This document shows, one piece after another, positions 1-64,000 of a stretch of 64,000 bases of DNA. The stretch's first letter is position 1. Every line of letters starts with the position of its first letter. Below the pieces are notes generated by a model. That model was not told where the DNA came from, ran no database searches, and saw nothing but the letters and a program-made list of their open reading frames with translations. Made by a program: the position numbers and the translations under genes. The DNA is from Ricordea florida. Lineage: Eukaryota > Cnidaria > Anthozoa > Corallimorpharia > Ricordeidae. Location of the stretch: positions 42,873,157 through 42,937,156 of the forward strand of contig OX453272.1 of NCBI GenBank assembly GCA_949710005.1, written 5' to 3'.

Positions 1-223
1 AGTTTTAAAGCCATTCTTGCCCTTCTTCAGCGTTGTTTTCATGTGAAGAGTCACGCCTTTGAAGCTGGGATCACAAGGATTTACACTTCGCACCGGTTTA
101 AGTGGTTTTCTAGGACTCACTCGTTTGTCGGTTTGAGCAGACTTCTTTGGTGTCTTGAACAAAATCTTCTGTTGGTCGAAATCTTCAGTTGATGTTTGGC
201 TTGACCCGGCGCTGTCGTCACTA
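1..223 (-). CDS. Exon 2 (partial) of the unrecognised left-edge gene
   Basis: This is an open frame from an acceptor at 224-225 to the window edge. It encodes an acidic/serine-rich start, then a basic PRKPLKPVRSVNPCDPSF-like segment. The frame matches exon 1. Confidence 0.55.
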
Positions 224-1112
224 CTGGGAAAAGTGGAAAATATGTACATTTGAACGGAACAACAACCACTCCAAAGGGACGAAAGTTTGAGCGCATTATC
301 ACTTTTCAATTTGCAAGCATATAGTCTTACGTTTCGCAAACTGCTCGTTGTCAAAGTGATTGACAACAAAATTTAATTTCAACTTTGTACACACTTTGTA
401 CACAGCAGTCTAGGGGAAAACAAGTATCACCCTGATTTCTCACCTCGCACATGTGATTTTAAAATTTAGCGACTCCTATAATTACTAATCATTGTTAAAA
501 AGGGGCAAACAACAAAAACATTTCTTTCTCGGGCTTTGAAATGTAAATCACACTTAGCGTATGGTTCCAATTTTGTTTCATGGTGGAAAGGGGTTGGAAA
601 ATATTCTCACCTTATTGGCCATGGGCTTTCGATATGTTCACAAGATTCATTTTCTACACTTGAAGGTAAACAGTCGGAACGTATTTTAGGATTTGGGGTC
701 TTTCAGTGAGACAAAACATGAAATCGGAATGAGCGGGCAAGCTTTTATAACGTAAATCTACATCTTTTTTAATTCAGAGTAGACAAAAGTCTTCTCGTCG
801 TTGCTTTAGCAGGTCTTGGCTAAACTTAAAAGTTACCCTTGAAAATAAATAGACTGAACAAAGTATATACCTGGAAAATACAAAAGCACTGGTCGAACAG
901 ATGTCATCATCGTGGCTTGGAGTTGTGGAGTCCGAAGAAAAGCTAGCATTCGGCTCATGGCTACGATACTTCTCCTCTTTCATCTTAGATATGGGATCAT
1001 AGGTTGCTCCACTCATGTTGGGAAAAAATCCCTCATATCTCCGAAGATCAGTTAGAGATTTAGGTACTCCATTGGAGTGGTAAATCATATGTTTTCCGAA
1101 GAAAGAAGCCAT
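1..1112 (-). CDS. Unrecognised gene, first two exons, runs off the left edge
   Basis: Two open segments join in phase on the minus strand. Exon 1 runs from the ATG at 1112 to 871 and ends in a donor (CAG|gtatat). Exon 2 starts at 223 after a pyrimidine-rich stretch and a cag acceptor, and stays open to base 1. The junction splits a serine codon (AG|T), so the frame is kept. The product begins MASFFGKHMIYHSNGVPKS, followed by a serine-, threonine- and aspartate-rich stretch and a lysine/proline-rich basic segment (KTPKKS, SPRKPLKP). It looks like the disordered N-terminus of a nuclear or regulatory protein, and I do not recognise the family. The reading frame stays open upstream of the ATG to about 1268, but without an earlier ATG. 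The real 3' part lies outside the window. Confidence 0.6.
871..1112 (-). CDS. Exon 1 of the unrecognised left-edge gene
   Basis: This exon has 242 coding nt, giving 80 codons plus 2 nt. It begins at the first in-frame ATG (GATATGG context) and ends at a GT donor at 870/869. Confidence 0.55.
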
Positions 1113-2199
1113 ATCTCCAACCGACCTGCTGTTCGTACAAAAGATCGCACCGAAGTACAGAGCGGCGTGCGGCTCAACAAGTTTGAGTTCCGCGCCAGGC
1201 AGCTTCGAACCAATCAAATTGCAAGAATGTGGCGCGCAATCGTAGAGCGCACGGTGGCAGCTTGACAATTTCCCTCCTCTTTTTCACAAGTTTTTTAAAA
1301 ACATACTTTCATTAAAGGAACAAAACAATCTTTTTGTAAAAACTTTGTCCTCAAAAGATATTAATTTCGATTACATAAACAGAGGAATTGGGAATTTATC
1401 TTCTAGGTAGATCAAACAGCGATACTGTGGTCATACATTGCTTCGTATCTACTTGCAAAATCTACCATTGTTAGTACAGTTATGTCAACCCGAATATATT
1501 CTCATTAGACCGAAACTGCCTTTTATATTTATGCATACAACAGCTGATTACTTGGCACCACCCATATATTTAATCCCTTGCATTACTAATTAGATTTTAT
1601 GAACTATTAGATTTTTTGTCTATCAGGCTCGATCAAGAACATTCAGTTCTTATCGGATCATACCCGGCTCACATTCAAAAACACTTTCTGCCCTGATCAT
1701 CCGAACGTAAATTAACAGCATACTTTGGAAAATTAATTTACGTCACTGAGGGCGAAGCCTTGCATGCCGGTCTCACGGCAACGAACTGAAAAGCTGTTCG
1801 GGAGACAAAATGGGCTGTAAAAGGGGTAATACATTCATGTCCTATATACACCAAACATTTAGAGCATTGTAACTCTTGTGCTTTCCAAGATATCTTGCTG
1901 AAAAAAATTCATCAAGTAAGAAACAACGTGTAGAAATATAAGGTCTTTTGCTGCAAACGTTTTCGTGTAATTATCGATTGAACACTCAAACAGGTCTTCA
2001 AGAACGGCTCCAAAATATTGGACATGAATGTATTACCGTAAAAGGCTCGTTCCCCAGCTGTTTTAGTCCCTTCACGCCAGACCTCGCGTGCAAACAAGCG
2101 AACAACGACATACCATTAAGCGCAGGGGCGCAGCTGCCTTTAAGCCATCAAGCCCGGGCTTAACAGGAATTTTGAGACAAAATAAGTTGCTATTGATGC
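1113..2199. other. Intergenic stretch, nothing recognised
   Basis: This AT-rich sequence lies upstream of the left-edge gene. The short open frames here show no family signature and no splice context. It presumably holds the promoter of that gene, but no core element could be singled out. Confidence 0.4.
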
Positions 2200-2375
2200 A
2201 AATGAATATATGAAAGACTATATATTTGAACTGCGGAGTAATATGTAATGACATTAATTGATCATCGCAGTTATGTGCAAACTTAAGCAGCTGTGAAATT
2301 TAAGCCTGAAAGAAACTCAGGCCTGAACGGGATTCGAACCCATGACCTCTGCGATACCGATAAGTTGTTATTATT
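2200..2375 (-). repeat. tRNA-derived SINE remnant
   Basis: The minus strand contains a B-box-like GGGTTCGAATCCCGTT followed by a GCCTGA-type tail. The same arrangement is seen in the better copy at 4902-5161. The A-box half is degraded. I read this as a decayed copy of the same SINE family. Confidence 0.5.
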
Positions 2376-2384
2376 AGCTCTCAG

Positions 2385-2600
2385 TGTACGCGCGCTGTGA
2401 TTGGTCAATTTAGCGGGCCGTACTTCACTGTACGGCCCGCTAAAGTTTGTTTTGGTCGCCAAAATGACTCCAGAGATATAATAAATATCTTATTAACCTC
2501 GTTTTCTCGGTCCGTACTGTAAAATAGGGATCCTCGTTCCGTATTTTACAGTACGGACCTCGAACTCGATTAATAAGAGGGATTTATTACTTTGTCATTT
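2385..2600. repeat. Two foldback hairpins (MITE-like)
   Basis: A perfect-looking hairpin at about 2412-2443 pairs TAGCGGGCCGTAC with its complement. A second one at about 2509-2558 pairs GGTCCGTACTGTAAAATA with its complement. They sit next to a GCGCGCTGTGATTGG motif that also occurs in other foldback repeats of this window. No coding potential was seen. Confidence 0.55.
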
Positions 2601-3126
2601 TAGGGGTCTTTTAATCTCTTATAGTAAGGAGAAGCGTATCTAAGCTTTTTAGACGTTCGACAATTCAACAGAGTAATAAAATTCAAATCATTATCTAGTT
2701 TATTCGGAGCCTCTGATCGTAAGCGGCTTTAGGTCGTGTTCACATAGCCGTGTGCACAAAGCCCATGGCAAATACTACACGGGGTCTTCACTGAACACTA
2801 TATCTACACTTTTTATCAGGGATTGGTTGAAGCCAGGTGTCCATCAAGGTGCTCCTATTGAAGCTTAGAGCGAAGACTCAATTAAGGTAATCATGCTATC
2901 ACTCTACTTATAATTATGCGGTCAGTGAGCAAATAACCCAAATCAGCCAATCAGATTACTTCATTCCAGTATCGGACAAGTACAGTGGCTCGATTCCTCA
3001 AAATTCCCGTAGCTCCATTTTTGGTTGGAGTTTACAGAACTAAGTCTCCCAGGGGGTTTTGGAAAATAAGGGAACGAAGGTGAAATATCGTAAGGAATCG
3101 AACAAGGAAACATAACTCCAGTTTTA

Positions 3127-3423
3127 GGGACGGACCATTAGAAAAGTGATGGGGGGGTGGGGGGGTGGGGAAATTTCAGCTTGCACAATTTTTTTTTTTC
3201 GCTCACTGCCTTTGCAGGAATTTTTTTTTTCAGGTGAACCTCTCTGCACGATTTTTTTTACTACGTGTGACAAAGTCACAATTGGACCTTCCTTCTGCAT
3301 GAATTTTTTTTTTCCTTCTTCTTTGCATGAATTTTTTTTTTTTTTGGCATTTTTGCCTAGCATGAATTTTTTTTTGTTTTTTTCCCCACCCCCCCCCCCA
3401 TCACTTTTCTAATGGTCCGTCCC
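3127..3423. mobile_element. PIF/Harbinger-like MITE with T-rich internal repeats
   Basis: This 297-bp element has terminal inverted repeats of about 40 bp that start GGGACGGACCATT and continue into a G-run. It is flanked by the 3-bp duplication TTA (3124-3126 and 3424-3426). A TTA duplication and GG-initial termini fit PIF/Harbinger. The interior is an imperfect tandem array of T-runs spaced by words such as TGCATGAA and TTGCACAA. The open frames across it are low-complexity artefacts. A relative of the interior lies at 63480-63670 without the termini. Confidence 0.75.
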
Positions 3424-3779
3424 TTAATCTAAAACTATTGCATTGATCTGCGACAAGAGAAAATGAGGAAAGAGAACATAACCCCGTCTGATATCATAAG
3501 GGGACAGAATCTATTTTTAACGTGGAATCTATTTATATCTCGTTCCATGGCTGCGCGGTTTCCACATGGCGCCTTGAAATTACAACCACGTGATGAGAAC
3601 GACATCAGCCATTGGTCAGTTAAAATAGTTTTCGGATATAAAAATAGCGATCATAAATTAGCTTTCCGGTGGGTCCAATCAGTTACAGGGAATTTAGAGA
3701 AACGAGTCTTCTGCAGTTCAGCGTGAGCCTGCAGATTTTGAACTTTCAATTTTGCTTTGTATGTTAAGACCGGATCAAT

Positions 3780-3898
3780 GTCGGTATCTGAGCAACTGTG
3801 CACCTACCCCTCCCCTAACCCAACAAGTTGTAATAAGTTAAAAAGTTAGCGTTAATGGCTTAGGGGAGGGGTAGGTGTACAGTTGCCCAGATACTGAC
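3780..3898. mobile_element. Foldback MITE, 119 bp
   Basis: The terminal inverted repeats are about 39 bp. They begin GTCGGTATCTG and end in the C-rich block CCTACCCCTCCCCTAA, leaving a spacer of roughly 40 bp. AAT occurs next to both ends and could be a 3-bp target duplication. Confidence 0.6.
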
Positions 3899-4261
3899 AA
3901 TAATCCTTAGGACCCTGTAAGGCCGATATTCCTTCAATTCACCGCGGCCCTCACGATTACTCAAAAAGGTAAATAACAGCAAGAACAACAACAAAAACAG
4001 CAACGCTTATTACATTCAACACTAGCTATAATAAAATTTTGTATACCCAAATTTAAAAGCTATTCGAGTTGGGTGGAGCAGAGATAAATTTATAATAGAT
4101 AATTAATATATTTACGATGACAGAGATTACGAAAAGAAGTATTTAATATTTAAGAATAATGTCAGTGTACAAGAGCGACTGAATGTTTCTATGCGTCGGT
4201 TTGTCGATCTGTGTGCTTTGTTGTTTCTACTTGAAGCTAAAACTATATCATAAAGCGAATG

Positions 4262-4428
4262 AAGAAGCCTAAGCCGTGTATTACACTGTGATTAAAACAC
4301 TTCGGGCATTTGAGAACACTCGAGAAATGTAGAAACCACTCGCCTCAGTACGGCTCGTGTTTTCTACATTTCACTCGTGTTCTCAAATGCCCGTCGTGTT
4401 TCACTTAATACACGGCTTAGGCTTCTTT
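4262..4428. mobile_element. Foldback MITE, about 167 bp
   Basis: The arms of about 75 bp begin AAGAAGCCTAAGCCGTGTA and pair through GGGCATTTGAGAACACTCG to TGTAGAAA. The loop is short and contains CTCAGTACGGCTCG. The element is palindromic and non-coding. Confidence 0.65.
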
Positions 4429-4901
4429 ATTTGTTAAATAAGGTTCTACAGTGGAATGCAGATTAAAATTCTGTTTAATTGATTGTTGATAATCTTAAAA
4501 TTCAATAATATTTGACTAAACGTTTTACTCTACATGAAGGATATCATAAATATCAAGTTAAGATTCTTTCGAGGGGAAGAACAGAGGGATAGCAGCGATA
4601 GGGAATTCATTCAATAAGACTAATTGAAACAATATCGTTTGACAAAATGCCTAATTCTATGAATAATTTCGTAAGTTTCTAGATAAATTAAAATATCGAA
4701 AAGTAAACTTGTTATTTTCCTAGAGAAGTCGTTCTTTCTAATGTTTCTTAGTGTTGAGAAATGTATGACCTTTGTGGATAAGTTGACAAGTTTCCCGAAA
4801 AACAACGTTAAAATTTAAAAATTCCATAGAGAAGTAAATTCTTGTGGAGTAGAGAAATAGATGGAAAGAACGAGATAAAAGCAAACTAAAATGGTTGATA
4901 C

Positions 4902-5161
4902 TAAATGAATGTAAATATATGAGAATTTCGTATATGAAAGATCCTCGCAGTTACGTAAGTGACATAGTCAGTTGTCAAGATAAGACCTGGAAAAATTCAG
5001 GATTGAACTGGATTCGAACCCATGACCTTGCGATACCGGTGTAATGCTCTAACCAACCAACTGAGCTATGAAGCCAACTGCGACCTGGTCATTTGTGAGT
5101 TCGTACTAGACCCATAGAGGATGGAGAAATGAATGTAAATGTCTGAGGATTTCATATATAT
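4902..5161 (-). repeat. tRNA-derived SINE, intact head
   Basis: Read on the minus strand, the head has an A box (ATAGCTCAGTTGGTTGG) and a B box (GGTTCGAATCC) about 50 nt apart, which are the internal Pol III promoter elements of a tRNA. The body ends with CCAGGTCTTATC. AATGAATGTAAAT occurs as a direct repeat at both sides (4904 and 5129). It is tRNA-derived rather than a functional tRNA, because the acceptor stem does not close cleanly. Confidence 0.6.
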
Positions 5162-5164
5162 AAC

Positions 5165-5757
5165 AACGACAACAACAACAATTTATTGAAACAGGCATTT
5201 ACAGTCTGAACAATACCTACCCACAAGTAGTTAAAAACTAGTCGAGGCAGGTAGGTATGACTAAGTTAAACTTATTACAATTACGTTTTCTTTGGCTCTA
5301 TACATGTTTTTATTTACAAGAATTTCAGATAAAGAGCAATAAAAGATTATGAAATAGCAAAATGAAATAAAAAAAAAACAAAAAAATATTTGGTTCACTG
5401 TCAATATTGTTAGTCGAAGTTACAGGAATTACCCTATTTTTACCAATTTTTCATTATTTCTAGGATCGAAGATGGTTGAAGGTATAGATTCTCTTGTTTG
5501 AAGATTTTAATAAGTGTTTCATGAATTTGTTTTTTGAATAAGTTTCTACTTGGAGTCTTTTTAATAATTTCAGGTAAAGCGTTCCATAAACGTACTCCAA
5601 ATCGAGAAAATGAGTTCTTTAGTTGTTCAAGGCGAGAAGGTATGAGAAAGAATTTGTTGGTAGTGGCTGATCTGGTATTATAAGAATGAATATCTGAAAC
5701 ATGCATAAATAAATTTTGAATACGAGCAGATGCTAGCTTGTTCTGGATATCGTACAT
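5165..5757 (-). mobile_element. CR1/L2-like LINE, 3' fragment (reverse transcriptase C-terminus)
   Basis: The 105-codon frame at 5440-5757 contains HSYNTRSATTNKF, PSRLEQLKNSFSRFGVRLWN and a final lysine-rich tail. This is the conserved C-terminal block that follows the polymerase domain in CR1/L2-type LINEs. The rest of the reverse transcriptase is absent, so the copy is 5'-truncated near 5758. The non-coding 3' part runs down to about 5165, ending in AACAACAACAACA-type simple sequence. Confidence 0.75.
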
Positions 5758-6305
5758 ATATATGTGCGCTGTGGTATAAAGATATTTAACAAAACGCTTG
5801 AGCGCGTTTACGCAGATGGGTAATATGTAGAAAACTTTATTCTTCCCACGATCATGCAGGCCCCCGAAGGAAAACCTGTGATATATAAGTTAAATAGAAT
5901 TAAAAAAAGCCGGGATAATAAGTCATCCAAGAATTCAATCTCCGGTCACTATTTGAGAAGTGAACAAAGTGGTTCGACTAGAGAACTTCTTTCTCCACAT
6001 ATGATGAACATTCCGGTAGTGTTGTGCGTGATCGGCTGTTGCGTTTATCCACACCGATGGACCCCTGAACTCGAACGTGATTCCAGTGTGGACTGGAGCC
6101 AATGAAATCGTATATACTAAAAAAACATGGCTATATGTGACTACGATAAAAAAAGGAAGAAACACGGCAAATGAATCGAAGAATTCAATATAAACAATTC
6201 AAGCGATTCTATCGACGAGGTGCCCAGTTCGAACTCTAAAAAGGTGCTGGAGTCAGCTTGGAAATCGCGCAAGTGGTTGAAAGCTTAATTTGCCCCCGTA
6301 AATTC
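5758..6305. other. Intergenic, nothing recognised
   Basis: This stretch of mixed sequence has only short unsupported frames on both strands. No repeat ends or splice context were seen. Confidence 0.4.
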
Positions 6306-6466
6306 TAGATTCCTTGGTGGCGCAGTGGTATCGCGCGCACTTGCCCTTCAATCTGATGTTTCGCTAGGGCTCGAGTTCAAACCTCGGAGGATGATAACTT
6401 ATACTCTTGTTGAAAAAACGCGAACACGTATCGCGCGATGCGAGAATCGTTGAAAAAAAAAAAAAC
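6306..6466 (+). repeat. tRNA-derived SINE (second family), plus-strand copy
   Basis: The head contains the A-box-like TGGCGCAGTGGTATCG and the B-box-like GAGTTCAAACC, then ACTCTTGTTG and an A-run at 6453-6466. A second copy lies on the other strand at 29366-29526 and shares CACTTGCCC, CAATCTGATGTTTC and the ACTCTTGTTG tail. Finding the same head and tail twice supports a SINE rather than a single tRNA pseudogene. Confidence 0.6.
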
Positions 6467-7252
6467 GTGCCAATTTGTGACTAAAAAAGAAAGGAAAGAG
6501 AAAAAAGGAACTCTCCCGAAACCTGGACTCGTTCGCTTTCTGCATCCCGCATAATTAAATGAAACATCCTCGAACTTAAAAATGACCGCCTTCCAATTGT
6601 CTTAATAGCAGCGTTGCGCTGGTGTCGTCGGAATCTTGTTCAAGCCAGAATTTTTTCAGGTCTTTTCTTGGCAACTGACTACATAACTGCGAGGATCTTT
6701 CATTTATCAAATACGGTTGATACTGTTCGGGAGCTTTCCAAAGAGTGGTTACACTGCATTGTTTGATCAGCAGATAAAAAAAAGAGCCACACTGGATAGT
6801 CAAACAAACAGTGCCAGAGGACAGCATCGATACACTACTGTCCAGTAGCTTTCCGAAGACTGCGCATGCTGGCTGGCTGTTTGTTACTAGTCAGATTACC
6901 CATTGGCCGCCCAAGCTCGAATTTCAGCACTACCATGGGTGACTTAGTCAAGTTTTGCCTTCACTGCGGTTTTTGGGTGCACATGGAGCAAAAGGTGACA
7001 GAGTGAGTCACCCACCGGGTAGTGTTGAAATTCGACACCGTTGGACGATTCACTATCACAAGCTTGAGTAGAAAGGAATGGTCTTTAAGTTTTAAGTAGA
7101 ATTTGCTCATTTTTTGCGAGATGCTCGAATATTTTCGGAATTGAGACATTCCCTGAGAGTAGATTAGACGGCGTTCTAGACCAGAGAGCGAAGCTTGGGC
7201 CTAGTAGGGAGAACAAGGACATATGCATATAATTAGACAGTTTGGAGTTGGT

Positions 7253-7359
7253 CGCCATATTGAATGACTTTACGACCGCCATATTGAATGTTTTATGGAA
7301 TATATGATTTTAAGGTTGCCATGTTGAATGGATTACGTTATGGTCGCCATATTGAATTC
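7253..7359 (+). promoter_or_regulatory. Subterminal repeats of CGCCATATTGAATG
   Basis: Four copies or near copies begin at about 7253, 7277, 7317 and 7345, and they are mirrored at about 20335-20450. The core CGCCATnTTG matches the YY1-type consensus. Clustered motifs just inside a terminus could bind the element's own recombinase or a host factor. That role is inferred. Confidence 0.45.
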
Positions 7360-7996
7360 ATAAACAGCGCCGGAAAAAGGGGTATAAATTACAGTAAACG
7401 CCCGAGAAAATCGCTGTCCTCTTAAAGGAAATTATGCATGCGGGCCGGGCATGTTGAGGCGCGCATACAGCAAGGCACTAATATACTGAATATACCTTTA
7501 CATTAACCACACAACGCATAGTTTCACGTTCAAAAAAAATAGTTTATTGTTCACACTAATAAAAATACAGTTCAGTAACACTGTCCTTCAATTATAGTAA
7601 AATGAGACTCCAGTGTCCTTGTCTGTAGCTTGATATAATGGTGGAATGTCCTTTTTGACATCTTCTATGACGACAAATTGTCTCTGTAGCTTGGGTTTTA
7701 TCGGTTGTTGGTTGTTGGACTGCCCGTGATGAGATGTACAATAAGACTCTTCATCTGCTCACTGAAAATATCGACAACTGTCTTTTCTGCGACAGGTAAG
7801 ATAGGGTCTGAATGGATTTTTCTCTGATCTTGACACTCTCGTGGTTGGTACTTCCTTGTGGTGACACAGAGGTACCTGACCTCCCGCTTGTAGCTTGTAG
7901 TCAGGAATCACGCGATCTCTCAGGCACTGATGATAACCGTGGATATTATCTTCATGACAGAAGACGGGACATTGTCTCCAGTCCAAACAACGTAAG

Positions 7997-8946
7997 CATA
8001 GCCAGAAATTCCGAACCAAAGTGGGCGGTGCTTATTTCTGTTACGCACCAGCACACATGATAACCTGTCAATAACGCTAGGGTGTGATTGGTCCATCTGT
8101 TAAAGGTCAACCAAAATGGCGTCGCGTAATAAAACTCAGAGAGGGTATTTATCCGAGCTAAATGCTAAATGCTGATGCCGACTTTGTTTTGCCAAAGAAA
8201 ATAATTAAGTACACAAGGTCTACTTATTGGGAAGTCGAAAAGCTCGTCGAAAGACGTGAAAGAAATGGAGCGGTAAGTGTTTGGCTGTAGCGCATGATTT
8301 CTTTTTGCCCGAAAACCAACAAAAAAAAAATAATAATTCCAAAATTCCCTCCAAAAAAGCATTATCCACCGAGCCTCCAGCCTCGTAATCACACCATGTA
8401 GCTACCAGTCTTTTATCTGTCGTTGAGCTGATGGTATCAAAATGGCGATCGTTTTGGCACAGAATTTAGTACAATTACTGTTCGTGGATGCCTTCATACT
8501 TGCTGAAAGTAAGCTAAAAAAGCCGCAAGATTTTCGGGGTTTACAAAGTCTTTTTTGCCGTAAATGTGGAATACCATCTTTGAACTTAAATTATTTGATT
8601 GGGATGGATCGATTCCAGCAGACGATTTCAGCTGAGTCAAGATGTTGAAAGTGTCATTGACGAAGGTACGCGCCATTTTAGTGTGTTGTAAAGGGCATTT
8701 ATTCGGAACAAAATAACCAAGAAAACCGCAACGAGTGTTTGATTTACCAAAACAAAATAATTATGCAATGAAAGTACTGATGCATATTATTCGATCTAAC
8801 ATTGGGATGGGGTTGTTGCATCGATTGTACGAATTTTATAAGCTGGTTTTATATGAATCTCATACTGATCCTTCTCTCTTCAGCAAGTTTAATATTCTAA
8901 GTGTTACGGTCTATTGCACACGCCCGGTTCGAAATTTCTGGCTATG
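7997..8946. mobile_element. 950-bp non-autonomous DNA transposon inside the left arm
   Basis: The terminal inverted repeats CATAGCCAGAAATT are followed by CGAACC after one mismatch. Comparison with the empty site in the right arm shows a clean join, CGTAAG|TAACG, so this reading gives no target duplication. Choosing ends two bases further in would give a GTAA duplication and a footprint in the other arm. Near the left end is a CCAAT motif (GTGATTGG), an ATG at 8116, and after a frame break a segment reading TYWEVEKLVERRERNGA that runs into a GTAAGT donor. This resembles the start of a chromodomain. The right part holds another ATG frame on the minus strand (8494-8676). Confidence 0.75.
8116..8273 (+). 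pseudogene. Chromodomain-like first exon carried by the 950-bp element
   Basis: An ATG after AAAATGGCG opens a short frame (MASRNKTQRGYLSEL). After a stop and frame change, the sequence continues VLPKKIIKYTRSTYWEVEK then LVERRERNGA and a donor |gtaagtg. The YWEVEKLVERR-NG pattern is how many chromodomains begin, and some DNA transposons and retroelements carry chromodomains. The exon is broken and the rest of the domain is absent. The assignment is tentative. Confidence 0.4.
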
Positions 8947-9400
8947 TAACGTTCACCTGAGGCAGGAGTAATAACTTCAAGATCTTTCAGACAGAGTTCA
9001 CACTTGGAGTAGCTCATCATCGAAATTGTGATGAGAAAGAGTCACTGACATTATGAATGTATGAATACGTTAGTTCTTTTGGGAACCAGACAAACAGGTT
9101 TTTTGAAGATCGGATACAAGTTTGTACGAGAAATACTTTTAGGCGCTTTACTTTAACCACCGAAATTTTTTTTTCCTGTTAAACCGGAATGACACAAACC
9201 AGTCACTGAATGTTTCTGCTGATAATTTATGAAAATAAAGGAACTGCATGGATGGAACAAATGATCAACCAACAACTCTTTGCGTTGGACATGGACGCTT
9301 TATATTATCGTTTTTAACCGACTGTGTTTGGGTGAGAAAGTGATACCATGTCTGAATAAGCTTTGAAATCGATCTTGTAGTGAGCTGGAACGTGCCATGA

Positions 9401-9763
9401 ACAAACAGGCGAGGCCAAAGACGCGTATTCATTGCATGGATGTATCCGTTGAATGATATTGCAAGAAAAAGAAGACCTTTTGTAGACAACATCCAACTCG
9501 TTCGAAAGTGTACCTCGAAGGATTGTTGGATATTTGTTGCGACAAATAGTCTCGTTATTCCGTGGTTACTGGCCGTAACCCATGAAACAACCCAGGAACT
9601 TATTAAACAGACATTTATACGTGGTGCAACAATAAATGAATTTCATAAATTGAAGGTGAATTTAAAACGTCGCAAACAGCTACTTGAGAAGCAAGTCACA
9701 TATCCACGAAATTCAAAAACTAGTGAAGTCAAACCTTTGAATGTTAGTTACTTCGATGGGTAG
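9401..9763 (+). CDS. Arm-encoded protein of unknown function, left copy
   Basis: An open frame begins after a stop at 9398-9400, with the first ATG at 9440, and ends at 9763. From the ATG it gives 107 residues. It is rich in Lys and Arg (ARKRRPF, NLKRRKQLLEKQ), has a hydrophobic stretch SLVIPWLLAVTH and ends NVSYFDG. The upstream open part adds an RR-rich segment. No family was recognised. The same frame, identical from the ATG, occurs in the right arm at 18885-19208. That identity may reflect recent arm homogenisation rather than selection. Antisense frames at 9265-9496 look like shadows. Confidence 0.4.
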   Translation, partial: TNRRGQRRVFIAWMYPLNDIARKRRPFVDNIQLVRKCTSKDCWIFVATNSLVIPWLLAVTHETTQELIKQTFIRGATINEFHKLKVNLKRRKQLLEKQVTYPRNSKTSEVKPLNVSYFDG

Positions 9764-9834
9764 AATATTGCACAACAAAGAAACACTAAACAAACCTAAA
9801 GTCTATGCGAAAGGTTAAACTGAAGGCCGCAAAC

Positions 9835-10680
9835 AAATTGTTCACAACGTGTTGGCACTGAGCGTTCAGCTTACAAACTCAAAGACCAAAAACCAAAAAG
9901 GTATCAAGCCAAGTTACACGGGAACCCTTTCAAAATTGAATTCGCAAAAGTTTTGTTTTTCTTGACAAAGAGAAGTTCTGAATTAGCATATCATTCTGCG
10001 AATGAAAAGTGAAAACAATGAGATGTAATTAGTTTTAAAAATCGCTCATTGAAAGTGGACAAGTACTTAAAACATGTTTACCTCTTAAGCATTGTTCCAC
10101 TGAGAGATGTTTGAGAAATTTACAAAACATGAATTAGGATTAGATCTTCGGTTAAAACACAAAGTTCTCTTGGTCGTAAAAATAGACAACTTTACAAACA
10201 GTGAGCGACTTTCGGCTGATAATTTGCAAATAGCCGCTTTGCTTGGAGGCAGTTTTTGCCAGGTTGTTAAGCCAGGAGGAACTGATTACAATAGCGGCAA
10301 TGGCCTCTTTTTAGGAAGAGGCGTTCTGCCACTTGGAACGTGACTCACACCGTGTTAGTGAAAGCTCTTTAAGCGTACAAAAGATACACTTGTTTTACTC
10401 ACGAAGCGCTAGTTTACCGTCACTATTTGTTTAACTGGACTTTACAACAAACAATTACGCAAATCATAGCATCCGCAAACTTAACCAGGGGTGGATGCTT
10501 TACTTACACTTAGAGCAAACAAACTGTTCGCCCTGTTGGCACTGAACGCTCAGCTCGTAGAGTCAAACAAACAGGAAGAAAGCGAATTCGGATGAGACCT
10601 AGTCGAGAAGATGAAGTTCTGATTTCGCATTTGACCATGAAAGTGAAGATAACGAGGTGTAATGAGTATATTGAAATGCG
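9835..10680 (+). repeat. Diverged direct repeat, about 670 bp period
   Basis: About 9835-10060 and 10505-10680 share words such as GTTGGCACTGA, CAGCT and GAAAGTGAA, and a sequence ending GAGGTGTAAT or GAGATGTAAT. The first copy straddles the inner edge of the left arm. The repeats could have mediated loss of the 1.57 kb segment missing from the right arm. Confidence 0.4.
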
Positions 10681-11187
10681 CTCATTCACGCGGTATCGAG
10701 CCGTTTTTGTTCAAAAGAAGACAAAGACAATGCGGGAAAAACAGTTAAAAACTTTGCCAAACGTGTCCGACGCAACTAAATTAAACACACTGGGCACCTT
10801 AAGAGTTTTGAAAAAACCCCGTAAACCTTTGTCTGCAATTGCAATAGAAAAGGGTAGTTTCAAGCCAAAACAAATCTTGTTTCATCTAGTTTTGATTTCT
10901 GTTATCAGGACTGCGTACGCTTGGAGCAATTTAAACTTGCTCTTTGAAAGCAGTTTCACCTTACGGCAGAACTCGGAGGTACTTTTCTAAATTGTTTACA
11001 ATAGTGACAATTTCTTCCTTTTTAGTACAAACCATCCTGCTCGCTCACGATGGAGCATTGCTCCTCAAATTCACAATAACGAGAGTCGGTTTCTCGGACG
11101 AAAACAGAAAGGCATGTTTTACTACGAGATGATAAGAATGAACTTTGTATAGGAACGTGCTCTGGAATAAGAGAGCAATCTATTCCT

Positions 11188-11250
11188 ACTCGCAAAAGAT
11201 GGAGCATTGCTCTCAAACTGCGCAAAAGATGGAGCATTGCTCTCAAACTG
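11188..11250 (+). repeat. 31-bp tandem duplication
   Basis: GCAAAAGATGGAGCATTGCT is repeated twice with CTCAAACTG between copies. A third partial copy of GATGGAGCATTGCTC lies at about 11050. Confidence 0.65.
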
Positions 11251-11342
11251 CAGAGTATCGGCATGGATGCTTGCATTAAAACCAAAACGTGTGTTTGAGT
11301 AAGGTTTCACAATAAACACCGACCAGAAGATCTTTTTTTTTG

Positions 11343-11343
<1 letters not shown>

Positions 11344-11391
<48 letters not shown>

Positions 11392-11392
11392 G
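11344..11392 (+). repeat. (GT)n microsatellite
   Basis: This is an almost pure GT run of about 45 bp, broken by a single A near its end. Confidence 0.9.
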
Positions 11393-11986
11393 CAACAAAA
11401 TACACAGCCCGGAGTGAATTTGGCGATCGGGGAGAAATTTCATAGTTCCAAGTTGACAATAATAGTTTTATTAACCAGCTGATAAAAATGTACAAATGCT
11501 CAATGAATAAAGAGGAAGGAGATAAGATGAACAGAGCTTGTCATGGAATGACTATGGATGTTTTTGTTTGCAACCAAATTTTTCAAGCACACCGTGGGTA
11601 ACAACTCGGCCAGACACGCTTGTTATCGACCACGCTGGGAAATTTTACTGCCAAATGTGGCCAAGTTGAGTGCACAATAGGTTGGTCAGCCGTAACACCC
11701 CACACAATACTTCATGAGTGTGACACTTGAAAGGCCATGTGTGTTTGGGCACTGAATATGTGTACGAATGAAGTATTAACCTTCCTGATTCGAACAAATT
11801 AAAAATGGCTGCTGTTGTGAGGCTACTTCATTATGCATGCTGTACTTGAATTGTCTTGGGAAGTTCGCGTGCAAACATTTCTTGCTCGGCTACAACATGC
11901 GTAATGAAGTAGGGACCTGAGCGGAAATCATTCCGAATATTATCCTCGGTGCACTTACTGTAGGCCGGTCTGAACTACTGTCTCTA

Positions 11987-12484
11987 TGGACAATTTAGAT
12001 AAAGGAAAAGTGGAGAAGGCTTACGAAGACCTTAAAAATCTTGTGGAGCCAATTACAGAGCCATTTCGGACCATCGAGGTCAAAACATAGGCATCGCGTT
12101 GGCCAGTACTACCCCATGATTTAACGCAAAGCAGAGAGATGGTACAAGCAGTTTATGAGAAGATTATCGTTTAGGTGTGCTCCGAGAAGTCCTTGGAAAG
12201 TTTTTATAAAGGTGGAATTGCCTACAGAATTATTCCAAATTATACGGACACTTGCGTCAACCACAAACTACGGCTTATTCACCGGCGAGACCAAAAGAAA
12301 CACAAGAAGGCTGTCTTGGCGTTTACGTCTTTTGCCAGGGCCGGTAAAAAGTCTTTTTAATAAGATTATGGGCACCTCTTACTCAGATGATGAGTTTCTC
12401 AAGAAGAAGTTCAAGAATAAGAAGAGAATTGAGGCTATTGTAAATGAGGAGAAGCAGTTTGGAATGACATACGATTTTGATTAG
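11987..12484 (+). pseudogene. Broken frame of unknown function in the large element
   Basis: An ATG at 11987 opens a lysine- and glutamate-rich segment (MDNLDKGKVEKAYEDLKN) that stops near 12090. Two further segments in other frames continue to 12484, the last ending KQFGMTYDFD. The three pieces could be one decayed gene, but no family is recognised and the joins are guesses. Confidence 0.3.
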
Positions 12485-12682
12485 GAAATTTTACAATTTG
12501 ATTTTTGTTATAGTGTTTGCAATATGCACAACTTCCCAATACACACATCGGTACTTCTGTAAGTTGTACTCATTTCCATGAGTTAAAGAGTACACATTTA
12601 AACCATGAACAATAACTTGTACTTGTTGATACAAAGAAAACATTTTGGTTCCTATTGTCTACGATGTTGTAGGTAACTTATA

Positions 12683-13058
12683 GTAGAGTGCACTCACTTT
12701 ATCTGTGAAACAAATAATACTAGCTACTACTAAATAGTGTTGATTAGACAACAGGAAACAAAGAAATTAGCATAATTTAACACCTATTTTGTACTGTTTA
12801 TATTTCACGGATTAAGTGTGTGCGCTCTAATACATTTATTTGTTTTGTTATAAGGTGCTCATGCTAAATTCATGAAATAAATATTACTAAAGATACAGCT
12901 TGCTAAACAGTGTAGAGTAAATACACTTAATTCCTGAAACAAACATAGTACAAAGTAGGCGATAAATAATGCTAATTTGTTTGTTTTCTATTGTCTCATC
13001 AACACTATTTATTATAACTAGTAATATTTGTTTCACAGATTTAGTGCTTCTACTCTAG
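12683..13058. repeat. Long imperfect hairpin built from a repeated TTTCA-GGATTTA motif
   Basis: 12683-12777 pairs with 12963-13058 as an imperfect inverted repeat. Inside it, about 12795-12835 pairs with about 12910-12950. Each arm contains versions of GTTTCACGGATTTAGTG or its complement. More single versions lie near 13090, 13780 and 13865. The region is AT-rich and non-coding. Confidence 0.55.
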
Positions 13059-14087
13059 CATAATTTAGTGCTATTTGCTGTGTAATTATACGTTCACTGG
13101 TTTAGAGGGAGCACTTAACCATTGTATATAAATATAAACACAAGGAATGAGTCAAATACAAATAACTTTTATTCCATTAAAGTCAAATACATAGACATTT
13201 TTTTTATAATCTCATAATCAGTATATATTGAGTATTTAAAGATGCATTTAAAACATACAAACATAAAATAGTTTTGCATTATTCATTGTTATGATTTCCC
13301 GGTCAATAGACAGTATTTGAAAAGGCACAACATCAAAGGCATAACAACTGTTATTGATTGGTTATAAATAGTTAAAATCAGTTATCAATCAGTTTTCCTT
13401 TTTTAGAGTAACAAAGTCAATTTATTTGAACTGTAAAAAAGTATTGGTGATAGTACTGCACTGTTTTTACTACAGTCAGTCATATTTCTTTTACAGTTTA
13501 ATGTGAATAGAACAAGTCTATCTCAAAATTACTTTTTGGCTCTTTTTAGCATATTTGTATGCAGAGCTTTTGAGTATTGATAGATAGATATATACTTTAA
13601 GTGGGTATTTTCAAATGAATAAATATAAAGTTAAAAAATAAAGTTAGAAAGCAAACACTAAAAGTGTGTAACATAACTAGTTCAAAATAAAAACAACAAG
13701 AAAACAAACTTATTAATTTTTTCCTTCTGCTTAATTTGTGCCATTCAGCTGTCCTAGCTAATTAAAGTAGTACTACTGTTTCATGGATTTAAATGCAATT
13801 TTTACTGTACATTTTTATATGTACACAATAGAACAGCAATGAAGCAATTAGAGTGGTTTTTATAAACCCATGAAACAAAAAAGTAATCAGAAAAGAGTAA
13901 TAGCCAGATTCACACAATAGAAAACAAAGTCTTGAGTTGAATGCATGCATGATTTCCATGACCAGTCCATGATTGTCAGGACAATATTACTTACTTGCTA
14001 ATTAATTCGGCTCGAATTCTTCCTCAAAGCATAATTTATTAAAATTGCTTTGATTTTCTTAAAAATTCTTCTTTTAATTCAGACCTC

Positions 14088-14204
14088 CTTTGAGCGAGAT
14101 CGCCTATGGGAAATCGCAGTTTTTCTGTAGTTTTGGTCGTTCTTCGCGGAGCTCTTCGCTTCTTGCTCCCCATCAGCCACAGCAGCACTCAATGCCACCT
14201 AAAA
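14088..14204 (-). CDS. Possible terminal exon, low confidence
   Basis: On the minus strand an acceptor-like TTTTTAG precedes an open segment (VALSAAVADGEQEAKSSAKN, then HRRSRSKEV) ending at TGA. The composition is basic and serine-rich. No partner exon was found, so this may be chance. Confidence 0.2.
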
Positions 14205-14591
14205 ATTCACCAATTTTGTGACAAATTTTCAATATTAAATAAATAACAATCAATGTTCTCGAGGTTCCAAAAATATTTAGTAGAGTCAAAAGTGTGGTTC
14301 TATGGTTTTAATTTGTTCATAAATCCTACACGAAGGCAAAAAAATAAGAAATAAAACAAGGTACTCACACTTCATATCGATGATTGCTCTTCAGATGTCT
14401 ATGCCAACTTTGCTCCGGAGCAAAAATGCGAAAAAAAAGTGAAAATATAGCAAATATGGTACGAGAAGAAAGCTCACGATGCGAAGAAACGATTTGTCTT
14501 TGGTGCAAAACAGATAAACTAGCTGCCAGGCTTCTATGGGCCAATAAAACTACAATACCAGCTGCGGATCGAATGAATCAATATCGGCCGA

Positions 14592-16203
14592 GCTCAATTG
14601 TCTCTTTAAGAGCCAATGTCGGAAAATATCGAGAATCTCAAATCAGTTCCAAAAATTCGAATTTTGGCTGATACCACCCAAACATCCCTTTGGGCGAACT
14701 ATTTCAAGAAACGATATTAAGAAATCCCCAAGCGCTTTACATTTTGAGAATTTTAGAAAAGTTCCAAAATTCGCAAAAAATACATTTTTTAATTCGGGAA
14801 ACGGGTGCAAATTTCAACATATTTCAACGAAACAGTACAAGCGCGCAAAAGCTCCTATTGACATGATATTACTCATGTATTTAGCAGACATCCACAGCTT
14901 CAAGACCCCGTAAAAAGGTTTTGCAAAATAACTATTTTAACATAGTTTCTGGCTTTTATTGTGTGCGCTCTGATTGTGTGTTGTTTTGGTAGTCAAAATA
15001 ACGCCCAACTTCAACCGTCAAAAGTCGATCCTGGTATGTCACAAATTGAAAAAACTACTATACCAAACGAAAGAACTGTTATTTTTTTAATTACACCTGA
15101 AGTTTTAGCTCTGCGAATTTAAACACGTGCGAGTAATAAAATTTCAACTTGTGCCCCCCAAGTCGCCTGTCCGCGACAAGAACGGGAATGTAAACAAAGG
15201 AAAACATATGCAAATCGAGGAGAAAATCGTACGGAAGTTATGACTTACCCCTCAAAGCGCAAAAAAAATTGATCGAATTCTGTTACCTTAACAGGTATTT
15301 CTATCTGAGAGACTAATAAAACGAAATTATCCGTCCAATAATAATAAAAAAGCTATAAAAAGGACTGGAGGGCTAGGGTCATGAAGTCGCCTCGGATGCA
15401 TCAGAACTCGTGTGTATGGTTCCGGAGGTAAAAAAGCTTCTAAAAAAGCTTTCAAAATGCACCATGGAGCAAGCAAACAATCTCAGTAAAAATAGACTGA
15501 TATTTTGAGGTATGATAGAAATGAACCATTGTAAGTTTATTTTTACAATTAAATAAAATGACAGAGGAGCGCCGGCCATCGACAGTTCGATTTTAAATGG
15601 TCCGTCCCTTGGCTATCGTACTCAATGTTAAGTACAAAAAACCGAAACAAGATTCAACGAACTAAAACATATATTACAATAACCTTTAAAAAGTATAATG
15701 CTAACTTGAGAATTAGATTTCCCGCATCGCAAAGTTTAAGTTATGTAAATATCAGGACTGTTTACTTACTGATCTTATGTCGTGTTACATGCTCCAAGTT
15801 CCACAGGAGAAGAGTAAAACCCTCCGTCTTGTTTATACATTTCATAAAAAAAGACTAACTTATTTGTTTCCTAGAACTATAGATAGGGAGTTAATAATCC
15901 TCCCATAAACACAGAAAACGAAGAAGCCAATTCGTCTCGTTTTTGGTGTTGTGTTACCTGTCACATTTTTCAAGTCACGTGTTTTGCTGTACACGGTTTG
16001 TGAAAATGAAATACAAAACACATTATTTAGTTATTTCTTTTAAGGTAGTCACCTGCAAAACATCGCACAACTGTCAATGAATAAAGAAGGACTGTGCAAT
16101 CAAAACTAACAGAATCTCCTGGAGCACACAAGCCATCTCCGTTTAAATTTTCATTAACAAAACATCATCTTCTATTCAGAATTTCCCGCTGTAACACAGA
16201 TCC
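14592..16203. repeat. Left arm of the nested inverted repeat
   Basis: This arm matches 16945-18545 in inverted orientation over about 1.6 kb with only scattered differences. It begins near TCTTTAAGAGCCA and ends near CCCGCTGTA. Two open frames that recur in both arms (15379-15579 and 15625-15858) have skewed composition and no domain, so I do not call them genes. It contains GGGACGGACCATT near 15598, the same word that starts the Harbinger-like MITE at 3127. Confidence 0.85.
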
Positions 16204-16497
16204 AAATCTCGGCATTAACGAAACATCTATCCTCTGAGAAATGCATACGGTCCTTGGAAAAACACACTCTTATGGATCTTACTAGAAGAGGGTGTCGGTG
16301 TCGTGCCAACCTTAAGAACCACCAGCGTTGCAAACAAACAATCCAGAGAACGTTTAACAGAGGGTGGGCCTTGCGACCCGCTAAGAAGGCGTACAGTTTT
16401 AGTGAAAAGCAGAAGGCCTACCTCACTGCTAAATTCAACATTGGTCAGTCCACTGGACGGAAAGTCGACGCACGTCTTGTAGCCTCAGGGCAATAAA
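16204..16497 (+). pseudogene. C-terminal fragment of a cnidarian-type zinc-finger protein
   Basis: The frame contains LSSEKCIRSLEKHTLMDL, a basic stretch, GWALRPAKK, and FSEKQKAYLTAKFNIGQSTG followed by RKVDARLVASGQ. I recognise the pattern KHL-x-K-C-x-LEK followed by W-AL and F-x-x-x-Q-K-x-Y-L-x-x-K-F-x-I-G-x-x-T-G-x-K-x-D. It is the C-terminal signature of a large family of uncharacterised zinc-finger proteins in corals and molluscs. The N-terminal part is missing, the reported start is only TTG, and the end is short. It sits in the core of the nested inverted repeat. Confidence 0.45.
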
Positions 16498-16944
16498 ATA
16501 TATTTTTGTAATTCTTTCCCACTCCAGAACTTTTTTAATGATCCGCCCGTTTCCTTATAAAAATGGAGCAGTGCGTGGCAGAGATTTGCCACACACCCGA
16601 AGAGGTACTCTACATGGGCCCTCCTCAACTGGTGTCAAACACTTTTTAGGATTAATACCCTTAAGGGTCATTGAAAGATATCACCAAAGCTCTCATGACT
16701 CTTGCGTGGTTTCTTCTTCTTTCTTTCCTTTCCTTAACTCAAGGGATGTCGGAAGAAGAATGACCCTGGAAAGGGGCTTGAGGGCTCCGCCGGCATGGGT
16801 ACGATTGGCACCCCTATTCAGGGAAGAACCTCCACCTACACCTCCACCTCCGAACGACCCACCTTCATGAGAGGGAGGGCGACGGGAAACTAAACATTTT
16901 ATGGGGATGGCCTAATAAAGTACAAGTTAGTTACGATTCGGATA

Positions 16945-18545
16945 TGTGATACAGCGGGAAATTCTGAATAGAAGATGAGGTTTTTGTTAATGAAAATTTA
17001 AACGGAGATGGCTTGTGTGCTCCAGGAGATTCTGTTAGTTTTGATTGCACAGTCCTTCTTTATTCATTGACAGTTGTGCGATGTTTTGCAGGTGACTACC
17101 TTAAAAGAAATAACTAAATAATGTGTTTTGTATTTCATTTTCACAAACCGTGTACAGCAAAACACGTGACTTGAAAAATGTGATAGGTAACACAACACCA
17201 AAAACGAGATGAATTGGCTTCTTCGTTTTCTGTGTTTATGGGAGGATTATTAACTCCCTATCTATAGTTCTAGGAAACAAATAAGTTAGTCTTTTTTTAT
17301 GAAATGTATAAACAAGACGGAGGGTTTTACTCTTCTCCCGTGGAACTTGGAGCATGTAACACGACATAAGATCAGTAAGTAAACAGTCCTGATATTTACA
17401 TAACTTAAACTTTGCGATGCGGGAAATCTAATTCTCAAGTTAGCATTATACTTTTTAAAGGTTATTGTAATATATGTTTTAGTTCGTTGAATCTTGTTTC
17501 GGTTTTTTGGACTTAACATTGAGTACGATAGCCAAGGGACGGACCATTTAAAATCGAACTGTCGATGGCCGGCGCTCCTCTGTCATTTTATTTAATTGTA
17601 AAAATAAACTTACAATGGTTCATTTCTATAATACCTCAAAATATCAGTCTATTTTTACTGAGATTGTTTGCTTGCTCCATGGTGCATTTTGAAAGCTTTT
17701 TTAGAAGCTTTTTTACCTCCGGAACCATACACACGAGTTCTGATGCATCCGAGGCGACTTCATGACCCTAGCCCTCCAGTCCTTTTTATAGCTTTTTTAT
17801 TATTATTGGACGGATAATTTCGTTTTATTAGTCTCTCAGATAGAAATACCTGTTAAGGTAACAGAATTCGATCAATTTTTTTTGCGCTTTGAGGGGTAAG
17901 TCATAACTTCCGTACGATTTTCTCCTCGATTTGCATATGTTTTCCTTTGTTTACATTCCCGTTCTTGTCGCGGACAGGCGACTTGGGGGGCACAAGTTGA
18001 AATTTTATTACTCGCACGTGTTTAAATTCGCAGAGCTAAAACTTCAGGTGTAATTAAAAAAATAACAGTTCTTTCGTTTGGTATAGTAGTTTTTTCAATT
18101 TGTGACATACCAGGATCGACTTTTGACGGTTGAGGTTGGGCGTTATTTTGACTACCAAAACAACACACAATCAGAGCGCACACAATAAAAGCCAGAAACT
18201 ATGTTAAAATAGTTATTTTGCAAAACCTTTTTACGGGGTCTTGAAGCTGTGGATGTCTGCTAAATACATGAGTAATATCATGTCAATAGGAGCTTTTGCG
18301 CGCTTGTACTGTTTCGTTGAAATATGTTGAAATTTGCACCCGTTTCCCGAATTAAAAAATGTATTTTTTGCGAATTTTGGAACTTTTCTAAAATTCTCAA
18401 AATGTAAAGCGCTTGGGGATTTCTTAATATCGTTTCTTGAAATAGTTCGCCCAAAGGGATGTTTGGGTGGTATCAGCCAAAATTCGAATTTTTGGAACTG
18501 ATTTGAGATTCTCGATATTTTCCGACGATGGCTCTTAAAAGACTG
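16945..18545. repeat. Right arm of the nested inverted repeat
   Basis: This is the inverted partner of 14592-16203. The differences are mainly point changes, for example Thr/Pro and Arg/Gly in the mirrored frames. The core between the arms is 16204-16944. No target duplication could be fixed at the outer edges. Confidence 0.85.
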
Positions 18546-18884
18546 GGTCAAGTGGACATTCTTTTGGCTGATAAAGGGGTAGAAATTTCCCACCGTGGAC
18601 TCTTCTTTTCATGCCAAGTTCCGTTGCAAATTGGTTGCAAACAAAAACATCCATAGTCATTCCATGACAAGCTCTGTTCATCTTATCTCCTTCCTCTGCG
18701 AATTCAATTTTGAAAGGGTTCCCGTGTAACTTGGCTTGATACCTTTTTGGTTTTTGGTCTTTAATTTGAGTTTGTAAGCTGAACGCTCAGTGCCAACACG
18801 TTGTGAACAATTTGTTTGCGGCCTTCAGTTTAACCTTTCGCATAGACTTTAGGTTTGTTTAGTGTTTCTTTGTTGTGCAATATT

Positions 18885-19208
18885 CTACCCATCGAAGTAA
18901 CTAACATTCAAAGGTTTGACTTCACTAGTTTTTGAATTTCGTGGATATGTGACTTGCTTCTCAAGTAGCTGTTTGCGACGTTTTAAATTCACCTTCAATT
19001 TATGAAATTCATTTATTGTTGCACCACGTATAAATGTCTGTTTAATAAGTTCCTGGGTTGTTTCATGGGTTACGGCCAGTAACCACGGAATAACGAGACT
19101 ATTTGTCGCAACAAATATCCAACAATCCTTCGAGGTACACTTTCGAACGAGTTGGATGTTGTCTACAAAAGGTCTTCTTTTTCTTGCAATATCATTCAAC
19201 GGATACAT
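18885..19208 (-). CDS. Arm-encoded protein of unknown function, right copy
   Basis: This copy is identical over its 107 residues to the left copy at 9440-9763. It points inward from the right end, as its partner does from the left end. The function is unknown. Confidence 0.4.
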   Translation of the reverse strand: MYPLNDIARKRRPFVDNIQLVRKCTSKDCWIFVATNSLVIPWLLAVTHETTQELIKQTFIRGATINEFHKLKVNLKRRKQLLEKQVTYPRNSKTSEVKPLNVSYFDG

Positions 19209-19626
19209 CCATGCAATGAATACGCGTCTTTGGCCTCGCCTGTTTGTTCATGGCACGTTCCAGCTCACTACAAGATCGATTTCAAAGCTTATTCAGACAT
19301 GGTATCACTTTCTCACCCAAACACAGTCGGTTAAAAACGATAATATAAAGCGTCCATGTCCAACGCAAAGAGTTGTTGGTTGATCATTTGTTCCATCCAT
19401 GCAGTTCCTTTATTTTCATAAATTATCAGCAGAAACGTTCAGTGACTGGTTTGTGTCATTCCGGTTTAACAGGAAAAAAAATTTCGGTGGTTAAAGTAAA
19501 GCGCCTTAAAGTATTTCTCGTACAAACTTGTATCCGATCTTCAAAAAACCTGTTTGTCTGGTTCCCAAAAGAACTAACGTATTCATACATTCATAATGTC
19601 AGTGACTCTTTCTCATCACAATTTCG

Positions 19627-19938
19627 ATGATGAGCTACTCCAAGTGTGAACTCTGTCTGAAAGATCTTGAAGTTATTACTCCTGCCTCAGGTGAACGTTA
19701 CTTACGTTGTTTGGACTGGAGACAATGTCCCGTCTTCTGTCATGAAGATAATATCCACGGTTATCATCAGTGCCTGAGAGATCGCGTGTTTCCTGACTAC
19801 AAGCTACAAGCGGGAGGTCAGGTACCTCTGTGTCACCACAAGGAAGTACCAACCACGAGAGTGTCAAGATCAGAGAAAAATCCATTCAGACCCTATCTTA
19901 CCTGTCGCAGAAAAGACAGTTGTCGATATTTTCAGTGA
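19627..19938 (+). CDS. Tandem GRF-like zinc-finger protein, right-arm copy, intact
   Basis: The 103-residue frame starts at the first of two adjacent ATGs. The C-terminal half has PLCHHK, then a basic spacer, then KNPFRPYLTC and DSCRYFQ. This follows the GRF zinc-finger pattern (C-x-H, then NPGR-F-Y-x-C and C-x-F-F). The N-terminal half has CELC, SGERYLRC and QCPVFCHED, which reads as a second finger of similar design. GRF fingers bind single-stranded or structured nucleic acid in APE2, TOP3A and NEIL3. A DNA-processing role for the element is therefore plausible but inferred. No basal promoter was identified. The protein ends at Phe-Gln, one residue before the usual Trp. Confidence 0.6.
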   Translation: MMSYSKCELCLKDLEVITPASGERYLRCLDWRQCPVFCHEDNIHGYHQCLRDRVFPDYKLQAGGQVPLCHHKEVPTTRVSRSEKNPFRPYLTCRRKDSCRYFQ

Positions 19939-20539
19939 GCAGATGAAGAGTCTTATTGTACATCCCATCACGGGCAGTCCAACAACCAACAACCGATAAA
20001 ACCCAAGCTACAGAGACAATTTGTCGTCATAGAAGATGTCAAAAAGGACATTCCACCATTATATCAAGCTACAGACAAGGACACTGGAGTCTCATTTTAC
20101 TATAATTGAAGGACAGTGTTACTGAACTGTATTTTTATTAGTGTGAACAATAAACTATTTTTTTTGAACGTGAAACTATGCGTTGTGTGGTTAATGTAAA
20201 GGTATATTCAGTATATTAGTGCCTTGCTGTATGCGCGCCTCAACATGCCCGGCCCGCATGCATAATTTCCTTTAAGAGGACAGCGATTTTCTCGGGCGTT
20301 TACTGTAATTTATACCCCTTTTTCCGGCGCTGTTTATGAATTCAATATGGCGACCATATCGTAATCCATTCAACATGGCAACCTTAAAGTCATATATTCC
20401 ATAAAACATTCAATATGGCGGTCGTAAAGTCATTCAATATGGCGACCAACTCCAAACTGTCTAATTATATGCATATGTCCTTGTTCTCCCTACTAGGCCC
20501 AAGCTCCGCTCTCTGGTCTAGAACGCCGTCTAATCTACT

Positions 20540-21075
20540 CCTGAGGTAGAAAGACTGGTGTTGTTCAGGCAATAGGGTCGATTGGTTACGGTGCACCGTT
20601 CTGCAGGTTTTTGGTCTTCCCTGATTGGTAAATTTCGACCCCGCTACTGTTCCTGTTAATTGCTGGGTGTTTACCATTTGCAGGAAGAAACCGGTTGGGG
20701 TAATCGATCGAAGGCAAAGGGCGGGCGAAGGGGTAATCGGGGTGAAGTCATGTTCACTGTGAGTCACAAGGGCTGCATCGTCAGCAAAGAGGAGGTCTCT
20801 CACGGTTGCTTGTCTAGTTTTGGTCTTCAGTCTGGAAAGATTGAAGATGGAGCCATCGCTTCTCCAGTGCAGTAGCACATCACCAGGTGTTTCAGTGCAA
20901 GCTCTTTGGAGGAGCACTGCAATGCAAATGCCAAACAAGGTTGGGGCCAAGACCCAGCCCTGTTTTACGCCACTCCGCACGCTGAAGCTCTGTAATCTGT
21001 CACCGTCGAACTGCACTGTGGCTTCCATCTCATCATGGAAGGACTTTATCAGGCTCAGTAGTTGGGGGGCATCCT
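20540..21075 (-). mobile_element. LINE reverse transcriptase fragment
   Basis: On the minus strand the frame reads SVRSGVKQGWVLAPTLFGI, then DLLFADDAALVTHS, the polymerase palm motifs with the catalytic FADD box. After that box the frame no longer looks like reverse transcriptase. A stretch in frame before the first ATG (LLSLIKSFHDE) is also typical, so the copy was longer and is 5'-truncated near 21075. The 3' side is cut by the end of the 13.4 kb element. Confidence 0.75.
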
Positions 21076-21489
21076 ATGGTTTGAAGGATGTGGAATACCA
21101 TTACTTATAGATATTCTAATACAAAATATATTCTAGCTAAATACATTATACTAAAGGATACATGAAGTAGTTACGGAAAGATATTTCACAAGTCCGCTGC
21201 TCTCACTGGTGTTATACTTTCCAACACTTACCTGACACGAAATGGAGACATGGACATTGCACCTACCCCTCGTAACTGTCCCAGTTGGGCTAGTTACTTC
21301 CCACTTACCATCTAAGGGGTTTTTGGCTAACGGCCTTGTGGCCTGGCCTTTTTTCTTGTGAGTGGTATACTGGGTAGGGTTATTGCACCCACGTTAAAAA
21401 TTCCATTCCATATTCTCACTTTCTCAGACTTCGACGTTTATGTAGTGATGTGTTAGACTTTTCCAGCAAATCAGTTCTTCAAGAACCGT
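21076..21489. other. Intergenic, nothing recognised
   Basis: This is AT-rich sequence between a LINE fragment and a Penelope-like fragment. No open frame or repeat boundary could be supported. Confidence 0.35.
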
Positions 21490-22480
21490 GGCTACCCTGA
21501 CTCAGTTGTGAAGACAGCTCAACAACGCGCTCAAACAATTGACCAACAGTCATTAAATGCAGCACCACAAACGTCACAGAAGGAAGAGAACCGGAGAATA
21601 CCGTTGGCATTCACTTTTCACCCACTCAAACCTTCCTGTCAAGAACATCATTCTGAATAACTTCAAGTTACTTCAGAATGACGACGAAACAAGTAGAATC
21701 TTCTCACTACCACCATTCATCTCATTTAAACGTAACAAAAACGTAAGCGACTTTTTGGTTAGAAGTACACTAAATCAGACGAATCACCCGGCACCTTCAA
21801 CTGCACACGCAAAAGATGCAAAACTTGCGCTTTCATCCACAACACGGACAAAGTAACAGGACCCAAGCGATCGATTAAAATCACCGACCGTTTCACATGC
21901 ATTTCCGCCAATGCTATCTATTGCATAAAATGCACCTTATGCAAGAAGATATACATCGGCGAGATCGGAAGAAGATTAGGTGACCGTTTCCGCGAACATC
22001 TGCGTGAGGTCGAACGAAATGACAAAGATGCATCTAAACCTGTAGCGCGACACTTTAATCAGCCTAACCACTTCACTCACAACATGGCGGTATGTGGCCT
22101 TTCCGTGCATCAGGGCAACACGGAAAGCCGTAAAAACCTAGAACAGAAGTTTATCTTCCAACTCGGTTCTCACGATCCCAACGGTATCAACGAAAGTTTC
22201 TCATTCATGGAATCATTCATCTAATTTATTCACTTCCATTCAGACACTGATATGGTTCCACCAATAGCATAGCTCCAAACTTCTCTATATAAATAGTACG
22301 TAACCCACAATCCTCTCAGTCGCTCCGACGAAGGGCTAGCGCTCGAAACGTCAGCACCTCCCTTTTACCTTACGATGGTATAACTTACTTTATCAATTCG
22401 TTTGATTATCCCAATTTCTCATTGTACTTCGGCCCTTTTGGGTATCACTATCTCGCTCTGCCATTGCACACACCAGTCAT
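21490..22480 (+). mobile_element. Penelope-like retroelement, 3' half with GIY-YIG endonuclease (decayed)
   Basis: The fragment begins in a linker with FTHSNLPVKN and SLPPFISFKRNKNVSDFLVR. Near 21790 it changes frame into CTRKRCKTCAFI, a cysteine motif. It then reads IYCIKCTLCKKIYIGEIGRR followed by LGDRFREHL, the GIY-YIG nuclease core of Penelope elements. The coding part ends at a TAA at 22222-22224. The reverse transcriptase is absent. The 3' region contains a hammerhead-like motif and CTCCCTTTTACCTTACG, which recurs at 36858. Confidence 0.8.
22321..22356 (+). ncRNA. Hammerhead-ribozyme-like motif with a core substitution
   Basis: The sequence can be parsed as stem I (GCT/AGC), core C-C-GACGA, a 4-bp stem II (GGGC/GCTC with loop TAGC), GAAA, a minimal stem III and the cleavage triplet GTC. 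Penelope-like elements are known to carry hammerheads with very short stem III. The standard core is CUGANGA, and here the U is C, which should weaken or abolish cleavage. Confidence 0.45.
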
Positions 22481-22583
22481 AAATTTCAATAGACCCGGGC
22501 AGAGGGCGCCTCAAAAAAACAAAAATGAACTTTCCAACACTCGAAGATAAATTTTGTATCTCTGCTTCCATGTACTATCCTCT

Positions 22584-22852
22584 ATTAGTATAAATACTAA
22601 GGTGATTATACAAAATCGCGCGCTCTGATTGGTTCGCTATCTCGGATTATCAGCCGATAATCACCTCGAACAAAATGGCTGCCCGTCGTTCGCGCGCTTG
22701 TGATGAAATAAAATGTTTTCGTGTTGTACAATGCTTTTTCTTTTCTTTTTTGAAATAATCACCTGTGTATTTATACTAAAACAATTATTCGCTTCAGGCT
22801 CAGTGATCATCGGTGAATATTCACTGAGCCTGAGGCGAATAATTGTTAATTA
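22584..22852. mobile_element. Two nested foldback MITEs
   Basis: The outer element has ends near TAGTATAAATACTAAGGTGATTAT and its complement at about 22755. It carries GCGCGCTCTGATTGG and an AAAATGGCTGCCCG start-like sequence. Abutting it, about 22784-22850 is a palindrome AACAATTATTCGC...CTCAGTGA whose arms pair almost perfectly. Confidence 0.6.
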
Positions 22853-22854
22853 GT

Positions 22855-23031
22855 ATATGCCACACAAGTGAATGGTGCATTTCGCGCGTTATGATTGGTT
22901 TACTCGGAGGTGATTAGCAAAGTGCTCTTCACCTCCGAGCAGCCGAAGAGAACAAAACGGTCTCCCGTTTCGGTTTGCTAAGAGCAAATTACTTGAATAA
23001 ACACTAGTCATTTAGCTTGTGTGGTATAAAC
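22855..23031. mobile_element. MITE with TATRCCACACAAG termini
   Basis: TATGCCACACAAG at the left pairs with CTTGTGTGGTATA at the right. The interior has GCGCGTTATGATTGG and a hairpin around ACTCGGAGGTGA / TCACCTCCGAG. Confidence 0.55.
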
Positions 23032-23034
23032 TAA

Positions 23035-23140
23035 AACAATTATTCACCTCAGTGTGGGTGAGTGGTGGATATTTAACTCGCCGATTCGCGGATCGGTAAA
23101 TATCCATCACTATTCACCTACACTTCGGTGAATAATTGTT
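23035..23140. mobile_element. Palindromic MITE, AACAATTATTCACC family
   Basis: The arms AACAATTATTCACCTCAGTG and GGTGGATATTTA pair with the right half to AATAATTGTTA. The same family occurs at 33846-33954, and a looser relative at 25056-25183. Confidence 0.65.
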
Positions 23141-23271
23141 AATTAATGATATACATGCAAAAAATTCAGTGCGCTGAATGCATGCCAATTAATCCCAATG
23201 CAGAAAGTTGCAGTTGAGAGCAGTAAGTTGAAATTAAATTCATATTATTTTGAATGCAATTTGTATAGGTA

Positions 23272-23387
23272 ATAGCATGGTTTGTAGTGATATTTGGAAT
23301 AAATACCACGAGGGATATTTCAAAATTGTTGTACGTAATTTCAAGAGCCGTTAGGCGAGTGAAATTTGAGACAATTTTGAAATATCT

Positions 23388-23419
<32 letters not shown>

Positions 23420-23432
23420 ATCATGCTATTAT
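23272..23432. mobile_element. Foldback MITE, 161 bp
   Basis: The arms of about 58 bp begin AATAGCATGGTTTGTA and include GATATTTGGAATAAATACCA. The loop holds AGAGCCGTTAGGCG. The frame across it is a hairpin artefact. Confidence 0.65.
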
Positions 23433-24471
23433 TTGTTTATACTACTACTCGCAAAAGGTTTGTAATTTCCACATGCAGGTATTTCAAATTAAGCAGAAAT
23501 ACCACTACTCTTAGCCAATCAAATTACAGAAATTTCTCACGTAGTAGTATAATGTACATTAAATAAGCATTATTCCAAATTGCACTCAAAACCATTTACG
23601 GTAATTATCTACTTTAGGAAACCCTCTTTTTATGTGTCCTGACATGAGCCACGGCAACTGAGTCTAGTAAGCTGTTAAAAGTGTTACTGGTTGAGTTTGG
23701 TTCTGCTGGAATAACAAAATGTTCCTCTCTGACTACTCTGGTCAGGATATTTTAGTATTCTTCAGTTAAGTACTTTGCACAAAAAGAAAACAGGCATAAA
23801 CTAATTCTTGGTATCTCACATTAGCTGTTTCTTTAAAAACCCCTTCTTCTAACATGACAAACGGTCCGAATTTCAAAACAGTGAAAATCTGAAGAAGTTT
23901 CAATTCTAGGGAAAACAAAATATAAGTATCACACTCAGACAATTACAATAAAAGCAAAATTATATTAAAATTGGGAATGAATTAATAGTGCCCTTTAATA
24001 ACTATATAAACACCAATGAAGTACCCAGTAAGTGTTTGAGTGAAAACATGATTTTTTTCAAGAAAATATCATGTTACTATGGTAATATAATAAATCACGC
24101 CTTACAATGTCAAAGTAAAATGATTTGGTATTTCATTCATGTTGATATAATAAATAGAACATAACATGGAGATACAAAAGTTTTCTTCTCACATTGAAAA
24201 ATTATTGCAGTGTTGAAGTATTTTACAACACTTGAAGAGAATTTTTTTATCTCCAAGCGGTCACATAATATCCTCTAAGTATTGTACTATAATAATAGCC
24301 TCAATTTTTGTGTTACCTTGTACATGTATAAAGAAAACATGTCAGTCTTTCCATGACCCGTTTTCTCATGTAACCCCAGAAAAAGAGAGTTCCCAAACCA
24401 TAACTTTGTCATTTCTAAGCAACTGGACAAAAGATTCATGTTATATTGCACTGCAATTCATTAGTAAAGGT

Positions 24472-24633
24472 AATCATACGGTTTCGAGTTCAATTTGGAA
24501 TTAATTTGCACGAGTGAGTTTTTCAAAAAGCTGAAATTGCACGAGCCGCTTCGGCGAGTGCAATTTCAGCTTTTTGAAAAACTCACAAGTACAAATTAAT
24601 TCCAAATTGAACGAGAAAAGCCGTATGATTATT
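24472..24633. mobile_element. Foldback MITE, about 160 bp
   Basis: The arms of about 75 bp begin AATCATACGG and run through TTCAATTTGGAATTAATTTG and TTTTTCAAAAAGCTGAAATT. The loop is short, around GAGCCGCTTCGGCG. Confidence 0.7.
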
Positions 24634-24822
24634 TATTAATAATATAAACATGAAAAAATTCACCTGGAGGAAGTGCCGGAAGATCTCATTGCGGACGGAC
24701 AGGAAGTAAGCATTTGACGCGGATTTGACACGTTATTTACTGAAGATCAACTGGTAACGCTACGAACTCAAAGCGGTTCGTTTAAAAATAAAGAATATCA
24801 TAATCCAGAAAATCGATGTGTA

Positions 24823-24880
24823 ATTTGCACTGGTGTTACACTTTTTGCACTGGTATTACACTTTTTGCACTGGTGTTACA

Positions 24881-24892
<12 letters not shown>
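24823..24892 (+). repeat. 20-bp tandem repeat, three copies
   Basis: TTTGCACTGGTGTTACACTT is repeated about three times with one or two changes, followed by a CTCAGCCAATCAGAA motif. It is non-coding. Confidence 0.7.
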
Positions 24893-24913
<21 letters not shown>

Positions 24914-25055
24914 GAGTAATTTTTTCATGTATATTATTATTGTAATAATGTATTCAAGGCAACCACTTTGAGGTAGTAACCAAAATTCTTAACTGCAGGC
25001 AAATTATCCAGGGTTGGAAAGAAATCTGCCCAAATTTTGCTGTAGTAGGTATATT

Positions 25056-25183
25056 TAACAATTATTATAATTCCTCTGAAATTGAGGTGAGTAGAGGCAG
25101 ATTATTTACCCCACTGTAGAGCAGCAAAGCAAATAATAATTATCTCCTAAACTGCTATTCGTCAAGATGGAGGAGAATAATTG
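25056..25183. mobile_element. Decayed MITE of the AACAATTATT family
   Basis: AACAATTATTATAATTCCTC at the left pairs with GAGGAGAATAATTGTT at the right. TTTAGTATATAC, the terminal word of another MITE family, follows directly. Confidence 0.5.
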
Positions 25184-25391
25184 TTTTAGTATATACACCA
25201 ATGAAGCAACCTCAGTGACCTCTCTCATAAACAGCTGTAGAATGAGAATTGATCCTCACCATTTTTGTAGTTTTGGAGAATCCCTCCACTATTCACTTCA
25301 TATGAGAAAAATAATATTACCTTAAATATCTTAGGATAGTGAGCCAATCAGATTTTTCCAAATGCCAAGGTTGCTGAGTTGGTATAATTAT

Positions 25392-25530
25392 ATGTTGTGT
25401 TTCAACTTTATCTGCGGTTCAAATTTTATTTTCCTTTGTTTCAAACTCATTATCATTAAATTACCATTTATAACCAAAACAAAAGAAAACCAAAACCAAG
25501 AAGAAAATTGAACCACAAAATATGTACTAA
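25392..25530. mobile_element. MITE, GTTGTRKTTCAA family, diverged copy
   Basis: This is a diverged copy of the element at 32658-32784. It shares GGTTCAAATTTTATTTTCCT and the GAAAATTGAACC end. The frame reported across it is antisense repeat sequence. Confidence 0.55.
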
Positions 25531-25817
25531 TATCAGATATTATACAAAATACATATCCGTCAGTCTTCCAACTCATACTGTCCAAACCGAAAAAATAGCC
25601 CATGTCAACTTGTTTTAGGGTTTTACTGTGTTGCTGGCTTTCTTAACATTAATTATTTCTTTTCAAGCAACAACAAGTTTTCACCCAAAAAAAATTGTGT
25701 AGTATTGTAAATCTTTAGTGTCTCTGCGAGTAGCATCTTATGTCTGCCAACTAAAGGTAACGTTTCTTTTCTAACAGCATGGAGGCTAAACTGTAGATTG
25801 ACAAATTCATTTCCTTG

Positions 25818-25835
25818 CTAATCTTCATGTTCATC
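25818..25835 (-). CDS. MEAF6: Possible alternative last MEAF6 exon
   Basis: TTTTGTTTCAG| is a strong acceptor directly followed by codons for Asp-Glu-His-Glu-Asp and a TAG. The phase fits the ACG|GTACGC donor of exon 5. The rest of the exon would be 3' UTR. Confidence 0.4.
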   Translation of the reverse strand, partial: DEHED

Positions 25836-28800
25836 CTGAAACAAAAGAGAGTGACTGGTTAAACGACTCATTTTTTGGTTGAGCAGAAACAAATTGAAGT
25901 TCTGAAAGAGACACTCTTGTACATGTGTGTGATTGTGAAAATTAAAAATGGTTCATATGAGCTCAAATTTTCATGGCCTCGGATACTCAATGGAAAACCT
26001 GTACCCTGTATTTAGGGGTTTGTTTTTGCACTCCACTTTTGAGATAGAAGGCATGCAAAAAGAAAAAAACAAAGAGTTTTCTCTGCCTCAACTAGCTGAT
26101 TGTTTACGGGATTTTACTGTCGCGCCAGGCTGGGTTATTTGCATGCCTTACATCTCAGAAATGAAATGCTAAAATGAAACAAACTTATACAAGGCACTTT
26201 TCTCCTATTAAATTACAGACTTGATGCAAAATTTAGCTCATTCTAACCATTTTTATTTTAAAGTGCAATTCATCACAAATTGTACAATAGTTTCACTCGA
26301 ATCAGATCTAAAATTTTGGTGAAACAGTTTCGTAAAAGCACACAAAGACTGCAGAAGCTTGAGTCAGTTATAGGGGCATCTAAAATACAACTGTTTTAAT
26401 TCCTTCCTGAATTGAGCACTGTTCTACTGCAGATTTACGTGTACTCAAAGCATTAAGTACAGTATGTGGCCAATAGCAAACTCATTTATTCCAAGCTACA
26501 GAGCTTGACAAACTTAATGTGCCATCCGGTCCTCCAAGACAGGTGGACTTTGCTCTTAGGTAAGTAAATTTTCCTACTAACTTGCTCTACAGGGCAAGGC
26601 ATGCAAGTCAAAATCTCCCGTTGATAGTACATGTATCCCAGCAGTTTAGAAATTATCCTTTTTAGCTCAGTGTTGGGGCAAAAGAACCAGCAAAATGATT
26701 GTTGACTTGTAGTGAAAGGACTTATGATTTGTGCAGACCTGACTTTGACTTACAAGTGGCAAAACAAGTGGATGCTCCCAGGCAAGCAAAATTTGAGACA
26801 GGTTTTTGCAAAAAGAGCAAGCTACGATTCAAGTTCTTGTTGAGCCCTGAGGTAATAAACCTCATGTGTACCACGAAAACCACGGTCTCTAAAAAATGAC
26901 TGAATAATCAGGACTTTCTTGATTGCCTGTCAAGAAGACAAAAACTTTCCAACACTTCTCAAGTCATCAGTAGCCTTTGTAAACTCTTCTACAAGTACAA
27001 TGTAATGAAAAACAATTAAATTTTAACTGACCTCACCAAAACTTGGTTCTCGTGACCTGTGACTAGCCTTTTTTACTCTCAATTCAATTCTATTGGGAGA
27101 GAAGTATGCAATTCAATGTGAATTTCAAAATTTCAGCATATACATACAATACAGTTCCAGCAAACTTTGAGTTTTAATCAACTGCCAATCTACTTGAAAA
27201 GCATTTAAAGCTATATCAGTCATTGTTACAACAACGAGTAGTTAACACCACCAGAAACTTACTGGTCAGGGACTTCATTAGTCAGGAAATGAAAATGAAA
27301 CAGACATTTCAATCCAAAATAAACAACAGTGGTTTTGAGATAGCAGACATTGACTGGTTCAATGTGTTTATTTTGTTACTTGAAGTTCCTGATGATTTTG
27401 TTTTACACCTCATAATTTGCACCTGTATTCTAGAGTCAAATTGTAGCTTCATGCTAGAATAAGGTACATGTACCTAGGGTGAGTGGACAGAATGGTTTAG
27501 GTAACCACCCTGATGATATACCTTTAAATCTAAGTTGCTAGCAGACAAAACTTTGGTACATTGTTGACTGTATCAGACACACTGATGTGTCTTCCAAGCT
27601 GACACTGCAATATATATATGTATCCCATGTTTATATGTACTTGAATTAGGGCCATGTCGCTTATTAAATTTTCATACCTCAACTGCAACGCTTTCAACGG
27701 CTCTGCTTATTTGAGAGCAGCACTGATTTTAAGAATTGGATGTGAGAGAGACACCCGTGTAATTTCTATCTTTACAAAAACTATCAAAAATTTGGAAAAC
27801 AAACAAACAAAAGCTTCTTTAAACTATCACCACAGACGTCATCAATCAACTTCAATTTGGCTGTCCACTTCTTAATCTGAGTTCATTAGCTCCAGATCTA
27901 GAAGGAACACCTCTTCTACATCTGAATCTGTACATCAGAAAGGGAATATCCCACTGTGCCACACCGCAACCACGTTGTTATTTGGGGGTGGTTTATTGAC
28001 TTTTTTTATACAAAATGTGGTGCTTACCCAAGGGCAGAGCTTATTCAAGTAAATATAGTAAGCATAGTAAGAGGCACTCGTGTTTTCTTGATACATATTA
28101 CATACAGTGTACCTGTGTCTCTTGTGCTTTCTTTTCTTGTGGGATCCTAAACAAGGAGCAAAATCCAAATTGAGCTCATCAAAATTATGTTACATGTATG
28201 TAAAATGGTATAAACTCAGGGGTCACTTGTTGAGATTGATAGTTTGGCTGCGAGCAGTCCTGGAAAGAATGCTTGTTGTTGCCAACTGACAGTTTTCCAA
28301 CCTGAGTGGAAGCCATTCTGAAAGTCTTGAAAGTGATTTTTTAACTTGGGCAGAAACAAAATAATATTGTGTAAACAAAATCAGCTGATGACAAGCACCT
28401 TGTAACTGTATCCAGCTGATAAAAATCAACGAAGAAAACTAATTGAATTTGCCTGTAAGTACACAATGCAACACACTAATTAACAATTAGATTATGAGCT
28501 CGAGATTTCTATAGAGTGATAGTTGATGAGGCCAAAGTAGGACTATTAAGACTTTGAACAACAAGGATCATAAAAAGTGTTACTGTGATAACAATTACTA
28601 TCATATGGCTAGTTCCATGAGCAGACAAGATGACGTGGATCCTGCGTTCTGCTGGCTACCTGAGTGGGCAAGGTGAACCTATCTTGTTTGCTCCTGAAGG
28701 ATTTCCTGTGTTGTCCAGCAAAGCAGAACAAAGCTTGTTCGCTCAAGATGACTGAATACTGGCCTTGTTATTTCTTGCATTTTCATTGACCTCAACACAC

Positions 28801-31800
28801 AAAAGAACTCTGCCCATACCCAACCACCTTGACCTCATGCTTGGTCAATAACGCCTACCAGCTGCATGTGCTTGTGAGCCATAGAGCGTACCGTACCTTT
28901 GTGAACACGTCCCATGTGCCCATGACCATGTTGATGATGAACCTGATCTGAATGTGATGAAGTTTCCTCTGAAAAACAGAAGACACAAACTTGTATAATA
29001 TACTGTAGCAAACAAGACCACACCTTTCACCATGCTAACATTCAACAAAGGCGATCAATACACACCACCTCTTCATAACAACAGTAAACAGGAGATGAAA
29101 GTTTCGAAAAATCCCAGCTTATTCCCAAACAAGTACAGTCCAACCTGCTTTATCCAGATTCGCTGGGCCTTGAGAGAAATGTCCAGACAATTTAGAGATC
29201 GGAGAATCAAAAATGTGAATATCCAGAGACAGAAATGAAACAGACTGTAATACCAAATAGATCATATTCAAATATAGAGGTAGTTCCATGATGATTTTTA
29301 ATCTTGTCTAACCAACCAGTTGATGTTTCAAAGCTTTCACGATCGTTTGATTCACAAATTGAGATGTTTTTTTTTTTTTTTCAATATTTCCAGTATCACA
29401 TGAGTTGTTATATTTACAACAAGAGAATAAGACATCTTCCCAGGTTTGAGCTTGAGTGCTCATGAAACATCAGATTGAGGGGCAAGTGCAATACCACTGC
29501 GCCACAAAGGCATCTAGACTTCTCGCTAGGCAAATAACGTTTTTACCATTTGTGTGATTCCAAACTGACTACCAGTTTTTAAGAGTTCAGACTCTATACC
29601 AACAAGCAAAACTCAAACTTGTTTTAGGAGTTTTAGGAGGTAGGGAAAAGAATCCTTTTCAACCTACTGCATGGAACTCAGAGAAAACGTAAAACATTAC
29701 CGGCATGTGAATCGATCCTAAATTTTCAAAACACGGTTATCTTTTATAAAGGAAGAACGTCCTTTTTAAGCTCAGAATGAAAATAAATATTTCCAAAGAC
29801 AACCTAACACCAAAAAAAGAAGATGTACCCTGTCGAGGCCTTAAAAGCAGCAAAAAGCCATTTTGTTTTGCCATTTCCTCAATTCCACACACACTAACTA
29901 GTATGGCTCTATTAAAAACCTAACCTAGGGATTCAAACAGACTTTAACATGCAGTGAATACAAGACCCTTAAATCACTAAAGCACAGTAAATGTTGTTTG
30001 TAAATGCTGATTTGCCTTTTGTCAACACTTTAAGAGATCATTTGAACCAAAATCTAGTGACTTCTGTAATTTTCATCACAATTTACAAAGTGGCTAGGAA
30101 CGAACACTGAATGTATTTTGCACGGACGCAATAAAATAGAAAGTTTTATGCCTCTAATATCAGAGGTGTTTTTTGTTTTTGTAAAGGTTTTGGTTGGGAA
30201 AGCTTTATATTGATTTTTCTGTCTTTGACAATTAATAGTATATTTTCAAGTTTAAAACACTCGAGAACACAGGGTATTCTCAGGTGGTCACCCATCCAAG
30301 TACTAACCCCGTCCGACAGGGCTTAACTTCGTTGATCGGAGGAGCACCAGTTTTTTTCCCTGTAGTATGGCTTTCATAGCAAGTAATTGTTTTTTGTTAC
30401 ATACAATAGCTTTCAGACCGAAATCCATTGAGTACTCTAAGCGCTCATCTGTCTGGTAACTTTAGCCACTTCCTTTAAATGTATTTCACCCATGATTTCT
30501 TCTCCTGGTTGCAGTGACTAGGCATCTTGTATTTATGGCAAAAACGGGACCAGATAATAAAAAAAGTCCAGATAATCAAAGTTTGACTGTGTCTTGAATC
30601 AACCAAACAGTTACTACAATCTGCAAACTACCATTCCCACTGTAAGCTACTTATTGCAAGCTTCTAATAGGAGCTTTAAGAGTCAGTTTCATAAATTATA
30701 TAACCCACAATTCATTATCTGCAAGGTGTTAGCAGAGAAAGTGGAGAATGAGTGAGCTCTCCAAATAAATCAATGCTGAATTTTCAAAAATTCTTCCTGA
30801 TCTCCTTACATGTATTCCTCTGCAATACATGTAAATAACATGGAATTTTGTTTTTTTTTTGGTTAAAATGTTTTAGGCACCATCATTTTAATTTTCATGA
30901 CAAGATGTCGTTGCTCGATTGTTTTACAGAAAAGAATGTATATTTCCTGACAACTGTGAGTAACACTTGACATCAAAATGAACACTAAACATTAACTTCC
31001 AATGTAAACTACTGTTAATGCTGAACAACCAGATACATGTAAATAGTTCAATAGATAGACAGGTAGTTGTACAAGTGAAGATTCAGTTCAAAATATAACA
31101 AGTGAAAACATTTAACAGAGCATTGTTACTTACTCTTTTCGGGAAGTGGCTCTGTAAGCCCACCACCAGCTGCTATGGCCTATGACGGCAAAAAACCCAA
31201 CAATCAGAGTGTTCTGAAGTAGGCAGATGAAGCATTTAACGTAAAAACTGTTAAGAGAAACAAAGAAAACGAGAGCTAAAAGTAATGCTTCTGAAACTGA
31301 TCCACCATACTTACTGCATGTGATGTAATGGATGATTTGGAAAATAACCGTTCCGCATCTTTGAATTTTCTGTTTCGTCTTTCAACTTTCGTGTTTGTGG
31401 TTCTATGAAAAAAAAAATAAAAATAAGGACAAATCACAAATAAAAGAACTAGGAAATGTCATACATACATGTAGGTACATGAACAGTACTTCACTAGAAA
31501 GAGTAGATGCAGTGATATAGAAAAACATTCTTAAAAGTAGTGTACAAGTACGTGACTGCATAGCTTCTAAATGTTACTAACAACAACAATCTCAAAAAGC
31601 AGCATTAAAAAATCTTGCCAGGTTAGCTCTGTTGCAAGTGAAAAAAAGCAGACTACAGCACAGGAGGTCTTTGGTTTAGCCTGCCCCAACACTTTTTAAC
31701 CTTAAAATACCAGTAACTGAGAAGGCATTTATAGAATGTACTGTATTATATCCTGCATCCAAAATAGACCACAAAAGAGATGTAGCTTTAGTCCACAAAA

Positions 31801-34800
31801 CCAGGTTTGAGCACCAAATGTACAGGGTTGTCAAAATGATGTTCTATACAGTAGCAGGAGAATGCAAGACATTAGACAGCAAAGGGGGTAGTGTTAAGTA
31901 GTTTCTTTCTTAATGACTCCATAGGGGTCCTCGGTTATAAATTTGGCTTAATTTTCTATGTTCCGTAACAAATCACAGTTAAGGCTCTAAAGCACATGTG
32001 TGAAATCTAACAGCCTGCATCAATCCTTGTCCAGAAGAATGGGCTTCCTGGTGCTGACCAAAGGGACCACAGCTTCTGGGAATGAAATTGATGGCTTGCG
32101 ATGGCTTGCAAAAAAGCACATCAGTGTTGTTGTGAGAAGGATACTATGACTTCAAAAAAGCACAAACTACATACAAACGCACACAATATTTGCAGTAGAT
32201 CCACACTAAAGGATGACAAGCATTTTTGCAACTGCTCTGGGAGAGTTCATCAAGGAAAAATAAATCTTAAGGATTGAGCTAGCTGGTATTTATCATTGTT
32301 TTCTTATAACAGACCAATTACTATTTATAAAACTCAGATACGGGTAGCGAATTACTGCAAATTGAAATTGAGTAGAGACATGTCTACTGCAGTTCTTTTT
32401 CTTATTCATTTGACAAGCCAAGACATCAGGAAAGCCCGAGTTTACGCAGATATGCGGCTTGTTCTTTATATGAACTAGTACCTGGGTGCATGCAGCAGCC
32501 GTGTGTCTAGTCTTTTTCAAAAAAGCCATAAACTAGACAACCCTCAGTTGACGCAAACATGAAAATAACTAGCAATATCATCAGTTTCTGGACCCTTATA
32601 ACAACCCTGAATGTACCAACATTATTCACAAACATTAGTCACAAGTATGAAAAGTATGTTGTAGTTCAATTTTTTCCTTGGTTCAAATTTTATTTTCCTT
32701 TGTTTGCTGGTATGGTAATGAATGGTAATGAGTTTGAAACAAAGGAAAATAAAATTTGAACCAAAGATAAAATTGAACTACAACAAGTATACTGAGTGTG
32801 CCAAGGTATGTAATAATTATCATGGCAAGCATCTTCATTTACACTAAAGAAGAGATGTTATAACCAAAATGTGGGTCTCACTTATTTGTTAAAAGTCGAT
32901 CCCATCCTCTGATTATGTTACCATAGAGTTGCGTGTCCTCCAAGTAGCTTCCTTCAAATGCATAAATCTGGCGCTCAAGGTTGGCTAGACTTTCCTGGAA
33001 TAAGAAAGGCAAACAAGTTTCAAAAAATGGGTTTACAGGAAGAAGCTCAAGGCTACTTTTTGACTAACTCATGAAACTTGTCATTGGCATTTGGAGTACA
33101 GATTCACAAGTGATTTGCATCGTATAAATATGAATAATTATTAATAGTGTCCACAATATTTTGTTGCTAAAAAGCATTTGTTTATTATTGACAGCCTGGT
33201 ATTTGAGGAATTTAGCTTTTTTTAAAAAAGTATATATTTTTAGGATCATTTGTTTATCGTTATTACAGATACTGATGAAATACCAGAATTTTTCCTTCAT
33301 TGCACACGGTGAAGATAATATTTTTATCTTACACGTGTGAGGATATTGGTGTCGGCATGGTTACTAACATGAGTAGCCAATTACAAGAGAGCTTCCTACT
33401 CAGGCACGCAGCCTGTTCTTTCAAAATTTTATTGACAAAGTGTCTTTGAGGTGTGAAGACAGTACAGTTACCGGTTACTTTCTTGATGAACTGCCAAATC
33501 TTCAGATAGATGGTTGTGTTTTATGTGGAAATTGCATCAGTATCTATAACATAAACATATCATTACATGACCGCTTGGAGATATAATTCGAGTGCTGAAA
33601 GTATCTCTCACGAGAGAGTGAAGCAAATGAGTGGGAGATCCTTTCAGCACAAGAAGATAACACTTGTGTCCCCGTGCAGCGATGTAATATCCTCTATAAT
33701 ATATTACATCATAAAAAGTGGTCAATACCTGCTCACTCAAAATGAATTAGTTTCAGTAACTCAGTCGCTAATTGTTCAGTTTCAAACCCTTCCAATTTTA
33801 CTTCAGAAATCTTATCACAGTTCTATATTGAGAAACAAGTATAATTAACAACTATTCACCAAAGTGGAGGTGGCTAGTGGTGGATATTTACTGAGCCGCG
33901 AAGTGGCGAGGTAAATATCCACCACTAGCCACCAACACTGAGGTGAATAGTTGCTTTAGTATATACTAAAACAGTGAGATAAGTGTACACAAAAAAAGAA
34001 AAGGGCTTGGAAAATGGAGGACTTCTCAAATGACAATTCAACGCAGCGCCGATCGCCGTTAGGGATTTTTTGTTGTAATTACTGCCGTACGTCTTGTTTT
34101 CTCACTGAGAGAAAAAAATTTGTTTAGTGCTAGTGGCAGCATTTCATTAAATGGAGTTGAAAACCCTTTCTGTATTTGAAACCATTCTGTAAAAAATATA
34201 ATTCAACTTTGGTTCTCAAGTGAACAAGCGACATCAAATTTGGTTATGCAAGATTAATTTGCATTTGTAAACAAAACCCTTCTTGTTGCTTATTATCGCT
34301 AAACTCCGGGTTAAAAATATAAGCCATTACCTCTGAACACGGCCAAGCCAAATTTAGTTGCTTTCTTCGAGTCTTCAGGGGCTGCTTCGTTGTTGATTTG
34401 GATGATTTCTTTGCTTGTCATGGATACAAACTGGGCCGCCATATTCACGCAGCGGAGCGAAAAATTTGCAAGTTGCTCGGAGGTAAATAGCACAGGATAT
34501 TCGGAGTTTGACTAGCCAATCAGAGCGCACCTTCAACGCTATCCACTGTTTTAGTATATACTAATATATGATATTCAAGATCAGTTCACAAGGAGAACTC
34601 TAACAATTCATAAAATAAACTGCAGAAACAAATCTGGACAAAAATAAGGCACATATGACTGAAAACATGGAACTAGCAAACAGTCAAGCCAGCAGAAGAG
34701 GAACTTGCAGGTCAATTTCCAGCATTAGCATTACCATACCTACACATCTACAGCTTTCCATTTTGCCATTTAGAAAACTTGTGTGTATTCCTACTGTAAT

Positions 34801-35579
34801 TCACCTTTTAGGCGCTAGATTTCACTTGTACTGTCACGTGACTTTTATTGTAAACAAACTGCGAAAGTTCCAACATCCATTCTCAAGCACGTACTAGACG
34901 AGTATTAACTTCGAGTCAATATTTCGACTTTTTCTTCACTATATAATTTTCCAATGCTTAAAATCAATAAAACTCGAATAGCTCCACGTTCAAAATGTCA
35001 AGCCAGAAGAATCAGGCCGATCTTAACGTCATGACCGTCGAATGTAGACAAGTTTTCTACATGGAAAAATGGAAAGCGTTCAGAAAAACCTGAAATTACT
35101 GAATCCATGAAGTCAACTTTTCACATAGTTACAGATTCCCATGGCTGGGAGCTAAAAGATCTGAAGTGAAATCTAAAAGGCACATTTCAAGTGAAAGGAA
35201 TCACAGCAAAAATTGTAATTATCCAAACGGAGTTACACTTCTGCATGTGCCTAGTTGCCACTGCTTAGAAAAACAGAAACAACAACAACAAAAAACTAAG
35301 TAATGCTTCAGATTCAATTAAACGATTCGCAAATCGAATTTGTATTTTTTGGCGCCTAACTTAATAAATCTTACGTCATGCCCAAAGCATCAACATCAGT
35401 CTGACATTTTTCGACATGTAAAAACGCAAAGCCACAGTAAAAATGACTAACAAAACTTTTAAGGTTCTTAGATGTGTTGAAACTGCCATTTGTTGTGCAC
35501 TTACCGCAATTTCGGCCCTTTTCTTTATGAGCTCAGCCAACTCAGTTCGCGTATCTGTAATTCTGTTTGGTACCGCCAT
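25818..35579 (-). CDS. MEAF6: MEAF6/Eaf6, histone acetyltransferase complex subunit (spliced)
   Basis: The first exons encode the conserved Eaf6 core: an N-terminal coiled coil ([16 protein letters not shown]), then [30 protein letters not shown] and a basic [17 protein letters not shown] block. This small protein is a shared subunit of NuA4/TIP60, MOZ/MORF and HBO1 acetyltransferase complexes in the nucleus. Exons 1-4 (35505-35579, 32882-32994, 31315-31402, 31134-31180) join in phase. Exon 5 is His-rich ([11 protein letters not shown]) but is out of phase with exon 4 unless a 17-nt microexon at 29701-29717 is included. The end is either a TGA in exon 5 (28835) or an acidic DEHED exon at 25818-25835. 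With all seven exons the product is about 144 residues. The 3' half is less certain than the 5' half. Confidence 0.85.
26000..28800. other. MEAF6: MEAF6 3' intron or 3' flank, nothing else recognised
   Basis: The short open frames on both strands (for example 27223-27462 and 27654-27875) lack domain signatures and splice context. The interval is intronic if the DEHED exon is used, and otherwise 3' flank. Confidence 0.4.
28835..28968 (-). CDS. MEAF6: MEAF6 exon 5 (His-rich), with two possible ends
   Basis: The acceptor TTTTTCAG| precedes [20 protein letters not shown]. Either translation continues to a TGA at 28835, or the exon ends at a GTACGC donor at 28891/28890 and joins the DEHED exon in phase. 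Confidence 0.6.
29366..29526 (-). repeat. tRNA-derived SINE (second family), minus-strand copy
   Basis: Read on the minus strand, this has TGTGGCGCAGTGGTATTGCA, then CAATCTGATGTTTCATGAGC, a B-box-like AGCTCAAACCTGG, TCTCTTGTTG and an A-run at the 3' end. It matches the copy at 6306-6466. Confidence 0.65.
29701..29717 (-). CDS. MEAF6: Predicted MEAF6 17-nt microexon
   Basis: It is bounded by AAATTTAG| and |GTAATG. Its length (2 mod 3) is exactly what is needed to bring exon 4 into the His-rich frame of exon 5. It would encode EIDSHAE across the junctions. The polypyrimidine tract is weak, so this rests mainly on phase. Confidence 0.4.
30263..30380 (-). rRNA. 5S-rRNA-like sequence (pseudogene or 5S-derived SINE)
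   Basis: On the minus strand it contains GATCAACGAAGTTAAGC, GTTAGTACTTGGATGGGTGA and CCACCTGAGAATACCCTGTG. These are the conserved internal control region and 3' half of eukaryotic 5S rRNA. The 5' part is more diverged (AAAGCCATACTACAGGG with an A-run where AATACACCGGTTC is expected). It sits in the intron after exon 4 of MEAF6, on the same strand. Single copy, altered 5' half and intronic location favour a pseudogene. Confidence 0.7.
31134..31180 (-). CDS. MEAF6: MEAF6 exon 4
   Basis: It has 47 nt ([15 protein letters not shown]) between CATAG| and |GTAAGTAAC, leaving GA of a codon. Confidence 0.7.
31315..31402 (-). CDS. MEAF6: MEAF6 exon 3
   Basis: It has 88 nt between a CATAG| acceptor and a |GTAAGTATGG donor. 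It encodes [20 protein letters not shown], matching the basic middle part of the family. Confidence 0.85.
32658..32784. mobile_element. Palindromic MITE, 127 bp, in MEAF6 intron 1
   Basis: Arms GTTGTAGTTCAATTTT and GGTTCAAATTTTATTTTCCT pair across a short centre. AAGTAT flanks both ends (32652-32657 and 32785-32790), a likely 6-bp target duplication. Confidence 0.7.
32882..32994 (-). CDS. MEAF6: MEAF6 exon 2 (Eaf6 core)
   Basis: It has 113 nt between TTCCAG| and |GTGAGA. It encodes the most conserved segment, [20 protein letters not shown] and [11 protein letters not shown], and leaves 2 nt of a lysine codon. Confidence 0.9.
33846..33954. mobile_element. Palindromic MITE, AACAACTATTCACC family
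   Basis: The arms of about 50 bp contain GGTGGCTAGTGGTGGATATT and pair nearly perfectly. It abuts the end of the 607-bp element at 33957. Confidence 0.7.
33957..34563. mobile_element. 607-bp non-autonomous element with a start exon
   Basis: TAGTATATACTAAAACAGTG at the left is repeated in inverted form at 34544-34563. On the minus strand it carries a GCGCTCTGATTGGCTA motif, an ATG at 34442 and an exon ending in a GTAATG donor. The rest of any transposase is absent. Confidence 0.65.
34331..34442 (-). pseudogene. ATG exon inside the 607-bp element
   Basis: This 112-nt frame starts at ATGGCGGCCC and encodes [20 protein letters not shown], then a basic [13 protein letters not shown] end, and runs into CAGAG|gtaatgg. 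The [16 protein letters not shown] pattern is reminiscent of the N-terminal region found in Crypton-like or domesticated tyrosine-recombinase proteins. That link is from memory of the pattern and is weak. The downstream exons are not in the element. Confidence 0.4.
35505..35579 (-). CDS. MEAF6: MEAF6 exon 1
   Basis: It has 75 nt, exactly 25 codons from ATGGCGG to ATTGCG, then a GTAAGT donor. The frame upstream is open but has only TTG, so this ATG is chosen. Confidence 0.85.
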
Positions 35580-36557
35580 CTTGATTTTGTTTTTCAAAAT
35601 ACAAGATCCCGGATAAACATCATCCTAGAGCATCATGGGTAAAGAAAGTCGCGCATACATGAGACGCTTTCCACGCAGGCGCATGTTATATTACGTCGTT
35701 CAAAGTTTTGCCCGTCGTCGACCGCGAAACTAGAGCTATCGTTTTACTTCATTTAATTTAAAACAAAATTAAGAAAATTAATAAACTTTGTCCTAAAGGA
35801 TACATATGTATTCTTAACTCTTTCATGCAGTGATGAGCTTAGACAATAGGGTCTATGATCGGCCTAGAGACCGTACGTGGTGTCAAAGACAAATTCTTGT
35901 TGTTGTTTCGATAAAAATTTAAATTGTTTATAACTATGACAAGAGCTACAGCTTATAAGCGAGTAGGGATTTTTACGTTTTTAAATTAGCGGCTGTTGAG
36001 AGTCAAGTTTGTGTGTTTTTTGTGGTCAGTTGATTTTATTGAGCGTTTGAATTTATTACAAACGTGAACTGAAGAAACATGATTGAAAGCCTACAGGATA
36101 ACAATCGATAACCAATTTAAGGAGATGCAGTCATCTTAGAAGGGGAAGGGAGGGAGAGAATCATCAGCATACCAAAAATCGTTTCAACTGTTGCTGCGGC
36201 CTTTTGTTCGAATCCCCATACTCACTCCTCCCCAAAGGAGCGAATGATGCCGGTAAACTCCTCCGCCTCTGTCCGATCGAGTATGTATGACTGGTTCAGT
36301 TAATTACTTACAAAGTTAATTACTTACAAACAGCTTCAAAAGAAATAAACTCAACTAATTAAGATTTAGTAATCCTCTGCATACATCAGTTCAGCTTCGA
36401 CTTTCATATATTCTGCACATTTTACTTAAAGTTCAGCTGTAGAAGTGATGTGGCGATTGCCAAAGTGTACACTGTCAGTGTGATATTCAATTATAATATT
36501 AGTATTATTATAAATATTCAATTATAAGTGAATTTGCCATATGCAAAGTAAAACGGA
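35580..36557. other. Upstream flank of MEAF6
   Basis: The region begins at the MEAF6 start codon and presumably contains its promoter. GCATCATGGG and AAGTCGCGCATAC lie within 90 bp of the ATG, but no core promoter element could be assigned with confidence. The remainder is AT-rich with no gene recognised. Confidence 0.35.
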
Positions 36558-36741
36558 CAATAGACCTTATTCGCTTGAACATTTTGTTTTCCCAATACAG
36601 GTCATGTGATGATACAGGCAGACATATTCACGCTTGCATACACGGCTCTTTTAGTGAACAAGACAAAGGTTCAAATCTCCTGAGTATCATCACATAAATC
36701 TGTATTGAGAAAACAAAATGTACGAGCGAATAAGGTCTATT
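36558..36741. mobile_element. Foldback MITE with a tRNA-like B box
   Basis: AATAGACCTTATTCGCTTG and ACATTTTGTTTTC pair with the right end near 36741. The interior holds GGTTCAAATCTCC, which resembles a Pol III B box. Confidence 0.6.
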
Positions 36742-36839
36742 TTTTTCATATGGCGGTTGAATCTTGCGTAACCGTTCCACGTACTGAATGCGGGGCTGCT
36801 TTTGCAATAAAGAGAAGTAGAACTATGTACCAGTAAAAA

Positions 36840-36912
36840 TTTGCTCGAAACGTCAGCACCTCCCTTTTACCTTACGGTGGTATAACTTACTTAATCAACT
36901 CGTTTGATTTAA
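36840..36912 (+). repeat. Penelope-like element 3' end fragment
   Basis: GCTCGAAACGTCAGCACCTC and CCCTTTTACCTTACGGTGG match the 3' end of the element at 22340-22400. Only the 3' half of the hammerhead-like motif is present. Confidence 0.65.
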
Positions 36913-37285
36913 CCTGATTTTACCTTGGAAAATATTTCCCATAATTCTGGCTCACTGCTAGTAATACTTAAACATTGGGTTTAGAAGAACATGCGCATTA
37001 TTTGGATCGCGACTTTAGATGTTCAGATCCCTTAGATGTTCCTTCATCTATTCCTTCCTTCATTCCTTCCTGGTAGAGGGAAATTGTGACCCCAAAAAAT
37101 TAGCACACATTTTCAGCAAAGATCAGGATTTATTCGCGGTATCAAAAGCCCAAGATAAGACAGTAAGATAAGGGTAAAGAATACAATACTCAGCCAAAAT
37201 TTTACACCTACAATGAGATTTGTTTTTTTATGCACAAATATTATTAAAATTCCAATTAAACGCAACACAGAGTGATGTTATTCAA

Positions 37286-37394
37286 TTCTCCTTCACCCCT
37301 CTCCGACTGATAGTCGCAATACTGGTGCATTTGTCGCGTGGCCGCGGCCTGGGTACCACAATATAAAGAAATCGAAGCGCATGTGCTCTTCCTC
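37286..37394. repeat. DIRS left inverted terminal repeat
   Basis: It begins TTCTCCTTCACCCC and includes CGCGTGGCCGCGGCCTGGG. It is the complement of the right repeat at 41829-41983 up to about GAGGAAGAGCAC. Confidence 0.85.
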
Positions 37395-37491
37395 TTCGTT
37401 TTGTGCCGGGCTTGTTTCGGCCGACCACGTTTTGCTTTTCTCTGCTCATTTAGCGTTATTTCTCTGCCTTCGTGCAGCTTACCTGTTGGAA

Positions 37492-38717
37492 ATGACTGAA
37501 CAACTCTCAGATAATGTAAGTATGTTTGCCTTTGTGAGTTTATTCGAGTCTTAGGACATTATTGCAGGTTATGTTCACGATTGAAGGTACGAGTCATTGA
37601 CCGCCTTCTGTTGTCCTTAGACCGACAACACACCGTCTGTCCCGATCCATTTGGCGGGAAGCGGGAGTGCAACACCAGATCTTCCAAATCTTGAGAAGAT
37701 GGTTGCCGAGGCCGTAGCAAAGTCTATGCCAGCTGTCCTAAAAGCCTCTTCACTTCGCCAACCTTGCCGGGTCAGTCAAGCCCTACGGATTCGGTGGATA
37801 AAACCGCCGAACCGCTTCCGTCGAGTTCTCGAAGCGATCGCTTTTACAGCAGCGAGCAGGAGACCAAACTGTCTCAAGACCTGCTGGATTTCACCACGAA
37901 AGCGTTCTCCCGGGCCCTGACCAAAGAAAAATGGAAAGAGCTGACTTCTACATACCCTCCAATTAAGGATACGGAGGCTCTGCTTGTTTCTCCCATCATG
38001 TAGGCTGGAATGAAAGATGATATTAAGAAACGACACGGATACACGAAAACTAAGGAGCTCTTTGCCTTTGATGATGGGCTTGCTGAATGCCAGAATGCAT
38101 TTATAGTAGTAGCAAGACCCATTCTAGCAGCCTTGTCAGCCCTGGACGCTGTAGGTGGGGAGGAGGAGGCTGAGGATGTGGACCCCGATTCCATAAAGGA
38201 TTTTCTGGAGGATGCTCTGGTCCTACTTGGCAACGCTAATTTCAGGCTAAATGCATGGAGGCAAAAACGGTTTTCCGAGTTTCTTACGGAAGTTGGCAAG
38301 CGTACCCTGAAAGAAAGTATCCCTGCCGATAAGCACCTCTTTCCGGATAAATTTCATGCCAAGATAAGGAGCGAGCATGACCACATCTCAACCAACAGCA
38401 AACTCATCAGTGCGCCACCAGCAAAGCGCCAGTTCAAACTGCCCTACAGAAGGGATCAGTCCTTTCGTGCAGATCAACGCTGCAGTGACAACAACAGATT
38501 TGGCGGGAAACGGAAATGGGGATTTGGCTCCAATTCTAACCACCAATCCACCAAGCGTGCTAAAACAGACATCTCCTCCCACCCCCTGGTATCAAAGCCG
38601 GTAACAGATGACTATCAACTGCCAGTTGTAGACACACTCAGCCCACCCAATCACAAATCAGCCGCTCGTTTAAAGTTTTTTGTTCCAAACTGGAGGAAAA
38701 TAACCCAGGACTCATGA
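37492..38717 (+). pseudogene. DIRS gag-like gene with one intron, frameshift and premature stop
   Basis: A short first exon (MTEQLSDN, 37492-37515) ends at a GTAAGT donor. A CTTAG acceptor at 37620 reopens the frame (TDNTPSVPIHLAGSGSATP). The frame shifts near 37760, meets a TAG at 38001-38003, then runs open to 38717. The body has a charged middle (GGEEEAEDVDPDS) and a basic C-terminal part (FGGKRKWGFGS, STKRAKTD), as in DIRS gag proteins that bind nucleic acid. The stop overlaps the reverse transcriptase start as ATGA. Confidence 0.7.
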
Positions 38718-39838
38718 CATTACAGACAATTCAGGGATACAAGATCCCCTTCTTCAGTCGCCCCAGGCAGTGGCGTACGAGGGTCACCCGTACCAAAAGC
38801 CGTGCAGAGGCCCAACAAGTGGACTTGGCAATTGCAAATCTGTTAGCAAAAGGAGCAGTGCGGGAAGTGCAATCACAGGACGACCAGTTCACTTCAACCC
38901 TGTTTCTGGTACAAAAAGAAAATGGCGAGGCTTGCCCAGTTATCAATCTTCGGGCGCTAAATCGATTCCTAGGAAAGGAGTCCTTCAAAATGGAAGGACT
39001 ACGGGTTGTGAGGTCCCTACTACAGAAAGGAGACTTTATGATGAAACTGGACCTGAAAAATGCATATTATGCAATCCCCATTCACTCATCTCATCGCGAT
39101 TTGTGTATCAGGACAGAGTCTACGAGTTTCAGTGCCTCCCATTTGGCCTCCTCTGCTCCCCGAGCCTTCACAAAAACTCTGAAACCAATGTTAGCAGTGC
39201 TCCGTTCACTAGGAATTCAGATTGTAATTTACATCGACGACATGCTACTTCTTCATCAAAAGAGCCAGGTGTTGCAGAGCCTGTTTGCGCAGGTGGTAGC
39301 CTTCCTGGAAAATCTGGGCTTCCAGGTCAAGGTGGAAAAATGCTCAGTTGCTCCATCCCAGTGTCTTGTCTTTCTAGGGGCCCAGTTGGACTCGACAACA
39401 ATGACACTTTCTCTCCCTCAGCTAAAGCTAAACAGTATTTTGGGGGATTGTCGATTCCTCCTAGAACAGAGTTTTGTCCTGGTAAGGACTCTGGCCACAC
39501 TGATTGGACGTTTGAGCCATGCCTCTCAAACCGGGATCATGCTTGCCCCTCTTCACTACAGAGCTCTCCAGCACTTGCACCTACAAGCCGTGACTCAGTA
39601 TGGCCATGAGAGCAGAGTGTCAATCCGCTTGACCACGCAAGCCCTGGCCGACCTGGAGTGGTGGGTCTCGGAGAGCCAACACCTGAATGGCTGTCAAATT
39701 CAGCTGCCCCCTATAGATTCTACCATCTGGACCGATGCGTCCAAGAAGGGTTGGGGTGCAGCATACCAGGGGAGATCTACTGGCGGTCACTGGTGCGTGG
39801 AGGAGGCAACAGTGCACATCAATGTCCTGGAATTATGA
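38714..39838 (+). pseudogene. DIRS reverse transcriptase and start of RNase H, decayed
   Basis: The ATG overlaps the gag stop. Motifs in order are VINLRALNRFL, MKLDLKNAYYAIPIH (first catalytic Asp), SAPRAFTKTLKPM, and IVIYIDDMLLLHQ (the YIDD box). RNase H starts at IWTDASKKGWGAAYQG and HINVLEL, and then a TGA stops the frame at 39836-39838. Between IPIHSS and SAPRAF about 15 residues are read in the wrong frame. The expected YEFQCLPFGL lies in the neighbouring frame, so two compensating indels have removed the LPFG motif. The enzyme is inactive. Confidence 0.85.
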
Positions 39839-40554
39839 GCAGCAACCTTAGCCTTAAAAGCCCTGTTGTGGGTTCAACAGCCTCTGCCCAAACATGTCCA
39901 TTTGCGGTTAGACAACACGACAGCGGTGGCGTACATCAACAAGCGGGGGCGCCCACGCTTGCCCTGACCACTCAGGCACTGCAACTTTGGGCAGTAGCCC
40001 TGGAAGCAGGAGTGTCCCTGACAGCTCAGCATATTCCAGGGATTCAGAATGGAGTAGCAGACACTGCCTACAGACAGATCGAAAGCCGAACAGAGTGGAC
40101 TCTGGACAAAGAGATCTTCCAATCAGTTTGTCAGAGGTTCTACACACCGGACGTGGAAGTCTTTGCATCTCGCCTAACTCATCAAGTGCCAAAGTATGTC
40201 TCGAGGTACCCGGATCCAGGAGCTGTAGCCGTGGACGCATTTCTCCAGGACTGGAGCAAATGGACCTGTCTAATCCACCCTTCAGTGGTCCTTCTCCCTC
40301 GAATCCTCAGGAAGATAAGAGAAGATCAGGCAACAGCTCTCCTGATTGCACCCAACTGGTCTGGGCAACCATGGTTCCCAGAACTGCTTCAAATGCTGGT
40401 GGATCAACCTCTACTCCTACCCCAGTCTCCATCTCTGCTGTTCCTTCCATTTCAGCCCACCGTGCACCACCCTCTGTGGCAGTCACTGCATCTAGCAGTT
40501 TGGCCCTTATCAGGAATCGTTACGAAACAACAGGCCTTTCAAAGGAGTTGTTGA
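39839..40554 (+). pseudogene. DIRS RNase H end and Dam-methyltransferase-like region
   Basis: After the premature stop the RNase H continues (LRLDNTTAVAYINKRG). A frameshift near 39945 follows and the rest is open to 40554. The part VEVFASRLTHQVPKYVSRYP, then DPGAVAVDAFLQDW and LIAPNWSGQPWFPEL, corresponds to the segment of DIRS1 elements compared with phage N6-adenine methyltransferases. Its end overlaps the tyrosine recombinase frame. Confidence 0.7.
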
Positions 40555-41467
40555 CATCCTGCTGGCATCAAGAGGAGCAGCCACCCAGAAGCGGTATGCA
40601 GGCCCGTGGAAGGCATGTGTTCGCTGGTGTTCTCAACGGAGTATCTGTTCCATTTCAGCTCCTGTAGCAGAAGTCCTTGCTTTTCTGGCATCAGTAGTTA
40701 CACAGGGGAATTTGGCGTACAGGACAGTAGCCCTCTATAAGTCGGCTATTTCTCAGACTCATGACCCAGTTGGCTCTACAGAGTTAGGACGCCTGCCTAT
40801 TGTTTCGCGGTTTATGAAAGGTGTGTTTAAGAGTAAACCTCCTAAGCCTAAATATGCTTGTACATGGAATGTCCAAACGGCCTTATCATTCTTAGATTCC
40901 CTTGAGCCCTTGGGGGATCTGACATATTTGAAGCAGCTTTCTTACAAGACAGTTCTATTGTTGGCACTCACATCAGCAGCACGAGCTCATGAACTATCTT
41001 CATTGGACTTGACCTACTCCCTTAAAAAGGAAGGTTCATGGGAATTTACTCTCTCCACACACACTAAGACCTCCATGCCTGGTCACCCAGCCCACAAGAT
41101 TTTCCTTCCATCCTTTCCAGGGAATCTCAAGATTTGTGTTGTGCGCAGCCTTACAGCCTACGTGGAGAAGACGAAGAAGTTGCGTACTTCCTCAAAGCTA
41201 TTCGTGTCTTATATTTTCCCTTATAAAGCTATTTCAAGCCAGTCTGTTTCTCGATGGTTATCAAAGGCCTTACGGCTGGCTGGAATTGAATTAGGATATA
41301 CCGGTCACTCAACTAGAGGAGCATCTACCTCTGCCGCCGCTGCAGCAGGACTGTCTGTTCAGCTCATCCTGGAAGCAGCAGATTGGGCTTCCGCACAGAC
41401 CTACGAATGCTTTTATCACAGGGAACGCTCTGGTGGTTCCTTTTCCAGGGCAGTGTTGAACAGCTGA
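40496..41467 (+). CDS. DIRS tyrosine recombinase, open
   Basis: This frame is open for 323 codons, from just after a TAG at 40493 to the TGA at 41465-41467, overlapping the previous frame. No ATG begins it, so it may depend on frameshifting or reinitiation. Catalytic positions are visible: the first Arg in TSAARAHEL, the His-x-x-Arg in TGHSTRGAS and the Tyr in YECFYHRE. These are the R, H-x-x-R and Y of tyrosine recombinases, which in DIRS elements integrate a circular DNA intermediate. It is the least damaged gene of the element. Confidence 0.8.
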   Translation, partial: QFGPYQESLRNNRPFKGVVDILLASRGAATQKRYAGPWKACVRWCSQRSICSISAPVAEVLAFLASVVTQGNLAYRTVALYKSAISQTHDPVGSTELGRLPIVSRFMKGVFKSKPPKPKYACTWNVQTALSFLDSLEPLGDLTYLKQLSYKTVLLLALTSAARAHELSSLDLTYSLKKEGSWEFTLSTHTKTSMPGHPAHKIFLPSFPGNLKICVVRSLTAYVEKTKKLRTSSKLFVSYIFPYKAISSQSVSRWLSKALRLAGIELGYTGHSTRGASTSAAAAAGLSVQLILEAADWASAQTYECFYHRERSGGSFSRAVLNS

Positions 41468-41622
41468 ACTGATTTCTGATTTTGTTTGTATTTCAGAACT
41501 TCTTTGTTGTTACTGTTGTTTGGGCTTCAATTATTGTCCAGCATGCCTCTTAGAACTTTCTTAAAGGTTTGGTTATGCTATCTTATGTTGTTGCTCCGCT
41601 TGGCAGTATTGCTTTGGAATTC

Positions 41623-41753
41623 TGCACCAGTATTGCGACTATCAGTCGGAGAGGGGTGAAGGAGAAATGATATTTCCCCGGAGGGTCAGTACTTACCTGA
41701 CGGGGAGATGTGGTTCTCCGAACCCCTCGTAGACTGATATGAGCAATACTGGT
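41623..41753. repeat. DIRS internal complementary region
   Basis: Its first part is the complement of the outermost left repeat (ending GGGGTGAAGGAGAA). Its second part, from ATGATATTTCCCC, is the complement of the outermost right repeat. It serves as the template that joins the ends in the DIRS replication model. Confidence 0.85.
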
Positions 41754-41828
41754 CCCCAAGCCATTGCAGCTATCTTCCTTCCCCACCCTGGTACTGCCAA
41801 TCGGTGCGGCCTCACTCGCCACTACTGC

Positions 41829-41983
41829 GAGGAAGAGCACATGCGCTTCGATTTCTTTATATTGTGGTACCCAGGCCGCGGCCACGCGACATATGCACCA
41901 GTATTGCTCATATCAGTCTACGAGGGGTTCGGAGAACCACATCTCCCCGTCAGGTAAGTACTGACCCTCCGGGGAAATATCAT
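41829..41983. repeat. DIRS right inverted terminal repeat
   Basis: It is longer than the left repeat by an outer block ending GGGGAAATATCAT. It contains CAGGTAAGT, a perfect splice-donor consensus facing outward. Confidence 0.8.
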
Positions 41984-43283
41984 CTTCTTTCTCTAATTTT
42001 TTCCAGCGTGCATTTCCATAAGTAAAAAAAAGTCACCGTTAGCCAATGAGCTTGTAGAGACTGAACTTAAGCAAGGTTTACGTCGGGCGTTGGAATTTTT
42101 CAGAAATTCTCAGTTTTCGGCTTTCTCCCTTTAGAGTTATGCATGGTTCAATTTTCCCTGTTACCACCACCCCCCACCCCTCGAGCAATCCCCGGGACAA
42201 GTCCAGCCTTTCGTGCCCGGGGGTGGGTAAATTGTCTAAGGCAAGTCTGTTCTAGGGGCAGTGGGGTGGGGCGAATTGAAATTAATTCCTCTTTGAATAA
42301 ATAACTCCCCGAAAATGAATTCTTCGTTTCAAACTTTCCAGAAGATATTAATTGAGAAATCTTTGCTCCGGGGGTGGGGAATTATTCCTTTCGGTCTGCC
42401 GGGGGTGAGGAATAGACTGCCAAAAAACAGTTTCTCTTCATTTTTCGTCTCAATACCCTGTGATATATACTTTTCGACAATTCTAGAGGAGGCCAGTTTC
42501 GACTTTATCACCCTTTGATGAACCAAAACACCTTTTTAACCCCTAGAAAATACGAAAGAATGCCCGTCACTTTCACTATTTCTGGAGTTCCATTGTCTGT
42601 CCCTAATGATTTTATTATTGGCACCCTAGATAAATATCAACATGCATCCTTGCTTAACAGCTAACGTTGGCAATGTAACTTACTGTGGAGAAATAGAACA
42701 TATTTTATGGTAAAATAAATACTTATATTAGAACATTTATTTGGCTGATATTTAGCAACAACCTCAACGATAGTAACTATGAAATATACTCAGTGCGTTG
42801 TAATTATGTGTTAGCTCCGTTTTTATCTCCCAAAAAGACTCTAATCCCGCCCTGCTTTACCCAAATCCCAAAGCGCACCTTATTGTTATGTTAATTTTTA
42901 TTTTCATATTATTATTATTATTATTTGAAATAGCATCTTGGTAATTGGCTTCAAGTTGTGGCATATTTTAAATTGATAGCCTGATTCCTGGGCCGTAGCA
43001 GAAAAACTATGACTAAGATTATTTTCAAGTTTAAATTCTCTCACCAGGTATTCGAAGTGTTCCGTGATGACGACATTTAACAAAAAAATTGAGATTGCGC
43101 ATTTGTGCCTCTCACTTCAGTCCTATCGAAAATCCTTGGGCCACCAGTAAAAATTTGTCTCATCAAACAGCTACAATGAAATCTTTCGAATCAACCACGA
43201 AAATGATGCTCTCAACTCCCTCTCCACCTTTCCCCCATCCTCCCTCCCTCTGGAACGTTTTTAAGACACTGAAAATATCCCTG
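41984..43283. other. Intergenic, no gene recognised
   Basis: It contains G-rich words such as CCGGGGGTGGG, related to one another at about 42220, 42370 and 42400, and an (ATT)n tract near 42905. The open frames are short and unsupported. Confidence 0.4.
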
Positions 43284-43459
43284 ATAGAGCGTTTTCACTC
43301 ACGTGATCAGCGGCCATGTTTTTTAAGGAGACAAAAGATGTTTGCATAATAATAGAATTTGATTCCAGGAGGATTTTTTTAGGACACCAACATGGTCGCC
43401 TTTTCTTTGTTTGGGAACACCAACATGACTGCCGTGACGTCATGTCCAAACGCTCTATA
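43284..43459. mobile_element. MITE with TAGAGCGTTT termini
   Basis: GAGCGTTTTCACTCACGTGA pairs imperfectly with TGACGTCATGTCCAAACGCTC. TA is present at both outer ends, compatible with a mariner-type TA duplication. ACCAACATG is repeated in the interior. Confidence 0.6.
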
Positions 43460-44846
43460 GGTTGTGTACGTGAAATTAACATTTCAAAGGGAGGGGGTGG
43501 AGTGGGAATGGGAGGTTTATTAGTAAACGTGTCAAATAACGTCTTTTCTTTCAAGGATTTCTGTCAAGATTGTGGCTAACGAGACTGGATTTTCATGCCT
43601 TCAACTCTAACCCACAAGTTTTCATTTGATAAGTAAGAAACTAATTACTGAGGATATGAAACATTTAAGAGTCAGCTAATATAAATGCACAAATCACGGT
43701 TAGTGAAGATAATCCACTGAGAAGTCGCGTGTTTTTTACAATGAAAACCAGTTCACAGGCGCAGCAATGACCTTTCCATGGGCAAATGGATCTAATATTC
43801 CGCAAACTGTAAATAGTATTTCAATTCATTGTCTAAAGCAATTATACAATTGGAAACAGACTGTTAGCCAGGTGGTTGAAGCAGTGGACTTACCAATACC
43901 GATTTCAAACAACGCCTTCGACCGCGTCTTTTAAAAGCCAACTGGTTCGCCTCCAGCCAGTTCAGATTCATAACATTGTTGTGTTTCATTCAATTTACTT
44001 CTCATTCACTCGCTCATTCCCCTTATAAGCTTTGTGCTGAAACTACTACCGAGAACAAAAATATAGGAATTTTTTTACCTTATTCATTTCGTTTTACTCA
44101 TTTTAAATCCGTAGCTACTTTCTCAGCCAATCAGAACTGGATCTAAACCAGATCTCCTGATCTAGACCTATCGTGACTGGCTCGCACGCGCTTTCGATTC
44201 CCGCGCTTAGAGCTGCATGGCTTCATGTATTTTACTTTGAAATCTGATTGGCTCTTTAAACTATGTGTGCATCTTTTTTTGTGATTGACGAGAGAAATCA
44301 CTTTGGTTTAGTTTGATTTCACTTAACGACAGTCAATTGAAAACCACTCTTTTTATGACGTTTTTTTCTCAATTACGTCATCTTTCTTCTTATGGTTTCG
44401 CTTTGTTAAGCACTATTTAAATTAAATTTTACTTTGTGGAACTTTTAAGGAGAGGCAACAACCCTAAAATGCTTTTATCCACGCACTGTATCATTATTCA
44501 TAAAAATTAAATAAAAATGCTACGTATGATTGAAAATTTTCAGAATATAAGAAAATGGATTTTGTTACTTTTCAAGGGTCACAACCTGACCAACTGACAT
44601 TTCTGTAGAAAAAAAATTCTGAAAAGGAAGCAACTTAGCAAGGAAGGGAAGAAAAGATCAGAAAAGTGAAAAATTGATATCACAAGTACTTAGGAAGAGG
44701 AAAGATCCGAAGCAGAGACAGCAGGGAATGAAATGGATAAGTAAACAAAGACTGAAACGAGAAATGACGAAGCACGAAAGCTACGCAAATGAATATTGAA
44801 AAAATTGTAGTTGCGTAGCTCTCATTCAACTGCAAATCACTTTCAG
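43460..44846. other. 3' flank of NR2E1, nothing recognised
   Basis: It contains two CCAAT-type motifs (CTCAGCCAATCAGAACT near 44120 and CTGATTGGCTC near 44250), probably a decayed MITE. No coding signal was seen. Confidence 0.35.
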
Positions 44847-45088
44847 TCATTCATTCTTAAACATATCACTTAAAAGTCTCTCAATGGGAACAGTTCCTAT
44901 GGTTTTCTTGAAGAAAAGTTCTTCAATTGCGGGAGCGCTGATTCGCCGTAAAGCTGGAAGCAGCAGCAACAGACGACCAAACCTGGCTAACTGTGTGGAG
45001 CACTGGGCACGAACATATTCTCCTAGCATCAGCTGAGCTTGGTCTTGAGTGGACTCCACTTGCTCAGGATCTTTGAGACCGCAAGCCG
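44847..45088 (-). CDS. NR2E1: NR2E1 exon 5 (ligand-binding domain C-terminus)
   Basis: It has 242 nt from CTCAATAG| to a TGA at 44847-44849. It encodes [32 protein letters not shown] and [18 protein letters not shown]. Confidence 0.9.
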
Positions 45089-48000
45089 CTATTGAGGGAA
45101 AACATATTGGAAGTTTTAAGTTAGCAATGAATTTCGTTGCAAAACAAGACTTTCTTGTCCATAATGTTCGCTTGATAAAAGGTATCTTATGTATAAGGCT
45201 ACAAATATGAAAAGATTTTTGTAAAGTTTAAAAAGTATAAAAAGTAAAAACCAAACGTTTTCGGCTATTTGCCATCAAGACTTTCAATTTTCAGCAAATT
45301 GTTGTTAGCTCTTATTGGCGGTCTTAGTGCATGTAGTGTTTAGCTTAGTCCTTTTATTCTCCAGGCATGCACTTCTCTCGTCTACTTTAAAATCCCCAGG
45401 TGCTTTTATAACTCTACGAAACACTCGGAACTTACTCGGGCTTATCAGGAGAGAACGCTTGAATCGAATTTGGTTTCATTTTTCTTTGTTCAGCCACAAA
45501 TCACCGTCGAAGACCCTAAACGCATGCGTGGTCCTAATGTACAGGCAGTGAGTCAGACGTTCATTGGGTTGAAATGTAGAGCTAGGCAAGATGTTCACGA
45601 AAAAAACACAGGATTTACTAAAGAGGAAACCCGAGCTAACACAGATATGCGTCTAGCAACTTAAGCTTGCGTGAATTCCTTTCCAAAACATGCCAGATAT
45701 GGAATCAGACACCACAAGGGGGGCCGTAGAAATAAATAAATCTTCTCAAAAATCACATACTTACTCGGCTTAAACAGCACTATCGCCTTAAGGCATGCGT
45801 ACTCTGTTGAATCAACATTGACGGCTTTAAACTTGCTGACCGTTTCTTGGAGTAGACGAACTGTGGCCATGACATCGACGATTTTCTCAGGGGGAGTGGT
45901 GTCCACATGCATGCCGGCAGCCGCTAAGATTGGCGCGATCTCCAAGGGCATGGACCACTGACTGGCGCCCAGTATAAACAACTCGCGCCAACCTTCCTCG
46001 AGCAAAATAACCTGTAAGGCAAAAACTGCTGGTCAACTTTTCTTCTTCATAAAGGGTCCAGAAAGCAGAGACCCAACAAGTAACTTTTCTTCGATGATTA
46101 CTTCTAATCATACTAATCTAACTTTCTTTCCTGCTCATGAAATCAAAGGTAAGCAAGCCTTTTAAGAATAATTGCATGAATGCCCTGCGTCCTTCTGTCG
46201 AAAGTTACGTTGTACGAGAGTAGAAACCATAGAATGACGTAGCTGTAACGTATCGCACAGTTATTCAAAAGAATCCAAATTGCCATATTTTTCTCCAAAT
46301 GTAGCCGGCTAGGGAGGTTGCCATCATCTAGGGGGTCGAATCTTTCATTGGTTTTTGCAACTTTAGCATTGATATTTCACCATGTACTATATTTAAGAAT
46401 TTTTGCATCCGCTGTAAAGATCAACATATCCGAATTCCAACTGTATTTGAAATTCACGACCATGCAGTTTCGTGACGACTCTTGGATTGATTTGTTTGCT
46501 GTTAAATTATCGTTACTGATTTATCTGATGCTTAACTACCCTATATGCATTTACTATATACACTTAACTGTTATATACTCATTAAGCAAAGCAGGACCTC
46601 AAAAGAATCACACCTGATCTCTGAAGGGCAAACTCATGAACAATGGGATATTCCTGGCCCACTTAACCGACATAAACAGAAGCTTAGCGGCGGCTTCACA
46701 CACGGCCTCAGGATGAGAATAGTACATAGACACTGAGATGTCAGACTGAAATCTGATTGGCTTAAAATCTAGTCCCAGGTCAAGGTCATTGGCCGGTATT
46801 TGGCAACTTTCCATGCAGGTCTCTGCAGCTAGTAAGGTGTTGATGAACCCACTGGTGTTGTCTTGCAGATGTGCCATAGTGGTAATCTCCATTCTGTCCT
46901 GTGCGTCCTTTAGCATCTTCTGCTTGCGCAGGGTCGAGCTACGGGGCCCGCGTTCATGCTGGACAGCTGAAGGAAATGAAAATTTGGTAGTTACTTCATA
47001 TATCGTACATATACGATAATGTACTTGTAATGTATATCATAACGTACTATAATTAGTAAATAAACCCCTTCCAGCGGCTGGTATATCAGAGAATAGTGCT
47101 CGCGACTGAGAGATTGTAAGAAAAAGGAACAGTTGGCCGAGAAGCGAAGCTTTAAGGGCATCCGTAAAATTTTGAATTTATTTATTTGTTTATTTATTTA
47201 TTTTATAACCCTCGTGATCGCAAGTTTATTCTTACTTTGAATAAGAAGAAAAAAAGTGACCTGATTGGGATTGCGACTGACGAAAACACGTAGTTTGATT
47301 GATTGAAATTATTTTATTTAAACTGTGATTTGACCAGAGCTTGAGAAGCTGTCAAACATATTCTCGCAACGCCCCTTACAAGGAAATCTCGAAAACACAG
47401 CACTTTTGGTTTAATTTTACCAACTGCGTTGTTCGAAAACAAGCCAAAGCTAAACATTTTCAATCGATTAGAAAAGAAAATCTAACCATACCAATAACAC
47501 TGCGACAGAAGTAACACCGATAAAACAGGGAATTTAGAAATATGTTGTAGTTGTAGGATTTACGTTAAAAGTGAATCGAATTGGTTGTGCACTGTACGAC
47601 TTGAGCGATTTATCACTTGCGTAGTTCAACTCGTTTTTCGCTTGGAAGTTTCTCAACCGGCAGCGTTAAAGACAGTGGGAAGTGTAGCCTTGTGCAAAAC
47701 CAGCCTTTCAAAGTTGTAGCGTAAATCAACCAATCACAACCTTGGTTTCAATCACCATAGAAACGGTGTACAAGTTCTTAAATTGGAGCTTTCTTCAAAA
47801 TAACAATGGCTCTATTGAACAATTAAAATATTTTTTTTTTCACAACTTGCACTTGGTTTTATTCTTCTTTTCTCGGAAATTGTAATTTTTTATGATTAAT
47901 TGGTAATCAAGCTTCGTATCGTCCAATTCGGTCTGTAATCATACTCGTGACAAACAAATCGAACGCCCGCTGCCTGGTCGTCCGATTTTGTTATCACTCG

Positions 48001-51000
48001 TATGATTACAGACCGAATTGGACTCCACTCAGAGTCCTATTTTCATTACTTATCCGGAGCTACAATTGCGACTAGCTACTTAATAACAGTGTCACTGGAT
48101 TCTACAAAACGAGTTTATTGTAAAAAAAGCTTGAAAGATACCGAATTTGTTATGTTTTCTTCGAAAAACAGTTACAGATTTACTAAGGCAAACGTTTTTA
48201 GCATATATTTGCATAATGATCGCTATAAATATAATAATGATAAAGATGCATTAAATATAAAGGATAATTAATTTTTGCTTCACTTGCTCACATAAAATGT
48301 TAATTTTCATGTTTATTCAATTCATGATATTGTTAATCAGTGCTATTATATTATTACAGGAGCCCATTATTATTATTATCATTATTATTATAATTTCGTG
48401 GCAATGTAAACATATACATGACATCAGAAATGTTAGGCCCCCGTCCACACGTATCCTGATACATTCGAATCGGCAAACTTTCCTTTGCGGATTCAAAAGT
48501 TTCCGTGTCCACACGTAGCGTTTTCGAAGCGAATATGCCCGTACCGTATCCTAACGAATCCGGATTTGCTCTACTGGCGCTCACATAATTGTTGTCTTGC
48601 CTTCGGTGTACAGCCTGAGATGGTCAACCAGTTCCTAGTTAAAATTCTTTTTCCATTCTTTCTCCAGGCTGGACCCAGAACCAGGCTCATCTCCAGTGTA
48701 ATATAATTTATTCACACAACTGACGTCAAAAAAAGGACACAAAGCATTCTTATCAATGTACCTAACCCTAAGAAAAGGAGTAAATTATGTTACACTCGAG
48801 ATGAGCCCAGAATTGTCAAGAACGCAGCCAGCTCGTTTCAGTTGTTTATCGTGGTGTGAAGTTCGACGGTCAGACATCGAAAGAAGCCTCAGAATGTCGA
48901 ATCGTCTTTTCACAAGGTTTAGGTGAATGGAGAACATAGACTAGTTTAATTGTAAACACGCTATCAGACTTGAAATAAGTCCAACAAGAAGAGAAGCGAT
49001 GGCATTTGTTTTGGCGTCCATGTTGTATGTTCACGCAATAAATACTGGAACCGCTTTGGTTACGTCATCGGATTCAAAACTTTACGGATTCAACCGTATT
49101 CGGCGTCCACACGATATCGAATTCATATCGTATTCAAAAGTTTCCACTCTGGAAAGCGGATTCAAATCTTTGCGGATTCGGTTGAAGGATTCACCGGATA
49201 CGTGTGGACGAAATAAATAAATAAATAAATAATAAATAATAGCTTTATTTAACCAGGGAACACCATCAGATAACTGTTCTCCCTGTTGCCCCTAACGTGC
49301 AAGGTGCATCCGCAAAGAAAAGTTTACGGATTCAAATGTATCCGTGTGGATGGGGCCTTAAAAGTAATACCCGATTATACACAAAATTAATTGTCAATTT
49401 TGTAAATCATTTGCATGAAAAAAATGTCCTGGCAACAATGAAATGTTGTTTACTTATCGGTATCGTTTCAAAACAAAATCAATATCTACTAAGAAGACAC
49501 TATTTGGTATTACTTGTACAAGATGCCTATCAGCAATAATTTTTATCAGCATGAAAAGTTCCAGCTTCTTTCTCATCATTGGAAGATGAGGATCATTTTT
49601 CTTGCTCTCAAAAACAAGAAACTTATTAATTTTTTGCATTGAAAGATGAACAAAATTCCATCCTACTCCTGACAAAGATATCTTTATGTCCTATCGAAAA
49701 ATATGATTGGACAACAATTCTGTCAAACGCCAGTCTCCTGAAATGGAAACTAGTTAAGCCCTTACATGCAATTACATGCCTTACAATTACAAGCCCTTAC
49801 ATGCCCCCAAAGTTGCTAGGAAGCCTTGTAGTATTTCGTTCACGGACCGTTTGAATGAGTGTGTTTTAAACTGAGTTCAAACTCGCTGTAAAAGCAAAGA
49901 GATCATTGAGAAAATAACAATAATGGAACGGTGGGCATACGCAGAAAGGACATCTTTAACGAAATGACCAATATTCGTTGGAGAAAAATTCGGAAATCAG
50001 TGCGAAAAAATATCATAAAGTGCGATTGGTCATAATCTGTTTACTGCGATTTTCATAATTCTGCGAACTCCCGCGTTCAATTTCCAACCGCCAACTGGCG
50101 TCTTTGCTTCCGTCAATCAAACTTCCGAACATTTTCCGAGTCCAGGTCGACCATCCGCCATTGAAAGAAAATGCCACGTAAGTTCGGCTCTTCTCTTCGA
50201 TGGCGAATTATTCGCCTGAATATTACCCACCGTGTAGACTCTGAATCGGCCAAACTAGAACTGACATCAAGAGAATCCGCCATCTTCGCCGTCACACGTG
50301 TGTTGATCCAGCTGGGCGGAGTCAGTGCTTCGGAAACTGTTCGACTACCATTCGAGCGACATCCGAAGTTTGATTGACGGAAGCAAAGACGCCAGATGGC
50401 GGTTGGAAATTGAACGCGGGAGTTCGCAGAATTATGAAAATCGCAGTAACTAACTTAACATGCAAATACAACTTCAGAAAAATTCTCAAAAACTGATGCG
50501 GGTCAGTATAGAATACTGTTGTCGAATAGGACGTTATTCTAAATATATTCCCTGTTTCTGTCGAACTGCACGACAGCAGAGATCTCATGTATATACCCAC
50601 CACGAGTACCATTGTACGTAACTGTTTCCCTTTACAGGCAGAGGTCTAATGTATATACCCACCACAAGTCCGATTGTACTAATTGTTTCCCTTTTCAGGA
50701 AGAGATCTCATCTATATAGCCACCACGAGTCCCATTGTACGTAATTGTTTCCCTTTTCAGGCAGAGATCTCATCTATATACCCACCACGAGTCCCATTGT
50801 ACGTAATTGTTTCCCTTTACAGACAGAGATCTCGTGTATATACCCACCACGAGTCCCATTGTACGCAATTGAATGGTTCATTGAATAATTTAACATGTGT
50901 TACGTAGTTGGGGACTCGTGGCGGGTATATTCATGAGATATTTCCCTGTGCGAGGGTGACAAAAACTAACGATTACACCACACTACCGAATGAGTACGAA

Positions 51001-54000
51001 AATCCCGTACAAGTTCCACGAGAGCATCACCGCTCCACCTCGATTGTCTCTCCTACACACTCTCCCGGTTTGCCAGGTTTAAGCGGAACTGGCACAAGTC
51101 TTAAAAGTTGTTCAAATCAGTTTGTATTGTTTCCGCGGCGATTGCTCTTTTAAAGTCTTACTCGATTGGAATAAGTTTGTTGATTGGTCTTGTAACTCTT
51201 CGGCGGCCAACTTTTCCATCTTGACCAGGGAATACATCAACCATACCACTCCTGCCAGCAGACAATAAGCTCTGGGAGCATCTGGCGAGGTGGCATTCAA
51301 CTTTAATCCTTTAATTCATCGTTTTAAGACTAAAAAATGGTGTATTAAAAATCGAGGATGAAAGCAAGTTGATAAACTAAGCGGTACTACTGTGGCATAA
51401 AAAAGAATCTGACGTTTGGCAAGAGCATTAGCCCTTCTGGGGACGCAACGGTAGGATTATGAATAATACCGTTCGCTCTGACGAAGAGCTCATGATCTTT
51501 AGCGTCTCGCCGAGCTTTTGTCTTATGGCAAATTACCATATGAGCTCTTTCTATAAGCCCATTATTTGTGCGTGTTTCGTTTTTCCACCGATGTAGCACC
51601 CATTTTTTAATTAATAGAAGTTTTCTAGGTGTTCGAGTGTGCTCGTAAATGGAATAAGCAGATGCAGCGCTTTTGTATTTTTATAACATTTTGCTTCGAT
51701 TCTGTTAGCAGATGTTTGTTTTTCTGAATCTCCCACCCCTTGTCCGCGTAAGAAATAATCAAATGCTCGCAAACATGGCAAACGGACAGCCAGCCATCTT
51801 ATATTCCAATGAAAAACTACATTGTCAAAGAACCAACCATTCACAACGCTGGCTATCAGGCTGATTTTGATTGGTTTGTTCTTTCACAGCACTGTCGCGT
51901 TTACGTCAAAAGCGAAGTTTTCTCCACTGCAAACTTTGAATTCTTACTACTTCGACTCTGTCGCTCGGCAAAACTATCTATAAAGATAACAATTTTAATG
52001 TGAAGCGTATGTTGTTCCAGTTCGTTATCACAGTATAGTGCAAATTGAAGATTTGATTTCAATTGAAGAATACAGTTTTAGGCCTCAAATCTGCGAAAGA
52101 AGAATAGGACATATCTTAGTCTAGGTTTTGCTAACAGAGTTCTAACGCAGGATAATTAGGTTCTGTAAAAATCACTGTTCATAAAATTTCGCCAAGGCAA
52201 TTAAACTTACAAAAAAAAACCTGTTTTTAATTAAGTTATATATCTGTGAGTTTTTTTGTTTGGATGCCGGTATAAACAAAGTGAAAAGAAACAAGTGCTT
52301 CCAAAATCTATTTTATTTTGTTATCACGAACAAAGGCAAGGGGCAGGAATTTAGCGCGTAGTTCTGCTTAATTCAATAACGCGCTGTTTTATTCGCGAGT
52401 ACCACGGAGAGAACTCAGCTTAATTCTCCTTCTCTACTTATCGCAGTAGCTGCTGTTGACTGATATCTATGCTTACTTAGCTCTTTGTTTAAGGTATTAA
52501 ATGAAGAGAAGACCTTGCAAAGCTCAACATATCTAATATGATAAATCAAAAATAATTACTTGAACATTACCCGGCGTTGTAAAGTGCTGTCGCGTGTCAT
52601 CTTCGCCTGTACAATAAAAATCCGCTTGATAAGATCTTTGTCTGCTTTGAATAAACTTAAAAATAATACCACGAAGCGAAGCAGTCAGAAGGAATGACAA
52701 TGCATCATTCATACTCAAATGAGTTTGGAATGAGTAGCCGCCATTATTATCTTTCATAATCAATTGAGTGTTTATCACCTCCTAGCATCTTCCACGTGCC
52801 TTAAAACTAATCGTTAAAAATTCATTAGTTTTAAATTGAGATCCGTGCATAGAAAGAGCTAGCCAAGAGAAAAGAAGTTTCGAGAAAAAATTGTCAAAAT
52901 TGTCGTTGAATTTGGTTCCCAGTAAGAACTAAGTGGAAATGTGTTGTTGTTAAAATAGGTTGAAAGGGCTTTGAGACACAGTGTAGCTTTGTTGGTTTCT
53001 TCCAAGACTAAAAGTTTCAAGTAGGTTTCCAACGACGGACCGAGAACAACGAATGATTGATTTCGGTTTTCCGATCAGTAGTTCTAAACAAAGGTCTTAT
53101 CATCAGATGACAAAATCTGTTCGCTATCTAACCCTCCCTTTGAGTAAATTTACAAGATTCTGATCGGTCTTTAGCTCTTATACAAAGGACTACCAAATTT
53201 TTGCTGAATTCAAAGCGAAGTATTTGACTCCATCCACTCAAATCAACAATCCAAAACTCTTCGACCCGGCAGCTGTCACTTAACTTTTATCACTTCGCAA
53301 AACAGTATTTCTTTCCTATTGGAAACGCTTCGGCTTTTTGTGAACACTGAAAATTAATGCCACCTATTAAAAGCGATAATTAAAGTAACAGATTTGAAAA
53401 ATACTACTGCAGGGAGTCAATGCATCATAAATATTTGATATGTTTGAATATTCCTCGCCGTGATGGAACTGCATACAATGAAAATCTTATTCTAGCGGAC
53501 TACGCTGAAACGGGAAAAGATACACCTGGATATTGACAAACGGGAAATATCAGTAAAGATTACATAGTGTATATTAGTAAAATATCCTTTTGTCATTCTC
53601 AGCAGCTACAAAGCCACAAAACCACAGATAGAATAAACCAGTCCCTGAGGACTAAAAGTTTGTTACAGCTTAAATTAACCGAGACAAGTTTTTTCAATTT
53701 TCGATTTAATGTTAGACCCTCTGTAATATTTAGAAGTGGCGGGATATAGTGTTCTAAACTGAGTTTTTTTTGACTAATTGTATTAAAATGAATTAGAAAC
53801 ATTATCCGATCGCACACTTCGCGTTATTATGCAGCCTTGTTCAATTGCATGGCGTTGTTTTATGCACGCAAATTTTTCTCCGAGATATCAGCTTGTTTAC
53901 AAACCAAACCAAGAGAAACTCCTGAATTAATTCCCTGAGTCAAACCGAAAAACCGTTCAAACTGTCCTCGTTATTGGCAGAAGTTATAACAAAATTATCT

Positions 54001-57000
54001 CCATTGTTTCTCTCATTCATTAGTACGTCATTAAATCGGCCAGCGACATCCCGCGTCAAACGAAACTGAAGCCCATTTGCTAAAATTAGTTAATCACTTT
54101 ATTCGAAAATTCTTCCAAATTTCCTGTTGTCTTTTTGGAGAATTTTAGAATCACAAAAATAAAGTTTTTAGGTTCGCTATATAGTTAAGTAATTTAAATG
54201 ATTTAGTTAATTTTATCGACAGAGGACGTAAAAAAATTTATTCGCCGACCGTCAAAGCCACGATGAATGAACAGACAGTGCTTTCATGAAATAATGAACG
54301 TTTTTTTTTCATCAACAGAAGTTTAAACCCGTTTGCGGCACTGTTTTTCTCTACTAAGGGAAAAAGCATCATAAAAAGCTCGCATGTTAATTGGTCAAAA
54401 CAATAGTGATTGTATTCGACATATTGCTCTTGGAGGCAACTCCCGTTTTCAGTTCCTTGTCCTTAACTTTCTGATTTGTATTGAAAGCCGTGATTGTCTG
54501 CATAACAACTACTAGGAAAAAAGCCACCGATCCAGGTGAATAACCTTGTCTAAACCGGTGTCTCTTTGAATTCAAAATTTCTCATAGCATGCTGAGAATT
54601 CTCTTGTATTCCGATACAGGGTGAATGATCTGCTCCCCACAGGGAAATTGTCTTAACTACTGATATAGAAACAGCACCCTGATGAAAAATTAACATGTCA
54701 TTGCTTAACGTACATGTGGATACGAAACTGAGTTCCAAGAAGCGTGCTCCACGATTTTAAGAAAATGAAATTGTCCATAATCAAAAGGAATTTTTCAGCG
54801 GACAGTAGATCTCACAAATGCCGAAGTTTTGCTTTCCTCATAATGTCCGGTAGATCCTCTCCCGTTAGGAGATAAACGGAATATTTGTTATCATTTCTTC
54901 TTATCGGGACTATCAATGTCCCAGGAGGACACATTCCTAAGACGAACCCACGCAAGAACCTACTGATAGACATGCAAAAATTGGCCAAATAAAGTTACCC
55001 TAAATATGGTACGCAATTTTATCGCAAGAAGTTTTAATTTTTTTTGTATTTATTTGTTTATTTTCATTTTTCAAGATGTTTGTTCTTTAGTAAATATTTG
55101 TAAGTTCCGACGCAAAACTAGCATAAAGAAGGCAATTGCAGATTTGTGGTACGATTTTCCAAGAACACAGTGAATATTAGATACTCGAGGGGTTCTATTC
55201 AGTGAAGAAGAATTCATCCGCTATGGTCTTTCCAAGAATAAATTCAATGTCTGCATTATCCAAAAAAATGTAAATCAATATAAAGACATGTAATAACAAA
55301 ATGTAGACAGTTCTAAACTGAAATTGATTAAATTAATTTGGAAACTACAGTCTTCTATTGAGTTTAAATCTCTTTTGCCCCACAGTAATGAAACGATGTG
55401 TTAAATTCTTTCATTTGTGCTGAACTTTCGTACCTTTCTCTCGTCAGTGTTTCCATATTCAGTAATACAGTGGCTATCTTCTTTCTGCCTTGTTGAAAGA
55501 TGATATCCGAAACAAATACCGCTTTCAACAGAAAGCGCGTTAATAAAAAAATAACGGTTGAGCGTGAAAGTGGAAATGCAGGAGGAAAACTATAAAACTA
55601 GTGTTTTTTCCCGTTTGATTAGTAGATGATCTCACGGTCAAGGCCACGAATTTTTAGTCTTGGCATCGACATATAAATATGACTTTGGGGAAAACTTAGT
55701 TTACTATTTAGAAAGACGGCATGTTATCACTTAAATGTGCTTGAAAATGCCTCAAGCCGAATTCTCTATTAATAATTGAATTTTGTCCCTGCAAGGTGAA
55801 ATTTGCTTGACGCAGATGGGGCGCGTTAGCCGGTGATCGCTTTTAAAAGAAAATGAGGAAAAGCCGTTTCAAAGCCCTTACTTGATCCGCGAGCTTTTTG
55901 TTCACAGGAAAAGTTCAGAAGTTGAAAAGCGAATAATTTCCTGGGGCTTTTCGTCCTTAATTACGAGCTGTTTTACTTTCTTTCCAGCTAATGAACTTAT
56001 TGAAACTTATTGATTTGTGTTTCCTGGGCGAGGAACATTTTCCATACGCTTTTCAGAGGTGCTTAAAATTTGTATTCATTAGTTTATTCGGTATGTCGGT
56101 AAGGAAAAGAGAACGTTTATTTGAGAAGCAAAGAGGAACAGTTGAGAAAGCGGATAGCCCGCAAATTTTCGCGTTTTATTTGCCGGAAGTTTGTAACTGA
56201 AAGAGTTTGCGTATTCAAAGTGAACAAAAAAACTACTAAAATATCTTGTAAATTTTACGAATTACATGCCACAAGTTGGTTCACATTAAGAGAAACTCAC
56301 TCGAATATGTTTCTTGTTCTCTAAAAGCGTAATGAGGTTGTCGAGTTAAAGAGTTCTGGTAGGAAATTTGTTACTCGGTGAGATAATGTTTCAGTCATAT
56401 TTACAGTTCACCGATACGGAGTGGAAAATTCGAGTAACGAAAAAGCAAATTAACTAGTAAATAGAAAAAAAAATGAAAATTGGTTTGTCTAGTCAAATGT
56501 GAAGTGAGATGGATGGTAGTATAGACGCGGCGCATGCTTTAAATTCTTCGAAAAGAAATTCCGCAGATTAAAATGAATAGCTTTCATTGAAAACGCACAA
56601 GCCAAAAATGACTTTTAGATGACTTCTAAGTCGTACCAGCGACAACTGTGTGAAAGAGTTAAAAGTTTGCCTTGAAAATCAATCATTTTTTTTATTCCAA
56701 AATCGGAAAAGTCTTTAAAAGTAATTCCATTAGACTGGCTCGTTTTGCCGTTCGCGCGCGGACAAAAGAATCAGGCCGTTCGTTACGATGTAATGCTTGC
56801 GCAAAATTGATTTTATCTAAGAGGTGAGCGAGAAACAAAAGCTTCGTCAAGAAGCTCAGTTCACGATGATGTTACCAATTTTCGGCTTAAAACTTTAAAG
56901 GTAAGTGAAAAATGCTTCGCATTAATCAGTTTGTGCATCCGGCTTACAAGAAGTTCCCTTGGCAAGCTGATGCGTCGAGTTTTGTATCTGCAATCATCTA

Positions 57001-57912
57001 ATCACATAGTACCAAGGTGACATAACGAATTTTCGAGGTCTTTGTGAGTGTGAGGAATCTTGAAGCGCTTTTTCTTTTTCCGAAGAGGTGAAATAAAGTC
57101 AAATTGAATTTTTTTTTTGAAAAGCGAGTAATCCTTAACGGTCCGTGCTTCTTGAACGAGAGGGTGTTAATCTGAGAAATGTAAATATTTGAATTAAATA
57201 ACCATGTTGAAAATTCATATCTATAGTCGTGTTTACATTCTTAATGAATAAGACTAACAACGAGGGAAACAAAACGTTTCGGAATTAAGACAGACAAGGA
57301 CTTACTGAAGAATGATGCTGCAGGGACATATTTTTCCGGCAGTGGAACGCATTCGGCTCGCAATGCAATCACGAACCAGCTACGAGATTTAGAGGACCAA
57401 ATCTACACTTATAAACTCTTAATCAGGGGCCAGATACAACGCCCCAAAGCAATTAAGCAACGAAAATGGATTGTCCTACCATCTTTGTTCATGGTGACTT
57501 CAAAACACTTTTTCAAGCGGCATGAGCGACACTGGTTTCGATGTATTTTATCAACAGGGCAGTTTCCTTTCCCATTTGTTGCTCTGCATGTGTAAGACCG
57601 GTTCCTTCGTATGCTTCTTTTAAAGAAACCACTGCACCCGTCACACGCGTAAATTCCATAATGCTTTCCAGAGGAACGGTCACCACAAACTTTACAGGGA
57701 ATATCTAGAAGGCGACCTGCTCGAGAAGGAATAAAAAAATGGAAGGTTCGGGAAGGAGGTCACGTTGGAGTACTTAAAAATCAAAGCGATATCGAAAATA
57801 AATTGAAACTTCTACCGTTAGGTTTCGATTTGTCAGCCTTGTCGGCTTCCATATCACTAAGTTGAGGATCACCGTTCATCGTCAGTAAACTGAACTGTTC
57901 CGCCTTCCACAT
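44847..57912 (-). CDS. NR2E1: Nuclear receptor NR2E1 / tailless (TLX) orthologue, spliced
   Basis: Five exons join in phase to 392 codons including the stop, about 391 residues (human TLX is 385). The DNA-binding domain has both zinc fingers: CKVCGD...[16 protein letters not shown] with the TLX-type P-box, and a second finger with [11 protein letters not shown] and CRLKKC. The linker [10 protein letters not shown] is typical of the family. The ligand-binding domain has the signature [28 protein letters not shown] and a C-terminal [20 protein letters not shown] with an activation helix region ending [13 protein letters not shown] is a nuclear transcription factor, mostly a repressor, of neural precursors and sensory cells. 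A PNR-like (NR2E3) or other NR2E identity is possible, but the overall match is best to NR2E1. The start is uncertain within about 25 codons. Confidence 0.9.
45765..46011 (-). CDS. NR2E1: NR2E1 exon 4 (ligand-binding domain)
   Basis: It has 247 nt between CTTACAG| and |GTAAGTATG. It encodes [20 protein letters not shown] and [16 protein letters not shown]. Confidence 0.9.
46614..46966 (-). CDS. NR2E1: NR2E1 exon 3 (hinge and start of ligand-binding domain)
   Basis: It has 353 nt between CCTTCAG| and |GTGTGATTC. It opens with [16 protein letters not shown] and ends [16 protein letters not shown] followed by LPFRDQ. Confidence 0.9.
47927..48024. mobile_element. Palindromic MITE, about 98 bp
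   Basis: GTCCAATTCGGTCTGTAATC at the left pairs with GATTACAGACCGAATTGGAC at the right. The centre includes GGTCGTCCGATTT. Confidence 0.7.
48434..49361. mobile_element. Harbinger-like element of 0.9 kb with TTA duplication
   Basis: GGCCCCCGTCCACACGTATC at the left and its near complement at the right are flanked by TTA on both sides. Subterminal repeats of GGATTCAAA and TTTGCGGATTC fill both ends. The TAAATAAATAA run and the following block at 49211-49315 interrupt the right end and may be a separate insertion. The middle is non-coding. Confidence 0.6.
49211..49245 (+). repeat. (AAAT)n microsatellite
   Basis: A run of AAATA units next to a CTTTATTTAACCAGGGAA block. Confidence 0.75.
50041..50452. 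mobile_element. 412-bp foldback element with 85-bp arms and an ATG frame
   Basis: ACTGCGATTTTCATAATTCT through CAACCGCCAACTGGCGTC pairs almost perfectly with the right arm. An ATG at 50171 (ATGCCACGTAAGTTCG) opens a 68-codon frame and overlaps a GTAAGT donor. No family was recognised for the frame. Confidence 0.65.
50575..50872 (+). repeat. 62-bp minisatellite, about 4.8 units
   Basis: The units contain GATCTCATGTATATACCCAC, CACGAGTCCCATTGTACG and GTTTCCCTTTACAG. Starts are at about 50581, 50643, 50704, 50766 and 50828. A partial unit in the opposite orientation follows at 50909-50950. The same unit occurs in reverse at 63671-63862. Confidence 0.85.
57480..57716 (-). CDS. NR2E1: NR2E1 exon 2 (DNA-binding domain)
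   Basis: It has 237 nt between CTCGAGCAG| and |GTAGGA. It encodes [20 protein letters not shown] through [14 protein letters not shown] to [11 protein letters not shown]. All eight zinc-binding cysteines are present. Confidence 0.95.
57816..57912 (-). CDS. NR2E1: NR2E1 exon 1 (coding)
   Basis: It runs from the first ATG ([20 protein letters not shown]) to a GTAGAAG donor, leaving one G of a glycine codon. Two later in-frame ATGs exist. GATCGAG|gtaagg lies just upstream and could be the donor of a 5' exon, so an alternative start is possible. Confidence 0.65.
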
Positions 57913-60900
57913 CCGATTTGCCTTACCTCGATCAGATGCCGCTTTAGGAAAATCATATTTGCCTTTACCTAGAGGTCTGATTAATGACAAATGTCAGGAA
58001 GCCTTAGTTAAACCTCTTCTCTGATTGGTCAACACGGGCCATTACTGTTTCATTTTCTATATTTTCGCGAAACAACGAACAATTTGTTGATCGCGTCTGA
58101 TTCGCGCAGATATTTGCGTACATTGTGATTCGGTGATTACCGAAAAGTGTGAGACAAACTTTCCAAGTCTTATACAGCCATATTTTGTGTGAAAATTCTT
58201 CAAAATTCATGAAACACTGATGTATTGCTGCAACAAAATACAAAATTCTCCTCTTACCTCCAACTTTTGGTACAAATTGCATTTTTATAGCTCACAGACA
58301 CTTAACTTTAACATGACTTTGCAAACATAGTCTTTGATGTATTGATAAAATATTTAAAAGACCGAGACAAACTGAATAATTTAAAAAATATCACCCCGAA
58401 AAATATCAATTTTTTAATCATCTGAAAATACTAAATCAAAGATACACAGTGGGTAAAATCTCGGTTTTTATTTTCTCGAAGTGTGGCCACAAAATTCTGG
58501 CAAAAATGGACGAAACTCGACCGAAGGGGTCAGCCACAAATGATTGACTCTTGTAAGCTTTAGTGTTAAAAAGCAAGCCAAGGTAAAAGAGAAGAAACCG
58601 GTTTTCCAGAATCAGTGGGATTTAGAAGAATGAACCAATTTCAAAGGGTAGTGGTACTTTGGTTCAAACAGCCAATCAGCGTCAAGCTCTGCGTCTTTGC
58701 GAAACGTGGGACTACAAAAAAATAGAAAATAGGTGGCAGTAGGGTACGCATTAATGGCTTTTTCATTTTAGTTTTTTCTTCTCCTTTCAACACAGCTGTC
58801 AATAAAACAAAATCGTTTGATGTCACCTGTCTTTGTCACTGCCAGCCACCTGTCTTGATCAGCGTAATAGTCTTTGGCAAACACTGGGTTTTCCTTGTTA
58901 GCAGATTTTGCTATTTTCAGAACGAAGATAACTCTTTCCGTTTAGAAAAACAACCACTGATACAAACTTATATTGGCATCTTCTGTCTTCATGGGCAAAA
59001 TGCAAATCTAGTTACAATTTTCCATTCTTGTTGAAAGCGCTATGCTCAAAATTAAATCGTTTATAGCTTCTATTGTCGAATTCAAAGCAATTAGCGATAC
59101 CAAATAATTCCAAGCGTGGTTCTAATTATCACTTAAGCAGACGGCAAGCAAAACCGAGCAAAAAGTTGTAAATTGAATCACAATCACCCAATGTAAATGC
59201 AATGCAAACGGACGTTATTGTAGCTCTAAAAGACTCTTGTTTCTGCCATTTTGTTTGCATTTTTTGACTCTTAAAAGAGGTGAAAATTTGACCACTTTAT
59301 CGGCAATGTCAGCCAAGATCGTGTTTTCGCGCATTTCACTTCGCGCCAGTGCGACAAATGATATATGAAAACTGGCAAACAACAAATGATTTATTTCATT
59401 AGCAGGAATGGTTCAGCATGCAATACCTCTACTGATCAACATTTCTTTATAACTTTCTCGGCCAACCAATAAACTTATATTTCTGGAAAAAACTTGCTGT
59501 TTCCAAGCAAAAATAAATGAAATCGCGGGCGCCAACAACGGGATATTCTCGGTCAAGTCATCTCAAAGCATTTCCATCACGAATGAGGTTTGCCTTCGGG
59601 CTTTCTTTGCCATTTGCATTTTCCCGTCCATTCCTCAAAGAAATTTAAGTCGTGCGACTCTAAATTTCTCGTTGATTTATGTAATAAATTTAAAGAACGT
59701 CAACGAAACTTGGGTGTTCTTTCTTCTTTAAATTATTTTTGCCGATCCTTTGCTTCAGGTTTCTTTCTTAACATAGCTAGCAGGCGTTGTTAACTCAAAT
59801 TTGTCTCGATGAATACATAGGAAAAAAAATTCATCAACTGAATTGTTGAAGACCATAAAGCATTCGAACAAATTAGAAATGTTAATTTTGTTGTAAATAC
59901 CTGTTGGATCGGCCTCTGCATTCACGAATTTGTAAATATGCTTTTTTCAGTGACATTGTAGGATTCGGAGGTATTCAACTCTTGTCGAATTAAGACTTTG
60001 CTTTTTCCGAATTCGAAAAAGACCTCGCGAGATACACTTGACTTTTATTAATGCCAATATTAGAAGGGTGACTTTGTCTGGCAGCTATAAGTCTGAAATA
60101 CCCCGGTTTGCGGCGCTCTTGTTGCTTTTATAGCTTCAAAACATTTGATTTCACTCAGTCGGCTCAAAAATCTGTAAACACAGGAAAGAACTTTCAAGGG
60201 TAAAAAGTACGCTATTTGCCTTATTTGCAATTTTTGATCAAAGATTAAATAAAGAGAGTCAATAGCGCTATTAGAATGTTTATAGCTTGCACAGTCAGTC
60301 ATCTACATGCGTTCCAATTGGTGAACATTTCTAATGTTTCCTGTGTTTTTTGTGCCGCTCTTTGTTCTGTCCATAGTTTGATTCATCACTGGTAGTTTTC
60401 AGGATTGAGTTCTTGGAGACCACATTTAGGTCCAGCCACATTTTTATATGAGGAAGTAAAAGTAGAGAAGAATATTGTAGAAATTTGAAATGCATAAGAG
60501 GCATTAAAGCGAATTTCACACATTCTGAATTAGCGCATTCCACACTAATTGACAACTTAAATCTGTACAATATTTCAAATATCCCTTTTTCCTGGCGAGC
60601 TAAATGTATTTGAAAGGTCGTTTGGCTTAAAAATCTAAACCTTCCTTCAATTTTTACGATTTTAACCCTTGGGGCAAAAATGTATTTTTCTTATGGACGA
60701 GAAAATTGCGAAAGGATGCGCCTTCGTTTTATTCCCCCGGACACTTTCCTTATATGGAACGGATACATTTAATCTAATTGATCGTAAAATTTTTACTCTT
60801 TTGATTACAAGAAGGTCAGTATTGTTTTTAAACTTCTTTTTTCAATTAAGCTTCGAGTTACAGGAAGTTTAATACAATTAATACTCTCCATAAACTGGAG

Positions 60901-61562
60901 AAAGTGCACTGTTTAAAATCTTTTAAGTTACAGCCAGTTAATTAAAATGTCATGTGAATCATTTTATGGACTTTTTTACCTTGAACTTTATTCACCTGGA
61001 AGTCAAATTGTTTCCTAAATTGCGAAATAACTGTAGCCGATACAAATTTCAAATGAACACGAAAATTCGCCCAACGCGAAGCTCAGGTAATCATTTATAG
61101 ATTACCATAGAAAAAAAGAGTTTTCACTCGACGAAAAAGTTGCTTACAAGGTGGACCGTGCAAGTAAACCAAACATTTTGTTGAGCCACGCACATCAGAC
61201 AATATTTTCGTACCTTTGGGGTGTTTTTTTCGAACATGTTCCGACAGCCACCCGTTATTTTATATTGAATATTGCAACATTCTAAGGTATTAAAAAATGA
61301 TGAAATACAAACTAACTTTCAACTTTATTGTTTTTCAAGAGAGTGTTTAGGGACACTCCCAGTCCAGCCCTTAGGAGAGGAAAACTTCAGAAAAGTTGTT
61401 TTGGGAAATAACTCTCTGTTTTCCGAGAGGTTGGCATGCCTCATTGTGATACCCATGGATGCTCATGGCGTACCGACTAGGCGCCGACTCTTGCTTCTAA
61501 ATTCCGCCTGTATAATTCATATTTAGAGAACCATACATATTCAAGAGCAGCGAGCGGACAAA
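57913..61562. other. Upstream flank of NR2E1, nothing recognised
   Basis: AT-rich sequence with short frames only (for example 58004-58282 and 60060-60302). The NR2E1 promoter is presumably within the first part, but no element could be assigned. Confidence 0.35.
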
Positions 61563-61823
61563 CAGTCCTGGTAACGAGTTAACCTGAATGCTGGCCTGCG
61601 GCTGTTTTGAGGGACGCGCCCTTATTTGAAAAAGATGTCCACTCTATCACCACTGTTGGTAGACAAACAAGAACGAAAAATCCAACCTTAATGAGGAAGA
61701 TATTCCAGGAGCCAAAATCCCTAAAACCAGCGGAACACTGCAAAGTTTCAGTTTTAAAACGATGGTTGTCTTGTAGAGGAGCTAAAGTTACCGGAGGGAG
61801 AAAAGATCTAGTCACAAGGTAAA
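61563..61823 (+). pseudogene. SAP-domain exon of a SAP/SWIM-type gene
   Basis: The frame ends [20 protein letters not shown] then DLVTR and runs into ACAAG|gtaaat. The L-K-x-W-L-x-x-R-G-x-x-x-x-G-x-K-x-x-L-V pattern is the SAP DNA-binding motif. In cnidarians SAP often starts proteins that also carry a SWIM finger and a YqaJ exonuclease domain. A SWIM remnant follows 350 bp downstream, consistent with one broken gene. Confidence 0.55.
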
Positions 61824-62190
61824 TTTACCGTTTCGCGTGCTACAGCAGTCGATTAAGTCCTTAGAAGATTTCCGAGACTCCGCGGTTTAGGAATTGTACA
61901 TGTGAAACATTTCTATGCTAAATTTTCTATCTTAATGAAAATCACTATTACTGCATGTTAGGGTAAATGATGATATCATCAATGGAATGGATAAGATGTT
62001 GTCGACAATGATGGTGGAGTAAATATAGCTAAGAAAAGAAAAAAAATTAGAAGCCATTGAAGTGGTCGATACAGAAGTAAATTAAAACTTCCCGGCCTTG
62101 CGATAGTTTTTAGTGTGGTATAGCTATACTGCCAAGAATATCGTTTAGCCACATTTGGAAATATTTTATTGAAGAAGTGGAACTAAGAAA

Positions 62191-62627
62191 TTGGCAATAG
62201 AAAGACCAATTGCAAAAGGTTACAATTTTTATAAATCTGGGCACGTTCGACAATTTTTAATTTCAAAAAAGGAAGAAAACAAATTGTTCGTTAAAAGCCA
62301 CGTCCTTCCATCAATGAAAAAGGGAAATTTGCGCATAGTAGAATTTGTACTTTATCCAAGTGGAGATACTGCTAAGGTTGTTGTGGCTGCCTGGCTGGCG
62401 TTGATGCCCGTTGTAACCACCTGGCTGCAACCCTATATATTGCAATAGAAGATCAATGGAACGATGTTCCATGAGATACAAATTAAATAGTGTTGCGAGT
62501 CAGCTACCAGGCAGAGTACCTTGCAACTCCCAACCAATGCCAATGGAATTTACCTATAGAAAGGAAACCTGAATACAAAACCTGTCCAGTCACTAGAATT
62601 TCAAAAACGCGAGTATAGCAAAAAGGA
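62191..62627 (+). pseudogene. SWIM zinc-finger pseudogene fragment
   Basis: The first frame reads YKSGHVRQFLISKKEENKLF and VKSHVLPSMKKGNLR. After a frameshift near 62375, a neighbouring frame gives CGCLAGVDARCNHLAATLY, the C-x-C...C-x-H of a SWIM finger. A later segment (QCQWNLPIERKPEYKTCPV) is also typical of this family and ends at a TAG at 62625. At least two frame changes make it non-functional. The YqaJ domain expected downstream was not recognised. Confidence 0.6.
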
Positions 62628-63346
62628 GAAGGAACACTCTCCCAGGGGTCAAAATGATGATAGAGCTCTTCATCAAAAGATACTCTTCGTTAGTGAGTTA
62701 AAGCACTTTTACGATCAAGTAAAAACGGTCGAGCTGGCGACTGGCCGGTAAAATAATAGGTCTAAATTTTATCTTACCTCATAGTCTTCCAAAGAGTAAC
62801 GAACAAGAGCCAGCAACACAGCATCCTGACAATACTAACTAAACGTTTTACCAAAAAAAGAGGGTAGTTTCACGGGACAAGGTTCATTCAATGTCATGTA
62901 ATGAAATATCCTCCAAAGCAGAGCGGGTAAAGCAAAGGCTGTTCAATTCAGTGAACCAAAGAGAAGAAATGTAGAAAAAGTAAGCGGGATTTTGTGGTAC
63001 AACGTTCGAACTTGCTGAAGTTCCCTCGAAGACTTTCCAGGATCTTCATCTCTGAACCGAAGAAGCAAGTTTGAAAAGAACGTATAACGACTGACGCTGC
63101 TTACCTTAACTCTTGGACTGAAAGGGACTCTACTTGAGCCTGCGTATTCTGATTCGGTAAGGGCTTGTTGGCAGCCTTTGGTGAATGTATGTTGTGAACA
63201 GTTACTATGCCTTTGCGTTCTGAGATTCTACTTCTAAGGTTTGTAATACTTCTCCTAGTCCAAGCAACTTACCTATAACGTTGCTTTGTGCAGCGAAGAG
63301 AATCGATCGAAGCAGCTCAATTCCAGATGGGAGCATCGTCTTTAAA

Positions 63347-63349
<3 letters not shown>
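62628..63349. other. No supported gene
   Basis: Two minus-strand segments end in GTAAGC and GTAAGT donors (near 63103 and 63273), but no acceptors, partners or domains support them. Confidence 0.3.
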
Positions 63350-63396
<47 letters not shown>

Positions 63397-63402
63397 TATT
63401 AT
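63350..63402 (+). repeat. (ATT)n microsatellite
   Basis: A near-pure ATT run of about 50 bp, which also creates artefactual poly-Leu and poly-Asn frames. Confidence 0.9.
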
Positions 63403-63476
63403 AGTACCGAAGACCAAGGTCTTGAGGTCGTTATCCGTGAACTCTTGTTTCCTGATGACGCTGCTCTTGCGTCGTA
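63403..63476 (+). mobile_element. Short LINE reverse transcriptase remnant
   Basis: EVVIRELLFPDDAALASYR corresponds to the FADD-box segment of LINE reverse transcriptase, compare LLFADDAAL at 20.7 kb on the other strand. Catalytic FADD is altered to FPDD. It is cut on both sides by repeats. Confidence 0.6.
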
Positions 63477-63479
63477 CAG

Positions 63480-63670
63480 GGGGCTGGGGAATTTTCAGCT
63501 TGCACGAATTTTTTTTTTCGCTTACTGCTTGTGCTACAGCAGTCGATTAAGCTTTTTTCATCAGGTGAACCCCTCTGCACGAATTTTTTTTCTACGTGTG
63601 AAAAGTCACAATTGGACCTTCCTTCTGCATGAATTTTTTTTTCTTGGCATTTTCCCTTGCATGATTTTTT
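63480..63670 (+). repeat. Relative of the T-rich MITE interior
   Basis: It shares GGGGAATTTTCAGCTTGCAC, CAGGTGAACC, TCTGCACGA and CACAATTGGACCTTCCTTCT with the interior of 3127-3423, but has no inverted termini. TGTGCTACAGCAGTCGATTA inside it is also found at 61839-61858. Confidence 0.65.
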
Positions 63671-63862
63671 TCCTGTAAAGGAAAACAATTACATACAATG
63701 GGACTCGTGGTGGGTATATACATGAGATCTCTGCCTGTAAAGAGAAACAATTACATACAATGGGACTCGTGGTGGATATATACATGAGATCTCTGCCTGT
63801 AAAGGGAAACAATTACATAATACAATGGGACTCGTGGTGGGTATATATATGAGATCTCAGCC
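63671..63862 (-). repeat. 62-bp minisatellite, about three units, reverse orientation
   Basis: Units of CTGTAAAGGGAAACAATTAC, then CAATGGGACTCGTGGTGG and TATATACATGAGATCTCTGC. They are the complement of the units at 50575-50872. Confidence 0.85.
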
Positions 63863-64000
63863 GAGAAAACTTTGCATATCGTTCACATGGTACAGCTTCG
63901 AGCAGAAGGAGAGCGTTGACGCATCTTGCTGATACATTTCATAATTTCAATTTCCTAAAAAGATAAAATGCCACAAACGCTATTTAGCGGAATTCAACCA

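Follow-up and report, generated by a model that had tools for sequence, protein, structure and literature searches.

A probable non-autonomous Polinton/Maverick with a doubled left end in the genome of Ricordea florida

The stretch of DNA analysed here (the window; 64,000 nucleotides of Ricordea florida contig OX453272.1) harbors an outer element at 7158-20539 that has AGTAG...CTACT termini and long arms in mirror image, and whose borders carry the 6-bp sequence CCTGAG as an exact direct repeat; these borders read CCTGAG/AGTAGATTAGACGGC ... GCCGTCTAATCTACT/CCTGAG (6/6 positions identical; slashes mark the element boundaries). The AG/CT termini and the 6-bp duplication had been described in a sequence-only reading of this DNA, and the tips, the flanks and the inverted match were all recovered in our analysis. 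The match between the two ends was also confirmed (7157-7996 with 19701-20540; 840 nt, 99% identity), but the 1.85 kb originally given for the arms proved too short, as the left arm extends to 11577 and the right arm begins at 18631 (Table 1). In the window copy, two copies of the left (GRF-gene) end of the family stand in opposite orientation on either side of an 83-nt centre. Relative to the left arm, the right one is short by about 1.56 kb near 18697, and substitutions between both arms amount to 0.6-0.9%. An assembly fold-back is unlikely, given that the arms differ by these substitutions, by the 1.56-kb loss and by a 946-bp insert, for which no target duplication was seen at 7997-8942.

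Table 1. Coordinates of the features of the outer element and its insertions (window positions)
Feature	Position	Strand	Remarks
Target-site duplication CCTGAG, left	7152..7157	.	
610-bp terminal repeat, left copy	7158..7767	+	common to left and right ends of relatives
Left arm, L-type end	7158..11577	+	3,474 bp without insert 7997-8942
GRF zinc-finger gene relative, left arm	7591..7998	-	same premature stop as in right arm; cut by insert 7997-8942
946-bp insert in left arm	7997..8942	.	inverted ends CATAGCCAGAAATT; absent from right arm
83-nt centre of outer palindrome, left part	11578..11630	+	ends in GAC
CACG-ended repeat, itself interrupted	11631..18597	.	3-bp duplication GAC; 3.03 kb in other copies
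Nested palindrome, 3,925-bp repeat	14610..18534	.	arms about 1.6 kb; TTAA on both sides
83-nt centre of outer palindrome, right part	18598..18630	+	starts with second GAC
Right arm, also L-type end	18631..20539	-	without counterpart of about 9947-11510
GRF zinc-finger gene relative, right arm	19606..20106	+	premature stop
610-bp terminal repeat, right copy	19930..20539	-	
Target-site duplication CCTGAG, right	20540..20545	.	

Within the centre of the outer palindrome lies a 3.0-kb CACG-ended repeat, which in turn contains a 3.9-kb TTAA-flanked repeat, the latter located at 14605-18539 by the inverted-match search. This nested palindrome had been taken as part of the element, an assignment that we rejected, since the palindrome is a high-copy repeat in its own right, unrelated to the element and inserted at a target site of its own. 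TTAA was found beside its end in 8/8 loci, the window locus included, and exact empty sites were present in L042, L043 and L044. The ends of piggyBac-type transposons begin with CCC; the 3,925-bp repeat is like piggyBac in its TTAA target duplication but differs in its ends, which begin with GAGCC, and it was left unclassified. CACTA/EnSpm-like transposons have CAC ends and 3-bp duplications, and the repeat at 11631-18597 resembles them in both but differs in that its ends read CACG; a six-frame Pfam search of this stretch of the window gave no match. All copies of the CACG-ended repeat with both ends located showed a 3-bp target duplication (7/7; nine loci examined).

The host repeat that flanks the outer element allowed a comparison with empty sites. 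Eight copies were fetched, seven of which align 2 to 18 bases past the flank join and have the hexamer position only once, while the alignment of the remaining copy ends at the first hexamer base. The letters at this position vary among the seven (CCTGGT, CCTGGG, TCTGGG twice, TCTGAG twice, and CCTATC), with the exact CCTGAG in 0/7, and these copies are paralogous, not allelic, empty sites. The interpretation of CCTGAG as a target duplication withstood this comparison, in paralogues of the host repeat.

Further copies with the same ends were sought across the genome. A 30-base pattern of the tip produced 55 matches and the reversed-pattern control none (0), showing that the pattern is commoner than expected by chance. 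Of 18 paired elements, 12 have direct repeats of at least 6 bp at or near the tips (9 with a 6/6 duplication at the tips, and 3 more with 6-7 bp and a shift of up to 3 nt or one extra base). One copy of 18.9 kb, starting with AGTAGT, encodes a family B DNA polymerase (PolB) and an integrase with rve and chromodomain motifs; the enzymes between the ends of this copy (L024/L025) matched PolB with an E value of 8e-49, rve with 1.4e-12 and Chromo with 4e-7. A second two-ended copy with PolB was found at C3:13114169-13125349. An L024 ORF with a P-loop gave ATPase matches below the Pfam cut-offs, no Pfam match to major or minor capsid proteins or to a protease was obtained for the L024 ORFs scanned, and two candidate capsid ORFs of the 18.9-kb copy had no sequence match in PDB. 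Of the genes usual in Polinton/Maverick elements, polymerase B and integrase are present, but a capsid gene was not recognised in the 18.9-kb copy, in which respect this family may differ from such elements; this and the sub-threshold ATPase matches count against the Polinton assignment. A scan of IMG/VR with the PolB ORF returned 16 pattern matches, with 0 confirmed as relatives.

In the window element, the six-frame Pfam search found no family, and therein neither a family B DNA polymerase nor a retroviral-type integrase. Because these enzymes are absent there but present between the same ends elsewhere, we classed the window copy as non-autonomous and not as a complete Polinton, and because the 18.9-kb copy with the same ends encodes PolB and integrase, its assignment to the Polintons is supported, in agreement with the sequence-only reading. 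The 6-bp duplications and AG...CT ends of the family, together with the PolB and rve integrase of the 18.9-kb copy, resemble what is described for Polinton/Maverick elements in PMC8097293, PMC4028283 and PMC6431247. Vertebrate Mavericks are 12.7-24.6 kb in length (PMC8097293), and this literature gives terminal repeats of 46-1,447 bp and AGTAGT as one of two end motifs; the 18.9-kb copy falls inside this length range and shares the AGTAGT start, whereas in the window copy palindromic arms several kb long take the place of such repeats and the enzyme genes are lacking.

A GRF zinc-finger gene in the left end of the 18.9-kb copy, the complete one, is a relative of the arm gene, whose distant relatives are often found near Polinton polymerase genes in the same genome. 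Pooled pN/pS was 0.65 over 11 arm-gene ORFs, a value to be read with the unalignable N-termini of L015, L026 and L028 and a range from 0 to >3 among low-change pairs. Our literature search, as far as it went, found no work linking Polintons with GRF zinc fingers. The presence of an arm ORF in an element without any Pfam family in six frames would fit a lineage of its own that has Polinton-type ends but has kept small arm-encoded genes alone, as had been suggested, but ends and arm gene are identical in kind to those of the PolB/integrase copy, and the arm gene of the window is interrupted in both arms. This proposal is contradicted by such common features, and we rejected it as highly improbable.

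Typing of both ends in 15 elements revealed 6 left-right, 5 left-left and 4 right-right configurations, with an exact 6-bp duplication in 6/9 of the same-ended elements. The large arms are real and unusual, as first described, but the family shows three end configurations, of which they are one, and they do not define a new family. As a general caution, Polinton ends around a long palindrome do not by themselves indicate a new family; here the palindrome reflects a doubled end plus unrelated nested repeats.

Regarding the origin of the left-left palindrome, the two window arms group as sisters (starred support) when 23 terminal repeats are placed in a tree, and they have one premature stop in common, implying that they descend from one molecule, and the target duplication indicates that the window copy was inserted as one unit with both left ends. 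At the centre, the left arm passes into a sequence that L009 and L012 also contain, here read on the reverse strand, through a junction that has a single match in the genome when up to 3 mismatches are allowed. The junction has little or no microhomology, which counts against the snap-back origin proposed next. We consider it likely that this is a non-autonomous Polinton/Maverick with a doubled left end, generated by snap-back and inserted as a unit, which later received three unrelated insertions. In such a process, the growing strand of a linear copy under replication would switch onto its own complement, and the palindromic product would be inserted by the integrase of a complete relative, since integration would need only the shared terminal repeat.

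Four long-armed relatives (C1:27515798, C3:15851258, C4:19950325 and C11:19455771) retain an unpaired, unique centre of 2.7-3.2 kb, which is not expected from a single snap-back, and in two left-left copies sequence of the right end lies internal to the left end, also against snap-back and as an end exchange would leave. Both observations favor the replacement of one end, with the left end copied over the right by recombination or template switching and the centre later deleted. Nevertheless, the window arms mirror each other up to 11577, whereas the left arms of L011 and L012 stop at 11536, the turn-round is private to the window copy, and this route takes two steps where snap-back takes one, so that we regard end replacement as a possible but rather unlikely origin. 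A third route is illustrated by C4:19950325-19958370, where the inverted repeat extends into host DNA, the host flanks are inverted and the tip-flank comparison revealed no target duplication; chromosomal duplication can thus yield such palindromes as well. For the window copy, formation within the chromosome, whether through an inverted duplication or through two insertions recombining with each other, is improbable in view of its exact 6-bp duplication, shared by 6/9 of the same-ended elements, and of its host flanks, which show no inversion beyond the tips. Literature searches linking Polintons with snapback found none, and those with defective interfering nothing relevant, as far as searched.

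Both end replacement and snap-back find parallels among viruses. For end replacement the parallel is in poxviruses, where terminal repeat expansion copies one end of a linear genome to the other, resulting in longer mirror-image ends. The Ricordea elements are alike in the doubling of one end and the lengthening of mirror-image ends, and differ in that poxviruses are other viruses of another scale and the window copy is without a unique centre; ITR expansion appears in the title of PMC10230479. For snap-back, PMC8235507 describes snapback genomes of AAV as defective, with the left or right part folded on itself, symmetrically or with a loop. Single-end palindromes from either genome end are also what left-left and right-right elements represent, by analogy only, as AAV is a small virus with hairpin ends and the Ricordea elements are chromosomal insertions with target duplications.

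We tentatively propose, at somewhat less than even chance, that Polintons here may act as replicating linear viruses that shed defective palindromic genomes from either end, with complete copies supplying the integrase for their insertion. The left-left and right-right elements would then be a fossil record of extrachromosomal strand-displacement replication, and the displaced strand would be held by the GRF zinc-finger protein of the left end, as a putative single-strand DNA-binding protein. The replication mode of Polintons has been inferred from their genes; left-right, left-left and right-right insertions with target duplications in one family are traces that any replication model must explain, and any genome with a good assembly allows them to be counted. 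As a minor observation, the single match of the Rfam scan was a 5S rRNA in another part of the window.

The window element is a non-autonomous Polinton, a known kind of element, as the sequence-only reading had proposed in one of its two alternatives: a complete relative with the same ends (the 18.9-kb copy; loci L024 and L025, 18,890 bp) carries ORFs matching DNA_pol_B_2 (E 8e-49) and rve (1.4e-12) with Chromo (4e-7), and six-frame analysis of the window element gave no Pfam match. A PDB sequence search concurred on the integrase core and chromodomain; a GRF zinc finger ORF adjoins the left end (E 1.9e-7), and a P-loop ATPase ORF gave matches below cut-offs. No capsid protein was recognised in this copy. 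In a genome search that scored 77 of 3,872 candidates, a PolB match also fell within the element at C3:13114169 and, among the matches listed, within the 51-kb element and 2.2 kb from a tip at C3:13442200. In the 18.9-kb copy, residues 329-403 of the PolB ORF (L025:1-2028, -) resemble Vsr mismatch endonuclease (E 0.002).

Both arms of the window element contain a relative of the GRF gene (the arm gene) with a common premature stop, the left one additionally cut by a 946-bp insert. Searching the genome with its protein returned at least 151 matches. For 19 of 34 distant relatives (29-42% identity, chosen by protein similarity alone), one of 77 listed PolB positions lay within 25 kb, where about 0.24 would be expected; in 15 the same strand carried PolB 13-23 kb downstream, while three had it on the opposite strand and one upstream. 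PolB was also nearby in 7 of 13 hand-picked closer relatives, and the arm gene thus commonly accompanies PolB elements in this genome. Its GRF domain aligns weakly with NEIL3 zinc fingers (E 0.001), and the putative role of the protein would be holding single-stranded DNA. The small non-autonomous relatives have central ORFs in common (L014:2261-4006, with counterparts in L011, L012, L015, L018 and L020), which were not seen in the 18.9-kb copy; two that were tested gave no Pfam match, and one appeared C2H2-like by eye.

The termini, CCTGAG duplication and long inverted match described earlier were all borne out in the window. The arms are present but longer than first described, because two interruptions are now recognised: the insert in the left arm (3,474 bp without it) and a loss of about 1.56 kb from the right arm (1,909 bp). 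The centre measures 83 nt. The host DNA that flanks the element on the left is itself repetitive, with at least 42 matches (40 of 67 candidates scored), and eight short copies of it were compared as empty sites. Seven align beyond the flank join, by 2, 2, 8, 8, 9, 9 and 18 bases (the two shortest carrying little weight alone), and have the hexamer position once; the eighth stops at its first base. This agrees with a target duplication, but the sites are paralogous and the hexamer letters vary, none of the copies compared having exactly CCTGAG.

The nested palindrome, previously taken as the element's own, proved to be an inserted 3,925-bp repeat (at least 100 match rows when 40 of 214 candidates were scored) lying within another repeat with many other copies (at least 84 matches; 40 of 1,053 scored). 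Both ends of the latter were located in seven of nine loci examined, all seven with flanking 3-bp direct repeats, and it measures 3,030-3,031 bp in six loci besides the window. TTAA adjoins the end of the 3,925-bp repeat in 8/8 loci, the window's own included. Among eight loci of the 3.0-kb repeat, one of which (L037) is the window itself, an exact empty TTAA site was present in L042, L043 and L044, and none was found in the other four at up to 4 mismatches.

With 843 bases from the left end as query, at least 42 matches were obtained (a lower bound; 40 of 120 candidates scored). A 30-base tip pattern matched 55 times with up to 2 mismatches (31 forward, 24 reverse), and the reversed pattern, used as a control, not at all. 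Pairing inward-facing tips by eye yielded 16 pairs (32 tips; 23 unpaired), to which the left-end search added two. Nine of these 18 have six identical bases at the tips. Beyond a common terminal repeat of 610 bp there are two distinct continuations, the rest of the GRF gene (L) and a sequence common to right ends (R), which occur as L-R (6/18), L-L (5/18) and R-R (4/18), three pairs not being typed at both ends; six of the nine same-ended elements have an exact 6-bp duplication. This mix of end types inside one family is a result worth following.

Paired family elements and other features (coordinates without a contig are window positions)
Feature	Coordinates	End types	Direct repeat at tips
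Window element	7158-20539	L-L	exact 6 bp
18.9-kb copy	C10:16507520-16526409	L-R	7 bases
Element	C3:13114169-13125349	L-R	7 bases, shift 2 nt
Element	C10:13209718	L-R	no score, right tip not located
Element	C1:33163563	L-R	
Element	C1:22297266	L-R	
Element	C16:13063827	L-R	
Element	C16:13481529	L-L	exact 6 bp
Element	C1:27515798	L-L	5 bases
Element	C3:15851258	L-L	exact 6 bp
Element (L015)	C4:19950325-19958370	L-L	none found
Element	C11:19455771	R-R	exact 6 bp
51-kb element (L016, L017)	C16:10017864-10069245	R-R	exact 6 bp
Element	C3:24577634	R-R	5/6 bases
Element	C10:18951679	R-R	exact 6 bp
Element	C7:10613485		6 bases, shift 3 nt
Element	C8:21646858		4/6 bases
Element	C11:19547947		5/6 bases
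946-bp insert, left arm	7997-8942		
Counterpart of right-arm loss	9947-11510		
Repeat enclosing 3,925-bp repeat	11631-18597		
62-bp tandem arrays	50576-50871; 63672-63862		
5S rRNA match	30259-30378 (-)		

Self-comparison of 11 elements gave inverted repeats of 626-648 bp (88-96.5%) in L-R elements (n = 4) and arms above 2.3 kb in the five L-L elements and the R-R element C11:19455771, the right arm of the window copy measuring 1.9 kb; identity between these long arms is mostly 96-99.7%, falling to 79-89% in inner stretches. The inverted repeat of the 51-kb element is only 713 bp (99.6%). A tree built from 23 terminal repeats (ten elements with both ends, three single ends) made the two ends of an element sisters, with starred support, in seven of the ten: four L-L (the window copy among them), two R-R and one L-R. 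Those of the 18.9-kb copy were placed apart, and the tree gave no resolution of the end pairs of E4 and E8, both L-R.

The uncommon shape of the window element results from doubling of one end, and three insertions came later. Its left arm mirrors the right arm to 11577 and then continues as the reverse strand of sequence in L009 and L012; the left arms of L011 and L012 stop sooner, at the counterpart of 11536. Allowing up to 3 mismatches, the central junction has a single occurrence in the genome. A growing strand switching onto its own complement would leave such a centre, and with moderate confidence we take this snap-back to be how the window copy most probably arose; replacement of one end, with the centre lost later, is a possible but distinctly less probable route. 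End replacement explains the L-L and R-R elements that keep a 2.7-3.2 kb centre no less well than snap-back does. In both arms of C1:27515798 and C4:19950325, right-end sequence lies inboard of the left end, so their history was not simple doubling. The inverted repeat of L015 takes in at least 198 bp of host flank on either side, making this a larger chromosomal palindrome without target duplication.

Within the 51-kb element lies a second Polinton-like gene set, comprising two rve integrase ORFs, a Pox_A32 ATPase and a Capsid_N match just below cut-off, together with two long ORFs (1,274 and 1,453 aa) and an internal inverted repeat of 1.33 kb (88%); the whole looks like a virus-like element nested in another. 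Elsewhere in the window, two 62-bp tandem arrays have the same unit by eye in opposite orientations, and a 5S rRNA match scored 70.6 bits.
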